Assembly: GCA_003246895.1 (NCBI GenBank)
Contig: QKCL01000039.1
Coordinates: 1-61,743, forward strand
From: Spirochaetota bacterium
GTDB taxonomy: Bacteria > Spirochaetota > UBA4802 > UBA5550
Reading direction: 5' to 3'
Length of the DNA stretch: 61,743 bases
Position numbers and translations under genes: made by a program. Of this stretch, positions 1-61,743 are shown piece by piece (the stretch's first letter is position 1; every line of letters starts with the position of its first letter). Below the pieces are notes generated by a model. It searched no databases. It was not told the DNA's origin and was given only the letters and a program-made list of their open reading frames with translations.

Positions 1-144
1 CTCTGGATAAGGCCTCCAGAAAATGGACCAGGCCTATTCTGGATTGGGGTCTTGCTTTGAATCAATTCGCAATTCACTTTGAAGGTAGAGTGCAGATTTA
101 ATATGAATCGAAGGCTATTTACACAAAAAATCTGACACTCTCGT
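1..144 (+). mobile_element. 3' end of an IS256-family insertion sequence (left contig edge)
   Basis: These 144 bases are repeated exactly, in inverted orientation, at the right edge (61600-61743). They hold the last codons of a Mutator-type transposase, then about 40 bases of non-coding end finishing in a GACACTCTC-type terminus. The element is cut by the contig edge, so only the 3' end of the copy is seen. The sequence just after 144 is already in phase with the 21-bp array, so this copy appears to have inserted into that array. Confidence 0.85.
3..101 (+). CDS. IS256-family (Mutator) transposase, C-terminal fragment cut by contig edge
   Basis: The reading frame from base 3 to the TAA at 99-101 gives a 32-residue tail containing KWTRPILDWGLALNQFAIHF and then FEGRVQI. 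This KWT..I..W..ALNQF.I.FEGR pattern is the well-conserved C-terminus of IS256-family DDE transposases. The catalytic part lies beyond the contig edge. Whether the full gene is intact cannot be judged. The right-hand copy encodes the same residues on the other strand. Confidence 0.88.
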   Translation: MDKASRKWTRPILDWGLALNQFAIHFEGRVQI

Positions 145-297
145 CGTGAGCATAAACTTCATGGTCGTGAGTATAAACTTCATGCTCCCAAGCATTGATT
201 TTATACTCACGAGAGTAAATTTCATGTTCCGGAGTGTTAATTTAATGCTCCGATGAGTCTTGTTAATACTCGGGACCATGAATCTGATACTCAGCAG
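143..297. repeat. Degenerate 21-bp tandem array, about 7 units (left)
   Basis: Units of exactly 21 bases start at 151, 172, 193, 214, 235, 256 and 277, of the kind CATAAACTTCATGGTCGTGAG shortened or mutated from unit to unit; a partial unit (143-150) abuts the insertion sequence end. On the + strand one frame reads as a heptad of the type S-I-N-F-M-x-x up to a stop at about 253. Two successive units (193-234) match units at 61255-61296 of the right array much better than they match their own neighbours, so the two arrays share ancestry, not just period. Confidence 0.85.
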
Positions 298-703
298 TAT
301 CAGGGAAACACAGAGGTGTGTCTCCTGGACGCGGCATGATGCAGAATTATCTGTTTATCCTGTGCCGCGTATTCATAGCCGGAAATCTGTAATATTCTCC
401 TGTATAATTACTATTTTTCCATTCCGCATGTCTGTTCACATGCCATAATTACAGTAAAAAGGCATAATAAATGATTTAGTGGCTTATCCCGTGGCAAAAA
501 GGAATGCGAGTCTGGATTTCAAAGAGCCTGCCGGATTCAACTCCGGCCATGCAGTGCAGACAGCACTTGTAAAACCGGCAAAAGTGACGTAGGGCACAGC
601 CGCTTCTGAAAGGCAGTAAAGGCAATCCTTCCCATAAATTTTAATTGCTTAATTATGAAAATGGAACAATATTTAAAAACAAAACAAAAGGGATATCGGG
701 CAT
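298..703. other. Intergenic stretch with no supported gene
   Basis: No convincing open reading frame. An 8-bp inverted repeat with a 26-base loop (329-336 with 363-370, ACGCGGCA/TGCCGCGT) is visible but has no T tract. The last 60 bases before the next gene are AT-rich and probably hold its promoter, though I cannot name exact boxes. Confidence 0.5.
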
Positions 704-1912
704 ATGAAAAAAATATTTATGGCGGGTTTATTAATAATATGCATTGGGTTTACGTCATGCAGCAGAAAAAAAATATCCTCCTTCGATGAGGGGAGCATCA
801 AGCAGAAAACATACAGGGAAGTCATCAAATACAGGCTCATTCACGGGAAAATGCTGGTTCCCGTAACAATACATGGGAAAAACTATAACTTTATTTTTGA
901 TACTGGCGCTCCGTTATCAATTTCAAAAAAAATATATGAGGATATTAAACCGGATGTAAAAGGGGAAATGGAAATATCTGACGGTTCCGGAAAAGTACGT
1001 AAAATGCCGGTCATTTCACTGCCTGAACTGGAATTAAAGGGGATCACTTTTACCGATACAAGCGGTATTCTCCTGCATGATGAATCTATCCGGATGTTAA
1101 AATGCATGGAGGCTGATGGCATCATTGGAAGCAATATGCTGAGAAATTCAGTAATACAGATTGACGGCCGCAGCAAGGAGATCGTTATAACAGACAATGC
1201 AGATAAACTCGGCCTGAAAAATGTTATGTATCAGGAAGTTAAATTTGCGCCGGGACAGAGTAATCCCCATATAATGGTCGCCGTGGAAAACAGGGGAGAG
1301 CTTTTGGGGGACATGGTTCTCATTGATACAGGGTCACGGGAATTTTACTCCATGTCAAATGAAATCTACGGCTATTACAAGAGCAAGGGATTCTTCATGA
1401 AGGTACTGGCTCAAGGTAATGGATCATTTGTATGGGGAATTCACGGAAATGAAAGCAGCAACAGGCATTATGTTCTGAATATTCCCGGATTTAACCTGTA
1501 CAAGTCAAGGTATAAGAATGTAATAGTGCAGACCGTTGCTGATGATATATCCCGCATAGGCTCTAAAGTTTTTGAATACGGCAAAGTGACCATCGATTAC
1601 AGAAATAAACAATTTTACTATGAGGCTTATAAAAACGTTAAAACAGATTCCTTATCGGAACGCCCCTGGCAGATCTCACCTACAATGAAAAACGGAAAAC
1701 TGGTAGTGGGAGTTATCTGGGACAAATCGCTGGAAAAAAAGATCAATCCAGGGGATGAAGTATTGGGAATAAACAATATGGATTTCCAGTCTTTGAGTTC
1801 CTGTGAACTGCTTTTTACAAGGAGAAACAGCGCCACAGGAAAGCAGTTTACAGTAAAATTAAAGGACATAAAAACAGGAGAGACTAAAACCTTGCTGATT
1901 CGGCGGTTATGA
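704..1912 (+). CDS. Lipoprotein with paired retropepsin-like aspartyl protease domains and C-terminal PDZ domain
   Basis: The 402-residue product begins with a lipoprotein signal (hydrophobic run, then FTSC with Cys19 as lipidation site). Two aspartyl-protease signatures are visible: FIFDTGAP (Asp66) and LIDTGSREF (Asp208), as in gag-pol-like/retropepsin-type bacterial proteases where two half-lobes each give one catalytic Asp. The last ~75 residues, with NPGDEVLGINN, look like a PDZ domain, which would bind peptide C-termini. It probably cleaves envelope proteins; the substrate is unknown. The gene stands alone, with a loose hairpin (2007-2035) downstream. Assignment of the fold is confident, protease activity is inferred. 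Confidence 0.85.
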   Translation: MKKIFMAGLLIICIGFTSCSRKKISSFDEGSIKQKTYREVIKYRLIHGKMLVPVTIHGKNYNFIFDTGAPLSISKKIYEDIKPDVKGEMEISDGSGKVRKMPVISLPELELKGITFTDTSGILLHDESIRMLKCMEADGIIGSNMLRNSVIQIDGRSKEIVITDNADKLGLKNVMYQEVKFAPGQSNPHIMVAVENRGELLGDMVLIDTGSREFYSMSNEIYGYYKSKGFFMKVLAQGNGSFVWGIHGNESSNRHYVLNIPGFNLYKSRYKNVIVQTVADDISRIGSKVFEYGKVTIDYRNKQFYYEAYKNVKTDSLSERPWQISPTMKNGKLVVGVIWDKSLEKKINPGDEVLGINNMDFQSLSSCELLFTRRNSATGKQFTVKLKDIKTGETKTLLIRRL

Positions 1913-2006
1913 AAGAACAGCGGTGCTGTATAACGGGAGAGTGTCATTCTTGACCTGAACCCTGTGCAGTACCCTTGTCTTCTCCATCTTCTTCTGTACC
2001 CGGTAC

Positions 2007-2035
2007 ACAGCAGCAGATTTATCATCTGCTGCTGT
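2007..2035 (+). terminator. Hairpin downstream of the protease gene (weak terminator candidate)
   Basis: An 11-bp perfect inverted repeat, ACAGCAGCAGA / TCTGCTGCTGT, with a 7-base loop, 95 bases past the stop codon. The T run after the stem is poor, so factor-independent termination is uncertain. The stretch 1913-2354 holds nothing else that I can support. Confidence 0.35.
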
Positions 2036-2354
2036 AGATTTACACAGTTACCCTGACACATGGATCGCGTCTTTCTGAGGCAACAATGTGTCTATTTAAC
2101 ACTCCGGAAAATAACTCTGATGCACAATATCATGAGAGACAGTCAAGTATGCACCTCCGGGACAGGCACAGAATGTAATTTCATTTATTTAATTCTTCAC
2201 ACTTTATTATTCCAATGCGCCCTCATGGAAAAGTTGAGTATTTGGAGATAAGAATCTCCTGCAAATATCACTGCCCCCCTCTTTGATTTTGACTTACCTG
2301 CATGATGTATGTATATTAATTTATAAAACTATCCTTTTACAGCAATGGTGGCCG

Positions 2355-4163
2355 ATGAAGACTGTTAATATCCTCTACACAAAGAAAGATGATCTTCTTG
2401 AAACTGGCAGAAAAGCCTCAGCATATCCCGCTGGCCGGATTCTTGTTCAGGTTTTCTCGGGAGTAAGGGATCTCAATCTATTAGAAGCCATAAGATCTGA
2501 CATTATTGATGTTTTTCCCGGTGCTGCAGTCATCGGTGCAACAACAAACGGTGAAATCATAAATTCATCATCAATCGACGATTCAGTTGTTGTAAGTGTT
2601 TCCTTTTTTGAGACAACTTATGTAAGATCGCATTTTATAGGCCAGAACGATGATTTGATACTTGCGGGACAAACAGCAGCAGACTCCATTGAAAAATTTA
2701 ATCCCGAAGCCAGGGCCATAATCATTTTCGGCTGCGGACTGAAGAACGGCTGCCTGATGAAGGATATTCCATTTTTTGACGAGATCCACAAAAGGCTGAA
2801 CAGAGTCATCATAGCAGGAGGCAGAGCGGGGGTTCATGCAACATCCGAAACTCCCTGTGTTTTTGCAGAAGAAGGAATTTCCAGGGAAGGGTTTGCCATG
2901 GCATCTTTATCGGGAGATGGACTCAACATAAACAGGGCATATAATATCTCGTGGCTCCCTGTGGGTAAAAGAATGAACATAACCGGTGTACATGGAAATA
3001 CTGTATTTGACATAGATGACAAATCTGTAAGAGAGATATACTCTCATTATCTCGGAATAGGACTTGATGATGGTTTTCTATTTCTGATGAATGAATTTCC
3101 CCTAATGATTGAAAGGAACGGTCTTCTGGTAACCAATCCCATCTCTTCGATAAACAAGGACGGTTCTTTTGAATATGTTCAGCCATTAAATCTCGGAGAG
3201 CAGGTTCGTTTCAGCTTCAGTGATATCGGCCTTCAGGAGGAGGGAGCAGCAGAGTTGAAATCCAGGATCAGGGAATACAGGCCTGAGTCTGTTTTTGTAT
3301 ATTCATGCGCTTCAAGAAAACTGACTTTCGGTGATAACATCTCTGTAGATATGTCTGCCCTGAATGAATTTCCATGTTCCTCGGGTTTCTTTACATTCGG
3401 AGAATACTTTACAGATCAAAGCTTCCATTTTCATATTTTTCAGCAAACCATGACTGTACTGACTCTGTCTGAATCTGAATCTATTAATGAACAATGCCTT
3501 GGTAAAAATGAAATCCCGGAAGCAGTACAGAGCGACACCATCAGGTACAGGCTTCTTAAGATACTCAACCATCTTATGGGAAAAACCACCCAGGAACTGG
3601 AAGAAAAAAATGCTGAACTTAATGAACTTGCCAGCAGGGACAGCCTGACCGGACTCTTTAACCGCCGTTATTTTGACGAAACCCTTATTCGTGAAATAAA
3701 GGCCAATGACCGCAGCTGTACCCCCCTGTCGCTCCTTCTCCTTGACGTTGACTTTTTCAAACAGTTCAACGATATCTACGGGCATGTTGCAGGAGATGAC
3801 TGTCTGAGGGGTATAGGCCACATTCTCGGCAAGGAGATCCGCAGGCCCAGCGATCTGGCATTCCGCTATGGAGGAGAGGAATTCGGATGCCTCCTCTCAC
3901 ACACTGACCATAATGGTGCCATGTCGGTTGCCGAAAAGATAAGATCAGACATTGAGCAGCTTAGAATTCCTCATGAAGGATCCAGGATCTCTGATTATGT
4001 TACCGTGAGCCTTGGAGTAATTACTCTCAACTGTCATCCCGACAGCGACCCTGCAACGCTGGTGAGTCTCTGTGACGAACAGCTCTATGAAGCCAAACAC
4101 GGAGGAAGAAATCGTGTAACTGGCCGGGACATCAGCTGTTTTTTTGAGAATAAAGAAAATTAG
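2355..4163 (+). CDS. FIST sensory domain - GGDEF diguanylate cyclase
   Basis: A 602-residue cytoplasmic signalling protein. Residues ~5-215 match FIST_N (AGRILVQVFSG, IGATTNGEI) and ~220-385 FIST_C; FIST domains are thought to sense small ligands such as amino acids. A short coiled coil ([19 protein letters not shown]) leads into a GGDEF domain with GGEEF at residues 506-510, so cyclase activity to c-di-GMP is expected. An RxxD motif (RPSD) lies five residues before GGEEF, the classic product-inhibition I-site. I chose the ATG at 2355 because the 24 extra residues from an upstream ATG (2283) look non-coding and FIST normally starts soon after the N-terminus. Monocistronic. Confidence 0.9.
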   Translation: MKTVNILYTKKDDLLETGRKASAYPAGRILVQVFSGVRDLNLLEAIRSDIIDVFPGAAVIGATTNGEIINSSSIDDSVVVSVSFFETTYVRSHFIGQNDDLILAGQTAADSIEKFNPEARAIIIFGCGLKNGCLMKDIPFFDEIHKRLNRVIIAGGRAGVHATSETPCVFAEEGISREGFAMASLSGDGLNINRAYNISWLPVGKRMNITGVHGNTVFDIDDKSVREIYSHYLGIGLDDGFLFLMNEFPLMIERNGLLVTNPISSINKDGSFEYVQPLNLGEQVRFSFSDIGLQEEGAAELKSRIREYRPESVFVYSCASRKLTFGDNISVDMSALNEFPCSSGFFTFGEYFTDQSFHFHIFQQTMTVLTLSESESINEQCLGKNEIPEAVQSDTIRYRLLKILNHLMGKTTQELEEKNAELNELASRDSLTGLFNRRYFDETLIREIKANDRSCTPLSLLLLDVDFFKQFNDIYGHVAGDDCLRGIGHILGKEIRRPSDLAFRYGGEEFGCLLSHTDHNGAMSVAEKIRSDIEQLRIPHEGSRISDYVTVSLGVITLNCHPDSDPATLVSLCDEQLYEAKHGGRNRVTGRDISCFFENKEN

Positions 4164-4435
4164 GCTGAGAACAGAACCTGTTCAATCCCCATTTCTCCTC
4201 CCTCACCTTCTTTAACCGGTTCATAACGGCAATATTATCATCCGGTGCTGAACACTTACACAGTTTTTCTGACAGACCTGTAATATTTATTTAGTGTCCA
4301 GGTGCCGGATTTTTTATGGCCAGAAATCCAAAAAGAATCCCCCAAAATAATTAATTATTTTTATATACCAAAAACCTGCTCATATGATATAGTTACCTTG
4401 AAATGGTATAATAAATTATTTAATGGAGTATTTTC

Positions 4436-5767
4436 ATGAAAAGTAATTTATCTTCACAAAGATTTACAGCTTTTAAAAACGCAGTAACCATAATTTTGCT
4501 TTTACTTTTCACCGTCATATCCCCATCTGTTCTGAAGGCCGGAACACCCGGGAAAATTATCTGGAACTATGATTTTACGCGGGTAAACAGTGCCTACATG
4601 AGCAGGGTAACGGTATCAGCAAACATGGTTGTTGTCCCTCTGGGCACGGAAGACATGATCTGCCTTGATCTCAATACAGGGAAGGAAATATGGAAAAATC
4701 CGACTTCAAATCCCAATACAAACACAACCAAACCTGCTGCTTTCACATTAAACAACAGGATCTACACTTCGGAAAATGTATCCTACACAAAGGGTATAAT
4801 GAAGTGCCTTGATCTCAATACAGGTTCCCTGATCTGGCAGTTCCAGACACCTCAAGGGGAAAACGCCGATATCAAATACGGCCGTAAACAGATCAACTGC
4901 ACCCCTGTCGTGAAAAACGGAAAAGTCTATTTTCATGATTTTCAGGGAGTTATATACTGCCTCGATGCTTCAAACGGCTCACTGATATGGAAAAACGACA
5001 TAAACGTTACACTTAACAGGAAAAAGACAGAATCATGGAAACCCGATGCCTACGAATACCAGGGCCCCATCATGGTAGAGGGCAACAGCGTCTTTGCTGT
5101 CTGCACAAACCGTCAGCTGGTCTGTCTCAATGTTTCAGACGGCAGCAAAAAATGGATAAAGGAATTTAAGGGCTGGAGAGAAACCGACATCAGCCTTCTC
5201 GGCGCCTTCGGAGGGAGAGTATACGCGCTATATGCACCATGGAAAAAGGGAGCTTCAACTGAAACTCATAACCTCATTGCAATTGACTCTCAGACCGGAA
5301 AAGAAATATGGAAATCACCTCGCCTCAAGGGAACCTATTCCAGAGACCTGCGTGTCTTAAACGGAAACCTTATGCTTACAGGTGGAAATGCGCTATACGG
5401 TTCTGCATGGAACAAAAGTTATCTGACCTTCATTGACATAAATACCGGCAGAATTATCTCCCGCAAGGATCTCCCCTTTGATATCCGTTCACAGGCTGAA
5501 TTTGCAGAGGGCAAACGCTACTACATACGCTGGGATTTTCACGGCAAAGGGTCAACAAGCACTTTCTCCACCCTTCTCTACTGCGATGATGCCGCAACCG
5601 GCAGGAACCTCTGGAAAACAGCACTCATAAAAAACAGCAATGACTGGTACTATACAGGGAGAACCCCAAAGAGCCGGGCGACAAGTCTCCTGGTGGAAAG
5701 GGGACTGGCCTTTGTTACTATCAACAATCAGCTCTGGTGCATTCAGACAGGAGAAAGCGGGAATTAA
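4436..5767 (+). CDS. Secreted PQQ-like beta-propeller protein
   Basis: The 443-residue protein starts with a Sec signal peptide (hydrophobic 18-31, cleavage likely near LKAG). It then carries at least seven copies of the PQQ-like blade motif, for example TGKEIWKNP, TGSLIWQFQ, NGSLIWKND, TGKEIWKSP and TGRNLWKTA. This repeat builds an eight-bladed or similar propeller. No catalytic residues of quinoprotein dehydrogenases can be pointed to, so it may be a periplasmic binding or assembly scaffold (BamB-like fold) instead of an enzyme. A good ribosome site (GGAG) lies 8 bases ahead of the ATG and a strong terminator follows. Confidence 0.85.
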   Translation: MKSNLSSQRFTAFKNAVTIILLLLFTVISPSVLKAGTPGKIIWNYDFTRVNSAYMSRVTVSANMVVVPLGTEDMICLDLNTGKEIWKNPTSNPNTNTTKPAAFTLNNRIYTSENVSYTKGIMKCLDLNTGSLIWQFQTPQGENADIKYGRKQINCTPVVKNGKVYFHDFQGVIYCLDASNGSLIWKNDINVTLNRKKTESWKPDAYEYQGPIMVEGNSVFAVCTNRQLVCLNVSDGSKKWIKEFKGWRETDISLLGAFGGRVYALYAPWKKGASTETHNLIAIDSQTGKEIWKSPRLKGTYSRDLRVLNGNLMLTGGNALYGSAWNKSYLTFIDINTGRIISRKDLPFDIRSQAEFAEGKRYYIRWDFHGKGSTSTFSTLLYCDDAATGRNLWKTALIKNSNDWYYTGRTPKSRATSLLVERGLAFVTINNQLWCIQTGESGN

Positions 5768-5790
5768 AACAGTTCAGGATCATAAGATAA

Positions 5791-5820
5791 AAAATCCCCG
5801 TAAAGGACGGGGATTTTTTT
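5791..5820 (+). terminator. Rho-independent terminator
   Basis: The stem AAATCCCCG / CGGGGATTT is followed by a T run, 23 bases after the stop codon of the propeller gene. The A run on the other side allows it to work for both strands; the next gene (5857-6558) converges on it. Confidence 0.9.
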
Positions 5821-5856
5821 ATTAACAGTTTATTTGTATCATGTATTATAATCAGC

Positions 5857-6558
5857 CTATGGTGTATCCTGATATCCAGGTTTCTTGCTTAGTTCATCCA
5901 TCTTCTTCTCTGTCACTTTGACCATTTTCTTCGCTCTTTTCTCTTTGGGATATACTTCAAGAATGGCCAGATAACACACCCTTGCACGGGCATAGCTTTC
6001 AAATTCCATTCCAACCTGCCCCTTGCCGAAACTCTTTGCCTGCATTTCATTCACATCAGCTTTTTTATACATGGCTGCCCTGTTTTTGGGATATGCTTTA
6101 AGGGATTCATCCAGTTTATTCAGAGCCTGATCATATTTTTTCTCCTTCAAAAGAGCTGCTGCTTCCTTCATTCTCTGCCCCGCAAGGGCCTTGTCGATAT
6201 ACCTCTTCATAGTAAAACCGAAAACCTGAAGATTGGTGAGCTCCATTAGGCTGTATCCGTCATTTATGGGGTGCATCAAAAATTCCCCGCGTCCTTTGAG
6301 AACCAGCTTTATATAATCCTTGCCGTCATTGCCTTTAAACTTCTGTACATCTGCCTCGCCCTTGCCCAGAACTTTAACTGTTCCCTTTTTCCTTATTGAG
6401 TATGAACTGATCCCGTCACTGGAATAAAAGTCTATGACATCGCCATTTTCCCATGTCCATGGATGCTCCGCAAAATCTGAAACCTTTAGTTCCGCAAATA
6501 ACGGAACAGCGCAGGCCATGATTAAAACGGCCAGACTGAACATTCTGATTCTTTTCAT
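5857..6558 (-). CDS. Secreted TPR-containing protein, function unknown
   Basis: The product (233 residues from this start) has a signal peptide, MKRIRMFSLAVLIMACAVPLFA, and a mature domain of ~110 residues that I do not recognise. It ends in a tetratricopeptide-like segment (LLKEKKYDQALNKLDESLKA and the following helices). I prefer the ATG at 6558 to one five codons upstream because GGAGAGG is placed 6 bases before it and the signal peptide begins there. TPRs suggest protein contacts in the periplasm. No operon partner: the gene is flanked by terminators on both sides. Confidence 0.8.
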   Translation of the reverse strand: MKRIRMFSLAVLIMACAVPLFAELKVSDFAEHPWTWENGDVIDFYSSDGISSYSIRKKGTVKVLGKGEADVQKFKGNDGKDYIKLVLKGRGEFLMHPINDGYSLMELTNLQVFGFTMKRYIDKALAGQRMKEAAALLKEKKYDQALNKLDESLKAYPKNRAAMYKKADVNEMQAKSFGKGQVGMEFESYARARVCYLAILEVYPKEKRAKKMVKVTEKKMDELSKKPGYQDTP

Positions 6559-6702
6559 AAATGACCTCTCCATTTTTTTTTAAAATAAAAGTATCTGCGG
6601 AAAAAATCAACTCCTTTATGAAGTCAATAATTGGAAACCGGATACCTTTCAGCAAAACAGTCTCTGAAGCTGACAACACATGTTACGGAACTCAGGCTCC
6701 AT

Positions 6703-6733
6703 AAAAAAGGCCGCCCTCGGTGGGCAGCCTTTT
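6703..6733 (-). terminator. Rho-independent terminator of leuS
   Basis: On the - strand: GGCTGCCC-ACCGA-GGGCGGCC followed by six T, 32 bases beyond the leuS stop. This is a strong canonical terminator. Confidence 0.9.
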
Positions 6734-6764
6734 CTCATGATCTTTATTTTAGAATGTTCATCTG

Positions 6765-9281
6765 CTATTTTACAACTATGTTCACAAGCTTTCCGGGAAC
6801 GGCAATGACCTTTACAATGGTTTTGCCCTCTGTGAATTCCTTTATTCTTGGCAGTTCAAGGAAGAGCTTCTCCATCTCTTCCCTGCTGATATCCGCGGGG
6901 ACCATCTCCTTTGCCCTTACTTTGCCGTTTATCTGTGCAACAATTTCTATTTCATCATCCTTTGTGAGCTCCTCGATCCACTCAGGCCACTTCTCATATG
7001 CCAGTGTCTCTGTTTTTCCAAGGACCTGCCACATCTCCTCACCAATATGCGGAGCGTATGGTGCAATGAGCAGTACAAATATCTCCCATACCTTTCTGTA
7101 GCACTTCTCATGCTTCATGGCCTCATTTATGAATATCATCATCTGTGAAATTGCGGTGTTGAATTCAAGTCCTCTGGTGTCATTTGACACCTTCTTTATT
7201 GTTTTATGCAGGAGCTTCACAAGGTTCTCGTCCGGTTCCTCGTCTGTTATCTCCTTCATTGCAACTGTCCAGACCCTGTTCAGGAATCTCGACACACCAG
7301 CAAGACCGCTTGTTGACCAGGGCTTTGAAACCTGAAGGGGGCCCATGAACATTTCATACATACGCATTGAATCTGCGCCGTAGTCCCTGATTATATCATC
7401 AGGATTTATTACATTCTTCAAAGACTTTGACATCTTGGCGATTACCCTCTCGAGTTTTTCACCTGTTGCCTTTTCAACAAATACATCGGGCTCCACTTCG
7501 TCCACTGCATCAACCGCAACCAGTGACTTGTTCCTTCTCTGGTATGCAAAGGATGTGATCATTCCCTGATTCACGAGCCTCTGGAAGGGTTCTACGGTAT
7601 TAACAAGGCCAAGGTCAAAGAGCACCTTGTGCCAGAACCTTGCGTAAAGGAGGTGAAGAACCGCGTGTTCCGCCCCGCCCACATAAAGGTCAACCGGCAT
7701 CCAGTACTCCATCTTCTCCTTCGAGACAAACTCATTTTCATTTAATGGGTCTGTGTATCTCAGATAGTACCAGCAGGAACCTGCCCACTGGGGCATTGTA
7801 TTTGTCTCTCTCTTACCGGGTCCTCCGCATGAAGGGCATGTTGTGTTAACCCAGGAATCTATATTCGCAAGCGGTGACTCGCCTGTACCTGACGGCTCGT
7901 AGCTCTGAACCTCGGGAAGAGTCAATGGAAGCTCCGATTCAGGAACCGGAACTATGCCGCACTTTTCGCAGTGAACAAGCGGAATCGGTTCCCCCCAGTA
8001 CCTCTGCCTGCTGAATACCCAGTCCCTGAGTTTATAATTTATGGACTTACGTCCAAGATTTTTTTCTTCAAGCCACTTTATCATGGCTGAAATCGCATCG
8101 GGCTTGTTCATGCCGTCCAGGAATCCTGAGTTCACATGTGTACCGTCTCCTGTGAAGGCCTCCTCTTCTATGTTTCCGCCCTGAAGCACCTCAATTATCG
8201 AAAGGCCGAATTTTTTCGCAAACTCCCAGTCCCTCTGGTCGTGTGCAGGAACAGCCATGATGGCCCCTGTTCCGTATGAAACAAGTATATAGTCTGAAAT
8301 CCATACGGGAATCTTCTCCCCGTTCACGGGGTTTACCGCATAGGCGCCTGTAAATACTCCGGTCTTGTCCTTGGAAAGCTCTGTCCTCTCAAGGTCAGAT
8401 TTAAGTGAAGCGGCCCTGATGTACCCTTCAACTGCATCTTTCTGTTCAGGTGCTGTTATCTTTTCTACCAGTTCATGTTCAGGTGCAAGTACCATGTATG
8501 TTGCGCCGAAGAGTGTGTCGGGCCGTGTCGTGTAGACCTCAATCTCCCCCTGACCACTTTCAAGGGCGAACTTCACATTGGCCCCTTCTGACCTTCCGAT
8601 CCAGTTACGCTGCATGGCCTTTATGGCGTCTGACCAGTCAAGGCTCTCTATGTCATTGAGGAGCTCCTCTGCATACTCTGTAATTTTAAGTATCCACTGC
8701 CTTATGTTTCTTCTTTCAACGGGAGTCCCGCACCTTTCACATGCACCGTCCTTGACCTCTTCATTGGCAAGGCCTGTGAGGCAGTCGGGGCACCAGTTTA
8801 TGGGGGTGTTAGCCTCGTATGCCAGACCCTTTTTGAAGAGCTGCAGAAAAATCCACTGCGTCCATCTGTAGTACTGCGGGGTATGGGTGGAGATTTCCCT
8901 GTCCCAGTCATAGCTGAATCCAAGAGACTTTATCTGTTCAGTGAAACGGCTTATGTTTTCCTTTGTCGTGATCTCGGGATGGGTTCCTGTCTTGATAGCA
9001 TAGTTTTCCGCAGGCAGTCCGAATGAGTCAAATCCCATTGGGTGGAGAACATTGTATCCGTTCATGCGCAGGTATCTGCAGTAAACATCCGTGGCAGTGT
9101 ATCCTTCCGGATGGCCCACATGAAGCCCCGCGCCCGATGGGTACGGAAACATGTCGAGAACGTATCTGCGCTTTTCTTTCGGGAAGGAGCTGTCCTCTTC
9201 AACCCTGAAGGTTCTGTTTGCCTCCCAGAACTCCTGCCATTTTTTCTCTATTTCGGCAAAATTATAATCCCTAGCAGCCAT
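6765..9281 (-). CDS. leuS: Leucyl-tRNA synthetase
   Basis: Charges tRNA-Leu with leucine. At 838 residues it is normal for bacterial LeuRS. Class I signatures are intact: HVGH (residues 54-57, within [13 protein letters not shown]) and KMSKS (about 614-618). Cysteine pairs WCPDC...CERC and HCEKC...CPSC look like zinc knuckles, and the large insertion between them is the CP1 editing domain ([19 protein letters not shown]). A good ribosome site (AAGGAG) precedes the ATG. It lies 66 bases downstream of the EIIA-like gene and probably shares its transcript. No T-box fits in the short leader. Confidence 0.98.
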
Positions 9282-9347
9282 TTATAACTCCTTAAAATAA
9301 TGACGGTCTGACAAAAGCCCGGCTTAACCATTGAGGCCCGGGAATTG

Positions 9348-9800
9348 TCAGTTTGCCATTTTCAGTATTTCAATTATTTCTTCAGGTGAATCTGAGGAGA
9401 TGATGTTTTCCTTCACATTGTCATGCTTAAGAATTGCCATCACCTGTGAAAGGAGTCTGAGGTATTCCTTGTGCTGTTTCTCTCCGGCCACAACAAGAAT
9501 GATGAGATGTACCGGAAATCCGTCCATTGAATCAAAATCTATGCCCGCCTCGGAGATCCCGATGGCAAAGGCCATTTCCTTGACAGAATTAATCTTTGCG
9601 TGGGGGATTGCAATCCCTGCACCTATGCCGGTGCTCATTATTCTCTCCCTTTCCTGGAGGGCGTCAATGAGCTGATTCATGTCCATGCACAGACTGGAAT
9701 CGCGGAAAACCTCCGCCAGCTCTTCAATTGCATCAAATTTATCACTTGAAACAAGTTTCTTTATAAAGTTGGAACTTGTATAGTCAAAAACAGAAGACAC
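9348..9800 (-). CDS. PTS EIIA type-2 domain protein (fructose/nitrogen-type)
   Basis: A 150-residue stand-alone EIIA domain of the fructose/mannitol/PtsN superfamily. The phosphorylatable histidine is His67 in GIGAGIAIPHAKI, and the family motif of substrate loop and C-terminal helix is present. No EIIB or EIIC neighbours, so a regulatory (PtsN-like) role is more likely than sugar transport. It is upstream of leuS on the same strand and divergent from a ClC channel gene, with a 202-base shared promoter region. Regulatory EIIA proteins are known to control ion transporters in enterobacteria; a link to the ClC gene is only a suggestion from position. Confidence 0.88.
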   Translation of the reverse strand: MSSVFDYTSSNFIKKLVSSDKFDAIEELAEVFRDSSLCMDMNQLIDALQERERIMSTGIGAGIAIPHAKINSVKEMAFAIGISEAGIDFDSMDGFPVHLIILVVAGEKQHKEYLRLLSQVMAILKHDNVKENIISSDSPEEIIEILKMAN

Positions 9801-10002
9801 TTTTTCACCACCTGAAGTATTATAGTCTGGTAGTTAAAAGTCATGAGAAGTCCTGTCAATAACTAATTGAAGATACCCCTGTAAACATCAAACATAATAC
9901 AAAAAAATTTATTTCTATTTGACATCACAGCATAACAGCAAATAGTGTTAAACACTCCACAAGAAATACTTAAAAAAAATACTATTTGGTTTAACGATAA
10001 GA

Positions 10003-12267
10003 ATGGACCGTGATATAGGATTGAATAAACTCATTGGCCTTTCCAATACGCTGCTCGAAAAGGGGAAACTAACCGAGCACCTCTTTACTGTGATCATCGC
10101 AGTAATAATCGGCGCGTCAACGGGCCTTATTACAGTTGCCGTACATAAACTCATAAACGGCACCTCAGCCTTTGTATACGGAAACAACGGAGACATCGTC
10201 AGAAATCTCTATTCCCTGAACTGGGAGATGAAATCATTCATTGCAGCAATAGTCCTCATGCTCCTGCTGCCATTTTTTAAACTCACAAAGGACCACAGAA
10301 AATACAGAATACTGAAAAACAGCGCCCTCATTGCCTGTGCGGCAATCTGTGTCTTTTTCTATGTTACAGACGGCAACAGCAGCGGCAACGGCCACATAAA
10401 TTTTCTGTCATCAGTTAAATCAAATCCATGGTACATGATCATACTTGTCCCGTCCATAGGCGGACTTCTTGTTGGGCCCCTCATCTATCACCATGCCCGT
10501 GAGGCAAAGGGCCATGGCGTCCCGGAGGTCATGCAGTCAATTCTCCTGAGAGGCGGGGTAATACGGCCCATTGTGGCGTTCATAAAATCCATGACTGCAA
10601 TAATTACAATCGGCACAGGCGGTTCAGTGGGGAGAGAGGGCCCTGTAATACAGATAGGGTCAACAATCGGTTCCGCCATGGGGCAGAAGATGAATGTCTC
10701 GGGCCAGCGCATGAAAACATTCGTGGGCTGCGGTGCAGCGGCGGGTATAGCCGCGGCATTCAACGCCCCCATTGCCGGCGCCTTCTTTGCCATGGAGGTA
10801 CTGCTGCAGGATTTCACATTCACACAGCTCTCCCCCATAATCATCTCATCAGTAATTTCAACAGTAATGGCCCACAGTTATCTGGGGAATTTCGCGGCAT
10901 TCACAGTTCCAAGCCACAGATTCTACAATCACCATGAACTTATTCTCTATGCCCTGCTTGCAGTAGCCACTGCCCTGGTGGGATTCCTGTTTCTGAAGGT
11001 TCTTTATTTTTTTGAGGATCTATTCGACAACAGAGTCAAAATAAACAGCCAGTTCAGGCCGTTCATCGGGGGCATACTCATAGGCTCCATGGGAATTTTC
11101 TTCCCCGAAGTACTCAGTACCGGATACGATACAATATCCGCAGCACTTAACAGCGGTATTATATGGAAGACCGCGCTTGTCCTTATTTTTGTGAAGGTCC
11201 TTGCGACTTCAGTCACACTGGGTTCAGGCGGCTCCGGAGGTATCTTCGCACCTTCACTTTTCCTGGGGGCAATGACAGGGGCATTTTTCGGAGGAGCAGC
11301 CAACTTTCTTCTGCCGGGACATGTTTCCAGTGCAGGAACCTATGCCCTTGTGGCAATGGGAGGCCTTGTTGCCGCCACAACACAGGCTCCAATTACAGCA
11401 ATTATAATAGTCTTTGAACTTACAAACGACTACCAGATAATACTCCCCCTCATGATTACATGCATACTGAGCACAATCATATTCAAATCCCTTTCAAGGG
11501 AATCAATTTACACGCTTAAACTTGTTCACAGAAACATCGTAATCAAGGACGGTGCTGAAATAAACATAATGAAATCCATATACGTAAAGGATATATACAC
11601 CTCAGTATATGAATCAATCGGCGCCAACTGGAACTTCGACAGGCTTGTGACAGCCGTTCTCTCGGGCAAGGCCCCTTATTTCCCTGTAGTTGACGGCAAA
11701 AAAAACGTAATCGGAATAATCTCCATACATGACATAAAGGAACACCTCTACGAAAAGAATATCCTCAAGGACATACTCATTGCCACAGACATAGCAAGTA
11801 CTGACATAATTACAGTAACCCCCGAGACAGACTGTCACACTGTTCTGTCCATCATGAGCAGCAAAAACCTTGAAGGACTCCCTGTTGTAAACGCCGGTAC
11901 AGAGAAGATAATCGGCATGATATGGAGAAAGGATATTCTTGACGCCTACAACAAGGAAATTGAAAGGAGAGATATTGCGGCATCATTCTCCAGCAAGATA
12001 ACAATGAAGAATATAGACAGCTCTGTCCACTTCATGGAGGGGGTATCAATGACCGAAATTCCGATTCCCAAAATATTCATAGGGAAATCCATCAGGGATC
12101 TCAACATAAGGGCAAAATACGGAGTGGAGATCATACTCATCAGACACAACACAAAGCACGGTTCAAAAATAAAAGCCATCCCCGATGCAAATTACGCCTT
12201 CTCCTATACCGACTCAATTGTAATTGCCGGAGAAATAGGCAAGATAAACTGCATGAAGGCCCTTTAA
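10003..12267 (+). CDS. ClC-family chloride channel/antiporter with CBS pair and RCK-C-like tail
   Basis: A 754-residue membrane protein: ClC core at ~30-490, then CBS domains (~525-590, ~600-660) and a C-terminal TrkA-C/RCK_C-like domain (~680-752). Selectivity signatures are present: GHGVPE (170-175), GGSVGREGP (207-214-ish) with gating glutamate Glu212, and GSGGSGGIFAPSLF (from 407). CBS pairs usually bind adenine nucleotides and RCK_C binds small ligands, so channel activity is probably under double cytoplasmic control. The start ATG follows a long AT-rich spacer without a strong ribosome site. A coiled-coil gene follows after 68 bases. Confidence 0.93.
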   Translation: MDRDIGLNKLIGLSNTLLEKGKLTEHLFTVIIAVIIGASTGLITVAVHKLINGTSAFVYGNNGDIVRNLYSLNWEMKSFIAAIVLMLLLPFFKLTKDHRKYRILKNSALIACAAICVFFYVTDGNSSGNGHINFLSSVKSNPWYMIILVPSIGGLLVGPLIYHHAREAKGHGVPEVMQSILLRGGVIRPIVAFIKSMTAIITIGTGGSVGREGPVIQIGSTIGSAMGQKMNVSGQRMKTFVGCGAAAGIAAAFNAPIAGAFFAMEVLLQDFTFTQLSPIIISSVISTVMAHSYLGNFAAFTVPSHRFYNHHELILYALLAVATALVGFLFLKVLYFFEDLFDNRVKINSQFRPFIGGILIGSMGIFFPEVLSTGYDTISAALNSGIIWKTALVLIFVKVLATSVTLGSGGSGGIFAPSLFLGAMTGAFFGGAANFLLPGHVSSAGTYALVAMGGLVAATTQAPITAIIIVFELTNDYQIILPLMITCILSTIIFKSLSRESIYTLKLVHRNIVIKDGAEINIMKSIYVKDIYTSVYESIGANWNFDRLVTAVLSGKAPYFPVVDGKKNVIGIISIHDIKEHLYEKNILKDILIATDIASTDIITVTPETDCHTVLSIMSSKNLEGLPVVNAGTEKIIGMIWRKDILDAYNKEIERRDIAASFSSKITMKNIDSSVHFMEGVSMTEIPIPKIFIGKSIRDLNIRAKYGVEIILIRHNTKHGSKIKAIPDANYAFSYTDSIVIAGEIGKINCMKAL

Positions 12268-12335
12268 AAACTTATTGACTTTTTTGATTAATTTTAACAG
12301 ACTTTATCAAATAAAGTCATCTCCAAGAGGTTAAA

Positions 12336-12965
12336 ATGAAAGTCGTTCACGTAATAAAAAGAGTTGAAACAATCGACAATGACATCAAGGAACTGAGAAA
12401 ACTTGAGAAGTCAATTACAAGAAACAAATCCTTTTCAACTCCCATCTACATGACCATCGAAAAGCAGATAAACATCCTTCTTGGGGAGAGAATAAAGCTC
12501 CTTGAACTGAAAATAGCAAACCCTCCAGCAGAATTTTCTAATGATGTTGAAGGAGAGAAAGACGACATTCAGGAAGAGCCTGTATTCCAGACAATTCCCG
12601 AACCCAAAAAAGTGATAAAACCCAAGGCTGCGCCAAAGGCAAAGAAAGCAGAGCCAAAACCAAAAACAGAGGCTCCTGTAAAATCCGCCAGTTTCCTTGA
12701 TGACCTGGATGACATCCCCATGCTCACCCAGGATCAGATAGATGCAAAATTCAGCTCCCTGTCTGAAGAAAAGGCCGAAGCAAAAACAGAACCTGTAAAA
12801 GCTCCTGTTGAAATTGAAGACTTTCAGGAGAACACGAAAAAGGTAGTAAACGATGACGGAATAAAACTGCTCGATGTTGCCCTTGAAAAGGGAACACTGA
12901 ACAGAAAAGTGCTGGAAAAGGAGAAGAAAGTCAGATTTTTCAGGGAAAACTTCCCTTCAGACTAA
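12336..12965 (+). CDS. Conserved hypothetical protein with N-terminal helical hairpin and charged Pro/Lys linker
   Basis: I do not recognise a named family. The 209-residue soluble protein starts with a helical pair (about 1-65, rich in Leu/Lys/Glu), has a low-complexity linker of Lys, Pro, Ala and Glu (~85-125), and ends with short conserved-looking acidic and basic helices. There is no signal peptide. AAGAGG lies 7 bases before the ATG. The gene is 68 bases downstream of the ClC gene and may be cotranscribed. The hairpin at 12983-13011 closes the unit. Confidence 0.7.
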   Translation: MKVVHVIKRVETIDNDIKELRKLEKSITRNKSFSTPIYMTIEKQINILLGERIKLLELKIANPPAEFSNDVEGEKDDIQEEPVFQTIPEPKKVIKPKAAPKAKKAEPKPKTEAPVKSASFLDDLDDIPMLTQDQIDAKFSSLSEEKAEAKTEPVKAPVEIEDFQENTKKVVNDDGIKLLDVALEKGTLNRKVLEKEKKVRFFRENFPSD

Positions 12966-12982
12966 TATCAATGCCGAATTCA

Positions 12983-13011
12983 GGCTTCATATTATTTTAT
13001 AATATGAAGCC
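12983..13011 (+). terminator. Hairpin terminator candidate
   Basis: An 11-bp perfect stem, GGCTTCATATT / AATATGAAGCC, with a 7-base loop, 18 bases after a stop codon. Only CTTCTT follows, so the T tract is modest. Confidence 0.65.
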
Positions 13012-13049
13012 TTCTTAAATCCCCGCTATTTCAGCAGAAAACAGACCTT

Positions 13050-15767
13050 TCAGACAGTAATCCCCAGAAATTTTTCTATCCGGTATTTTTCCCTGAAATA
13101 ATCAGTGAGACCATTATTTACAGTTGAGGTCCCTCCACTCCCCCTGAAAGACATATTTGTGACTTCAAAAAGAAAATTACCCGTCGGATCAAGTTTGGCA
13201 AGGCTCTGCCTCAGGCCCGACATTGGTACAGGGCCCACTGCAGTGGCTCCTTTCTTGATTATATAATAGTACTGCCCCTTGCTTTCAAAGACCTCCACGT
13301 CTATTGATCCGGGCAGAGTGGTGTTCAGGTAATCGAACTGGACAATTTTCTTTGTCACATCTTTAAAGCTGAATTTTCTGAACCTGTCAAATTCAAGCTC
13401 ATATACTGTTATTTTGCTTTCAACGGACCCGGAGTCTATGGAGCTTCCGGAATTCAGCAGGGCATTCCGGCAGAACTTGTACATGGCAGCGGGAAGGTCA
13501 TCATGGACCTTCTTTTTTATAAAGGTAAAAAGGTTGCCGTTGTTGTCTACTATGTAAATAACAGTATATTTGGGCTTTTCCTCAAAGACCATACACAGCC
13601 CGGTGCTGTTTCTTTTTGCAAGTATTTCATCAAGAATAACAAGGTTCTGGTTCTCTTCGGGATAGATCTTTATTTCATGATAGGGGCTTGCAACCATGGA
13701 AAGATTGCCAAGGAGCTCAAAAAAATTACCAAGTGACATCACCTTGACGTCCCTTCCAGTTTTTGTGATCAGAACCATATCGTCTTCAAAGGCTGTAACA
13801 AAGGACTGCAGTATATAGTCCTTGCCGTTTTTAAGGTACTCAAATGTTTCCCTGAAGACCTTTTCAATCTGCTTGTAGAGTTTTTTATGGGGCTCAGGAG
13901 AATTGAAATAACAGAACTCGTCAAATTCCCGGTCAAGATAGAGTCCATCCTTTATTACCTTTGAAAAGATCATGACAATGTCGGATATATTGGTATAGGT
14001 GTTTAAAAATGACTCACCCCATGAATTCATGTAAAGATGGGAGAATGTGACTATTTCCGTGGCCTTGGCCTCGCCGAAATTCAGGATAATCATGTTCCTG
14101 TATGTTCTGGCGGGCTGAAGGTAAAATTCATTTTTCAGGTGTACTTTTTTTGCATTGAACATTTCGAAAATTTCATTGAGCAGTTCAACAATATGGTTTT
14201 TATTGTGATGATAATATCCTGATTCAAAATAAACCCTGCTGAATGTGGGTTCATATATCTGGTTTATTGAACACCATGCCAGAAGCCTGAGCAGGTCACC
14301 CTCATTTTTAATATTGACTTCAGCCTCTCCTCCGCCGTCAATTCTGTACTTCTTGTAAACCCGCCATTGCCCCCCCTTTATTGTGGACTGGTCAGGTTCA
14401 ATGTACAGATAGGGTTCGTTCGGAGTATCCTTGAAAGTAATAAAGTTCTCAATTTTACCCTGTTCCATGGAAAAATTGGCCTTTATCTTGCTTTTCAGAA
14501 GCTGAAAATCGCTGTCTGATATCTTACTCTGAAGATTAAGGTTGGGTATCTCCCGTGAAATCTTCTGATACGAAAGAAGCATAAACTTTTTCACATGATT
14601 CCAGAACTGCATTATCCTGGTATAGTCCCAGCTCTCGAAACTGTCCAGATCACGGATCTGGGTTATGTTCCAGCCCCAATCCTTCACGACTTTGAACATG
14701 ACCGCAACTTTGTATGGAAGTTTCTGACTGTTCTTCAATGCAGTGTATTTTGAAAGCTGCGGGTCAATTTTAAGGTAAAGATTCTGTCGGAGAACGGTAA
14801 GAAGCTCCTTGTCCTCAAGGACCTCTCCATAATACTTGTACACCTCATTAAACATCATGAGGTATGAATCTGGAACAGAGTTTTCAAGCTGTCCCCTGAG
14901 CATGGACATTTTCAGTTTCTGTGAAAGAAGCCCTGAACTGTTATCTCCAAAAAGGTATTTCTCCAGAATCCCGATCTTAAGAATGGACTTAAAGGGACTC
15001 CCTATGGCCTTGATAAGCTGAAAGAGCGAAGCTCCTAAAAAATCCTCCTTGGATATTTTATACAGATTCCCTATGTCCACGACCTTCCGGCCGGCTTCAG
15101 TCTGCGCAACCGATTTATAGAGAGCACTGTAATCATTATCCGGTAAAAATTTTGGAACAACCCACCAGAAAGGGATCTTTCCGGCTACAATTATGGAAGC
15201 CCTGAAGAATTCATCCTTCAGCACCTCTCCTATCGTTGACCCGAAGCCTTCGTCTTCATCCTCGTCAAAAATATTGTTCCTGAGATTTGTTACGTCATTG
15301 ATGAAAATATGAATTTCAACGCCGGCTTCTTTCATGGCCCATTTCTGAATAGCCTCAACTTTCTTTCTGAAGTTCAGATATTCAGTTTCAGTGGCGGCAT
15401 TTTTATCCACTACAGCCCAGTAGTCAAAGTCGGATTTTTTATTATAGGCAATTGTCCCCACACTCCCCATGACAGCAAGGGTTTCAACCATGGAATTACC
15501 GGGCGGAGAGCTGATCTCAACCCCGAATCTGCCTTTGAAGTACCTCTGTGTCTCGCTGTCAGGAATATAGTTAAAGACCCCGAACTTCACACCGCCGCTG
15601 ATATAGCCCGGAACCTTTGTATTGTTTGTAGATAGAAGCGCCGGAATGGCATTTACTATTTTCTTCACATTGGCAGATATAATGAGCTGCTGAAAACGTG
15701 CGTATTTCAGACTATTGAAGTGCTCAAACTGCCTGCTGTTCTGGACTATGGAGTCATAAATTTTCAT
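13050..15767 (-). CDS. cyaA: Class I adenylate cyclase
   Basis: Makes cAMP from ATP. Class I (enterobacterial CyaA-type) signatures are visible in the nucleotidyltransferase-like N-terminal half: GSVGTIAYNKKSDFDYWAVV (motif GS.G.....SD.D.W) near residues 101-120, the VPGYISGGV segment before it, and KIPFWWVVP after it. About 905 residues from this start, close to enterobacterial CyaA (~850). The open frame extends to 15899, but those 44 residues look untranslated and the CyaA-like alignment begins at the internal ATG, 15767. The C-terminal part is unassigned and presumably regulatory. Two cNMP-binding-domain genes at 29694-31537 are possible readers of its product. Confidence 0.88.
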   Translation of the reverse strand: MKIYDSIVQNSRQFEHFNSLKYARFQQLIISANVKKIVNAIPALLSTNNTKVPGYISGGVKFGVFNYIPDSETQRYFKGRFGVEISSPPGNSMVETLAVMGSVGTIAYNKKSDFDYWAVVDKNAATETEYLNFRKKVEAIQKWAMKEAGVEIHIFINDVTNLRNNIFDEDEDEGFGSTIGEVLKDEFFRASIIVAGKIPFWWVVPKFLPDNDYSALYKSVAQTEAGRKVVDIGNLYKISKEDFLGASLFQLIKAIGSPFKSILKIGILEKYLFGDNSSGLLSQKLKMSMLRGQLENSVPDSYLMMFNEVYKYYGEVLEDKELLTVLRQNLYLKIDPQLSKYTALKNSQKLPYKVAVMFKVVKDWGWNITQIRDLDSFESWDYTRIMQFWNHVKKFMLLSYQKISREIPNLNLQSKISDSDFQLLKSKIKANFSMEQGKIENFITFKDTPNEPYLYIEPDQSTIKGGQWRVYKKYRIDGGGEAEVNIKNEGDLLRLLAWCSINQIYEPTFSRVYFESGYYHHNKNHIVELLNEIFEMFNAKKVHLKNEFYLQPARTYRNMIILNFGEAKATEIVTFSHLYMNSWGESFLNTYTNISDIVMIFSKVIKDGLYLDREFDEFCYFNSPEPHKKLYKQIEKVFRETFEYLKNGKDYILQSFVTAFEDDMVLITKTGRDVKVMSLGNFFELLGNLSMVASPYHEIKIYPEENQNLVILDEILAKRNSTGLCMVFEEKPKYTVIYIVDNNGNLFTFIKKKVHDDLPAAMYKFCRNALLNSGSSIDSGSVESKITVYELEFDRFRKFSFKDVTKKIVQFDYLNTTLPGSIDVEVFESKGQYYYIIKKGATAVGPVPMSGLRQSLAKLDPTGNFLFEVTNMSFRGSGGTSTVNNGLTDYFREKYRIEKFLGITV

Positions 15768-15949
15768 AAAAGATTTTGCCGGTAAAATATGTATACAATG
15801 CAACAAATATGCTTCTATTATTGGGTCTGTGTCAAATGTTTTTGTCCTGCCGTATTTTTTTAAATTCCTGCAATAATATATGAAAAAAATTCTCGACATT
15901 TAAGCAGATTCAAAAAATTCTGATAAAAACGGTAGTCAGATTATTGCCC

Positions 15950-17026
15950 ATGAACAGCAAAACAATTATTTCACTTGAAGAAACTTCAAGGTACTGCTAC
16001 AAGATACTTTCAACCGGGAAATCCATGGATGAAGTACTCAGTTCGATATGCCAGTATCTCATTAGAGCCTTCGGTAATTACATAAGTCCCGGGAAACTCA
16101 GTTTTTTCAATGAGATGAAGATAAATTTCATTGAGCTCCTGGATCAAATCATCTATGAATACCGTGAAAATACAAACTACGACCCATCCATTAAAGACTA
16201 TATAATAACCGATCTCTATTCAAGACTTTCGCTCATCCTTGAAGCATATAATTCGTCTGAAATGTACATGAAAAACATAAAACAGAGGGCTCTTTACCCT
16301 GATGATCTCATAATAATAAGGGAAATGGGACTGAAGGAGCTGATAAGCTTTATCCTGGAAGAATGGGATGAAACAACGAACCTGCACAAACCGGCGATAA
16401 AGACGCTTTTGTACTTTGCCAAGGGGCATTTTAACGATTTCATGGAAATTCACCAGAATACATACTCAAAATATGTAAAAGCAGCTGCATCTCTCGGAAT
16501 GCGCTATGATTTCCCAAATGCACCTGCAGGTACTGTTCTTTCCAACATAATGTGCAGTGAATACTTCTGGAAATTCAATCTGAAGAATATCACGGAGAAC
16601 AGGCTTCCCAAAACTCCGGATGAACTTGTATTCACACTCCTTCACCTTGAAAGGGAAATAGATCTCATTGCCGATAACTATGACTATCTCTGGATATTCA
16701 GGTTCCTCTCTGATGTTCCTGATATGGAAATAAAAAATTCATGGTCGGTTGAAATATACAGCTCACTCACAAGTCTCTTTATAAAACTTGACTGCAACAG
16801 ACTCTGCAAAATTATAAATTCAGAGGACCAGATAGTAAGTTTTATAAAATTTATCGATTACCTGCCGAGAAACTACTTCAACAGAATCACCGGAAAACTT
16901 GATGAAATGGGCAGAGATTTTCACTTCAAAATAAACTCCATCATCGAAAAAGGGAAAATAGACATAAGCGAAACCAATTCAAATATGTTCAACTACATCT
17001 GCTGGAATTCAGTGGAAAGAATCTGA
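15950..17026 (+). CDS. Conserved hypothetical protein, all-helical
   Basis: I do not recognise this 358-residue protein. It has no signal peptide or membrane span; composition is that of a helical soluble protein rich in Ile, Leu, Asn and Lys, with several aromatic-rich helices. A TTG two codons upstream (15944) is an alternative start; no strong ribosome site decides. It is divergent from the adenylate cyclase gene across ~180 bases, and its 3' end borders the DnaA-box-rich intergenic region. Not obviously linked to either. Confidence 0.7.
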   Translation: MNSKTIISLEETSRYCYKILSTGKSMDEVLSSICQYLIRAFGNYISPGKLSFFNEMKINFIELLDQIIYEYRENTNYDPSIKDYIITDLYSRLSLILEAYNSSEMYMKNIKQRALYPDDLIIIREMGLKELISFILEEWDETTNLHKPAIKTLLYFAKGHFNDFMEIHQNTYSKYVKAAASLGMRYDFPNAPAGTVLSNIMCSEYFWKFNLKNITENRLPKTPDELVFTLLHLEREIDLIADNYDYLWIFRFLSDVPDMEIKNSWSVEIYSSLTSLFIKLDCNRLCKIINSEDQIVSFIKFIDYLPRNYFNRITGKLDEMGRDFHFKINSIIEKGKIDISETNSNMFNYICWNSVERI

Positions 17027-17099
17027 TACAGCACCTCCACTTAATATCAGAAAACCTCATTTTTTGCTTTTTTTAACTTTTTTTTATAAAATCACAATG

Positions 17100-17560
17100 T
17101 CTTTTTTAGATTCTGCAAGTAACTGGTGTATATTATTTTTAATTAAAAAGATATGCACCTGAGATTCATCTAAAAACAACTTATCCACAATTACCTCAAA
17201 AATAAACAAATAATATTTATTGTATCGTTAAACAAAACCTGAATTTGAGAAAAAAATTTCCTTAAAAACAGAGTTCCCGGCCGATTTTCGGAATATAATC
17301 TCTGAATTATCCAGTATTTAACTCTTTATGTCACATATAAATTTCAAGTTTTAGAAAATTTTTAAATGATTAATCGTTATTTGGGAAATTAATTGAGGAA
17401 ATTAATTAACAAAGTTATTTTTTTTGTGGATAATGTGGATAACTTTGTGGAAAACACAAATTTTTCTATATTTTTAACCGTTTTTATCCACTAATTTTTT
17501 ATTAAATATTTTGCATCTTTTGTAAAATAGAGACATAATTCCTTAAACTGCACTATATTA
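17100..17560. other. Putative replication origin: DnaA-box cluster in AT-rich intergenic DNA
   Basis: The 552-base gap between genes is very AT-rich and carries perfect DnaA boxes: TTATCCACA at 17181-17189 (+), TGTGGATAA at 17425-17433 and 17434-17442 (tandem, abutting, - orientation). Near-perfect boxes are TGTGGAAAA at 17446-17454 and TTATCCACT at 17484-17492; a weaker one is TTATCCAGT at 17307-17315. Long A/T runs at 17330-17420 and 17493-17530 could be an unwinding element. DnaA-box clustering with AT-rich DNA is the hallmark of bacterial oriC, though dnaA and dnaN are not adjacent here. Alternatives are a secondary DnaA-titration site or regulatory boxes. Confidence 0.6.
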
Positions 17561-17578
17561 TGTCTCATTAGACTTTTT

Positions 17579-17947
17579 TTATTTTCCCGAGAGTTTTTCT
17601 GCAAACATGGAGATATCTATATTGTTCAGATTCTCGTTTATGATACCCTCAAGTTCAAAGGCAATGAACTTCAACTCATCAATGGCAGGATGATGATCAA
17701 AAATAAAAACTATATATGAATAATAATTTTCAGTTAGTTTTATACCGAATTCCGTAAAAAAAGCTCCCTGCTCGTTTCTGGTAATGAGACCTGTTCTGAT
17801 AATATCCTCGGGACCTGCAACTTCCGGATTATTCCTATAGATGACGCTGAAGTCATCATCAAAAAGCCTGTAGTCAGTCCCTGTCTTGTCAAGGGTCTCA
17901 ATGAATGAATGTACTCCAAGAAATTTATAATCTATATATGTTTTCAC
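17579..17947 (-). CDS. Small hypothetical protein, cotranscribed with coaX
   Basis: Unrecognised 122-residue soluble protein, acidic, with predicted mixed alpha/beta content and no signal peptide. It begins 12 bases after the coaX stop codon on the same strand, so the two genes form an operon. It borders the DnaA-box region at its 3' end. The pattern of a roadblock/profilin-like or PAS-like small domain is conceivable from the size and strand pattern, but no motif supports either. Confidence 0.65.
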   Translation of the reverse strand: MKTYIDYKFLGVHSFIETLDKTGTDYRLFDDDFSVIYRNNPEVAGPEDIIRTGLITRNEQGAFFTEFGIKLTENYYSYIVFIFDHHPAIDELKFIAFELEGIINENLNNIDISMFAEKLSGK

Positions 17948-17959
17948 AGACCCTTCCCG

Positions 17960-18745
17960 CTAAATACTGTTATCATATACTCTCTTGATTCCCTTCATTG
18001 TCAGTTCAGGATCAACCAGAATCTCCCTCTTTTTAGAAAGCTCAGATTCAATGGCCTCACAGAACCCTCCGGTCAGTATTACCTTGAACTCCCTGCCGTA
18101 TTGAGCCTCGATCCTTTCAATTATTCCCTCTATCATGGACACCCATCCGTAATAGAAGCCGGATTTCAGCGAATCAACTGTATTCCTGGCAACAATAGAA
18201 TCGGGCCTGGTAAATTCAACTTCAGGAAGTCTGGATGTATTCTCCGAAAGGGCTTTGATAGCGGTCCCTATACCGGGAATGATAAGCCCTCCGTCAAACT
18301 CAGAATCAAAATTTAGAATATCAAATGTAATTGCAGTCCCAAGATCAACGACAATGGCACCGGGGCCGTATTCATGGAATGCAGCCTCAGCATTAACAAG
18401 GCGGTCAATACCAAGTTCCTGGGGATTGTCATAGTTTATTCCAATGGAAAAAACTGAACCGCAGTATATTTCAAGGGCTGAAACTCCCAGAAAATCCCAT
18501 GCCATGGAACTGTACAGTTTATTAACTTCCGGCACCACACTTGAAAATGCCATTCCAAGAAGCCCGAAGTTTTCTGCATCACCGTCGATGATCTCTCCTA
18601 TTGAGTTCTCGATTGTCTCAAAGAGTTCTCTTGAGGAGGTGTTCCTGATGGTCGGATACCTGAAAATCTTGAATGGGGAGAAAGAACGCGACTCATACAA
18701 ACCCAGCACAGTGCTGGTATTTCCAATATCAATTCCAATAAACAT
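17960..18745 (-). CDS. coaX: Type III pantothenate kinase
   Basis: Phosphorylates pantothenate with ATP, the first step to coenzyme A. The 261-residue protein shows the ASKHA-fold signatures: phosphate-1 loop MFIGIDIGNTSTVLGLY at the N-terminus, pantothenate-site region GIDRLVNAEAA, and DLGTAITFDIL with GGLIIPGI. The ATG at 18745 is preferred; a TTG six codons upstream is possible but would add residues in front of the phosphate loop that the family lacks. Second gene, at 17579-17947, follows in the operon. Confidence 0.95.
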   Translation of the reverse strand: MFIGIDIGNTSTVLGLYESRSFSPFKIFRYPTIRNTSSRELFETIENSIGEIIDGDAENFGLLGMAFSSVVPEVNKLYSSMAWDFLGVSALEIYCGSVFSIGINYDNPQELGIDRLVNAEAAFHEYGPGAIVVDLGTAITFDILNFDSEFDGGLIIPGIGTAIKALSENTSRLPEVEFTRPDSIVARNTVDSLKSGFYYGWVSMIEGIIERIEAQYGREFKVILTGGFCEAIESELSKKREILVDPELTMKGIKRVYDNSI

Positions 18746-18917
18746 TTTACTAACCGTATACAATTTTCAATACATTTCTCCCTCATCAATTAAAAATAGT
18801 CAAGCTTATTAAAAAATTATAATTCTCCTTCATTATGAAGAACTATTTTTAAATTATTAATGGACTCGCCTGCCCGGATTATTAATATTTGATAAAACAC
18901 AAAATATGGAATGAACC

Positions 18918-19370
18918 ATGGATATTAAAAATATAATTTCGACAGCCGTATCAGATGTGATCAAAGACGAACTGGGAAATAAAATAGAAGAGGATGTACT
19001 TTCAGGAATTGCTGACAAAATCACATCCAGGCTTTCAAAATCCATAGGCGCCGATGAACTGGTGCTTCTCGGGATAAAAGAAAATGAAAACACAGGCAGT
19101 GAAATGGCTGTAGTTTCAGTCATAGGAGAGGATTCGGTGGGAATTGTTGCCGATGTTGCCATGGCCCTGAAGGAAAACAGCGCAAATATTGAAGGAATGA
19201 ACCAGGCCATCGTAAGCGGATACTTTGCCCTGATACTTACAATAGACGTCACAAACATGAAAATTTCAATCCATGAACTCCAGTCCGTCATGGACGGAAT
19301 AGCCCGCGACAAAAATCTGAAAATCTACATTCAGCACGAAAACATATTTAAAAGCATGAACAGGGTATAA
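18918..19370 (+). CDS. ACT-domain protein (UPF0237-like) with N-terminal extension
   Basis: The C-terminal ~85 residues (from [20 protein letters not shown] to ALILTIDV and onwards) are an ACT domain of the UPF0237 type, which binds small ligands, usually amino acids. The first ~60 residues are an extra amphipathic helical extension beyond the usual ~90-residue family length. The next gene starts four bases after the stop, giving the well-known UPF0237-UPF0210 pair. The function of the pair is unknown; a regulatory role for the ACT subunit is inferred. Confidence 0.88.
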
Positions 19371-19374
19371 TCAC

Positions 19375-20742
19375 ATGAAATTTGATGTCTCCGAAATCCT
19401 CGAAACCATAAAAATGAATTCTCTTGAGAATCTAGATGTCAGAACTGTAACACTTGGGCTCAGTCTCTTTGACTGCTCCTCGGGCAGCATCATGGATTCG
19501 GCAGAAAAAATCAGGGAAAAAATTCTCAGACACGGTTCCCCCCTTGTACCGACAGCGGACAGAATCGCCTCCAGATACGGGGTGAAGATAGTAAACAAGC
19601 GCATATCCCTGACACCCCTTTCGCTTATTCTGGGAGGTGATTACAGCCCTGAACAGTTCCTCGAAGCGGCACTTCTAATTGACAGTGCGGGAAGGGAAAT
19701 AGGCATAGATTTTATCGGAGGCTATTCAGCCCTTGTCCAGAAAGGCATGACAGGCAGCGAAATAAAATTTATAGAATCAATTCCACTGGTACTTGCAAAT
19801 ACAGAAAGAATATGCAGTTCCGTTAATGTTGCCACAACAAAATCCGGTATAAATCTGGATGCAGTCTATAAAATGGGAAAAATAATAAAGGAGACTGCTG
19901 AACTTACAGGCAACCGCCAGGCCATTGGCTGCGCTAAACTTGTTGTTTTTGCAAACATCCCCGAAGACAACCCCTTCATGGCCGGAGCACTTCACGGTCC
20001 CGGAGAGGGAGACTGTACACTTAATGTGGGAGTTTCAGGCCCCGGAGTCGTCTACAGGGCAGTGAAGAAACTCCCTGTTACTGCTGATATAGGGACTGTA
20101 GCTGAAACTGTAAAGAAAACATCATTCAAAATAACAAGGCTGGGAGAGCTTCTGGGAAGAGAGGTTGCTCAGGCGCTGAATGTTGAATTCGGCATACTGG
20201 ACCTGTCTCTGGCCCCAACACCGGCAATCGGCGACAGCGTGGCAGATATTCTGGAAGCCATGGGACTCGAGGCATGCGGAACTCACGGCACCACCGCGGC
20301 TCTTGCACTTCTCAATGATGCAGTTAAAAAGGGCGGCACATTCGCATCTTCAAATGTGGGCGGGCTCTCAGGGGCATTTATACCTGTAAGTGAAGATTCG
20401 ACAATGGAGGAGAGGGCCGCTTCGGGCCATCTGACATTTGACAAACTCGAGGCAATGACATCCGTGTGTTCCGTTGGCCTTGACATGATTGCAGTACCCG
20501 GAGACACCACAGCAGAGACCATTGCTGCAATAATTGCGGACGAGATAAGTATCGGCGTAATAAACAACAAGACAACCGCAGTGAGGCTTCTGCCGGTACC
20601 GGGAGCAGTTCCGGGGGATGAAATTTCCCTGGGAGGACTTCTTGGGAAGGCAAGAATTATACCGCTTCACAAAAATTCTGCTGAAATATTCATCAGGAGA
20701 GGCGGCAAGATTCCAGCCCCAATACATTCAATGAAAAATTAG
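19375..20742 (+). CDS. UPF0210 (DUF711) family protein
   Basis: A 455-residue soluble protein of the UPF0210/DUF711 family, related in fold to glycyl radical-like (PFL-like) barrels. Family-typical stretches: [45 protein letters not shown] and [20 protein letters not shown]. Length is normal. It follows the ACT gene by four bases and is surely translated from the same message. The catalytic residue of true pyruvate formate-lyases cannot be pinpointed, and the reaction is unknown. Confidence 0.92.
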
Positions 20743-20947
20743 GTATTTCTCCTGCAGAAAACTGGACAGGCCGCTCTCTGGAGGAGATTCACAAACATTG
20801 CAATACTGCAATAAAACATCAAAATTGATTTGATTTTCCAGTTATTTTCTGTAATATTCCTCTATAATCAGTAGTACATTCAGTTTGCCTGACTCATAAT
20901 CCGTAAACACGTCTGTAACTGTCTGAAAAAACAAATGGAGGTTTTCT

Positions 20948-21424
20948 ATGAAAAGATTTACTGCTTCATCCCGAAGCACAGCAGTAAAAATACTCTCAAT
21001 ACTTTCTGTTGTATTTATGCTGACACTTACCGCATGCGGTGGTGGAAGCACCAGCGGGAAATACGGTGACATTAAGGGGTTTATTAATGATGTCATAACT
21101 TCACAGAATAACTATGTATCAAGCGTGAAAAGCGCTGGAAGCCCGGATGATATCGTCAAGGCTCTTAATGCATTCGGTGATGACATGATTAAATTTGCAG
21201 TTAAAGGCGATGAGCTCAAGAAAAAATATCCGGAACTGGACAAATGGGGAAAGAAACCTCCTGCAGAACTGGAAAGCACTTTTAAAAAACTTGAAGAGAA
21301 CAGCAAAAATGTAGGACAGGCCATGTCTGATCCCAAGGTGAGAAAATACATGATGGACCCCAAAGTTCTGAAAGCAGCCATGGAAATGGGGAAAAAACTT
21401 CAGAAAAGCAATGTATTCAAGTAA
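20948..21424 (+). CDS. Small helical lipoprotein
   Basis: The 158-residue product has a signal with lipobox LTAC (Cys36) followed by Gly-rich linker GGGSTSGKYG. The mature part is a helical, Lys-rich domain with repeated DD/EL patterns. Ribosome site TGGAGG lies 6 bases before the ATG. A strong terminator follows. The design (lipid anchor plus a helical bundle of ~110 residues) resembles the lipoprotein at 37706-38248. Function unknown. Confidence 0.82.
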   Translation: MKRFTASSRSTAVKILSILSVVFMLTLTACGGGSTSGKYGDIKGFINDVITSQNNYVSSVKSAGSPDDIVKALNAFGDDMIKFAVKGDELKKKYPELDKWGKKPPAELESTFKKLEENSKNVGQAMSDPKVRKYMMDPKVLKAAMEMGKKLQKSNVFK

Positions 21425-21437
21425 TACAAAATAATAC

Positions 21438-21465
21438 AAAGCTCCGCATCCATTGCGGGGCTTTC
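21438..21465 (+). terminator. Rho-independent terminator
   Basis: AAAGCTCCGCA / TGCGGGGCTTT stem (with one G-T pair) follows the lipoprotein gene by 13 bases. The T run continues loosely after the stem. Confidence 0.75.
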
Positions 21466-21745
21466 ATATTTTCATGCCCCTGTTTCAGCCAATACACAAT
21501 GCCAATGGCACCATCACTTTAATTCATATTAAATCAGCTGATTTATATTTACATTATGCCCGCTTCTCAAGGACAGAATTTCCAGGTTATCAGAAATACT
21601 GCGGTACAAAGTAAATGGTTCAGATTTGTTAAATATGCAGGAGAAAATAGCAGGGCCGACCTTTACCGGATCCGGCACGGACCTTATAAAGCGCCCTATC
21701 ACTTTTTTTGCAGGATGAGAGATCTATACTTTACGCCGCCGGTTA

Positions 21746-22528
21746 TCATCGACGTGCGAGTTTACGGTGATTCCTTGATGAACTGTTTATGGCGCCAAAG
21801 ATCGCTTTTGCATTGTTTCCGCTCAGCATATAGCGTCCGAGCTCAAGCAGATTGCCGTTTCGATTAAGCGGAACTTCAACATAACGCCAGTTGAGATTGA
21901 ATGCGTAGAGATATCCAGCTTCCCGGAGAGTTTTTTTTGTAATTGCGGAACGGACACCGAATGGATATACAAACACGGTAACGGATTTTCCAATATTTTC
22001 CTCAAGAACCTTTTTTGAACGGTATATTTCGCCCATGAAGCTTCTCCTGTCCTTATCATATAGCTTCTGATTCACAAACAGATGATAATACCCATGCGCC
22101 GCAATGCTGCAGCCGTCATTTGAGAGTGTACGAACCTCTTCCCATGTAAGGGCATTATGTTTTTTACCTATTATGTTCGGATATATGGCAAGGAGAGGTT
22201 TTATACCTTTCGGCTTGAGAACCTCATTGTAAGCTTTAAGAAGCGAACGTTCTCCGTCATCAATTGAAACAAGTATATTTTTTGATCCTGAGATCTTTCC
22301 GGCTTTAACGTCCTCAAACCGGACAAAATTATAACCTTTATTTTTTAAAGTATCAATCTGAAACTGAAAATCAGCAAGAGAAACATCTGTGGCAAGATTC
22401 TTTTTCCCAAGAAAGGTATGATACACGAGAACAAAAATCTTTGACTGTGAGTTCTGGGAAGCATATGATTCTGTGAAAAAAAACGGAATCGAAAATATTA
22501 AAAGAAGTACAATAAATAATCGTTTCAT
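21746..22528 (-). CDS. Secreted polysaccharide deacetylase (NodB homology domain)
   Basis: The 260-residue protein begins with a signal peptide (MKRLFIVLLLIFSIPFFFTESYA). The NodB domain follows: VLVYHTF, SIDDG (the TFDDG-type first motif with catalytic Asp and metal Asp), AAHGYYH (SHTxxH-type metal histidines) and FVYPFG. Carbohydrate-esterase family 4 enzymes remove N-acetyl groups from peptidoglycan or other glycans in the envelope. An ATG four codons upstream (22540) is an alternative start; the signal peptide begins at this one. The metal set looks complete, so activity is likely. Single gene. Confidence 0.87.
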   Translation of the reverse strand: MKRLFIVLLLIFSIPFFFTESYASQNSQSKIFVLVYHTFLGKKNLATDVSLADFQFQIDTLKNKGYNFVRFEDVKAGKISGSKNILVSIDDGERSLLKAYNEVLKPKGIKPLLAIYPNIIGKKHNALTWEEVRTLSNDGCSIAAHGYYHLFVNQKLYDKDRRSFMGEIYRSKKVLEENIGKSVTVFVYPFGVRSAITKKTLREAGYLYAFNLNWRYVEVPLNRNGNLLELGRYMLSGNNAKAIFGAINSSSRNHRKLARR

Positions 22529-22540
22529 ATGACGATACAT

Positions 22541-22986
22541 TCCGTCATGGGATAAAATTTGTCAACAATCTTGATATACACAATCCACTCTTTTTAGGAA
22601 AATCACATATTTAATACAGAAAGCATGTAAGGGAACTCATTAACCATCCTGCCGGCTTCAGCTCCCTGTAAATTTAACTTCGGTTTTCATAGCCTCCGCT
22701 GATCCCTGATACTCTCTTTTTCGGCTACTTATTCAGTATCATCAAATTAATACTGATACCTGCGTTTTATTGTGACATAGGTTTTTCATTATCAATACCC
22801 GTTAAAAACCCATAGTGCAGATATAACAGAGAAGAGTATCTTGCTGACACTCTTCTCTGTTAATCATTCAATTCAGGCATGATGGCAATAAACCGGTTCA
22901 AGCCTCTTAAGTATATCTTTCACGTCTACAGCAGAAACAGAATATTACTCCGGGACAATTATTCCGTCGTTTATTATTTTATAATT
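22541..22986. other. Intergenic stretch with a perfect 14-bp inverted repeat
   Basis: No gene supported. The inverted repeat 22824-22837 / 22849-22862 (TAACAGAGAAGAGT and its complement) has an 11-base loop and no T run on either strand. It lies 125 bases beyond the last gene of the por operon and could be a processing or pause hairpin. A second short inverted repeat (TCAGTAT/ATACTGA) occurs near 22735-22755. Confidence 0.5.
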
Positions 22987-23934
22987 TCAGCTCCGTGAAC
23001 AGAGGAACTGAAGGTCATCCCATCTACGATCGACCTCTTTCTGAAATTCCTCCAGAAGACCCTCATTGCCTTTCCTGAAGAGGTGCCTGAAACGTCCCTG
23101 GGGTTTCAGAAAGTCTTCTACCGGCAGTTTATTCTTAGGTTCATAGTTGAGCAGCCATTTCCCGTCTACAACTTCAAAGAGGGGCCAGTAGCATGTCTCA
23201 ACAGCGAGCTTACAAATCTTCATTATCTCTGAGGTATCATAACGCCACCCCCTGGGGCATGGTGCCATGATATTCAGAAATGCCGCACCTGGTGTATAGA
23301 TTGCCTTTTCAGATTTTATATGGATATCCCTGAAATTACCAAGAAGGGTTGTCTGGGCTACGTAGGGAATATTGTGAGAAGCAATAATTGCAGCAAGGTC
23401 TTTTCTTCCCTGCATCTTCCCGTTTGATTCGGTGCCGATGGGTGTTGTTGTGGTATCAGCATAAAGCGGTGTTGCCGATGAACGCTGAATACCGGTATTC
23501 ATGTAAGCACCATTATCATAACATACATAAACCATGTCATGGTTTCTTTCCATTGCACCTGAGAGAGACTGAAATCCTATATCGTAGGTACCTCCGTCAC
23601 CTCCGAAAGTGATGAATTTAAAATTCTCCTTTATTTTCCCCTTTCTTCTGAGAACTTCGTACGCCTTTTCAACGCCGCTCATTGTCGCCCCTGCATTCTC
23701 AAAGGCATTATGAATATAGCTGTCTTCATATGCTGTGTATGGATACATAAAGGTTGAGACTTCAAGACAGCCCGTGGCGTTGCCTATTACGGCCCTGTCT
23801 TCCTCGTGCAGGGCCCGCAGTACCGCACGTACAGCGATGGTGCCGCCGCAGCCTGCACACATTCTATGCCCCGGAGCGAGCCGTTCAGGCTGGCTCATTA
23901 TTTTCTTAAAATTATATTTAGTTTGTTTTTCCAT
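22987..23934 (-). CDS. porB: Pyruvate/2-oxoacid:ferredoxin oxidoreductase, beta subunit
   Basis: Thiamine diphosphate-binding subunit, ~315 residues. The TPP motif GDGGTYDIGFQSLSGA...YVCYDNGAYMNTG is intact, and iron-sulfur cysteines are visible in HRMCAGCGGT, NATGCLEV and MAPCPRGW. The ATG at 23934 overlaps the porA stop (TGATG) with AAGGGG just before it, implying translational coupling; a GTG two codons upstream is less likely. With porA, porD and porG it forms a four-subunit enzyme turning pyruvate, CoA and oxidised ferredoxin into acetyl-CoA and CO2, or the reverse. Substrate specificity is inferred from the family. Confidence 0.92.
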   Translation of the reverse strand: MEKQTKYNFKKIMSQPERLAPGHRMCAGCGGTIAVRAVLRALHEEDRAVIGNATGCLEVSTFMYPYTAYEDSYIHNAFENAGATMSGVEKAYEVLRRKGKIKENFKFITFGGDGGTYDIGFQSLSGAMERNHDMVYVCYDNGAYMNTGIQRSSATPLYADTTTTPIGTESNGKMQGRKDLAAIIASHNIPYVAQTTLLGNFRDIHIKSEKAIYTPGAAFLNIMAPCPRGWRYDTSEIMKICKLAVETCYWPLFEVVDGKWLLNYEPKNKLPVEDFLKPQGRFRHLFRKGNEGLLEEFQKEVDRRWDDLQFLCSRS

Positions 23935-25124
23935 CAGCACCCCTTCTCTCTTAAACCGATATAAGGATATAATTCGATCTCTTTTGTGCCGTTAACCAGC
24001 CCTTCCAGATCATTGTAGACCTCTACCGCATCTTCCACACGGTAGTCTCTTCCGCCGAGACCGTAAATATAATTGCGTACTTCCAGATTGATCTTTGCCT
24101 GATAGAGTGCAGCCATGACTTCTGCACCTACAGGTCCGCCATGGGCGTTGAATCCCTCACACCTGTCAAGTACGGCAACCCCCTTAGCATTTTTAAGAGC
24201 TGCCGCTATCTCCTCCTCAGGGAAAGGCCTGAAAACACGGAGTTTAATTACTCCGACTTTCTTTCCTTCATTGCGAAGTCTGTCAACGGCCTCTTTGGTA
24301 GTTCCGGCAGCTGATCCGATTATTATGATTACAAAGTCTGCATCTTCAGATCTATACTCTTCAAAAAAACCGTATTTTCTACCGGTAAGCTCCTCAAACT
24401 CTCTGCCGATCTCAAGGATAACTTTTTTGGCACGCTTCATAGCCTCTGTCTGGGCCTTTTTAGTCTCCATATAATAGTTTGAAACCGCATATGGGCCCAC
24501 AGCCATGGGTTCAGAAGCATTAAGAAGATAATGTTCAGGAGAATATTCTCCCACAAAACCTTTAGCCTTTTCATCTTCGAGTAGTACAATATTTTCCACT
24601 GCATGGCTGGTGATGAAACCGTCCTGACAGATCATTACCGGCAGATGAACATCCCTATGCTCGCCTATGCGGTAGGCCTGCAGAAAGTTATCGTAGGCCT
24701 CCTGATTGTTTTCAGAGTAGATCTGTATCCAGCCTGTATCTCTGGCCCCCATACTGTCAGAGTGGTCACAGTTAATATTGATGGGCCCGGAAAGTGCACG
24801 GTTGACCAGTGCAAGTGCAATAGGCAGACGGTTGGATGCTGCCACATAAAGCTCCTCCCACATAAGGGCCATACCGCACGATGATGTCGCAGTAAGAACA
24901 CGGGCCCCTGCTGCGGACGCACCGACAGCAGCACTCATTGCGCTGTGTTCACTCTCCACAGGGATAAATTCAGTATCCATCTCGCCGTTGGCTATATATG
25001 ACGCAACATACTGCGGAATCTCTGTAGACGGTGTAATAGGGAAGGCGGGCATGACATCAGGATTAATCTGTCTGATGGCGTAACTGACCGCCTCATTGCC
25101 TGAAAGCCGTTCTCGTATTGCCAT
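23934..25124 (-). CDS. porA: Pyruvate/2-oxoacid:ferredoxin oxidoreductase, alpha subunit
   Basis: 396 residues, the usual length. Family motifs are clear: AFPITPSTEIPQYVASYI, FIPVESEHSAMSAAVGASAAG, ATSSCGMALMWEELYVAASNRLP and RALSGPININCDHSD. This subunit contributes the pyrimidine-end of the cofactor site and the CoA-binding half. Its start overlaps the porD stop by one base (TAATG), with GAGGGAGGG upstream. Order in transcription is porG-porD-porA-porB, the classical archaeal/bacterial four-subunit arrangement. Confidence 0.93.
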   Translation of the reverse strand: MAIRERLSGNEAVSYAIRQINPDVMPAFPITPSTEIPQYVASYIANGEMDTEFIPVESEHSAMSAAVGASAAGARVLTATSSCGMALMWEELYVAASNRLPIALALVNRALSGPININCDHSDSMGARDTGWIQIYSENNQEAYDNFLQAYRIGEHRDVHLPVMICQDGFITSHAVENIVLLEDEKAKGFVGEYSPEHYLLNASEPMAVGPYAVSNYYMETKKAQTEAMKRAKKVILEIGREFEELTGRKYGFFEEYRSEDADFVIIIIGSAAGTTKEAVDRLRNEGKKVGVIKLRVFRPFPEEEIAAALKNAKGVAVLDRCEGFNAHGGPVGAEVMAALYQAKINLEVRNYIYGLGGRDYRVEDAVEVYNDLEGLVNGTKEIELYPYIGLREKGC

Positions 25125-25426
25125 TATTTGCCCTCCCTCATATCTATAGCATCAAAGGGACAGACACTGGCACAGATTCCGCACCCCTTACAGTAATTCA
25201 GATCAAAATCCAGACGTTCTTCATCTTTAACCGGAATGCAGCTGTCGGGACAGACCGGAACGCAGAGCAGGCACTGGGTACAAAGATCCTTTTTAAAGAC
25301 CGGAGTGTTTGTACGCCACTCACCGGTGTGAAAGTGTTTCGAAGTTCCACCCGTATAGACATGATTTCCTTCAGTAATGTCCTGCCAGGGACTTTTTTCA
25401 TTTATATTTTTAATATCAAATGACAT
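25124..25426 (-). CDS. porD: Pyruvate/2-oxoacid:ferredoxin oxidoreductase, delta (ferredoxin) subunit
   Basis: The 100-residue protein carries two [4Fe-4S] motifs in its second half: CTQCLLCVPVCP and CKGCGICASVCP. It passes electrons from the TPP site to external ferredoxin. The N-terminal 45 residues are the usual PorD lead-in (SPWQDITEGNHVYTGGTS). AGGAGG lies 5 bases ahead of the ATG, and porG ends one base away, so the genes are tightly packed. Confidence 0.94.
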   Translation of the reverse strand: MSFDIKNINEKSPWQDITEGNHVYTGGTSKHFHTGEWRTNTPVFKKDLCTQCLLCVPVCPDSCIPVKDEERLDFDLNYCKGCGICASVCPFDAIDMREGK

Positions 25427-25427
25427 T

Positions 25428-26003
25428 CTAGACCTCCTGAAATACCATTTTCAAGGCATTCATATTTCCTTCAAAATACTCGGGATTTTTTGAAAATTTA
25501 TGACGGTATAGAATCTCCATCTCTTTCAAAAAGGTCGCCCGGTCAACCACATCAGTTATAGCCACAATGGCAGCCAGCATTGGAGAGTTGGGAAAATATT
25601 TCCCCAGAGCGGCAATGGAGATATGTCTTGCATCAAGGGTGTACACTTTTCCCTGATACCCGCGCAGATAAGGAATAACATCCTCTTTCTTTTTTGCAGT
25701 ATTTACCAGAATAGCCCCCTTTTCACTCAGGCCTGCTGTTACATCAGTTGACTCAAGAAGGGTCTCATCCACTACCACTACAAAATCCGGATCATAGATG
25801 TTAGAATGGATGCGTATCTCTTTACTGCTGATTCTGTTGTATGCTGTAATCGGCGCACCCATACGTTCAGGACCGTACTCCGGAAATCCCTGTACATATT
25901 TGCCGGTTTTAAAAGCAACATCTGCCAGCATAAGGGCGGCTGTCTTGGCACCCTGCCCTCCGCGGCCGTGCCACCTGATTTCGATTGTATCTTCAGTTGC
26001 CAC
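25428..26003 (-). CDS. porG: Pyruvate/2-oxoacid:ferredoxin oxidoreductase, gamma subunit
   Basis: First gene of the por operon. Key stretch: IEIRWHGRGGQGAKTAALMLADVAF, then GFPEYGPERMGAPITAYNRIS, as in all PorG/gamma subunits. I chose a GTG start at 26003 because AAGGAG sits eight bases before it; a longer frame to 26063 adds 20 residues that do not match the family. The 398-base region upstream (26004-26401) shows no gene and probably holds the operon promoter. Confidence 0.9.
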   Translation of the reverse strand: MATEDTIEIRWHGRGGQGAKTAALMLADVAFKTGKYVQGFPEYGPERMGAPITAYNRISSKEIRIHSNIYDPDFVVVVDETLLESTDVTAGLSEKGAILVNTAKKKEDVIPYLRGYQGKVYTLDARHISIAALGKYFPNSPMLAAIVAITDVVDRATFLKEMEILYRHKFSKNPEYFEGNMNALKMVFQEV

Positions 26004-26401
26004 TGTGTTTTCTCCTTGGTATGTATTTCCCCCCGATATATTCACTGCCACGGTCCGGCACATGAATACACAATTTCACACAAAACAGTGCGAAAAGTCC
26101 GTCAGAGTTTCCGGATTCATCAAAAAATACAGTCTCATTGAAGGGGATTTGAGCTGAATGACAAATATACGGCAAATCCGGCCGATAGTTTTTCTATTTC
26201 CAACAATATTATAAAAGCGGTTTACATTTTTTTGCTGAATCAACCCTTATGAAAGGTTTGAATTATTATTTTTAAATTGATCAATTCATATTTACAGAAT
26301 CATACGCTGTAAAAATTGAATTAAGGTCACTCCCAATAAAAAAGTTAAATATTTTGTCTGCAGTTTATATTATTTCTGCAGAAATTATTTTCAGTTGTCT
26401 T
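26004..26401. other. Intergenic, probable por promoter region
   Basis: AT-rich stretch without a supported gene, upstream of porG on the - strand and downstream of the CobL-like gene. I cannot assign promoter boxes with confidence. Confidence 0.4.
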
Positions 26402-27295
26402 TTATGCCTCTCCGGTTATAATCCAGGGTGAAGGTTCTGCCACAAAGGCGCTGTTTGCCTTAATCTTTGATACAGCAACCTGAATCACTTCCATATTCTT
26501 AATATTATAAATTTTAAACAGTGTTCTGATATCCGCCAGAATGTCAAGCTCCAAAGTGTAGAGAACAAACTGCATACGGGGATTTAAAGCAAGAAGGTTC
26601 TGAATATCACTTTCAATGCTTTTTGTTGCCACCAGAAATGCAAGGCGGGGTTTAGGAAGGCCCTTAAGAGACTTTTCTGAAAGGTCAGGGACAATTTCAA
26701 CATTCTGTACGCCGAATTTATCGACATTCTCTTCCATGGAACGCATGGATTCCATATCTCCTTCAACGGCAATAATCATTCCCTCACGGACTGCATAAGC
26801 GGATTCTATTACAATACTCTCTCCGCTGACAATACAGATAACATCCTCAGTGTCGACCGCCAGAAGGCTCATTATAATCGCACGGATCTCTTTGCACACA
26901 TAATGAATAGGACCGCGGGTAAAATTCTCGTTTCTGATCCCTATACGGTGGGATTCCCTGGTATTCTCATTGACAATCAAAAGGGCAACCGGGCCTTCAA
27001 TCCTGTTATTTATCAGGTTCTTGATCTTCTCTGTTTTTATCTCACCTTCCGGGGTATCACCGTATCCGCACCAGACATCCAGTTCACCAAGACCGGCCTC
27101 CCAGAAATCATAAAAAAGATCAGGAGATGTCTGATTTGCGAAAACGAGTACCCTTCTGTGACTGTCAACAAAGGGAATAACATTTTTTTTCTTTGTACAG
27201 ATATCAAGCGGTTTAATCTGCTCAGGAATGAGGTCCATCTTTCTGCAGAAATAGCCGATCCATTCCAGCATACTGTCAGTTGAATATTCTTTCAT
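26402..27295 (-). CDS. CobL/CbiE-CbiT-like protein with degenerate SAM-binding motif
   Basis: A 297-residue protein whose layout follows precorrin-6Y methylase CobL (CbiE then CbiT). The join GIRNENFTRGPIHYVCKEIRA corresponds to the CobL region usually reading F.R..ITK.EVRA. The following CbiT-like part keeps IIAVEGDMESM, NVDKFGVQNVEIVPDLSEKS and LPKPRLAFLV, ending in SPWIITGEA. The glycine-rich SAM loop (normally DVGAGTGSVSIE) has become VSGESIVIESAY, so SAM binding or cobalamin synthesis is doubtful. No other cobalamin gene is nearby; the next operon is porGDAB. A moonlighting or regulatory role is possible. Family assignment is by eye. Confidence 0.65.
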   Translation of the reverse strand: MKEYSTDSMLEWIGYFCRKMDLIPEQIKPLDICTKKKNVIPFVDSHRRVLVFANQTSPDLFYDFWEAGLGELDVWCGYGDTPEGEIKTEKIKNLINNRIEGPVALLIVNENTRESHRIGIRNENFTRGPIHYVCKEIRAIIMSLLAVDTEDVICIVSGESIVIESAYAVREGMIIAVEGDMESMRSMEENVDKFGVQNVEIVPDLSEKSLKGLPKPRLAFLVATKSIESDIQNLLALNPRMQFVLYTLELDILADIRTLFKIYNIKNMEVIQVAVSKIKANSAFVAEPSPWIITGEA

Positions 27296-27635
27296 GAATT
27301 ACTCCTTTATCGAATGTCCGCAAAACCCCGAAAGTTAAAAAACTGTACGACTCCGGCATCAATCTGCAATATTTAAAAGCAGAGTTATCGGGTAGATACC
27401 GATATACCGAAAATCAGACTAATGTATTAATTAAAACTATTATGCGGTTAATTACCATTTCATATAATACTCTTAATATATTTCAACTGAAAAAGAAGAG
27501 AGAGATGAAAATTGAGTAAAGGATATGCCTAAAATAGCTGGGGATTCAGGCAGGAGATAAAGGCCGTCATGAAAATAACCGAAAACCGGTACAAGGCCAC
27601 TCAGACAAACAGATGTCATTCAGGAGAAGAACATT
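27296..27635. other. Intergenic stretch, nothing recognised
   Basis: No supported gene or strong hairpin. It separates the prmC 3' end from the CobL-like gene; the promoter of the latter should lie in its AT-rich left part, near 27300-27480 on the - strand. Confidence 0.4.
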
Positions 27636-28478
27636 TTACTGCTGCTTACCTTTTCTAAGTGTGGCGATTCTCGGAAGCCCGGCATAATCGTTAAGGACGC
27701 TCACCTCAAAGCCGCACTCCCTGCCCTTTCCAATTACGAAGTCCTTCTGGTCATGGCCTATTTCAAGGAGAAGTACCCCCTCTTCACTCAGGTATTTACC
27801 TGCATTTGATATGATCTCTTCGATTACTGCTTTTCCATTATTGGCGCAATAGAGTGCGTTCTGCGGTTCAAAGAGAAGATCCCTCTGGAGATTTTCCCTT
27901 TCATCTGGGTTCACATAGGGAGGATTGGACGCTATTACATCGAAGGTCTCTCCTTCATAGGGCTCAAAGAGGTTCCCTTTTCTGAATTCTATCTTCCCCT
28001 TCCCGAGAATCTTCTCCGAATTTTCAATTGCCACATCAAGAGCTTCCTGTGAAATATCGGACGCCGAAACATCAAGATCAGCACGGTTCTTCTTCACTGC
28101 AATTGCAACCGCCCCGGAACCGGTACACAGGTCAAGGAGGCTGCCGCTGTATCCTGCCCAGTAAATGGCCATATCAACGAGAAGTTCAGTTTCAGGCCTT
28201 GGGATGAGCACACCGGGGGTTACGGTGAAATCTATTGAATAGAACTCCTTTTCTCCGGTAATATAGGCAACCGGTTCAAAGTTAACCCTTCTTTCAACTG
28301 CCGCATCCACTGCAGCGGCTGCAGAATCGTCAATTTCCATTTCAGGTTCTGTTTTCAGCTTGTATGATTCTATATCAAGAAAGTGAGATATCAGTACTTC
28401 CGCATCTATTGACGGAGAGGGGATGCCTGCGGCTTTCAGTTTCTCCGAGGCACCTTTAAGGAGAAGTCCAAGTTTCAT
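27636..28478 (-). CDS. prmC: Peptide chain release factor N5-glutamine methyltransferase
   Basis: Methylates the glutamine of the GGQ motif in release factors. Class I SAM methyltransferase with LLDLCTGSGAVAIAV as the SAM-binding loop and IASNPPYVNPDE (NPPY, near residue 187) as the catalytic motif for N-methylation of glutamine. The N-terminal helical domain (~1-80) is the release factor-binding domain. At 280 residues it is normal. It starts 6 bases after the prfA stop codon, the standard prfA-prmC pair. Confidence 0.97.
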   Translation of the reverse strand: MKLGLLLKGASEKLKAAGIPSPSIDAEVLISHFLDIESYKLKTEPEMEIDDSAAAAVDAAVERRVNFEPVAYITGEKEFYSIDFTVTPGVLIPRPETELLVDMAIYWAGYSGSLLDLCTGSGAVAIAVKKNRADLDVSASDISQEALDVAIENSEKILGKGKIEFRKGNLFEPYEGETFDVIASNPPYVNPDERENLQRDLLFEPQNALYCANNGKAVIEEIISNAGKYLSEEGVLLLEIGHDQKDFVIGKGRECGFEVSVLNDYAGLPRIATLRKGKQQ

Positions 28479-28483
28479 GAATG

Positions 28484-29557
28484 CTATTCCTTTGAAACAG
28501 ACTGCAGCAGGCTCTCGACCTCTGCCTTCTTGAGAGCCTCAACAATCTCATCAACATTCCCTTCCATGATTGATTCAAGAGAATAGAGTGTTAATCCGAT
28601 TCTGTGGTCTGTTACCCTGGACTGCGGGTAATTGTAGGTCCTAATCCTTTCACTCCTGTCACCGGAACCAACCATGGACTTACGAAGCTGTGATTCCTTG
28701 GCCATGCGTTCATTCATCTCCTGCTCAAGGAGCCTGGCCTTTAAGACCCTGAGAGCCTTGGCCTTATTCTTGTGCTGGGATTTTTCATCCTGACAGGTAA
28801 CCACCATTCCCGTGGGAATGTGTGTGATACGGACAGCTGAATCCGTAGTATTTACAGACTGACCTCCGTGACCCGAAGAACGGTAAACATCTATACGAAG
28901 TTCATTGGGATCTATCTCTATTTCATTTTCTTCGGCTTCAGCAAGGACTGCCACAGTAACTGCCGACGTGTGAATTCTGCCGCCGGACTCAGTTTCAGGC
29001 ACCCTCTGAACACGGTGTACACCGGATTCAAATTTCAGGCTGTCATATACATCTTCGCTTCGAAGAGAAAAAATTATTTCCTTATAGCCCCCCACATCGT
29101 TCTCTGCGGCCTCCAGAATTTCAGCCTTCCAGCCCTTTGTTTCTGCGTATCTTGTATACATCCTGAAGAGGTCCGCGGCAAAAAGAGCGGCTTCGTCACC
29201 GCCTGTACCTGCCCTGATCTCCATAATAATATCTTTCCCTGAATTCGGGTCTTTCGGAAGGAGCATAATCATGAGCTCATCTTCGAGCTCTGCATTTTTT
29301 TCTTCAAGCCCCTCAATCTCGGACTGAAGCATCTCCTTCATTTCCGGATCTGTCTCTTCTTTGACCAGTTCACTGCTGTCTGCAAGTTCTGTTCTGCACT
29401 TTTTATATTCTGCGTATTTGGCAATGACCGGGGACAGCTGGGAGTGCTCCCTTGAAAGTTCCCTGAACTTGTTCTGGTTGGACATTGTCTCGGGCTTACT
29501 GAGTTCGTCTTCAATATCCCTGAACCTGGTTTCCAGGCCCTTTAACTTCTTTTCCAC
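28484..29557 (-). CDS. prfA: Peptide chain release factor 1
   Basis: Recognises UAA and UAG stop codons and releases the peptide. Codon-recognition motif PxT appears as [16 protein letters not shown] (the PET form as in Firmicutes), separating it from RF2. The catalytic GGQ is in [18 protein letters not shown] (about residues 231-233), the site methylated by PrmC. 357 residues is normal. The start codon appears to be GTG with AGAGG upstream. Read-through of a programmed frameshift is not needed, unlike prfB. Confidence 0.97.
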
Positions 29558-29609
29558 TGTTTTTCCTCTGAATGATTATTGGGTTAGACCACTGTTGTTG
29601 GAATTGATT

Positions 29610-29683
29610 CGCTCCCGAGAGGACTCGAACCTCTGGCACATAGTTTAGGAAACTACTGCTCTATCCACCTGAGCTACGGGAGC
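29610..29683 (-). tRNA. tRNA-Arg (anticodon CCT)
   Basis: A complete cloverleaf on the - strand: acceptor GCTCCCG/CGGGAGC, D-arm GCTC/GAGC, anticodon stem GTAGT/ACTAT with loop TTCCTAA, giving CCT (reads AGG), T-arm AGAGG/CCTCT with TTCGAGT, discriminator G. The 3' CCA is not encoded. It stands between prfA and the cNMP-binding genes, and the 3' end shows no integrase or att duplication, so no sign of a tRNA-targeted island. Confidence 0.96.
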
Positions 29684-29693
29684 ATATCTTTTG

Positions 29694-30341
29694 TTAAGAA
29701 TACATGTTCTTTCTTCTGGATGTGACAATCCTCTGAAAGTCTCTTATGTTTTTGACAACAATATGGTCATCAAAGAGTTCAATTTTGTCAACACGGGCTA
29801 ATTGTGTCAATTCTTTTTGCACCTGGGCCTCAGCCATGCCTGACCAGCTTGCGACCTGCTGGGCATTGGTGGTGAGGCTTATCTCGCCCTCGAAATCAAA
29901 ATGCGGATTCTGTTCCGCAAGCATAATAAGGACATCCATAACTTTGACCGATGGTTCGTCAAGCAAAAGAATCATGAGTCTCCTTTTGGCATCATAAATT
30001 CTTTTGGAAAAAATAAGAAGGAGTTTATAGGCAAGCTGAGGATTCCCCTGCAAAAGTGCATCAAAATTGTCACGGTGAAATTTCAGCACACGCACATGGC
30101 TTCCGGCTATGGCAGTGGCGGACCTTGGTTCCTCTTCCAGTATGGACATCTCCCCGAAGACATCTCCTTCCTCAAGAACATCAATAGTCTTTTCCCTGTC
30201 ATTTATGATTTTTACTATGCGGACCTTGCCCTTTTGTATGAAATAGAATTCATTTCCAGGTTCGTATTCACAGAAAATTATTTCATTTGGTGAATACTCA
30301 ACTCCAAATCGTTCAAAAAATTTTTCATCTAGTTCAAGCAT
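29694..30341 (-). CDS. Crp/Fnr-type transcription factor with cyclic nucleotide-binding domain
   Basis: The 215-residue protein has an N-terminal cNMP-binding domain (~20-125: FIQKGKVRIVKI, VLEEGDVFGEMSILEEEPRSATAIA, the phosphate-binding cassette with GEMSIL...RSATA) followed by a dimerisation helix. The C-terminal ~80 residues contain a winged-helix/HTH region (TTNAQQVASWSGMAEAQVQKELTQL). The RSATA Arg-Ser fits cAMP or another cyclic nucleotide. Five bases separate it from the next gene upstream, so they are an operon. The class I adenylate cyclase in this window is a candidate source of ligand. Confidence 0.88.
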   Translation of the reverse strand: MLELDEKFFERFGVEYSPNEIIFCEYEPGNEFYFIQKGKVRIVKIINDREKTIDVLEEGDVFGEMSILEEEPRSATAIAGSHVRVLKFHRDNFDALLQGNPQLAYKLLLIFSKRIYDAKRRLMILLLDEPSVKVMDVLIMLAEQNPHFDFEGEISLTTNAQQVASWSGMAEAQVQKELTQLARVDKIELFDDHIVVKNIRDFQRIVTSRRKNMYS

Positions 30342-30346
30342 TAAAC

Positions 30347-31537
30347 CTAACCCCTCTGAAGAGATTTTATCTTGTCAAGTGCCTTTGAGTTAATACCGTC
30401 CTTGGGAGTCATATTCAGCACCTTGTTATAATAGGCAATGGCCTTGTCTTTCTGACCTGCTGCTTCGAAAATCATTCCTATATGATAAAGGGTTCCCTTC
30501 ATTTTGTCAGACTTCTGGAAATCCTTCATTATTTTACTGAAATGCCCCATTGCGTCCTTGTATTTCCTCATCTCAAAAAGACATACACCTGCTCCATACT
30601 CGGCCCGTGCAGCAATTGCATCTGAAACTGATCCGGGTCTGTCATTTATGCCTGTATATATCTCGAGTGCAGTATCGTAATTACCTGAATCGAGACTCCT
30701 GTCCGCCGCAGAAAGCTCCTCTTCCGGAGTTTTCACTGAAGTTTTGGGTGAATCATCACCGAATGAAAAATCATCAATGTCTCCTGAAAAATCATCGAGA
30801 TCATCGGCGAGAAAATCATCCATTTCGCTTGAAAACTCTGAAGACATGGAAGGAGAACCGCCTGAACTTCCGTTTCCATTCAGTTCGGGAAGCACAGAAT
30901 CATCATCACTGAACTCAAAGAGCGGTTCTTCATTACCGCTGTCCATTGAGAAATCAAATTCATCACTGCTTTGGTTTTTAGAAGGAGCCGGCCCCCCGGC
31001 GCCGACTGTTCTTATTCTTTCCATGGCAATCTTTGCGTTATCAGTATCAGGATAGTACTCCATGTATTTTTTAAAGGCGTATGATGACTTGGCAAAGTCC
31101 CCGGCCTTGTAGTAGTGTTCTCCTATGCGGAAAAGTTCAAGGTCCGGATTTACATTGTCGCTCTCCCCCAGAACTGTCCTGACAGTTCTACCTATACGCC
31201 TGAGCTGGTTACTGAAAACCCGGAGCATTTTCCGAACAATATTCACATTTCTCAGGATGAGACTTTCAAAGTCCGCCATGCCCAGAACAAGAACCGTGGT
31301 TTCACCGATAGTCTGGGCGGTTTCCTCTCTGGGGTACTTTCCAAGAGCTGATTTCACTCCGAAGAATTCTCCCTGACGGACCTCCTCTTTCACTTCCTCG
31401 CCTGTATCAATTTTTGTATAGGTTAGAAGGACCCGGCCGGATTTAAGAATATAGATATATTCACTCTTGTCATTCTCAAAGTATATGATTGAACCAGGTT
31501 TATAAACCCTGGTCATAATGCCACTCTGCATAGCCAA
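30347..31537 (-). CDS. cNMP-binding domain protein with C-terminal TPR repeats
   Basis: A 396-residue protein: cNMP-binding domain (~5-120, YIYILKSGRVLLTYTK, VRQGEFFGVKSALGKYPREETAQTI), TPR-like helices at ~135-170 (HYYKAGDFAKSSYAFKKYMEYYPDT), an acidic, Ser/Asp-rich disordered linker (~185-265), then two or three more TPRs to the C-terminus. The cassette (GVKSALGK..REETAQT) departs from the canonical RSA core, so ligand binding may be altered. No DNA-binding domain; probably a scaffold. It is the first gene of the two-gene cNMP operon. Confidence 0.87.
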   Translation of the reverse strand: MAMQSGIMTRVYKPGSIIYFENDKSEYIYILKSGRVLLTYTKIDTGEEVKEEVRQGEFFGVKSALGKYPREETAQTIGETTVLVLGMADFESLILRNVNIVRKMLRVFSNQLRRIGRTVRTVLGESDNVNPDLELFRIGEHYYKAGDFAKSSYAFKKYMEYYPDTDNAKIAMERIRTVGAGGPAPSKNQSSDEFDFSMDSGNEEPLFEFSDDDSVLPELNGNGSSGGSPSMSSEFSSEMDDFLADDLDDFSGDIDDFSFGDDSPKTSVKTPEEELSAADRSLDSGNYDTALEIYTGINDRPGSVSDAIAARAEYGAGVCLFEMRKYKDAMGHFSKIMKDFQKSDKMKGTLYHIGMIFEAAGQKDKAIAYYNKVLNMTPKDGINSKALDKIKSLQRG

Positions 31538-31556
31538 AGCTAAGGCCTCCTGTTAA

Positions 31557-32777
31557 TCAGTATTCAACCGGCATAAAGGGGAATTCTTTTTTAAATCCGA
31601 CTGCCCTGTTTATTCTTTTGAGTAGACCCACGAGGTCGCCGATTACAACCTTTTCGACTCCATCTACTACTACTTCCTGGTAATTCACATTGCATCCCTT
31701 GAAAAGACTTGCATATTCTGAATTTCCATAAACAGGCATTCCATTAATAACAACGAGCATAATATCCTTCAGCTCCGCATTCACTACGGAATTCTGGTAT
31801 GAACCTCCCCGGTCCCTGACAACTATCAGGTCTGCAAGATTCCCTTCTTTTATCGACCCGTTATCATAAAGTCTGAATGCCTTTGCAGGATTTTCCGTAA
31901 CCATCCTGTAAATGGTATCATCGGAAAGCTCCTCCCCGTACTTCTTCCTATAATATTTCATGTCAAATTTCATTTCATAGAGGAGGTTCAGTCCTCCGGA
32001 CATTGGAGAATCTGTACCTATACAGACATTTATCCCCTTATCAAGAAGCATCTTTATGTTGGTTGTATCATTGAACATGAAGATATTGGAATCACAGCAC
32101 CAGACAACAGATGCTCCTCTTTTTTTTATAAGATCCATGTCGCTCTCTGAAAACGCAATCCCGTGTATCAGCACTGAATGTGCGCCAAGGGCACCGAGTT
32201 TTTCCAGGGTAACCAGATTCGCCACAGTTTCGTCATCAAATCCCTCTGATATGTGTGTGATAAAAGGAACATCCTGTTCAAGGGCCTTCTGGTACTCCTC
32301 CTTTATCCCGTCACCCCACGCAAGATAAAACGAAGATATGGAGTGGGCAAGGGTATAGTTCCTTATGGCCTTGGTGGGGATAATATCATAAAAGGGCTCA
32401 GCTACAAAATGCGGTATATGGTCAGAAACTGTTGTCACTCCTGAGAGAAGGTTTCTGTATCCTGCAAGAAGATAGAGGTCACGGTTTTCAATCTGCTGCC
32501 TTTCCTGATAAACAGGCGAACTTTTCAGGTCATTATCCCATGGCAGCCAGTTCTCATAGGGGCCGTTCCCTACTTTCGGCCAGTAGTTCCCAATGAGGTG
32601 GTCGTGACTGTTTATCAGGCCTGAGGAGATAATCCCATCGGTGTATATAACATCCTTGATGCCTGTATCCTTTTCTCCTGCGTAGGCAATTCTTCCATTT
32701 TCTATGGTAATATATACCCTTTCGGATGTTTTATCTGAATTAAGTATCGCAGCTCCCGATAAGACCCATTTTTTCAT
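31557..32777 (-). CDS. Amidohydrolase-family protein (deaminase-like)
   Basis: A 406-residue member of the metal-dependent amidohydrolase superfamily. The N-terminal metal motif is SHDHLIG (HxH-type), with HISEGFDD, IHGIAFSE and GTDSPMSGG supplying the later His/Asp ligands. The overall plan, including a beta-sandwich at both ends (RVYITIENGRIAYAGE, LADLIVVRDRGG), resembles the guanine/cytosine deaminase and S-adenosylhomocysteine deaminase groups. Substrate unknown. The gene starts 97 bases downstream of the LysM/LytM gene on the same strand and ends 20 bases before the cNMP genes. Confidence 0.85.
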   Translation of the reverse strand: MKKWVLSGAAILNSDKTSERVYITIENGRIAYAGEKDTGIKDVIYTDGIISSGLINSHDHLIGNYWPKVGNGPYENWLPWDNDLKSSPVYQERQQIENRDLYLLAGYRNLLSGVTTVSDHIPHFVAEPFYDIIPTKAIRNYTLAHSISSFYLAWGDGIKEEYQKALEQDVPFITHISEGFDDETVANLVTLEKLGALGAHSVLIHGIAFSESDMDLIKKRGASVVWCCDSNIFMFNDTTNIKMLLDKGINVCIGTDSPMSGGLNLLYEMKFDMKYYRKKYGEELSDDTIYRMVTENPAKAFRLYDNGSIKEGNLADLIVVRDRGGSYQNSVVNAELKDIMLVVINGMPVYGNSEYASLFKGCNVNYQEVVVDGVEKVVIGDLVGLLKRINRAVGFKKEFPFMPVEY

Positions 32778-32874
32778 TTCCTGATTCCTGTATATATATA
32801 ATTTCTCTTTTAAAAACTAAAATAACAAAAAGTCAAAGTCAAGCAAAATAAGAAAGGGTATACTTTACCGACCG

Positions 32875-33717
32875 TCAGCTCCTTGAAGGGAGGAGAGACA
32901 ACGGATTCCTGGCCTTACCGTTCCTGTCTATCTGAAAATGAATGCTGCTGTCCGAGGCCACCCGGCCTATTTTCCCGCCCCTGAGTATGCTCTGCCCTTC
33001 CCTCACGCTGATATCGCCCATATTTGAATAAACTGTTATGAAATCATCCTCATGCTCGATTACGATATATTTCCCGAAACCCCGCATATAGCCCACTCTT
33101 CTGATAACACCCCTTTCCGAGGCCCTCACTGATTCATTGGGGACAGTTTTTATGATAACTCCGATGGGCTTTACATTACTGCCTCCGTCCCTTGTGCATT
33201 TTCTTATCCTGTCAAGGGGCCATCTGAATTTCAGGGATGTGACACTCTTTGATGAAGATTTACTGCTGCTATTCCGGGCAGGAGTACTTTTCTTTTCACC
33301 CTTTCCGCATGGCAGTTTCAGTTTCAGTTTCATGCCTACAAATAGTTTTCTGTTCTTTTTCAGGCCGTTCAGTTCAGTGATCTCCCTCACAGAAACCCCT
33401 GTCTTTCTTGAAATACCGTAAAGAGTATCCCCTTTTTTGACCAAATAACATGCGGAACTTTTACTGACTGAATATTTTCGGGTGGGCTGTTCCGCTTTCT
33501 GAGAACTGTAGTATTCATACCCTCTATAGCGGGAACCTCCCGGCATTATGTCTCTATTGATCCCTGCTGTAAGTGTTCCATATCTTTCCTGATATGCGGA
33601 GGTTCCCCTTAATGCGCCGCCTGACCCGTTCTTTTCCGCTGCAGATACATGATGCAGGGATGAGAACATTACAAGCAGAACAACGGGGCTGAAATATTTT
33701 GCATATCTCCGCCTCAT
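32875..33717 (-). CDS. LysM and degenerate LytM (M23-like) domain protein, NlpD-type
   Basis: 280 residues: signal peptide (1-26, HHVSAAE), basic linker, one LysM domain (~88-135: YLVKKGDTLYGISRKTGVSVREITELNG) that binds peptidoglycan, a Ser/Lys-rich linker, and an M23/LytM fold (~170-275). In catalytic LytM enzymes the zinc ligands come from HxxxD and HxH; here the positions read IGVIIKT and SSIHFQI, so the first His, the Asp and one His of HxH are missing. It is therefore probably a non-hydrolytic amidase activator like NlpD/EnvC, acting in cell separation. Confidence 0.85.
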   Translation of the reverse strand: MRRRYAKYFSPVVLLVMFSSLHHVSAAEKNGSGGALRGTSAYQERYGTLTAGINRDIMPGGSRYRGYEYYSSQKAEQPTRKYSVSKSSACYLVKKGDTLYGISRKTGVSVREITELNGLKKNRKLFVGMKLKLKLPCGKGEKKSTPARNSSSKSSSKSVTSLKFRWPLDRIRKCTRDGGSNVKPIGVIIKTVPNESVRASERGVIRRVGYMRGFGKYIVIEHEDDFITVYSNMGDISVREGQSILRGGKIGRVASDSSIHFQIDRNGKARNPLSLLPSRS

Positions 33718-33845
33718 AAAACACCTATAAAAAAGTAAAAATAACCCTTAATCTATTTATCGTATGCCGGGGCTTTATAGTTTAGCCTTTTTATTTTTAA
33801 AAAAATAAAAAAAGGCGGTTTTTTCAAATATCCGAAACTTTTTTA

Positions 33846-34271
33846 TCAGATATCAAGATCCGACTCAGTAGAGGCAATAACCAGCTGGCCGTGTTTTACA
33901 TGTTTAAGTGAAAGAATGGAATCGGACAATTCCCTTACAAGACCTGAAGTCCCCTTCAGAATAAGAACTTCCAGACAGTTATGTTCATCAAGATGAATAT
34001 GGGTAGTGGACACGATATTCCCGAAAAAATCATGCTGGAGACTGTTCAGTCTGTCGGAAATATCACCGTGATGGTGGTTGTATATTATTGTGAGGCTGCC
34101 GAAAACATGTGCATGGGGATTTTCAACCTTCTCCTCCATGAGGCTTTTTCTTATCAAATCTCTTAAGGCTTCGGACCTGTTTATATAGTTTTTATCTCCT
34201 ATGTGACTGTCAAATTTTTCAAGAAGGTCCTCTTCAATGGACACTCCGAAACGCACCGTCTTTTTTTCCAT
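33846..34271 (-). CDS. nikR: NikR-family nickel-responsive transcription regulator
   Basis: A 141-residue protein with an N-terminal ribbon-helix-helix domain (KKTVRFGVSIEEDLLEKFDSHI) and a C-terminal ACT-type metal domain. The Ni-binding His/Cys set is visible: HDFFGNIVSTTHIHLDEHNCLEV (His, His-x-His, Cys order as in NikR). With nickel the tetramer binds operators to repress nickel uptake. I chose ATG at 34271 because AGGAG lies eight bases ahead; a start seven codons upstream would read through that ribosome site. No nickel transporter is adjacent. Confidence 0.92.
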   Translation of the reverse strand: MEKKTVRFGVSIEEDLLEKFDSHIGDKNYINRSEALRDLIRKSLMEEKVENPHAHVFGSLTIIYNHHHGDISDRLNSLQHDFFGNIVSTTHIHLDEHNCLEVLILKGTSGLVRELSDSILSLKHVKHGQLVIASTESDLDI

Positions 34272-34361
34272 TTTTTTTCTCCTAAAAAACAATTATTGCT
34301 AGCCCTGAGAGCAAAACTTTTCAAGAATAATTTTATCAATAAAAGCCGGAGCTTTTGAACC

Positions 34362-34889
34362 TTGGCAAAACCTGGAAAACCGGACAGAGTTAAGCTTTTT
34401 ACGGGAATCATATACCCTTCAGGGGTGGATATTTCCGGAATCATGAAGGCTCTGGAAAAAGAATATGGGCCCGTTGATTCAGTCAGCGAAGCCATTGAGT
34501 TTAATCACACGGTCTATTATGATGAAATGGGAGAAAATCTACTGAAGATATTCTTCTCGTTCAGTAAACTCGTCGAACGTGAAATAATGGCCGAAGTCAA
34601 ACTCCTGACAAACAGCCTGGAAGAAAAATTCTCTGAAAAGTGCACACGCAGTGTAAATATAGACCCGGGATACATGACCATGTCCAATGTGTTTCTTGCG
34701 TCGTGCAAAGACTTTTATCACAGAGTTCATATAGGAATGGGTATATTTCTCGAAAATGAATACTACTATTCGTCGGGAGAATTCAAATTCTGGGACTGGA
34801 CATACCCTGACTACAAAAAGGAAGAATACCTGAATTTTTTCTACAGGTTAAGAAAGATATACCACAGCCAGTTAAGGGCCGGGAAATAA
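34362..34889 (+). CDS. DUF4416 family protein
   Basis: A 175-residue protein that matches the DUF4416 pattern (KPDRVKLFTGIIYPSG, FNHTVYYDEMGENL, NIDPGYMTMSNVFLASCKDF, FWDWTYPDY). The start codon is TTG. Family function is unknown, found across several anaerobic and deep-branching phyla. It forms an operon with the downstream methyltransferase (18-base gap). nikR is divergent at 90 bases. Confidence 0.9.
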   Translation: MAKPGKPDRVKLFTGIIYPSGVDISGIMKALEKEYGPVDSVSEAIEFNHTVYYDEMGENLLKIFFSFSKLVEREIMAEVKLLTNSLEEKFSEKCTRSVNIDPGYMTMSNVFLASCKDFYHRVHIGMGIFLENEYYYSSGEFKFWDWTYPDYKKEEYLNFFYRLRKIYHSQLRAGK

Positions 34890-34907
34890 GAAGCGAAGGA
34901 GCAGTCA

Positions 34908-35645
34908 TTGGATCAGAAGGGAATACCATATGCTGAAATTGCCGAGGCATATGATTACATGCTCAGACATGTGGACTACCAGCAGTGGTACGAATATATC
35001 TGCAGGATCATGCTGGGTTATGTAAAGAACCCGGAGACTGTTCTGGAGCTCGGATGCGGCACAGGAAAATTCGGCGCAAAATTCTCTGCGGACGGTTTTG
35101 ACGTGCTTGGCATTGACCTTTCCCTGAACATGCTGAGAGTTGCAAAGACAAGAGCATTCAGAAACTTCAGAATAATGCTCTCAGACATGCAGACTTTCAA
35201 GGTCAAAAAGAAATTTGATTTTATCTTCAGTGTCCATGACACAATGAACTACCAGCTTACCATGGACGATGTCAGAAAAGTCCTTGAGAATGTAAAACAT
35301 GCAATGCACCGCGGGAGCATATTCCTCTTTGATATTACTACAGAATACAATGTGAACAATTTTTTTGACGAAAAAACATCTGTCTATTCAATAAGGGGCA
35401 TGGATGTAGAATGGAGCAACAGCTACGACAGGGAGAACAGAATCATAACTTCTAACTTTCTTGTACAGCGGGACGGCCGGGAAACGAAAGAATCCCACAT
35501 ACAGAAGATTCACACTCCTGAAGAGATAAAAGATGCACTCCACGACTGCGGATTTGAGATACACGAAATTTTTAGCGACTACAGCTTTGAACCGCCCGAT
35601 AATGAAACAGTAATGATTAATTTCGTAACATCACTGAAAAGGTAA
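34908..35645 (+). CDS. Class I SAM-dependent methyltransferase
   Basis: 245 residues with SAM motif I VLELGCGTGKFGAKF, the acidic motif II DVLGIDLS, and DFIFSVHDTMNY as the catalytic-region motif; a typical small-molecule or tRNA-type methyltransferase fold. Start codon TTG with AAGGAG eight bases ahead. The substrate cannot be assigned. It lies between the DUF4416 gene and a small zinc-ribbon gene and is probably cotranscribed with both. Confidence 0.88.
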   Translation: MDQKGIPYAEIAEAYDYMLRHVDYQQWYEYICRIMLGYVKNPETVLELGCGTGKFGAKFSADGFDVLGIDLSLNMLRVAKTRAFRNFRIMLSDMQTFKVKKKFDFIFSVHDTMNYQLTMDDVRKVLENVKHAMHRGSIFLFDITTEYNVNNFFDEKTSVYSIRGMDVEWSNSYDRENRIITSNFLVQRDGRETKESHIQKIHTPEEIKDALHDCGFEIHEIFSDYSFEPPDNETVMINFVTSLKR

Positions 35646-35648
35646 TTA

Positions 35649-36032
35649 ATGAGCACGTTTCTATATATATCCGGGCTTCTGATAGGAATAGCCGCATTTA
35701 TTTATTTTCTGTCACTCCTTGAATCAGGGAAGAAAACCATCAACAGTATTGTAAATGGTGACACAAAAAACAATACAGCAGCAGGATCATCCGGAAACGA
35801 ACAGGATTCAGGAAAGCTTAACTCCGATACCATAGCATTCAGGAACAGACCGTCTCTCCCCCCGGGAACGAGGGTATGTCCGCTGTGCGGTTCTTCACTT
35901 ACAAAACGCGAAGGGCTCTATGCGTCCAGGGTATATGACAAGGGAAATGCAAAAATCCTGATAATGGGCTGCAGATACTGCTACAAGGATGAGGAGAACA
36001 GTGCAGTACAGAAAATTGCGGTTTCCGGGTAG
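35649..36032 (+). CDS. Small single-span membrane protein with C-terminal zinc ribbon
   Basis: 127 residues: one N-terminal membrane helix (LYISGLLIGIAAFIYFLSLL), an Asn/Ser-rich disordered linker, and a C-terminal CxxC...CxxC zinc ribbon (VCPLCGSSLTKREG and GCRYC). It starts four bases after the methyltransferase stop. Function unknown; the ribbon may bind nucleic acid or protein. Confidence 0.8.
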   Translation: MSTFLYISGLLIGIAAFIYFLSLLESGKKTINSIVNGDTKNNTAAGSSGNEQDSGKLNSDTIAFRNRPSLPPGTRVCPLCGSSLTKREGLYASRVYDKGNAKILIMGCRYCYKDEENSAVQKIAVSG

Positions 36033-36440
36033 AATCAGAACCTTTCTGATATTTACAGTAACTCTTTCCTGACAATATATCGTTGACCATGTGAAAAGCG
36101 GCGTTAATTCTTCAGACCGCAATCTGTCTTTCCCGAGAAGGAACATTCCGGATTCCAAAAGTTAAAAATCCTCAAATTGAATTGCACAAATTAGAAATCA
36201 AACATTATCTCTTCCTTCGCATAACCTGTGAGTATTCACGCTAACAAACTACAAAGAGAATATTTTTATTTTTTTGTTAGTTATAAAAATTTTTGTTTAA
36301 AAAAAATTGTATAACGTTAAATAAATACACCATTATGAGCTATTTCAATAAATATACAGAATTTCATCAGAAATAATTTTTCTGATCACATCGTTTGTTA
36401 TGCATAAAATGAAAATGATTAAAAATACCATGGAGATGAC
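36033..36440. other. Intergenic stretch, AT-rich, nothing recognised
   Basis: No supported gene. It is rich in A/T tracts from 36240 on, and a promoter for the following STAS-like gene probably lies there. No strong hairpin. Confidence 0.4.
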
Positions 36441-36830
36441 ATGAATTCGGAATTCAAAAATGATTTTATTGAAATCTTTTACTCTCAGGATAAAAAAATG
36501 CTAATTCAAAGGTGGAGTGACAAATACCCCAGAATTGAAGAATTTACCGAAGCAATAGATAAGACTGTGGAACTATGTCGTAAATTCAGAGCAGAATTTA
36601 TATTATCCGATATAACTGTTCAATCAGTGGTCTGCAATGATGGAACAAGTTATGCTGCGTCTGTTCTTCCTGTTTTGCATAAATATGGACTAAAAAAGAT
36701 GGCATTTATTCTGGCAGAAGACATTTTTCTTAGAACAAATGTTAAGTCTTTTTTCAAAGATTTCGAAGTTACTTTTATTAAATATTTCGATGAAGAAAAT
36801 GATGCAATAGCCTGGTTTAATGAGGAATAA
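36441..36830 (+). CDS. STAS/SpoIIAA-like domain protein
   Basis: A 129-residue single-domain protein. The alternating pattern (KKMLIQRWSDKYPRIEEFTEAID... EFILSDITVQSVV... KKMAFILAEDIFLRTNVKSFF... EVTFIKYFDEENDAIAWF) fits the STAS/SpoIIAA-like fold of small anti-sigma antagonists or lipid-binding domains. No phosphorylatable serine motif is clear. Codon use is more AT-rich than the surrounding genes, and together with the adjacent TetR gene this may be a horizontally acquired patch. Confidence 0.7.
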   Translation: MNSEFKNDFIEIFYSQDKKMLIQRWSDKYPRIEEFTEAIDKTVELCRKFRAEFILSDITVQSVVCNDGTSYAASVLPVLHKYGLKKMAFILAEDIFLRTNVKSFFKDFEVTFIKYFDEENDAIAWFNEE

Positions 36831-36861
36831 AAAATCTTAATTATATGCTAAAATTATTTTA

Positions 36862-37482
36862 TCATCCTTTTTTATGAGAAAACGTCTTTTCAAAAAACAG
36901 GTCAATCCGATTCTTTATTACTGTGATATATGATTTTTCAGCTATTGAATCGGATTGCGATTCACCTCTATCAAACATTCCATCACTTACAAGATAAACA
37001 AGCCCATGGGCAAATGCCCATGTAATATCTACAAACGCTTGAGCCTCTTCATTGCTTATTGGTTCAGATCCCAATGATTCCCTGACCAATGAAACAATCG
37101 TAAGATAGTTTTTCTCCCATAGATGAAAGATGTCCTCAGGACAGTTTTTGCCCACACTATCGGGAGCGAACATCATTTTATATATATGTGGATTTTTAAA
37201 AGCAAACTCAATATACATATTTACACATTCCCTGAATTTGGAAATACCACTAATATCGTTTCTTGAAATAATAGCAGTGAAAGAGTTATAAATATGTTCA
37301 TATGCAGACATCAATAATGTAAACAGAAGTTCAGATCTGGTTTTAAAATGCCTGTACATTGCATTGTGAGAAACGTTCAGACGCCTGCTTAATATTCTTA
37401 CGGAAAAATTATCTATACCGTCCTCTTTTATCATTGCAGAAGCTTCTTCAAGCATTTTCATTTTCAAATCTTTTATGGCCAT
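36862..37482 (-). CDS. TetR/AcrR-family transcription regulator
   Basis: 206 residues with an N-terminal TetR helix-turn-helix (ILSRRLNVSHNAMYRHFKTRSELLFTLL) and a C-terminal ligand-binding domain of the WHG type (FVDITWAFAHGLVYLV). The gene is divergent from the lipoprotein at 37706, across a 223-base gap with a perfect 15-bp palindrome in the -35 region of a - strand promoter. Self-regulation and control of the divergent lipoprotein are likely. The effector is unknown. Confidence 0.92.
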   Translation of the reverse strand: MAIKDLKMKMLEEASAMIKEDGIDNFSVRILSRRLNVSHNAMYRHFKTRSELLFTLLMSAYEHIYNSFTAIISRNDISGISKFRECVNMYIEFAFKNPHIYKMMFAPDSVGKNCPEDIFHLWEKNYLTIVSLVRESLGSEPISNEEAQAFVDITWAFAHGLVYLVSDGMFDRGESQSDSIAEKSYITVIKNRIDLFFEKTFSHKKG

Positions 37483-37558
37483 CCTGCCCCTGTGTTTACC
37501 AATTATTAGTAAGATTATCCCAAAAAGGGATAAATCGTGTAAATAACAATTATATATT

Positions 37559-37608
37559 GAATATATGAAAAAAAAGTTGACACTGTCAACATTTAAAACT
37601 ATGAATCT
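37559..37608. promoter_or_regulatory. Divergent promoter pair overlapping a perfect palindromic operator
   Basis: The palindrome GTTGACACTGTCAAC (37576-37590) contains TTGACA on both strands. On the - strand it is followed, after a 17-base spacer, by TATATT, a very good sigma-70 promoter for the TetR gene. On the + strand TTGACA, 17 bases later TATGAA, reads toward the lipoprotein. A TetR dimer on this palindrome would occlude both. A second imperfect hairpin sequence, TTATCCC...GGGATAA, lies at 37515-37533. Confidence 0.7.
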
Positions 37609-37705
37609 ATCATTCTAAAATTACGGTGAACCAGTACAGGTTTTATGCTGTTATTTTTCTTCCTGCAAACTTCACCAGCTAATTATTAATCAATGGAGAT
37701 TTAAT

Positions 37706-38248
37706 ATGAAAAAGATCATTGCCTTATCCTTGTTCTTTTCTCTCTTCGTTATCACTTTTTCCGGCTGCAAACCTACTGCCAAAAACGAAGTGAAATACTG
37801 GGAAAACAACAAAAAAGAATTTGCTGAAGCAGTTGCCCTTTATCCCTCTTTTAAAGGTGTTCTAAGCGCCAAAATGGAGGAAGCAAAAAAAATCTGGTCA
37901 GAGGCTGAAAAAATCAGCAATGAAGAAAACAAAGCCAAAAAGATGAAAGAGGCTAATGAAAAAATTGATGAAGTACTCAACCAGTTTACCCAGATTAAAT
38001 ATAAAATACAGGGAATTGAACGTTCAATAGGCGACTTGAATGGGAAAAAATTAAAACCTTCAGTTCACAGAAAACGTCTCGAAATTACAGGCAAGGCAAA
38101 AGCAGTTATACAGGAAGCAGGGAACAAACTGAGAAATGCAACCTTCACTGGTGAGGAAGAAGCATTAAAAGTAACAAAAGATGTTATCGGCAGCCTTATC
38201 ACAGCTCAGCAAAATATAGACAGCTTCATCAAATCTATAAAAAAATAA
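37706..38248 (+). CDS. Coiled-coil lipoprotein
   Basis: 180 residues: lipoprotein signal with lipobox FSGC (Cys21), then a long helical, Lys/Glu-rich mature domain (KMEEAKKIWSEAEKISNEEN and similar) with coiled-coil character. Ribosome site TGGAG precedes the ATG. Likely controlled by the divergent TetR regulator. Function unknown; it resembles the lipoprotein at 20948 in design. Confidence 0.85.
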   Translation: MKKIIALSLFFSLFVITFSGCKPTAKNEVKYWENNKKEFAEAVALYPSFKGVLSAKMEEAKKIWSEAEKISNEENKAKKMKEANEKIDEVLNQFTQIKYKIQGIERSIGDLNGKKLKPSVHRKRLEITGKAKAVIQEAGNKLRNATFTGEEEALKVTKDVIGSLITAQQNIDSFIKSIKK

Positions 38249-38260
38249 TGATAACCGAAT

Positions 38261-38301
38261 ACCTGAGAGTTTATTAGTGCAGTTTTAAATAGCTCTCAGG
38301 T
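38261..38301 (+). terminator. Weak hairpin downstream of the coiled-coil lipoprotein gene
   Basis: ACCTGAGAG / CTCTCAGGT stem with a 23-base loop, 12 bases after the stop. No T run follows, so termination is uncertain. Confidence 0.35.
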
Positions 38302-38514
38302 ACCTGACACCTTTAATCTAAAACAATCAATTAATTCATCATATCCATTTTCATCAACTGCCAGGATCAAAACCGGATATCGGAAAAAACTACTCCATGA
38401 CGTTGCAATAATTTCGATTACTACCTGATCAGTTATACAAGTAAAAGATATACATTTACGGATATAATATATTTTTTAATATTCGACACCCACAGTCTGC
38501 CTGCGCCTGCATAC

Positions 38515-38967
38515 TTATCGGCAGAAATTTCTCTGAATAAACCTGTCAAACTGGTCCGCAAACATTCTGCGGTCCCTTTGTGAATAAACTCCAGGACCTG
38601 AAGTTTCAAGGCCGCCGCTTCTCAGAGTTTCCAGGAGATCCCTTGTGGCAAGTCTCCCCTTTATATTTTCCTCAGTATAGAAAAGTCCCCTGGTAGTTAT
38701 GACTACAGCACCTCTGGAGATTGCCCTGTCTGCAAGGGGTATATCCTCACTCACGATAAGATCCCCGGGCCCGGCAAGATCGACTATGAGATCATCTGCA
38801 ATGTCAGGGCCCTGTTCAACTTCAATCATTTGAATGCATGATTCTGACGGAAGTTTCAGCTTCTGGTTGGCTATGAACACTGTTTTTATGTTCCTCTTTA
38901 CCGCCGCACGTATTATTATTTCACGTACCGGGACCGGACATGCATCAGCATCTACCAGTATTTTCAT
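38515..38967 (-). CDS. UPF0178 (YaiI/YqxD, DUF188) family protein
   Basis: 150 residues, normal for UPF0178. Landmarks: MKILVDADACPVPVREII at the N-terminus, GPDIADDLIVDLAGPGDLIVSEDIPLADRAI in the middle, and RDRRMFADQFDRFI at the C-terminus. The acidic N-terminal and central motifs resemble PIN-like nucleases, but the activity of the family is not established. Single gene. Confidence 0.94.
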   Translation of the reverse strand: MKILVDADACPVPVREIIIRAAVKRNIKTVFIANQKLKLPSESCIQMIEVEQGPDIADDLIVDLAGPGDLIVSEDIPLADRAISRGAVVITTRGLFYTEENIKGRLATRDLLETLRSGGLETSGPGVYSQRDRRMFADQFDRFIQRNFCR

Positions 38968-39308
38968 TTTCTTTTCACCATTTCGACTAATGAAGATTTT
39001 CCTTTACCCACAAAATTGACCATTGCACGTGGGACAATAAGAGCATCTTCATTCATTACATTCTCCGATATTCATTATATACAAATATACAAAACCTTCC
39101 ATGCATATTATATGTAAAACTGCAGTCAGTTCCATTCACGACACCATAAATTTGTATACAAATGAAACTTGACGCATTCTTTATTACAGGTCATTTTTAG
39201 TAAAACACAAATTCTGCAAAGCAGTTGTGCAGGAGATTATTCCCCGGAACAGTTTTCTCTGACGGTATTTTCTTCAATTCAAAATAATTCCCCATACAGG
39301 ACAACCGA
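38968..39308. other. Divergent intergenic region, nothing further recognised
   Basis: A gap between divergent genes (UPF0178 and the aldo/keto reductase). It should contain two promoters. I see no strong hairpin or conserved operator. Confidence 0.4.
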
Positions 39309-40187
39309 GTGAAAACAGATGCTGACAATAAAAAACTTCTCCTTCCCTATTTCGGACTGGGATGCTGGCAGATTGCAGGCACAGGCTGGAAAGGTGCAGG
39401 GAAGGATCAGGGCGCAGAAACATTTGCTACAGCGCTCAACGAAGGTGTAACTTTTTTTGACACAGCCCCCATCTATGGTTTCGGACTTTCCGAAAAAATG
39501 ATAGGGGAGAACCTGTCACAGTTCCGCAACAGAATTATTATTGCAACAAAATGCGGGCTTACATTTTCAGAGGGCAAAGTCGGGCACAACCTCTCCTATG
39601 ACTCTGTTCTCCACGAATGTGAGGAGAGCTTAAAGCGCCTCAAAACTGATTACATAGATTTATACCAGATTCACTGGCCCGACACTGGTACCCCTTTAAA
39701 GGAGACGGTTAAGGCTCTTGAAAGGCTCCTTCAGGAAAAAGTGATAAGACACATAGGAATCTGCAATTATCCATTGCCCGAACTTGAAAAAATATCAGGA
39801 CTGATAAAGGTTGAAACAGTTCAGTATGAATACAACTATCTGCAGCACGAACTTGCCGACAGTGTAATGAACTTTGTTGAGGACAAGAACCTCCACTTCA
39901 TCGCATACAGCCCCCTTGCCCAGGGACTTCTGACAGATAATATCGGCTCCGGATACTCATTCTCAAAAAAAGACGTAAGAAGGCTTAACCCGTTATTTAA
40001 TAACAGAGAGTTATTCAATGAGTCCCTTAAACGGAAAAAGGATCTTGGTGAAAATACGGTTAGAGAGGCCTTAAGGTTTATACATTCAAAAAAACAGATA
40101 AAATCAGTGCTTGTAGGCACCTGCAGTAGAAGGCATCTTCTGGAAACAAAAAGAATTATTGAGGGTCTTCAGAAGGGAAGGAGATAG
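39309..40187 (+). CDS. Aldo/keto reductase
   Basis: 292 residues of the AKR fold (TIM barrel, NAD(P)H-dependent carbonyl reduction). Catalytic tetrad is visible: Asp in FFDTAPIYGFG, Tyr in the same stretch, Lys in IATKCG and His in LYQIHWPD. Start codon GTG. Near the C-terminus KSVLVGTCSRRHLLET is the cofactor-binding end. The substrate is unknown; it is closest in layout to the oxidoreductases of the YajO/general stress type. Confidence 0.93.
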   Translation: MKTDADNKKLLLPYFGLGCWQIAGTGWKGAGKDQGAETFATALNEGVTFFDTAPIYGFGLSEKMIGENLSQFRNRIIIATKCGLTFSEGKVGHNLSYDSVLHECEESLKRLKTDYIDLYQIHWPDTGTPLKETVKALERLLQEKVIRHIGICNYPLPELEKISGLIKVETVQYEYNYLQHELADSVMNFVEDKNLHFIAYSPLAQGLLTDNIGSGYSFSKKDVRRLNPLFNNRELFNESLKRKKDLGENTVREALRFIHSKKQIKSVLVGTCSRRHLLETKRIIEGLQKGRR

Positions 40188-40196
40188 ATTTAAAAA

Positions 40197-41186
40197 TCAC
40201 TGGGTCCGCCCGAAACGGAATCCCATATAACCACCTGTTTGAGTTGCAACTGAGCTGAATGTGTTACCTATTGCCAAACTGCTGATATCCTTGTCATAGC
40301 TTCCTGTACGGGTTATACGGTCCCCTCCATCTGAATCAAAGCAGAATTCCCAGACATTTCCGCTCATGTCGTATATCCCCAGAGCATTGGCTTTTTTACC
40401 CTTCACCGCTGCTGTTGTGGAACCTGAATTTCCACTGTACACGGCATAATCGCCAAACACCGATGAAATTCCCAACCCGCCGAGTATACTGCCGTCATTG
40501 TTGCAGGCTCCGCTGTCATCACCGCTCACATGGTCTCCATATGTCCAGAGAACCCCGTCACGGTACCGTGCGGCAATCTCCCATTCAGCACTTGAAAGCA
40601 ATCGGAAACCCTTTGCAGTTGAACTTTCCGCTATATTATCGCAGGCAGTAGAATTAGTACTTCGGGAATCCCGAACTATCTGAGCACCGCTTCCGCTGTC
40701 ATACATATACACACACTCAAAACCTGTGCCCTTCTGCGCATTATACCATTCAGTTAAAGCATTGCACCACACCATGGCATCTCTCCAGCAGATCCCGACT
40801 ACAGGATGCTGGTTTGTTCCACCTGAACCTCCACTCTGTGTCCCTGTATTTTCAAATAAATACTGGCCTTCACCGGCAGCGCCTCCTGTGCCGTTTACTG
40901 CCCATTCATATACTTTCTGCCACAACTCATAGGTTACTTCTGTCTCACCTATCCAGTATGTATCAGCAACAGTGGCTGTGCCGTCATCATTAATACCAGC
41001 AGGAGACGTCATCCCGCCAGGTACATAAATCATATTAAATTTTACACTATCAGCAAGGTATATATCAACTTCCCCGGCATTATCACCGTTTGTATTACTG
41101 TTATCAGAACCGCCACCTCCGCAGGATAATAGAAATATCAAAAAGACAAACAATTGTATTACTGATAATAACGTAAATTTTCTCAT
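40197..41186 (-). CDS. Formylglycine-generating enzyme/sulfatase-modifying factor domain lipoprotein
   Basis: 329 residues from this start. A lipoprotein signal, LSCGGGGSDN (Cys near 23), is followed by an FGE-sulfatase (SUMF1) domain: YWIGETEVTYELWQKV, HPVVGICWRDAMVWCNAL, GFRLLSSAEWEIAARY and DMSGNVWEFCFD. In bacteria most lipid-anchored proteins of this family do not carry both catalytic cysteines and act in other ways; the active Cys pair is not clear here. GGGAG precedes the ATG at 41186. The function is unknown. Confidence 0.86.
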   Translation of the reverse strand: MRKFTLLSVIQLFVFLIFLLSCGGGGSDNSNTNGDNAGEVDIYLADSVKFNMIYVPGGMTSPAGINDDGTATVADTYWIGETEVTYELWQKVYEWAVNGTGGAAGEGQYLFENTGTQSGGSGGTNQHPVVGICWRDAMVWCNALTEWYNAQKGTGFECVYMYDSGSGAQIVRDSRSTNSTACDNIAESSTAKGFRLLSSAEWEIAARYRDGVLWTYGDHVSGDDSGACNNDGSILGGLGISSVFGDYAVYSGNSGSTTAAVKGKKANALGIYDMSGNVWEFCFDSDGGDRITRTGSYDKDISSLAIGNTFSSVATQTGGYMGFRFGRTQ

Positions 41187-41666
41187 ACTGTTTCTCCCGG
41201 AATAGTTCTTCAAATCAAAAGGATATCTTGATACCTGCGAAATGGATATCGAGGCTGCAACACCATGCACTTTTATACCATAAAATAAATATTATAAACT
41301 CCTTATTTTATGAGTCAACTATTTTTCTCTACACCCATTGCCACCGTGATCTATCAATAATAATCTGGCCAATGGGGATGCAAGCCTACAATACACCCTC
41401 AATTCCCCGCAGTTCTTCATTCGATACTCCTTCGATGCCGCTTCGTTACTCATTCGATGAACCAAAATAACATGAATAGCTGCTTCCCCTGCCTTAATTT
41501 CATATCATAGCCGGAAACAACAGACGGCTGAATGCCCCGCATTACCTATCTGTCTCACCAATCCCCTATACTCATAATTCCGCCATATGCGCAAATCCTT
41601 TCATTATTCCCTGACACAAAAAATCCCCGGCATAACCGGGGATTTTTAAACTTAATGTAAATAAAA
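41187..41666. other. Intergenic stretch with a bidirectional terminator
   Basis: No supported gene. Several ATTCGAT-type short repeats occur around 41418-41460. The terminator 41619-41647 is the only strong element. Confidence 0.4.
41619..41647 (-). terminator. Rho-independent terminator
   Basis: The stem AAAATCCCCGG / CCGGGGATTTTT with a short loop, 19 bases past the stop of the SH3 lipoprotein gene on the - strand, with a T run; usable in both directions. Confidence 0.85.
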
Positions 41667-42578
41667 TTACTTTATATCAAGGAATCCGCCGAAGGCCCAT
41701 CCCTGTTTATCCTTCCATTTGATTTCATACCAAAAAGCGGTCTTGCCTGCAATTGTCTCTTCTTTTGCACCCTTCTGAACAATCTCAACCACCTCTTTTG
41801 AAGGTATCACAACAATCTCTCCCGATTCTGTACTGTCGCTCTCCCTGAGCTTCAGGCCGGAAGCTGCGGTTATGATTGCCTTCCCGGTCATATCTATTTC
41901 AATATTGGAAGTGCTTCCAAGTTTATCCTTAACAATATCTCCAAACCTGGCCGAACCCTCTATTGATTTAAGCATTTCCATTGCCTTGTTTTTATCCTTC
42001 GCATCCTTTGCGGAAGATAAAAGTTCAAGTGCTTCACCCAGAATTTTAGCATCCTGAATTGTTGCAGCATCCTTTACAAATCCCCCATTAACCCAGCAGT
42101 CCGCAACATATTTGCCGTCGAGTTTGCCCACATATATTTTTGTCCATTCAGCCCTTTCGGAAAGTGTAAATACAATTGTCCCCCTGGGAATCGTCGCTGT
42201 TATTTTACTGGAAACATTGTTCCTCACATAGGCCTTTGTGTCCTCGGTAAAAACAAGGGGTGCATCTGCCAGGAAGCCGGCCTTTGTATATCCAACAGAA
42301 CCGTCTGACAGCGTGACTTCAGCCACTTCGGTTTTCTTCGACTTTATTTCGATCTCTTCAATTTTGTTAAGATTGACAGGTTCCGCCTTTGAAAGAGTCG
42401 CAAGCCATTTTACCATATCCTTTTCCTTGTAAACGGCAACCTTGTATCTGGCATATTTAACAACATCCGGAGATTTCATTTCAGGCTTCTTTTCAGCTTC
42501 CTTCTTTCCGCAGGAAACAAAAAGAAAAATAATCATGACACCAAGTGCCAGAAATTTAATTTTTTTATTTTTTGACAT
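41667..42578 (-). CDS. SH3-like domain lipoprotein
   Basis: 303 residues: lipobox VSCG (Cys near 23) after a hydrophobic helix. The mature part contains two or three bacterial SH3-like segments (AYVRNNVSSKITATIPRGTIVFTLSER and SGLKLRESDSTESGEIVVIPSKEVVEIVQKG), which usually bind cell-wall peptides or proteins. A helical KDKNKAMEMLKS region separates them. AAGGAGG lies just before the ATG. Confidence 0.84.
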   Translation of the reverse strand: MSKNKKIKFLALGVMIIFLFVSCGKKEAEKKPEMKSPDVVKYARYKVAVYKEKDMVKWLATLSKAEPVNLNKIEEIEIKSKKTEVAEVTLSDGSVGYTKAGFLADAPLVFTEDTKAYVRNNVSSKITATIPRGTIVFTLSERAEWTKIYVGKLDGKYVADCWVNGGFVKDAATIQDAKILGEALELLSSAKDAKDKNKAMEMLKSIEGSARFGDIVKDKLGSTSNIEIDMTGKAIITAASGLKLRESDSTESGEIVVIPSKEVVEIVQKGAKEETIAGKTAFWYEIKWKDKQGWAFGGFLDIK

Positions 42579-42653
42579 CTTCTCCTCCTTATTTTATATA
42601 AAAATATTAAGATAAAAATCGATGTCAACTCCATTATGAGATAATTTATAAAC

Positions 42654-43088
42654 ATGAGAGAAATTGCTGTTACCACAAATATCCCCTGCAGAAAAGAGCT
42701 GGTCTGGAACAAACTCACAGATATTCAGGACTACAGCTCATGGAATCCATTTATCTGTTCTGTACATGGAAATCTGCAGAATGGAAGCACACTTGAACTG
42801 GGCATAATAAACCCCCAGGGAATAAAACTGGATATCAACGCCAGAATAACAAAACTCCTTCCGCCCCATGAACTGAGATGGAAATCGAAACTCATAATGA
42901 CAGGAATACTCGGCGTGGAGGAATTCTTTATTCTCAGGGATATTGAAGGAGAGTCCACGGCATTCACACATGGGGTAAGATTCACGGGAATATTCATGAG
43001 TTTTTTTACTGCATCCCTTCAGCGGCTGAAACCCGCTCTGGAAAGCATGAATGAAGCACTGAAAAAAACATATGAACTTGCAGAATAA
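42654..43088 (+). CDS. SRPBCC (START-like) domain protein
   Basis: 144 residues with the START/SRPBCC pattern: N-terminal strand REIAVTTNIPCRKELVWNKL, TDIQDYSSWNPFI, and the C-terminal long helix LQRLKPALESMNEALKKTYEL. Such proteins bind hydrophobic ligands in a cavity; function unknown. It overlaps the 5' side of the next gene only if a far-upstream start of that gene is used. Confidence 0.88.
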   Translation: MREIAVTTNIPCRKELVWNKLTDIQDYSSWNPFICSVHGNLQNGSTLELGIINPQGIKLDINARITKLLPPHELRWKSKLIMTGILGVEEFFILRDIEGESTAFTHGVRFTGIFMSFFTASLQRLKPALESMNEALKKTYELAE

Positions 43089-43125
43089 TTCATTAGTTTT
43101 ACAACAATTATTAAAGGAGAAGCCT

Positions 43126-43767
43126 ATGAGATACAAGACTGCAGCATTTACAATAATATTCGCTGTTTCCCTGTCATGGTCATTTGCCGACAGCTCCGGA
43201 CAGATTCAGGAAAAGAATATCTCCAGCTCAAAAATTGCAGAGGTGAAAAAGGTCTTTGCAGAAAAAAGTGCAGGTCATGATAAAGAATCATTCACTGTGA
43301 AATCACTGACAAAGGATATTGCCGCACTTGAGAAACTTCACAAAGATGGAAAGTATGACAAGTCTGTCAAAGAGGCCGATTTTCTTCTTCAGAAACTTTC
43401 CCATATGAACCCGGTTTTAAAGGCCATGCCTGACAAGCCCGGGAAGAAAGGACTCTATCTTAAAAATCTTACAGGGAAATGGACCGAAGAGGCCGGAGGA
43501 AACACGCTGGAATATATTTTTACAAAAAGTTCATTCTCATACAAGATGGGAAACCGCAGTTCAAAAGTCAGGATTGTCAAAAGGCTGGATACCAGGGGGA
43601 TGTTCATTCTGAAAATCAATAAATACTATGTCCCCATATGGTGGGAACTCATAGACTCAAACACCGTAAGAATGAGCAAAATGGTGGGCGGAGCAAAATA
43701 CACCTCACTTAAAGCGGCCATGAAGGCTGAAGCGAGAGTAATGTCACAGCTGATTAAAAGAAAATAG
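43126..43767 (+). CDS. Secreted hypothetical protein
   Basis: 213 residues with a signal peptide (MRYKTAAFTIIFAVSLSWSFAD). The mature protein has a helical Lys-rich first half and a compact, beta-rich second half (SKVRIVKRLDTRGMFILKINKYYVPIWWELI). The ATG at 43126 has AAGGAG seven bases ahead; an extension to 43072 is less likely. Possibly cotranscribed with the SRPBCC gene. No family recognised. Confidence 0.75.
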   Translation: MRYKTAAFTIIFAVSLSWSFADSSGQIQEKNISSSKIAEVKKVFAEKSAGHDKESFTVKSLTKDIAALEKLHKDGKYDKSVKEADFLLQKLSHMNPVLKAMPDKPGKKGLYLKNLTGKWTEEAGGNTLEYIFTKSSFSYKMGNRSSKVRIVKRLDTRGMFILKINKYYVPIWWELIDSNTVRMSKMVGGAKYTSLKAAMKAEARVMSQLIKRK

Positions 43768-43775
43768 CATAGACG

Positions 43776-43803
43776 AAAGCCCGGTATCCTCCGGGCTTTT
43801 TAC
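43776..43803 (+). terminator. Rho-independent terminator
   Basis: AAAGCCCGG-TATCCT-CCGGGCTTT with following T run, 8 bases past a stop codon. Confidence 0.88.
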
Positions 43804-43918
43804 CTCAAATTTACCTTTACTTTATTAAAACAAAATATTTTAAACTTTACATGAAAACCGGTATCTTATTAATGATTCTTCTGAAATTTTGAATTATTGA
43901 ATATAAAAGGAATATGTT

Positions 43919-44326
43919 ATGGATCTCACAACCCCTGCACTTCTGTTCTCCGCCATATCATTGCTGCTTCTTGCATACACTAACCGTTTTCTGGTACTGG
44001 CCCAGCTGATCAGGCAGCTTGCAGCCCAGGAGAGGCAGGAACACCGCGAATTCACGGAATGCCAGATTCTTTCCCTGAAACGCAGGGTCGTTCTCACAAA
44101 GATGATGCAGGCATTCGGAGTGTTGAGTTTTCTGCTCTGCACCCTCTCTATGTTTTCACTCTTCATTTCAAGGGAGAAACTTGGAATAATACTCTTCGGT
44201 GTAAGTGTGCTGTTTCTGGCAATTTCACTGGTTATTTCTCTCTGGGAGGTAATGATCTCCACAGATGCCCTGAACATGGAACTTCAGGGAATGAAACTCA
44301 TAAAAAAATGCCAGCCAAAGGAATAA
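43919..44326 (+). CDS. DUF2721 family membrane protein
   Basis: 135 residues with three membrane helices (LLFSAISLLLLAYTNRFL, MMQAFGVLSFLLCTLSMFSLF, IILFGVSVLFLAISLVISLW). The sequence fits the DUF2721 pattern, small integral membrane proteins of unknown function. Its stop codon abuts that of topB on the opposite strand. Confidence 0.9.
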   Translation: MDLTTPALLFSAISLLLLAYTNRFLVLAQLIRQLAAQERQEHREFTECQILSLKRRVVLTKMMQAFGVLSFLLCTLSMFSLFISREKLGIILFGVSVLFLAISLVISLWEVMISTDALNMELQGMKLIKKCQPKE

Positions 44327-46672
44327 TTACTTTTTAGAAATCTCTTTAAGCCGTTTCAGGTTCAGTTTTGTATCACCGAAAATCTCTCTTAGTTTTTCAA
44401 ACGGGATGAGGAAATTGCATCCGTTTCTGAACCTGGAGCAGCCCCATGCGGTCTTCCCCTTTATGAGTTCCCCCTTTCCGCAGCCCGGGCATGTCATGGC
44501 ACTTCCCCTGCCCCCCCTGGAGTCTTCCTTTCCCGTACTCTGAAGAAGCCGTATCTCCTTCTCCTCAGAAAGATAAAGACTTCCCGAGACCTTTTCATTC
44601 TCCACGGTGAAACCGGAAACCGTGTCTGTTTTCCCCTTCAACAGAAGCTGCGCCGCCTGGTTTTCAGTCAGTTTCTTCCCGAACATTTCAAATTTTAAAA
44701 TAAATCCGCAGCCGTTTCTGAATTCACTGCAGCCCCAGGCTGATCTGCCCTGAATTATTCTTCCTCTGCCGCATCTGGGGCACACAAGACCGACCGGTGA
44801 CCTGGATGTCCCAGCCTCTTTATCAGTTTTAACTGTTCTCTTTGCACCTGAAGAGCTCCCCTTCTGAAATGACTTCTTCTTCACTGCAGCCATCCTGATG
44901 GGCCCGGCGCTGCTGCCCCTGACTTCACCGACCAGCCCTCTCACAAGAAGAATCATCTCCTCAATGAACTTCTCCTTCTGAAATTCGCCCTTTTCAATTT
45001 TACGGAGTTTACCCTCCCAGATGCCTGTGAGCTCAACGGACTTGAGGAGCTCATTTTCAATGACTCCGATCAGTTCAATGCCAGTGTCTGTGGGGACAAT
45101 GGACTTTTTGTTCCGCCTTATATATTTTCTCCTGAAGAGAGTTTCAATAATATTCGCACGCGTTGAAGGCCTGCCTATTCCGTTCTCCTTCATGAGCTCG
45201 CGCAGGTCAGCATCATCGACCTGTTTGCCCGCACTCTCCATGGCCCTGAGAAGAGTGGCCTCGGTGTATGGTTTTGGAGGAGATGTCTCCTTCTGCTGCA
45301 GAACAGGTTCATGGGGCCCGGACTCGCCTTCCCTGAACTCGGGAAGAAGCTGAACCTCTTCATCCTTTCCGTTATCCTCTTTTTTTTCTCCCGAATAGAG
45401 GGCTCTCCAACCCTCTTCAAGGATCTCCCTGCCCTTTGCGGTGAACTTTACATCACCCGCAGTGCCCCTGACAGTTGTGTTCATTACAATGCAGTCATCA
45501 CAGAAGACAGCAACAAAGGCCTTGTAGACAAGTTCGAAGACCTTCCATTCCACAGAACCGTCACTCTTCAAAATAATGCCGGTGGGGATAATGGCGTGGT
45601 GATCCGTCACCTTTTTATCGTCAAATACCCTTTTGCTTTTCCTGATATCGCGCCCGGCCAGGCCTGCAGCAATTTCAGATAACTTTCCGAGTTTCCCCAG
45701 TATTCCTTTGACTTTGGGATAAATATCTGAAGGGAGAAACCGTGTATCCACCCTCGGATATGTTATTATTTTCCGTTCGTAGAGTTTCTGCGCGGTTTTG
45801 AGTGTCTCATCTGCGGACATTCCGTACTTTTTGTTGCACTCAACCTGCAGAGATGTGAGGTCAAAGAGATAGGGGGCATACTCGGTCCCTTTTTTCCGGT
45901 CAATCTTTGTTACCTGAAAATCGGTTCCTCTTATGGAATCGAGCAGATCCTTTGCCTTTGTCTCCTCCATGATTCTTTTAAAATCGCTGTTAAAAAGAAC
46001 ACCCCTGTACCTTGTCTGCACCAGCCAGTAGGGTTCGGGTTTGAAATTCACTATCTCTTCGTTGCGTTTCACTATGAGGGCAAGTGTGGGAGTCTGGACC
46101 CTGCCTATGGAAAGCACCCCATGACCGCCTGAAAACTTGAGAGTATACAGACGGCTGGCGTTCATGCCAAGAAGCCAGTCACCTACGGCTCTGGCCTCTC
46201 CCGCTTCATAGAGAAGGTCATAGTTTTCTCCGGGTTTAAGATTTTCAAAACCTTCACGTATGGCCTCTTCCGTGAGAGAAGAGATCCAGAGCCGTCTGAG
46301 CGGCTTAACGTTCCCGGCCATGTTCAGAACCCACCGCTGAATGAGCTCCCCTTCAAGGCCTGCATCACCGCAGTTTATGACCTCTTCACATTTTGCAACA
46401 AGGCTCTTTATTGTCCTGAACTGCTTTGAAATACCCTTTGCGGATATGAGTTTTGTCTCAAACTTTTCAGGGAACATGGGCAGTGTTCCCATATTCCATT
46501 TCTTCCAGGCAGGGGTATATTCATCGGGTGATTTCAGGGTACACAGGTGTCCGTATGTCCATGTTACGGCATAACCGTTCCCTTCGATGTAGCCGTCTTT
46601 TTTATCTTTCGCGCCGAGGACTGATGCTATCTCCCTTGCAACGCTCGGTTTTTCCGCAATACACAGTTTCAA
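44327..46672 (-). CDS. topB: DNA topoisomerase III
   Basis: Type IA topoisomerase of 781 residues that decatenates DNA. TOPRIM domain begins at MKLCIAEKPSVAREIASVLG with ending ELGLAGELIQRW-type (CGDAGLEGELIQRW). The active tyrosine is in ITYPRVDTRFLP (near residue 306). The C-terminus carries two zinc-binding modules, CPRCGRGRIIQG...GCGFILKF and CPGCGKGELIKG...GCNFLIPF, each matching the typical topB zinc finger. Start codon TTG with AGGAAC upstream. Length is above average due to the second zinc module. Confidence 0.96.
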   Translation of the reverse strand: MKLCIAEKPSVAREIASVLGAKDKKDGYIEGNGYAVTWTYGHLCTLKSPDEYTPAWKKWNMGTLPMFPEKFETKLISAKGISKQFRTIKSLVAKCEEVINCGDAGLEGELIQRWVLNMAGNVKPLRRLWISSLTEEAIREGFENLKPGENYDLLYEAGEARAVGDWLLGMNASRLYTLKFSGGHGVLSIGRVQTPTLALIVKRNEEIVNFKPEPYWLVQTRYRGVLFNSDFKRIMEETKAKDLLDSIRGTDFQVTKIDRKKGTEYAPYLFDLTSLQVECNKKYGMSADETLKTAQKLYERKIITYPRVDTRFLPSDIYPKVKGILGKLGKLSEIAAGLAGRDIRKSKRVFDDKKVTDHHAIIPTGIILKSDGSVEWKVFELVYKAFVAVFCDDCIVMNTTVRGTAGDVKFTAKGREILEEGWRALYSGEKKEDNGKDEEVQLLPEFREGESGPHEPVLQQKETSPPKPYTEATLLRAMESAGKQVDDADLRELMKENGIGRPSTRANIIETLFRRKYIRRNKKSIVPTDTGIELIGVIENELLKSVELTGIWEGKLRKIEKGEFQKEKFIEEMILLVRGLVGEVRGSSAGPIRMAAVKKKSFQKGSSSGAKRTVKTDKEAGTSRSPVGLVCPRCGRGRIIQGRSAWGCSEFRNGCGFILKFEMFGKKLTENQAAQLLLKGKTDTVSGFTVENEKVSGSLYLSEEKEIRLLQSTGKEDSRGGRGSAMTCPGCGKGELIKGKTAWGCSRFRNGCNFLIPFEKLREIFGDTKLNLKRLKEISKK

Positions 46673-46688
46673 AAAATAGTTCCTGCTG

Positions 46689-48422
46689 CTAAAAGTTTAT
46701 AACAATAAGAGGGATAGATACAGAAAGCAGAGCCGTTGATCCATAGTAAAGATACCGGTTCCCTGCAAAATCCTCTTTATATTTGTTCCCGTAGTAGGCA
46801 CCGGCAATCACTCCCCCCACAAGGCCTATGCCCCCGCCTAAGATCATGGGTCCAAGCTGACCAAGGCCCTTTGCATCACTCAGTGTGACAAAGAGAGCGC
46901 CAAGACTCACAGCTCCTGCAGCACCGCAAAGCACTGTACCCATTCCTATGGAAAGTCCCTTGCCGTATGGATTGTCTTCGGGGTTGTCTTTATATTTCTC
47001 TTCATGCATATAAACAGAGTATGCCGTGTTCCCGATTGCAAGGCCGTAGGCCACGGTATATTTCAGAATATTTCCAAACCTCTCTTTCCTTTCTCTTTCC
47101 CATTGCCTGCGTTCCTCATCCCGAGCCTTTGCAGAATAATCACTGCCGAAGGGACTCTTGAGAAAATATTCATTGAGATAACTGTCACTTCTTACTCTAT
47201 TGAAAGTGTACCTGTTCCCCACCGCATAGTCATATGCTGATTTAGATTTACTGTCCTTTACGGTAATATCGGCACCATAGTAAATGAGTTTTTTTGATGC
47301 GTTGATATTGGTCCTTGACAGAGAAATATGCAGCGGAGTCATTCCATATTTATTCCGTGGGTCGGGGCTCACTTTCATTGCAATGAGGCGGTCGATGAAA
47401 TCCATATTATTTTTTTTTGCTGCATAATGCAGCGGCCTTTCAAGATTCACATCTTCTGCTTCGGGATCAAGATTCAGTGCAGACAGATCCTGAAATGCGG
47501 TGATACTGTTTCGTTCAATAGATAGATGCAGGAGATTCTGCTTTTTGGAGTTCTTTATATTTAAATCCTTATAGTATTTGAATACATAGGGGGTTTCATA
47601 CTTCCCGTAACGTATAGAGTAGTGAAGCGGAATATCACCATTCCTGTTCCTTATATTTAAATCAGCACCCGATGAGACAAGAAAATCAACGCCGGCTTTA
47701 TTATTCATATAAGCTGCATGGTGGAGAGGGGTGTTCCCGTAACTGTCCGGTTCATTGATCTTTGCTCCGGAATCAAGAAGCACCCTTGCCTTGTCGTACT
47801 GCCCCTTTTTTACAACAATAACTAAAGGAGTTTCCGCTGCATAACCGTATTTTCTGTTAACATCCGCACCATGTTTAAGAAGAGTTTTCATGAAGGCAAG
47901 GCTTCCGGAATAGTCCCTGTATGAAGCATAGTACAGTGCATCATACCCGTAACTGGATTTAACCCTCTGGTCCGCCCCATTATTAAGGAGGAATTCTGCA
48001 ACTTCATAGTTTCCATTCATGACTGCACTCATGAGAGGAGAATATTTGTCTTTCCCTGAAAGATTTACATCTGCACCCTTTTCAACGAGTTTCCTGACAT
48101 ATTCTGTTTTTCCCTTTGTGGCCGCAAGGAACAGAGGAGTCTCTCCCCTCACATTAAGCCTGTTCAGGTTCTTTGAATTATCAATGAGCCACAGTGCCAC
48201 GGTGCTGTTTTCTGAAGACATGGCAAGATGGAGCAGACTGCTGCGTGAATAATCCGCCACAATGATGTTCTCTATGTCAATTTTTTCAGCGGCCACTCTG
48301 TTTAAAAATTCGTCAAGTGAAGAACTGTTCACAAGTTTCACGGCATCACTGTACTGGAGTTCAGCTGCACACAGCGTTGCCGAAAATAAAAGGGATACTG
48401 CAATGAGGAGTATTCTGCTCAT
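46689..48422 (-). CDS. Exported ankyrin-repeat protein with C-terminal membrane helices
   Basis: 577 residues: signal peptide (1-19, ...SATLCA), then about ten ankyrin repeats (~60-420; typical units GETPLFLAATKGKTEYVRKL, GNTPLHHAAYMNNKAG), and a C-terminal hydrophobic region with at least two membrane helices (~455-577: MGTVLCGAAGAVSLGALFVTL, GGGIGLVGGVIAGAY). Exported ankyrin proteins mediate protein contacts in the periplasm. GGAG precedes the start. The gene lies 17 bases upstream of topB on the same strand. Confidence 0.87.
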   Translation of the reverse strand: MSRILLIAVSLLFSATLCAAELQYSDAVKLVNSSSLDEFLNRVAAEKIDIENIIVADYSRSSLLHLAMSSENSTVALWLIDNSKNLNRLNVRGETPLFLAATKGKTEYVRKLVEKGADVNLSGKDKYSPLMSAVMNGNYEVAEFLLNNGADQRVKSSYGYDALYYASYRDYSGSLAFMKTLLKHGADVNRKYGYAAETPLVIVVKKGQYDKARVLLDSGAKINEPDSYGNTPLHHAAYMNNKAGVDFLVSSGADLNIRNRNGDIPLHYSIRYGKYETPYVFKYYKDLNIKNSKKQNLLHLSIERNSITAFQDLSALNLDPEAEDVNLERPLHYAAKKNNMDFIDRLIAMKVSPDPRNKYGMTPLHISLSRTNINASKKLIYYGADITVKDSKSKSAYDYAVGNRYTFNRVRSDSYLNEYFLKSPFGSDYSAKARDEERRQWERERKERFGNILKYTVAYGLAIGNTAYSVYMHEEKYKDNPEDNPYGKGLSIGMGTVLCGAAGAVSLGALFVTLSDAKGLGQLGPMILGGGIGLVGGVIAGAYYGNKYKEDFAGNRYLYYGSTALLSVSIPLIVINF

Positions 48423-48520
48423 AATTTCTCCGGTTTATTCAGATTGTTGACAATGGTGGTTCAATTTAACACAGGCTTTCCAGCATGGTCAACCAGTATT
48501 GGGTTACAGTATGAGAAAAA

Positions 48521-48874
48521 CTACTTTTCCGTATTTTCGGAACCGTGAGTATAGCCCACAACATCAAACTCCTCCCCCAGTATACTCATGATTTCATCAT
48601 AATGGGGGCTCCTGGACCTCAGGCATGATGAAACATGAACTGCAGTAACTCCCTGGGCTTTAAAACTTTCAATCCTTGAGTCAAGGTTCTCACGGAGAGT
48701 TTCAGAACTTCCGCCCTCATGGCAGAATCCTGCAAGCTCAATGTCCCTGCCGGCATATCTTGCAAATGAATCTTCATAATTATTAAAAGCCCTGAAGCAT
48801 CCCTTTGCAATACATTTCTGAAGGGTCTCCTCCCTTGATATTATTGCAATTTTTATTTTATCATCTTTCATCAT
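48521..48874 (-). CDS. CGGC-domain family protein with altered core motif
   Basis: 117 residues. The family layout is present: N-terminal IAIISREET and a Cys (KCIAKGCFRAF), GFCHEGG where CGGC would be expected, AVHVSSCLRSRSPHYDEI, and VVGYTHG near the end. The CGGC cysteine pair has been replaced by CHEGG, so metal or redox function may be changed. AGGAG precedes the first ATG; an ATG two codons on is an alternative. Confidence 0.7.
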   Translation of the reverse strand: MMKDDKIKIAIISREETLQKCIAKGCFRAFNNYEDSFARYAGRDIELAGFCHEGGSSETLRENLDSRIESFKAQGVTAVHVSSCLRSRSPHYDEIMSILGEEFDVVGYTHGSENTEK

Positions 48875-49022
48875 AAATGCTCCTGTACAGTAGTTTCAGA
48901 TACACATCTTACTTTGGCGGATCAGCTGAACAAGTTAAAAACCGGATAATACATTTTGATTGACAAAATTATTAATTAAATACTATATTAACGCAGTTTA
49001 TTATTTTAAGGAGATAAAGTAT

Positions 49023-49547
49023 ATGAAAAAACTTTTGCTTTCAGTTCTTGTTCTTTCAATGTTTGTGTCATTCGGGATGAGCAATGCTTCTGCAAAAACA
49101 ATAGGTGTTAAAGTTGGATATGTTACACCTAAGGACGACCTAAAGGATTATGACAATGACATACTCTTTGGTGTCTATTTCAACATGGGCCATTTTTTAA
49201 TCAATAACCTCAATTTCAGGCCAAGTGTTGACAAATTCAATCTTGAAGATGATAATTCTAAAACAGAAGTATGGGGAATTCACTTTGACTGGTACTGGAA
49301 CTTCCTTGGAACAAAAACAGTATCCCCATTTCTCGGTTTCGGACCTGTTCTGAACTATTACAATCATGATGATGACAATACTGCAGACGAGGACTCTGAC
49401 GCAGGAGTTGACCTTTTTCTTGGAGCTGACCTGAATCTCGGCCTTCCAGTAAGCCTCATGGTTGAAGGAAGATACAAAATACTCGATATCGCTGACAGAA
49501 ATCAGACTGCATGGTGTATAAATCTGGGTGTTGGATACAATTTCTAA
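49023..49547 (+). CDS. Outer-membrane beta-barrel protein (OprF/OmpA-like porin type)
   Basis: 174 residues with a signal peptide (MKKLLLSVLVLSMFVSFGMSNASA). Amphipathic beta-strand pattern of an eight-strand barrel: GVKVGYVTPK, GVYFNMG, WGIHFDWYWNFL, VSPFLGFGPVLNYY, LFLGADLNLGLPVSLMVEGRYK and ending with aromatic F (VGYNF). One loop is highly acidic (HDDDNTADEDSD). AAGGAG lies 7 bases before the ATG. Barrel assignment is by pattern. Confidence 0.82.
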   Translation: MKKLLLSVLVLSMFVSFGMSNASAKTIGVKVGYVTPKDDLKDYDNDILFGVYFNMGHFLINNLNFRPSVDKFNLEDDNSKTEVWGIHFDWYWNFLGTKTVSPFLGFGPVLNYYNHDDDNTADEDSDAGVDLFLGADLNLGLPVSLMVEGRYKILDIADRNQTAWCINLGVGYNF

Positions 49548-49570
49548 AAAACTATTAAATAGTTTAGCAT

Positions 49571-49599
49571 AAAAAAGAGGCCGGAAAGCCTCTTTTTTT
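49571..49599 (+). terminator. Bidirectional rho-independent terminator
   Basis: AAAAAAGAGGC-CGGAAA-GCCTCTTTTTT. It serves the barrel gene on the + strand; its right edge touches the stop codon of the hemerythrin gene on the - strand. Confidence 0.9.
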
Positions 49600-50017
49600 A
49601 TGCTGTCTCACCGCTTTTGGCATACTGTTTAAAAAATTCCCTGTACTTCATGTCGCATCCCTGAATATGATTCACCAGCCAGTCCCTGAGAAATGACATG
49701 AGCTCAATTGAAAATGAAGTCTGTCCATCTTCAAGCATTCGACTGTATTCTCTTACCTTATTCAGCAGTTTTTCATGCTCATTCTTGTGTGCATCATAAT
49801 CCGGATAGTTATACTTCACCATATACTTCTCCTCCCTTGCAAAATGAGAAACAGTATAATTTACAAGACTGCCCATAATATAGGTCATCTGTGCAATGCC
49901 GAGCTTTGAAATAAGTCCGCTGTGCAGTTCATTTACAATTTTAATAAGTTCCCTGTGGTCGTCATTAAACTGTTTGATCCCCACTGAATATTCATCACTC
50001 CATTCAATAAAAGCCAT
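49598..50017 (-). CDS. Bacteriohemerythrin
   Basis: 139-residue O2-binding hemerythrin domain. All diiron ligands are visible in the standard order: FNDDHRELI (His), YTVSHFAREE (His, Glu), YDAHKNEHEKL (His, His) and LVNHIQGCDMKY (His, Asp). It may buffer O2 or deliver it in an otherwise anaerobic lifestyle. AGGAG precedes the start. Confidence 0.95.
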   Translation of the reverse strand: MAFIEWSDEYSVGIKQFNDDHRELIKIVNELHSGLISKLGIAQMTYIMGSLVNYTVSHFAREEKYMVKYNYPDYDAHKNEHEKLLNKVREYSRMLEDGQTSFSIELMSFLRDWLVNHIQGCDMKYREFFKQYAKSGETA

Positions 50018-50248
50018 GACAATCTCCTTTATTAGTAATCATTCTTATTCTTATATTAATTAGAATAATTTCAAGTAAAATTTCAAATTCTTCTAAAAAT
50101 AGAGAATACATATTAAATATAATTTCCTTATATCATACATAAAAAATACTGCACATTCAAGTCTATTCACCCGGATACGCCAATCAGTGTTAAACTTTTC
50201 ACCGGTCAGGCCTGAAACTGTTCCGAATATTACCTGAATTACTGAAAA

Positions 50249-51238
50249 TCAGTCTGCCTGGTCAGTTACCAGTTCATTACCATCATCTGAAAACAAACGG
50301 TCAGTAAACCTGGCATACCATGCACCGGCCTGAACCTGTATTATGTAGGCTGCTGAAATTATCAGAGCAATATCACTTCCCATTTCACCGAAAGCTGTCA
50401 TTGCAATTGCAAGGGCTATTGACAGATTCCTCATGGCAGACCCGTATACAAGAGCAATGGCATCCTCTCTCCTGAAAAAATACTTTCCGATAACCGTGCT
50501 GAGTGTAAAATTCAGAAAATACATTATCACAACAGGCACAAGGCACTTTATGAGAATCTCCGGAGCTGAAAAGATGACCTTTGACTTCATGGCCATGGCC
50601 ACAAACACTATTCCCAGAACACCAAGAGTTGAAAATGGCGGAAAGTTTTGCTTAATTCTGTTCTGAAATGCCTCCTTTCCGTAACGCCCGACTATGAATC
50701 TCTGTGTAAGGTAGCCAAGAACCATTGGTATAAAAACTATCAGTATAATCTGTCTTGCAATAATCATTAATTCAATATTCACAGAAGCTCCCATTAAAAT
50801 CTCCAGGTAAAGCGGAGTAAGGACAGACCCAAGGACAAGTCCTGTAACTGTCATTTTCACAGCTGCAGTGAGATTTCCCTTTGAAAAACCGGTCCATGAT
50901 ATTGTCATTCCCGATGTCGGCAGCAGTGACGTGAGCATTATTCCGATACGCGCTGCCGCATTATCCCTGAAGAAAACTGCTCCCAGTATAAAACCCGCAA
51001 CAGGGATGATTATAAAGTTGATCCCATGTGTTACGAGCTGCAGTCTCCTGTGGCCTGGCAGAAAGACCTGTCTCATTCCCAGACTGACCATCATAGGATA
51101 GACCATGAGGAATGTGAACGGCAGAATCAGAATTTTGAGAGCAGATAAATTAAAGTGGTAACCGAGAACTAGCCCGCCGGCCATTGCTGCCGGGATAGCT
51201 ACAATAAGCCTCTTTTGAATAAATTTGAGCATATACAT
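50249..51238 (-). CDS. BASS/ACR3-like transporter
   Basis: 329 residues with ten predicted membrane helices of the bile acid:sodium symporter/ACR3 fold. The stretch LTSLLPTSGMTISWTGFSKGNLTAAV is the conserved region holding the substrate site; ACR3 arsenite pumps have a Cys there (GIAPC), which is not seen, so substrate specificity is open. AGGAGG lies seven bases before the ATG. An isolated gene with a palindrome (51261-51276) close upstream of the start. Confidence 0.8.
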   Translation of the reverse strand: MYMLKFIQKRLIVAIPAAMAGGLVLGYHFNLSALKILILPFTFLMVYPMMVSLGMRQVFLPGHRRLQLVTHGINFIIIPVAGFILGAVFFRDNAAARIGIMLTSLLPTSGMTISWTGFSKGNLTAAVKMTVTGLVLGSVLTPLYLEILMGASVNIELMIIARQIILIVFIPMVLGYLTQRFIVGRYGKEAFQNRIKQNFPPFSTLGVLGIVFVAMAMKSKVIFSAPEILIKCLVPVVIMYFLNFTLSTVIGKYFFRREDAIALVYGSAMRNLSIALAIAMTAFGEMGSDIALIISAAYIIQVQAGAWYARFTDRLFSDDGNELVTDQAD

Positions 51239-51632
51239 AAAATACCTCCTGTCAGAATTGCAAACACAATTGTTTGTTTATTCTAACAAGTCAATCAATT
51301 AATTTAGTATTTTATTATTTTTTAAAATACTATGCATTCATTTTTGTATTCTCTGTAAAATACCAGATAAATCATAAACAAAAATGTAATTTTTTTTGAC
51401 TATGCAAATATTTTTTATTAACATATAATAAAAGTTCAACCCATACTTAAAAGTACTTAGATAAAGAAAAGTTTTTCATTATACTTCTCCTTGATTAAAA
51501 GATAAAAAGAGGGGCGGTTACCGCCCCTCTTAAACTACCAAAAAATACACACCATATTTTCATTCTTTTATTGACGAAAACTGCAAAATATGAACACAAA
51601 AGTTCTACTAATTCAGGTAAAACCTATTTGTC
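51239..51632. other. Intergenic region with palindrome and orphan hairpin
   Basis: Holds CAAACA-CAAT-TGTTTG (51261-51276), 22 bases upstream of the transporter start, a possible operator. It also holds a perfect 12-bp hairpin AAGAGGGGCGGTTACCGCCCCTCTT (two halves, 51507-51531). On the - strand this hairpin is followed by TTTTT, the form of an intrinsic terminator, though no - strand gene lies to its right. Confidence 0.55.
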
Positions 51633-52544
51633 ATGGAACATTTTATACTTTTTTACTATATATTGTCATTTTCTTCCGGTGTTGCGTCAACATACCTGGC
51701 ACTGCTTCTTTACTTTCAGTACAGGAAAAAGGCAATTTTAAATTTTTTCCTCTTTCTGCTGTCACTGAGTATAATTATGCTCTCATTTTTACTGCATGAG
51801 TATGAAAACATAGTCCATATCGGAATTGACATGTATGCAAACTTCATAGATCTGGCGGGGGGATGGCTTCTTCTCTGCATTATGCCTTTTTTTTCACATT
51901 ACATAGTAGGTGTCAGAATAACACCTGTCAAAAAAAGAATATTCATAGCTTCCGGCATTGTCCTTTCAATATCCATAATTCTGCTCATCATTTTTTTATT
52001 CATAGATATCAGAGTGTCTGAAGCAATTGAGGCGTTCATTCTCGATCCGGCACTGATCTTCTATATAGGATACTGCATATTCCGCAATGTCTCGGAATAC
52101 AACTCCATTGCAGACAAAACACTCAAAAAGGGGCTTAATCTTTTCTATATAACAACATTAATTTATCTGCCCATGCATATTGCTGCTGAATACAGCAGCA
52201 GACTCAATATCATATCACTACCGGCATTGCTGGAAATATTATCATTCCCCACATACTTCCTCATAATAAACATTATGAGTATGCTGTTCTCAATAAAACT
52301 CCATAACAGACCCGCCTTCATAAGAGAAAAAAAACTCTCAGGTTATTTCATTGAAAAATACAGCATCACAGAGAGGGAGACAGATATAATACACTACCTC
52401 ATTGACGGCCTGAACAATACAGAGATAAGCAAAAAACTCTTTGTATCCATCAAAACAATAGAAAACCACCTCACCAGTATATACACAAAGACCGATGTAA
52501 AGAACCGGGTTCAGCTGGTTAACCTCATACTTACCAATCAGTAG
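51633..52544 (+). CDS. Membrane-embedded LuxR-family transcription regulator
   Basis: 303 residues: seven or so membrane helices in the first ~235 residues (for example ILSFSSGVASTYLALLLYF, LNFFLFLLSLSIIMLSFLL, GWLLLCIMPFFSHYIVGV), then a C-terminal LuxR-type helix-turn-helix (SITERETDIIHYLIDGLNNTEISKKLFVSIKTIENHLTSIY). This puts DNA-binding directly on a membrane sensor, without a response regulator. The Ton operon begins 147 bases downstream in the same direction and two phased repeats lie in that gap, so it may control that operon. Ligand unknown. Confidence 0.85.
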   Translation: MEHFILFYYILSFSSGVASTYLALLLYFQYRKKAILNFFLFLLSLSIIMLSFLLHEYENIVHIGIDMYANFIDLAGGWLLLCIMPFFSHYIVGVRITPVKKRIFIASGIVLSISIILLIIFLFIDIRVSEAIEAFILDPALIFYIGYCIFRNVSEYNSIADKTLKKGLNLFYITTLIYLPMHIAAEYSSRLNIISLPALLEILSFPTYFLIINIMSMLFSIKLHNRPAFIREKKLSGYFIEKYSITERETDIIHYLIDGLNNTEISKKLFVSIKTIENHLTSIYTKTDVKNRVQLVNLILTNQ

Positions 52545-52551
52545 CACATTT

Positions 52552-52606
52552 TGCATCAATTAGGGAGTTCCCCATCCCCTAAAATGCACTTTTTAGGGAG
52601 TCCCCC
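52552..52606. promoter_or_regulatory. Phased 22-bp direct repeats upstream of exbB (probable operators)
   Basis: TGCA-N5-TAGGGAGTTCCCC at 52552-52573 recurs as TGCA-N5-TAGGGAGTCCCCC at 52585-52606, with a spacing of 33 bp (about three DNA turns). Each repeat carries an inverted core (TTAGGG/CCCTAA in the first, TAGGG/CCCTA in the second). This is the shape of a tandem regulator-binding site on one face of the helix. Confidence 0.6.
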
Positions 52607-52691
52607 TATTTACAATCTCCTGAAAAAAACAATAATAATGATCAAAAAACGTCATCACCATTGATGACAAATATAAAAAAGGAAAAAATAA

Positions 52692-53486
52692 ATGAATTTA
52701 AATTTTAAAAACGGTTTTTTCATTTTAATCTTATCAGGGTTTGTTTTATTTAACGGAGGAGTATTTGATTCAGCCATGGGGCAGGACAAAATTCCCGAAA
52801 AACAGACCGAACAGAATATCAAATCAGATCAGGCCAATAACAAACTAAATGATACTGATAATGTCAAAAAGGCCCGGGAAAAATCATCCGGCAATACAGA
52901 TCTAAAAAATCAGGAAGGAGAAAGCCTCTTCTCAACAGTGAAACAGGGCGGGCCTCTCATGATTTTTCTCGTATTTCTCGGCCTCGGAGCAATGACCATA
53001 ATAATCGAAAGAGGAATATTCTACACAAAAAACAGCATATGGAAGGGACAGCTCATTGAGGACCTTATCAAAAAAAGGGCTGAAACAACCAGTACTCAGT
53101 TCAGGGAGGATATGGAAGATGATCTCCGAAACTTTTTTTCCATATATGTTGCCAGGCTGGAGAAGGGCCTTGCCCTGCTTTACGGAATAGGCAACCTTGC
53201 TCCAATTGCCGGATTTCTCGGTACAGTAATAGGAATGATAAGCGCCTTTGCCTCCATTGCCGCAGCCACAACTGTAAATGCCAAAGTCGTTGCGGTCGGC
53301 ATACAGGTTGCTCTAGTCACAACCGCAGGGGGACTCATCGTGGCAGCTCCTACCCTCGCGTTCTTTTACTTTTACACACATGTCATACAGAGCCGTATTT
53401 CCCAGGCAGAAACTGTTATCTGCAGCCTTTCAGACACAATGCCCAGAATTTCTTCACGGATGAATGATACAATTCCGGGAGAATAA
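52692..53486 (+). CDS. exbB: ExbB/TolQ-family proton channel subunit
   Basis: 264 residues: signal-like N-terminus and a Lys/Asp/Asn-rich stretch (~30-75) not typical of ExbB, then the MotA/TolQ/ExbB core with three membrane helices (GGPLMIFLVFLGLGAMTIIIERG, GNLAPIAGFLGTVIGMISAFAS, VGIQVALVTTAGGLIVAAPTLAFFYFY). It builds the pentameric motor that couples proton flow to TonB. GGAA-type ribosome site before ATG. First gene of a seven-gene operon. Confidence 0.93.
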   Translation: MNLNFKNGFFILILSGFVLFNGGVFDSAMGQDKIPEKQTEQNIKSDQANNKLNDTDNVKKAREKSSGNTDLKNQEGESLFSTVKQGGPLMIFLVFLGLGAMTIIIERGIFYTKNSIWKGQLIEDLIKKRAETTSTQFREDMEDDLRNFFSIYVARLEKGLALLYGIGNLAPIAGFLGTVIGMISAFASIAAATTVNAKVVAVGIQVALVTTAGGLIVAAPTLAFFYFYTHVIQSRISQAETVICSLSDTMPRISSRMNDTIPGE

Positions 53487-53488
53487 AC

Positions 53489-53938
53489 ATGGAAAAGAAT
53501 ATTATAACAGGCAGGATACTTGCCAGAAGAAAGAACAGAGAGTTATTCAGAAAAAATGACGGAATTACTGATTCTTCATCCATGGGGGACATGGCCTTTC
53601 TGCTTCTGATATTTTTCATTGTAACCAGTTCTTTCATTCTCAGACAGGGTATTTTCTTTTCCCTGCCGTCGCCTAAATCCGGATCAGTGAAACTGATGGA
53701 TAACCAGATCATAGAGGTATATCCGGAAAACGCCGGTTTTACAGTTAACGGAAAAAATATTTCAAGGGAGGAGCTCATTACGAAGATGCATATGCAAAAG
53801 GAGCTCCATAAAGACAGTGTAGTGATAATCAAAATGAAGGACAATGTCAGATACGAGAGACTGGTTGATACACTCAGTGCGGCCAGGGAGTGCAGAATAC
53901 TGCGGGTGTCACTGAAAAATGCGGGCGGAGGGAAATAA
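53489..53938 (+). CDS. exbD: ExbD/TolR-family biopolymer transport protein (first)
   Basis: 149 residues with one N-terminal membrane helix after a GGDMAFLLLIFFIVTSSFI pattern, carrying the conserved Asp (SSMGDMAFLLLIFF) that works in proton transfer. The periplasmic part follows. It starts two bases after exbB and is followed immediately by a second exbD, a common duplicated layout in Ton systems. Confidence 0.92.
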   Translation: MEKNIITGRILARRKNRELFRKNDGITDSSSMGDMAFLLLIFFIVTSSFILRQGIFFSLPSPKSGSVKLMDNQIIEVYPENAGFTVNGKNISREELITKMHMQKELHKDSVVIIKMKDNVRYERLVDTLSAARECRILRVSLKNAGGGK

Positions 53939-53939
53939 C

Positions 53940-54350
53940 ATGAAAATTAAATCCATAGCATCCAGGCTAAGGCCCATAGCAATCGGCGCATCAATGGCTG
54001 ACATGGCCCTGCTGCTTCTTGTCTTTTTCATGGCCACGACTACAACTGAACCGCCAAAGGGTGTTGAAGTGAATCTGCCCAGAGCTCTCACTTCAGGAGC
54101 AGAACAGGACAATCTCTACATAACTGTTTCGGCCAGAGGAACAATTTACTTCGAAGGCCATATTGTATCGATAAGTGAACTAAACGATTCTCTGGCCAAC
54201 AGGCAGAGGGAGAAGGACAAAACCGTCGCAATCACTGCGGATAAAAATCTGAACTACAGTATAATTTCAGAAATGCTTTCCGTTCTGCAGGATCAGGATT
54301 TCCTGAATATTGTCTTCATGTCAGAACCTAAAAGCTCACGGGAAATATAG
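53940..54350 (+). CDS. exbD: ExbD/TolR-family biopolymer transport protein (second)
   Basis: 137 residues from this ATG. The membrane-span Asp is in ASMADMALLLLVFFMATTT. It begins one base after the first exbD stop (TAA-C-ATG), with GGAGGG before the start. A longer frame beginning at 53919 is rejected because that would put the ribosome site inside the gene. The two exbD copies may form heterodimers in the motor. Confidence 0.92.
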   Translation: MKIKSIASRLRPIAIGASMADMALLLLVFFMATTTTEPPKGVEVNLPRALTSGAEQDNLYITVSARGTIYFEGHIVSISELNDSLANRQREKDKTVAITADKNLNYSIISEMLSVLQDQDFLNIVFMSEPKSSREI

Positions 54351-54353
54351 AAA

Positions 54354-54986
54354 ATGAACAGTAAAAGACCGAATATATCCATAAAAGCGGGACTTCACGA
54401 TATTGAAGAGAGGCACCCCTATGTTTTTTCATTCATGCTGTCGCTTGCGATTCTGTCCTATCTTTTCTTCAGAGTGCCTTCTCTTGAACTCATCCATGAC
54501 AGCACAAATGCCAATGAAAACATTCAGTTTGTAAATATCGATGAGATTCAGGCCCAGAAAAGGGTTGTAAAGAAAGACATTTCCGAAGAAACGGACAATT
54601 CAAAAACAAACGAAAATGTTTCACGTGCAACAGGCACATCTGAAGATGCTGATGCAGTGGATCTTGCCTTCTATGCAAATGTTGCACCGCCGAGACTTGT
54701 CAGCAAGCTGAAAAAGGACCATCCGAAGCTGGCAAAGGAGATGAACATTGAGGCATCAGTTACTGTTGCACTGCTCATCTCCGCCACAGGGAAAGTAAAG
54801 CATGTCAACATCATAGGGATCAGGCTCAGCAAGGATCTCCCACGTGAAATATATGAAAAAATGACCAGGGCATTCTACCAGTACGCCATGAACAGCCTCT
54901 ACAGCGCAAGGTACAGCCCCACAATAATCGACGGCCAGAAAAGGCCGGTTAAGATCGATACAGTTGTGCATTTCAGGTTAAAATAG
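54354..54986 (+). CDS. tonB: TonB energy transducer
   Basis: 210 residues: one N-terminal membrane anchor (HPYVFSFMLSLAILSYLFFRV), an Asn/Thr/Asp-rich linker (no long Pro-rich region), and a TonB C-terminal domain (EASVTVALLISATGKVKHVNI...YAMNSLYSARYSPTIIDGQKRPVKIDTVVHFRLK). It reaches the receptor TonB box and transmits force from the ExbB/ExbD motor. Starts three bases after exbD. Confidence 0.9.
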   Translation: MNSKRPNISIKAGLHDIEERHPYVFSFMLSLAILSYLFFRVPSLELIHDSTNANENIQFVNIDEIQAQKRVVKKDISEETDNSKTNENVSRATGTSEDADAVDLAFYANVAPPRLVSKLKKDHPKLAKEMNIEASVTVALLISATGKVKHVNIIGIRLSKDLPREIYEKMTRAFYQYAMNSLYSARYSPTIIDGQKRPVKIDTVVHFRLK

Positions 54987-54999
54987 AAAGGGAGCAAAA

Positions 55000-57435
55000 A
55001 TGAATTACAGAAAAACATTATATACCTGTATGATATTCCTTTTCATGGGTGCTCCTTCAGTTATGTCCGAGCTGTTTGCCCAGAAAAAGATAACCATGTC
55101 AGGTACAGTCTATGACAGCGTTTCAGGAAAACCTGTCGATTTCGGAACGGTTACAATAATTGAGGAGAGAGTAAAGGCAAGAACAGAAGCGCAGGGACGG
55201 TACAGAATATCTGTTTCAAAACCGGGCACATACACGGTAATTGTCCGTTCACAGGGCCTTGGAGTTCTGAACACAACAATGAATATAAACAGGGACATGG
55301 CCAGGGACTTCAGTCTGAAGCCCTTGACAATAAACGTTTCCGGAATTACGGTTACAGATGACAAGTACTTCCAGAAGGTTTCGAGAAGAAAAATGACAAG
55401 AGAGGAGATGAAGGCCACTCCTGCTTCATTCGGTGATGCAATAAACGCATTGACATCGCTTCCAGGAATTGAAAGGACAGACGGATTTTTCGGACCCCTT
55501 GTAATAAGGGGCATGTATGACCAGCATAACAGATACTATATCGACGGCATGCCCATCAGCAATCCCATGCACTTTGGAGGACTGCACGCAGTTATCAACA
55601 CAAACCTCATGGATGAAATAAACCTGTACTCTTCATCCTTCCCGGCAAGGTTCGGCGGAGCAATGGCTGCAGTCATAGATATCTCCACCGTTGACAACGT
55701 AAAAGAGGAAGGAGGCTATGTCGACACTGGACTCATTTCCACAAATATTCTTTACCAACGACCGTTTACGAGAGAGGTCACACAGCCGGACGGTGAAATA
55801 AAGAAGGAAACAACAGGTTATATTATCGCCTCGGGCAGATACGGCTACCTGGGGTTCATCATACCATACCTCTATGAAAAATTCACAGACAAAAAGTCAC
55901 TCGTTGTTCCGGAATACTATGATTATCAGGTGAAAATAAAGCAGTATCTTGACAGCCATAATTCCCTTACACTCCTGTTCATCGGAAGCAAAGATTACTT
56001 CAGGTTTTTCACTGAAGATGATACACTCGATGAAGAGGCCGATCCGCTGCTTAATGATATTGAATTTGAGCAGAACGAGATGTTTCACAATCTTGGACTC
56101 TATTACGACTACAGAGGGGGGAGAATTAAAAACAGGGTCATGGCCTATGCCTCACTTACCCAGTTTGATGTTTATGTAAACAGCAATCAGATTTCATCAA
56201 GTACACCGGACTGGCTTGAAGACCTGAAATCAACAAGCAAACCCTATATTTTCGGGCTTAAGAATATCTTTGACTTCGAATGGATAAAAAACCACGCAGA
56301 CCTCAAAGCATCGGTAGAATATACATATTACAGGTTTGAAGCTTCAGGAGAATCTGTAGTCCAGAGCCGGAATAACGGCGGATACACGCAGATGGATGAC
56401 ATAACAACAGTACCCATTGACGGTTCTTCAAAGAACCACACTGTGGGAGGATTCATTGAGAACAGATTCACCGCAGGAGGACTCACTTTCGTGCCTGGAC
56501 TTCGATCTGATTATCTGAAACTTACAGATACTGCAACCTTCGACCCCAGAGGGATGATATCATATGAATTTTCTTCGGACACAACAGTCTCTGTTGCCAG
56601 CGGAAAATACAGTTCATTCTTTCAGGTTAATCCATATTTCTTCAATTACTATCCCGATGTGGCGCAGATGGATACAAAAACTACAGAACGCGCATACCAC
56701 AACGTAATAGGAATTGAACAGGTTCTGGGACTCTACACACTGGGCATTGAGGGGTACTACAACCATTTCGAGAACCTTGCTGTGGGCTACCCGCATTATG
56801 AAGACGGTGAACAGGTTCTGGGACAGGCTTCGGGAAAAATGAAGGCATACGGATTTGAAGTTATGCTCCGCAAGGACATGCGTGAAAACACCAGCGGTTT
56901 CTTTGGATGGATGAGCTATACCTACTGTGTATCAAAATACAAAAGCGGAATAACAGGGAACATTTTTGATGAAAACGGAAACGACACCGGAACAGCATAC
57001 GATCCAAACGGAGATAAATGGATTAATTCAGATTTTGACAGGCGCCATTCGGTCAAACTGGTCCTTGGATATAAATACGGCAAATTCACCTTCAGCGGCA
57101 AGTTCCAGTACCTCACTGCATATCCAAGTACAGCCATTATCGGGTCAACAGAAGACACAAACTATCCGGGCAGGTATACCCCTGTTTATGATATAAGCAA
57201 CCAGAATGAATACAGGGAGGCCTCATACCACAGACTGGATCTGAGGATATCACACAAGACCAGCTACGAATGGGGATATGTGAGCTGGTATGTTGAAGTT
57301 ATAAATGTCTATAATTCGGCACAGAAGGAGACAAACTGGAAATACAATCAGCCGTACTCTGACAGCAATCCTGACACCAGCGATGATGAAGGACTTACAA
57401 TCATTCCGAATTTCGGTGTTGAAATCAAATTCTGA
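55000..57435 (+). CDS. TonB-dependent outer-membrane receptor with carboxypeptidase-regulatory-like domain
   Basis: 811 residues: signal peptide (~1-27, ending ELFAQ), a carboxypeptidase-D regulatory-like Ig domain (~30-110: ITMSGTVYDSVSGKPVDFGTV), the plug domain (~130-250: FGDAINALTSLPGIERTDGFFG...VIRGMYDQHNRYYIDGMPIS) and a 22-strand-type barrel ending in PNFGVEIKF with terminal Phe. It takes up a rare ligand through the outer membrane with TonB energy; substrate cannot be told. Its own ribosome site and the 13-base spacing to tonB place it in the operon. Confidence 0.9.
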   Translation: MNYRKTLYTCMIFLFMGAPSVMSELFAQKKITMSGTVYDSVSGKPVDFGTVTIIEERVKARTEAQGRYRISVSKPGTYTVIVRSQGLGVLNTTMNINRDMARDFSLKPLTINVSGITVTDDKYFQKVSRRKMTREEMKATPASFGDAINALTSLPGIERTDGFFGPLVIRGMYDQHNRYYIDGMPISNPMHFGGLHAVINTNLMDEINLYSSSFPARFGGAMAAVIDISTVDNVKEEGGYVDTGLISTNILYQRPFTREVTQPDGEIKKETTGYIIASGRYGYLGFIIPYLYEKFTDKKSLVVPEYYDYQVKIKQYLDSHNSLTLLFIGSKDYFRFFTEDDTLDEEADPLLNDIEFEQNEMFHNLGLYYDYRGGRIKNRVMAYASLTQFDVYVNSNQISSSTPDWLEDLKSTSKPYIFGLKNIFDFEWIKNHADLKASVEYTYYRFEASGESVVQSRNNGGYTQMDDITTVPIDGSSKNHTVGGFIENRFTAGGLTFVPGLRSDYLKLTDTATFDPRGMISYEFSSDTTVSVASGKYSSFFQVNPYFFNYYPDVAQMDTKTTERAYHNVIGIEQVLGLYTLGIEGYYNHFENLAVGYPHYEDGEQVLGQASGKMKAYGFEVMLRKDMRENTSGFFGWMSYTYCVSKYKSGITGNIFDENGNDTGTAYDPNGDKWINSDFDRRHSVKLVLGYKYGKFTFSGKFQYLTAYPSTAIIGSTEDTNYPGRYTPVYDISNQNEYREASYHRLDLRISHKTSYEWGYVSWYVEVINVYNSAQKETNWKYNQPYSDSNPDTSDDEGLTIIPNFGVEIKF

Positions 57436-57445
57436 GAGGAGAGAG

Positions 57446-57796
57446 ATGAAAAAAATTTTATGTATATATAGAACAATAATACTAGGCATGATGCTGATAC
57501 TATCATCTTGCACCACATACTTCCAGAAGGCGCAGTCTCTTGTTCCGTTGGCCGGTAAACACACTGTAAACCTTGGGCATGTAACGGGAAGTGACAGCGC
57601 CTGGTCCATACTTGGCCTCTGGATGATCGGCAGGCCCGATACCCATGAGGCAATAAGTAAAGCCCTGAAGAACAAAAATGGAGATACCCTCATAAATGTA
57701 TCGGGCCGTGAAACCACACTGTGGTTTCTGCTCTTCTCAGTTACAACCGTAACTGTTGAAGGGGATGCAGTTAAAATAAAGGAGATCAGAAAATGA
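57446..57796 (+). CDS. Small lipoprotein of the Ton operon, paralog A
   Basis: 116 residues with lipobox LSSC (Cys near 22). The mature protein ends in INVSGRETTLWFLLFSVTTV and VEGDAVKI. The ATG at 57446, with GAGAGG ahead, lies 11 bases after the receptor stop. It is clearly paralogous to the next gene, sharing the arrangement GD-x-(L/M)INV-x-x-(R/K)ETxxW-(hydrophobic)-TV-(x)VEGD. No family recognised; possibly an accessory of the receptor. Confidence 0.82.
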   Translation: MKKILCIYRTIILGMMLILSSCTTYFQKAQSLVPLAGKHTVNLGHVTGSDSAWSILGLWMIGRPDTHEAISKALKNKNGDTLINVSGRETTLWFLLFSVTTVTVEGDAVKIKEIRK

Positions 57797-58152
57797 AAAC
57801 AGGTATAATCAAACTCATATTCTTTTCAGTTCTTTCTCTTGGAATTTCCGGATGTATCAGCATGGGCACAAATGCCACCGGCATAGGACAGACAGCGCTG
57901 CCATATTCCGGACAGAAATATGAAGTTGTGGGGAAGTCCAAGGGACAGAGCAGCAGCTACAGACTTTTATGGTTCTTTCAGGTTACTCCAACTGAGGAGA
58001 TGGAACGCGCAGTAAAAAAGGCAATAGCTGAAAAGGCCGGAGATAACATGATAAACGTCTGCTACTGGAAAGAGACACAGATATGGCTTCTGGGCCTTGG
58101 AACTGTAAAAATTCTTCATGTTGAAGGAGATGTTATCAGGTATAAGGACTGA
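57793..58152 (+). CDS. Small lipoprotein of the Ton operon, paralog B
   Basis: 119 residues; lipobox ISGC (Cys near 21). Its ATG overlaps the stop of paralog A (ATGA), so translation is coupled. It shares with paralog A the pattern INVCYWKETQIWLLGLGTVKI and VEGDVIRY. Last gene of the operon. A large inverted repeat (58154-58263) follows. Confidence 0.82.
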   Translation: MKTGIIKLIFFSVLSLGISGCISMGTNATGIGQTALPYSGQKYEVVGKSKGQSSSYRLLWFFQVTPTEEMERAVKKAIAEKAGDNMINVCYWKETQIWLLGLGTVKILHVEGDVIRYKD

Positions 58153-58153
58153 T

Positions 58154-58263
58154 TTCGACGAGGGTTAAAAGTTGAAAGGGGGAAAGATGAAAGCTCGTAA
58201 TACAAACTTTAGACTTTGTCCTTTCAACTTTAGACTCCATTATCATATAAATGCCCGTCGAAC
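58154..58263. repeat. Imperfect inverted-repeat element (MITE-like) between convergent genes
   Basis: Outer arms TTCGACG/CGTCGAA and an inner perfect 12-bp pair AAAGTTGAAAGG/CCTTTCAACTTT frame about 40 bases. It closes the Ton operon on one side and the propeller lipoprotein on the other, and could terminate both. Small palindromic elements of this kind are often mobile or dispersed repeats. Confidence 0.5.
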
Positions 58264-58289
58264 GCCGACAGAAAACCTGCCCTTATGAA

Positions 58290-59129
58290 TTATTGATTCA
58301 GTTTATATGCCACAACACGGTTATCAAAGAAAGTAGGAACAAGTATCATTTTCTTTTCAGGAATATATTCAATATCTGCCGCATTTATTTTTTTATCTGA
58401 AGTATCATTCAGAACAACAGGTTTCGTTTCTTTACCGATGAGCTGAATCTTCCCCTTCCAGTCACTTACAATATATGACCCCTTTCCATCCGATTTCAGT
58501 CCGTCAATGCCTCCCTCAAGCGGAACCTCCATTTTTGCAGACTTCGTCTTGATATTGACTCTCAGTAAACCTTTCGCCGTACCTACCATGAGAGAATCTC
58601 CTTCCATGAAAAGCCCGTTCGGTTTATTATACTCCTTTAGATCAAGCCATACTGCAGCAGCACCGCCGGACAGAATCAGCACACGGTTCATTGCCATGTC
58701 AGTAATATATACATTACCGGATTTATCTATGGCAATGTCATTAAGAAACTTTGCTCCCTTCACTATGACTGTTTTGATAATTTTTGACTTCGCAATATCT
58801 ATCACATGAATTCTGTCTATGTCAGTTACATAGAGAGTATTTTTGAATATTCCCATTCCCTTAGGCGCACTCATACCTGTCACCCACTGCAGCTTTATAA
58901 TTTTGCCGTCAGGAGAGATTTTTGAGATAAACCCGTTTCCGTCCATGTCTGTTGATTTCCCGTTTATGTTTGAAACATACAGAACATTATTTGTGCTGTC
59001 ATACATAACAGACTCAGGCACTTTCAGTTCTCCCGGTGTTGACCATATCTCCTTTACTTTTGAACCGCCGCATGAAAGGACAAGAAAGAGAGCTGCAATA
59101 CTGACAATTATTACATAAAATTTCCTCAT
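58290..59129 (-). CDS. SMP-30/NHL-like beta-propeller lipoprotein
   Basis: 279 residues: lipobox LSCG (Cys near 20), then a propeller of repeating units (VMYDSTNNVLYVSNINGK, IAIDKSGNVYITDMAMNRVL, VYVTDIDRIHVIDIAKSK-like). This fits the SMP-30/gluconolactonase or NHL-type six-bladed propeller anchored to the membrane. The catalytic metal residues of true gluconolactonases are not clear. Confidence 0.83.
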   Translation of the reverse strand: MRKFYVIIVSIAALFLVLSCGGSKVKEIWSTPGELKVPESVMYDSTNNVLYVSNINGKSTDMDGNGFISKISPDGKIIKLQWVTGMSAPKGMGIFKNTLYVTDIDRIHVIDIAKSKIIKTVIVKGAKFLNDIAIDKSGNVYITDMAMNRVLILSGGAAAVWLDLKEYNKPNGLFMEGDSLMVGTAKGLLRVNIKTKSAKMEVPLEGGIDGLKSDGKGSYIVSDWKGKIQLIGKETKPVVLNDTSDKKINAADIEYIPEKKMILVPTFFDNRVVAYKLNQ

Positions 59130-59546
59130 TGGGATAACCTCCTTTTCAACGAAATATAGACTCCGCTTACGGTTAAGGCAAATTATAATAAAAGATTACC
59201 ACAGATTCACACAGATAAAGGATTGGATGGATGGGGATGGATTGTTCAGGCGGTTGGGCAGTAGTCGGGAAAATCGTTTTTTCCGGCGATACTGTTGAAA
59301 TGAGTCTGTTTTTCCATGCCTCGAGTGGGCGGAACGAACGTGTGGTTAATTCTTTCAAAGGATCACCACCGATAAACAGAGATAAAAAATAAGATATGCT
59401 CAAATGGAGTTATTCTTTTTCATGGCAGTTTAATTTTGATCAATTCACTTCAGTCGGAATGGCTTAAAACCCAAAAACTATCAGCGTCCATCTCCTTTAA
59501 AAATCTGGGTCCATCAAGCGTAGCGTCTATGATGGATGTCAATAAA
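59130..59546. other. Intergenic stretch with degenerate 'CACAGATTCACACAGAT'-type motifs
   Basis: No supported gene. ACCACAGATTCACACAGATAA at ~59198 and ATCACCACCGATAAACAGAGATAA at ~59364 are variants of a widely dispersed intergenic motif. Just left of the transposase 3' end, TCCATCA/TGATGGA (59511-59535) is a short inverted repeat that could be part of the element's right end. Confidence 0.45.
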
Positions 59547-60647
59547 TTATGCTACATCCCTTATTTTTATTCCTTTTCCCTTTAAAAATATATCATATTC
59601 TTTCATCTTTCTTAAATGATTGAGCTCATCTCGGTACCAGTGATATTCCTGGTTTGAAAGCATATTTACTATGGCCATTCTCATTTTTCCTCGTCCCTTT
59701 TTTTCACTTTTAGTCTCATACCAATTATTCAGATATTCATTTGCTTTTCTAAAATGAGAAACAGACTGAGTAACCATTGAAACAGAAAGTTTTCTTCCAA
59801 ACTTATTTGTCCTTCCAATTCTGATAATATCGCCAGAGCTATCAACACTAGGAGCGCTTCTTAAATATGATGTTAAATGCTTTGAGTTTGGGAACCTATC
59901 AATTGATGCTATATCAGCAATTAGTGCCAGAGCCATTATTACACTGATTCCTTTCATACTAGTTAATATTTCAATTTCTTTATAATAGTCAGCTCCTATT
60001 GATTTTATCAGATTTTCTACATCAGAAATATTCTCTTCTGTTTCTTTCAGTTGTTTAAATAAAATTTTAAGTTGATATTTAATAGGTTCAGGCAAATTGT
60101 ATTTTTCAATATATTGCTCACGTTTTGTCTTTGATGAAAATGAACTTCGAGAGATACAGATCAAGTGTTGCTTGAAAATTGAATGAATATTATTTTTCAG
60201 TTGAATCGTAATGCTTTTTAAGGATTTATAACTTGAAAAGCATGACCTTAACATTCTGATAGATTCCTCCGGTACATAGACAGGCTTAATTAATTCTTCT
60301 CCTGACATTACCTGCATCTTTAAGAAAATTGCCAATTTCTCTGCATCTACTTTATCTGTCTTTTTATTTACCATGGAAATTAATTTTAGCTTATGCGGAT
60401 TGGCTACATAAACACACTTAATGTGATTTCTTATTTTTGAAACAAATTCAAAGGTTCCTGTACTAGCTTCAACAAGAACCACTGAATTATTTCCGGCGTA
60501 TTCAATGAAAGCCTGAATACCTACTTCATTTACCGGAAATGTTATTTCAAGTTTTTCATTAAAATCATTTAGGAAACAACAATTAAATTTTGCAGAATGT
60601 AAATCAATGCCAATAAAGAAACTCTTGTTTGACTTTTTCAGGTTCAT
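59547..60647 (-). CDS. IS110-family transposase (recombinase)
   Basis: 366 residues, intact. N-terminal RuvC-like DEDD domain with Asp15 (IGIDLHSAK), Glu61 (VEASTGTFEF), Asp99 and Asp102 (KKTDKVDAEKLA). C-terminal Transposase_20 domain (SMKGISVIMALALIADI, and the serine region LRSAPSVDSSGDIIRIG), as in IS110 and IS621. The gene is much more AT-rich than the surrounding ones, arguing for recent arrival. AAGGAGGG lies six bases ahead of the ATG at 60647. Confidence 0.95.
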   Translation of the reverse strand: MNLKKSNKSFFIGIDLHSAKFNCCFLNDFNEKLEITFPVNEVGIQAFIEYAGNNSVVLVEASTGTFEFVSKIRNHIKCVYVANPHKLKLISMVNKKTDKVDAEKLAIFLKMQVMSGEELIKPVYVPEESIRMLRSCFSSYKSLKSITIQLKNNIHSIFKQHLICISRSSFSSKTKREQYIEKYNLPEPIKYQLKILFKQLKETEENISDVENLIKSIGADYYKEIEILTSMKGISVIMALALIADIASIDRFPNSKHLTSYLRSAPSVDSSGDIIRIGRTNKFGRKLSVSMVTQSVSHFRKANEYLNNWYETKSEKKGRGKMRMAIVNMLSNQEYHWYRDELNHLRKMKEYDIFLKGKGIKIRDVA

Positions 60648-60910
60648 TGATTACCCTCCTTGCATATGGATTTAATTTACACCAAGCGTCTATTCGGGCT
60701 TTGTGTACCCCAGACTACCCCTGTAGTCTGGGGATTCCCATTGTTTTTGCTCGGAAATGACCGTCAACCGGGTGGACGGGATTTGGTTCTCAGCTCACGC
60801 ACGACCATTTCATTTGGTGTTTTAAACTCTTACACAATGAAATTTAGCCATTTCTTTGAACTTACTCAAGGGATATATCCATCATATAACCGGGTGGTAA
60901 CCGGGTGGTA
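60648..60910 (-). ncRNA. Candidate bridge-RNA region 5' of the IS110 transposase
   Basis: In IS110-type elements the non-coding segment between the element's left end and the recombinase start encodes a structured bridge RNA that pairs with target and donor DNA. Here the 5' region (read on the - strand) contains a perfect 11-bp hairpin (60708-60718 / 60723-60733: CCCCAGACTAC and complement, four-base loop), a second weaker stem near 60755-60775, and three CACCCGGTT copies (two at 60887-60909, one near 60768) that mark a possible element end. This is a hypothesis; no structure has been computed. Confidence 0.4.
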
Positions 60911-61086
60911 GTCCTTTAAAATCCCGGGAAAAAACATGTGTAGACATGAAACTCACTATAATCCACATATTTTCATGGCCGGCTGAAGACCAGCTAAAGA
61001 CTAACGAAATCCAGCGGACGAAAGACCAGCAAAGGCGCCCGGCGAAGGCCGGGAACAGGCCATTACATGCCGCATAATGGCTGTTG
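60911..61086. other. Intergenic, between IS110 flank and 21-bp array
   Basis: No supported gene. The sequence CGGCGAAGGCCGGG (61042-61055) is a short inverted repeat. Otherwise nothing recognised. Confidence 0.35.
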
Positions 61087-61464
61087 AATAAAATTTATAG
61101 ACCATTGTATAAAATTCATGGTCTGGAGCATAAACTTCATGGTCCGTTGAATAAATTTCATGATCGTGAGCATAAACTTTATGGTCCTTTGTATAAATTT
61201 CATGGTCGTGAGCATAAACTTTATGGTCCTTTGTATAAATTTTATGGTCGGGATCATTGATTTTATACTCCCGAGAGTAAATTTCATGGTCCGGAGCGTC
61301 GATTTAACACTCAAGAGTGTTATTTTAACTCTCTGGAGCGTCGTTTTGACTCTCGGGAGTGTTGATTTAATACTCTGGAGCGTCGTTTTGACTCTCGGGA
61401 GTGTCGATTTGACCAAACGATGCGTCGTTTTAACCAAACGGTGCGTCCATTAGACCGAACTATG
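61087..61464. repeat. Degenerate 21-bp tandem array, 18 units (right)
   Basis: Unit starts run exactly every 21 bases from 61087 to 61444. The unit is like CATAAACTTTATGGTCCTTTG in the left part and CGTCGTTTTGACTCTCGGGAG in the right part, showing two subfamilies with internal block duplications. Both strands are open in one frame because 21 is divisible by three; the + frame reads as a heptad (V/S)-(L/I)-x-(F/L)-(M/T)-V-x and the - frame as (K)-T-T-L-x-x-(V/I)-type. It is in the same orientation as the left array, while the flanking insertion sequence is inverted. Confidence 0.88.
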
Positions 61465-61599
61465 GAGAGTGTAAAAAAGATTGTGTAAATTGTTTATCCT
61501 CAGCAGATCAGGCACAAAGGGGCATCACCCTCCCGCCTGTGCCCATGCAGGAGTAAAGGAACAGGTTTTAAAATACATAAAATATCAGGTAAACTTTAA
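61465..61599. other. Intergenic, between array and right IS256 copy
   Basis: A 135-base stretch without a gene. It has no match to the left edge; on this side the insertion sequence therefore lies apart from the array, unlike the left copy. Confidence 0.35.
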
Positions 61600-61743
61600 A
61601 CGAGAGTGTCAGATTTTTTGTGTAAATAGCCTTCGATTCATATTAAATCTGCACTCTACCTTCAAAGTGAATTGCGAATTGATTCAAAGCAAGACCCCAA
61701 TCCAGAATAGGCCTGGTCCATTTTCTGGAGGCCTTATCCAGAG
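61600..61743 (-). mobile_element. 3' end of an IS256-family insertion sequence (right contig edge, inverted)
   Basis: Exact reverse complement of bases 1-144. The shared tract stops at the contig edges and at base 144/61600, so the contig was probably broken at this repeated element in assembly. Both copies point outward from the window's centre to its edges. Confidence 0.85.
61643..61741 (-). CDS. IS256-family (Mutator) transposase, C-terminal fragment cut by contig edge
   Basis: Mirror copy of the left fragment, encoding the same 32-residue tail with KWTRPILDWGLALNQF and FEGRVQI, ending at 61643. The catalytic part continues beyond the window. Confidence 0.88.
   Translation of the reverse strand: MDKASRKWTRPILDWGLALNQFAIHFEGRVQI

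Follow-up and report, generated by a model that had tools for sequence, protein, structure and literature searches.

A seven-helix membrane LuxR-type protein probably switches on an adjacent, conserved Ton operon in an uncultured spirochaete

Here we describe a conserved Ton uptake operon in an uncultured spirochaete, together with a seven-helix membrane protein of the LuxR type that is encoded directly upstream and probably switches the operon on. Among relatives in the same order, the transporter appears to have been retained and the regulator swapped at the same position. The locus is best read as being under the local control of its membrane LuxR protein. More broadly, we favor, with moderate confidence, a conserved Ton module placed under locally swapped envelope sensors, which in this genome would be a one-component 7TM LuxR activator. 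The usual accounts of Ton uptake genes place them under soluble repressors (Fur, for example), sigma/anti-sigma relays, or two-component systems. The operon studied here is accompanied, depending on the lineage, by several unrelated kinds of sensor, with the adjacent DNA changing to match. If the control is real, the operon is a natural test case of how regulators replace one another, and a comparison of the sensors in the upstream slot could reveal the import cargo of an uncharacterised receptor.

The window, meaning the whole stretch of DNA analyzed (61,743 nucleotides), belongs to a genome of 3.57 Mb in 95 contigs, and its ExbB is closest, among named records, to those of uncultured Spirochaetes (L045-L047). 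All eight genes of the original prediction were confirmed, on the + strand, in the order claimed, and with the expected domains. The LuxR gene (51633-52544) is followed by exbB (52692-53486; PF01618, E=6.5e-25), two copies of exbD (53489-53938 and 53919-54350; PF02472, 1.1e-21 and 2.2e-20), tonB (54354-54986; TonB_C PF03544, 4.7e-8), a TonB-dependent receptor gene (55000-57435), and the genes for two small LIC20211-like lipoproteins, A (57446-57796) and B (57793-58152). The receptor carries an N-terminal CarboxypepD_reg domain (PF13620, 4.6e-10) and a plug (PF07715, 6.2e-9). Spacings between the seven Ton genes are +2, -20, +3, +13, +10, and -4 bp, with a 20-bp overlap between the exbD copies and a 4-bp overlap between the lipoprotein genes, and the LuxR gene lies 147 bp from exbB. 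Gaps of -20 to +13 bp against one of 147 bp indicate a tight operon with the regulator as a neighbor, leaving space for a promoter. ExbB, ExbD, TonB C-terminal, and plug domains all score above their curated cut-offs in one cluster, as is expected of a Ton uptake system, and the core of the operon is real, tidy, and ordinary. The host probably has at least one further Ton system, since four more plug-domain receptor genes and three more of the MotA/ExbB family lie outside this locus in the same genome.

Of the 59 genomes searched, 43 contain relatives of the receptor, nearly all belonging to the same order. The exbB-exbD-exbD-tonB set precedes the receptor at L125/L047, L126, L128, L130-L133, L136, L157-L159, and L046, and it also accompanies the receptor in the contig-edge fragments L045 and L134. 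At L157, two tandem tonB genes lie between exbD and the receptor (4218-5515). Of 40 loci, 26 have the lipoprotein pair 3' of the receptor gene, relatives of lipoprotein B occur in 34 of 44 genomes, and some genomes lack this exb set but retain the receptor and lipoproteins. The original prediction had singled out an extra carboxypeptidase-regulatory-like domain and two paralogous lipoproteins at the end of the operon. Both are present, the lipoproteins being 29% identical over most of their length, but neither is specific to this locus. Orthologous receptors usually align from query residues 4-27 onward, so the CarboxypepD_reg domain is a standard part of the receptor family. One Leptospiraceae-like genome also has the lipoprotein pair with a homologous receptor, and one of its lipoproteins passes the NF047814 (LIC20211) cut-off. 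The operon is conserved across an uncultured Spirochaetota order and related to the LIC20211-type lipoprotein/receptor loci of Leptospiraceae; in itself it is not new.

The slot directly upstream of exbB, on the same strand, is filled differently from one relative to another. At L126 and L136, Pfam identifies a HAMP-HisKA-HATPase kinase and an OmpR-type response regulator. L045 has a HisKA-HATPase kinase (Pfam) and L046 a kinase C-terminus recognized by eye, and both show the kinase alone because their contigs end there. Two families have orthologous versions of this two-component system, with response regulators 69% and kinases 46% identical. A PAS-HisKA histidine kinase occupies the slot at L130 and a membrane AraC protein (HTH_18) the slot at L157, both by Pfam, and an AraC-type gene (HTH_18, Pfam) also precedes a paralogous receptor at L160. 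L125, L128, L131-L133, L158, and L159 have no regulator directly upstream. In the operon tree, the LuxR case adjoins a locus without an adjacent regulator. The original prediction implied that regulator and operon would be conserved together, and comparative genomics speaks against this: the receptor is present in most genomes of the order, and none of the relatives examined has a LuxR gene adjoining the operon, the nearest LuxR-type hit lying about 16 kb from the receptor locus. A co-conserved LuxR-operon unit was therefore rejected. The pairing is known from one genome only, as no second member of the genus was among the relatives searched. A self-contained system with dedicated sensing, as first proposed, holds in part for this genome, but the system is not a fixed unit.

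The LuxR protein has 303 amino acids, with PF00196 (LuxR/GerE HTH) at residues 244-297 (E=3.9e-15). Its structure, predicted with nine aligned relatives, consists of seven long helices, a linker, and a four-helix HTH; confidence in the model is modest (mean pLDDT 68.8), with the HTH part mostly at 80-92. The inner loops contain 3, 4, 4, and 6 Lys and Arg residues and the outer loops 0, 0, 1, and 1. Based on this positive-inside bias, the N-terminus is predicted to be outside and the HTH inside, in the cytoplasm. The helices, charge bias, and PF00196 match agree with the multi-span membrane protein with a C-terminal LuxR HTH that had been proposed, and the protein is a predicted one-component membrane activator. 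The predicted HTH superposes at about 1 Å on the domains of DegU, LiaR, GerE, and NarL. A fold search with the 7TM part gave no significant match, and no meaning attaches to its alignment with a GPCR chain (TM 0.38). No receiver domain of the NarL response regulator type lies ahead of the HTH, where PF00196 alone was found and the N-terminus is membrane-spanning. The absence of an anti-sigma factor also held, as no sigma, anti-sigma, or FecR domain was detected among the ten window proteins scanned (50249-59129). No close relatives of the LuxR protein were found in named genomes. Downstream of the closest membrane-LuxR relative, at L187 (6150-7154), comes a lipoprotein with a FecR domain, another pairing of a membrane sensor with a lipoprotein.

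The DNA between the LuxR gene and exbB contains the repeats reported for 52552-52606, namely two 14-bp copies of TTAGGGAGTYCCCC. Copy 1, TTAGGGAGTTCCCC (52560-52573), is a candidate regulator site; copy 2, TTAGGGAGTCCCCC (52593-52606), follows after 33 bp within the near-palindrome TAGGGAGTCCCCCTA (52594-52608). The two copies are unique, with no further site in the 3.57-Mb genome at up to one mismatch, and a genome-wide TTAGGGAGTYCCCC regulon was rejected on this count. When the 147-bp gap was dinucleotide-shuffled 300 times, 2 shuffles gave a comparable pair, a figure that, like the other motif statistics, is descriptive because the motifs, including TTTAATC (below), were chosen after the sequences had been inspected. 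Directly after copy 2 is a promoter-like TTTACA-N16-AATAAT (52609-52636) with 10 of 12 consensus matches, which is weak evidence since the scanned region gave 9 such matches against 8.1 expected by chance. LuxR-type activator sites are classically located near -42, and copy 2 would be centered near -42 if transcription starts about 7 bp after the promoter-like -10.

We propose that the seven-gene operon may be transcribed as a single unit from a promoter just 3' of the 52560-52606 repeats, and that in this species the adjacent 7TM LuxR-type one-component regulator would control it. The membrane helices would sense a signal within or outside the inner membrane, and the cytoplasmic GerE domain would bind both TTAGGGAGTYCCCC sites and activate exbB transcription, acting from a class-II-like position provided that the promoter match is correct. 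Throughout the order, the operon would be kept and the sensor in the slot exchanged together with its operator, the slot being filled by an OmpR-type two-component system, a PAS kinase, a membrane AraC protein, a 7TM LuxR protein, or no regulator.

Alternatively, the 7TM LuxR protein could be an orphan, placed beside the operon by accident, whose targets are its own gene or distant ones, with the operon constitutive or otherwise regulated. Its full-length relatives elsewhere in the order, which are 15-26% identical overall (alignment A1), do lie beside unrelated genes, such as those for lipoproteins, OMPs, and the FecR-domain lipoprotein, and several relatives carry the operon with no adjacent regulator. 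The host genome also encodes Fur-family proteins. We nevertheless consider an orphan unlikely: the LuxR gene is on the same strand and immediately upstream, genome-unique repeats lie in between, and other sensor-regulators have repeatedly occupied the same slot in relatives. Fur-box control was rejected, as the best matches 5' of exbB in 14 loci were not clearly above shuffles, and that of the window exbB was equalled in 19 of 200.

Local control by the sensor in the slot is consistent with how the intergenic repeats change among relatives. Repeats of the window type were not found upstream of exbB in any relative at fewer than 4 mismatches. Three copies of TTTAATC at exact 11-bp steps occur only in the two-component loci L126, L045, and L046, and two degenerate copies 22 bp apart in the two-component locus L136; three of these four loci are close relatives. 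A step of 11 bp is the spacing of OmpR/PhoB-type sites. TTTAATC repeats are absent from L130, which has no adjacent two-component pair. The gap at L157 instead contains the inverted repeat ACAAGTGA-N14-TCACTTGT, equalled in 11 of 300 shuffles. A bolder version, which we hold to be quite improbable, is that the slot accepts unrelated plug-in envelope sensors (two-component, membrane AraC, and 7TM LuxR) that replaced one another, each with its own operator, and that RcsF-fold lipoproteins could signal the state of the receptor to the sensor in place.

The repeats and hairpins at 52551-52668 could also be RNA elements (an attenuator, terminator, or stabiliser) rather than operators, with LuxR gene and operon forming one transcription unit under post-transcriptional control. 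The leader folds better than shuffled sequences (z -3.1; 1 of 200 as good), and a hairpin, GTCATCACCATTGATGAC (52651-52668), lies just before the ribosome-binding region of exbB. Being able to form RNA hairpins, the repeat region could be an attenuator or a luxR terminator. However, a near-palindromic 14-mer directly repeated at 33 bp, or roughly three turns of the helix, looks more like a protein site, and no terminator-like site was found on the + strand in the repeat and hairpin region. No Rfam family was reached in 51000-58500, on which basis a riboswitch or known RNA at the locus was rejected. RNA-based control is an improbable explanation of this region.

The lipoproteins are 116-119 amino acids long and share a lipobox cysteine that is invariant across an alignment of 29 family members. 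Their NF047814 scores of 26.9 and 35.2 bits, against a curated cut-off of 130, make them homologous to the curated LIC20211 family but outside it. They contain no SusD domain, and no SusD-like substrate-binding lipoprotein is adjacent to the receptor. Lipoprotein B was modeled with a mean pLDDT of 88.6. Structural alignment placed YbjQ/DUF74-type, RcsF, and IgaA periplasmic chains in the first seven ranks (Z 6.7-7.7, with 76-83 residues aligned; RcsF chains 6.7-7.0, a DUF74 chain 7.7), followed by dodecin at Z 5.3 and unrelated folds at 3.8 or lower. The resemblance of the predicted fold to RcsF/YbjQ is suggestive only, since a Z below 8 may reflect a mere common arrangement. The fold matches and the tight linkage of the lipoprotein pair to the receptor would suit a trans-envelope relay, in which the two RcsF/YbjQ-fold lipoproteins report receptor occupancy to the 7TM LuxR protein without an anti-sigma factor, but such a relay is very improbable given the low Z, a Foldseek search of lipoprotein B with no significant match (best E 0.11), the presence of the pair where no sensor adjoins and in Leptospiraceae-type genomes, and the lack of RcsF-like disulfide cysteines in the mature proteins (besides the lipobox, B has one and A none).

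The sole NCBIfam match of the receptor, MxcH, is sub-threshold (18.2 bits against a cut-off of 925), and no solved structure is related to the receptor by sequence. The cargo would be a nutrient or metal chelate; with no family model above cut-off, solved relative, riboswitch, or Fur box to go by, our default guess for a receptor of this kind is a metal chelate or else a small organic ligand.

Like the Coriobacteriia LuxR regulators DadR, HcdR, and CadR of Eggerthella lenta (PMC9734109), the window protein has a polytopic membrane N-terminus, a C-terminal LuxR HTH, and no partner kinase. Those regulators are encoded beside the genes that they were experimentally shown to activate (PMC9734109), whereas activation by the spirochaete protein is what we infer. 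They also have 10-12 helices rather than the seven predicted here, and adjoin redox enzymes rather than a Ton uptake operon in a spirochaete. The Leptospiraceae LIC20211-family locus (NF047814; L164) similarly combines a homologous receptor and ExbB-ExbD-TonB genes with two small lipoproteins that are paralogs of each other. It differs in having the lipoproteins upstream, one exbD, a receptor 25-29% identical, and no adjacent regulator identified; by gene numbering, the L. interrogans receptor would be LIC20214. By gene content, not protein sequence, the operon can also be likened to LIMLP_04240-04285 of Leptospira interrogans, another spirochaete, where the PerR-controlled TonB-ExbD-ExbD-ExbB / receptor / LipL48 locus has consecutive genes for ExbB, two ExbD, and TonB and, close by, those for a receptor and lipoproteins, but in separate operons and under a soluble Fur-family regulator (PMC7567364). 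As in FecI-FecR-FecA, a Ton-dependent receptor gene adjoins a membrane-associated regulatory gene; unlike that system, there is neither a sigma nor an anti-sigma factor here, and the membrane protein itself carries the DNA-binding domain. The original prediction had noted no earlier description of such a system. That does not apply to this kind of operon, which is widely conserved and related to a Leptospiraceae-type locus, but in the open-access literature we found no description of a LuxR-controlled Ton operon or of a 7TM LuxR protein beside a Ton system. The point of interest is the regulator turnover at a conserved operon, together with this 7TM LuxR sensor.

Several other features were observed in the window. 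A strong GC-rich palindrome (51507-51531) upstream of the LuxR gene has a terminator score on the - strand, where no gene was seen to end at that position. Shortly downstream of the operon, a 366-aa ORF on the - strand (59547-60647) resembles, by eye, an IS110-type transposase. Near the window end, a tandem array of 21/42-bp units (61088-61464) extends into ORFs on both strands, and L149 shows a protein with a similar repeat style.
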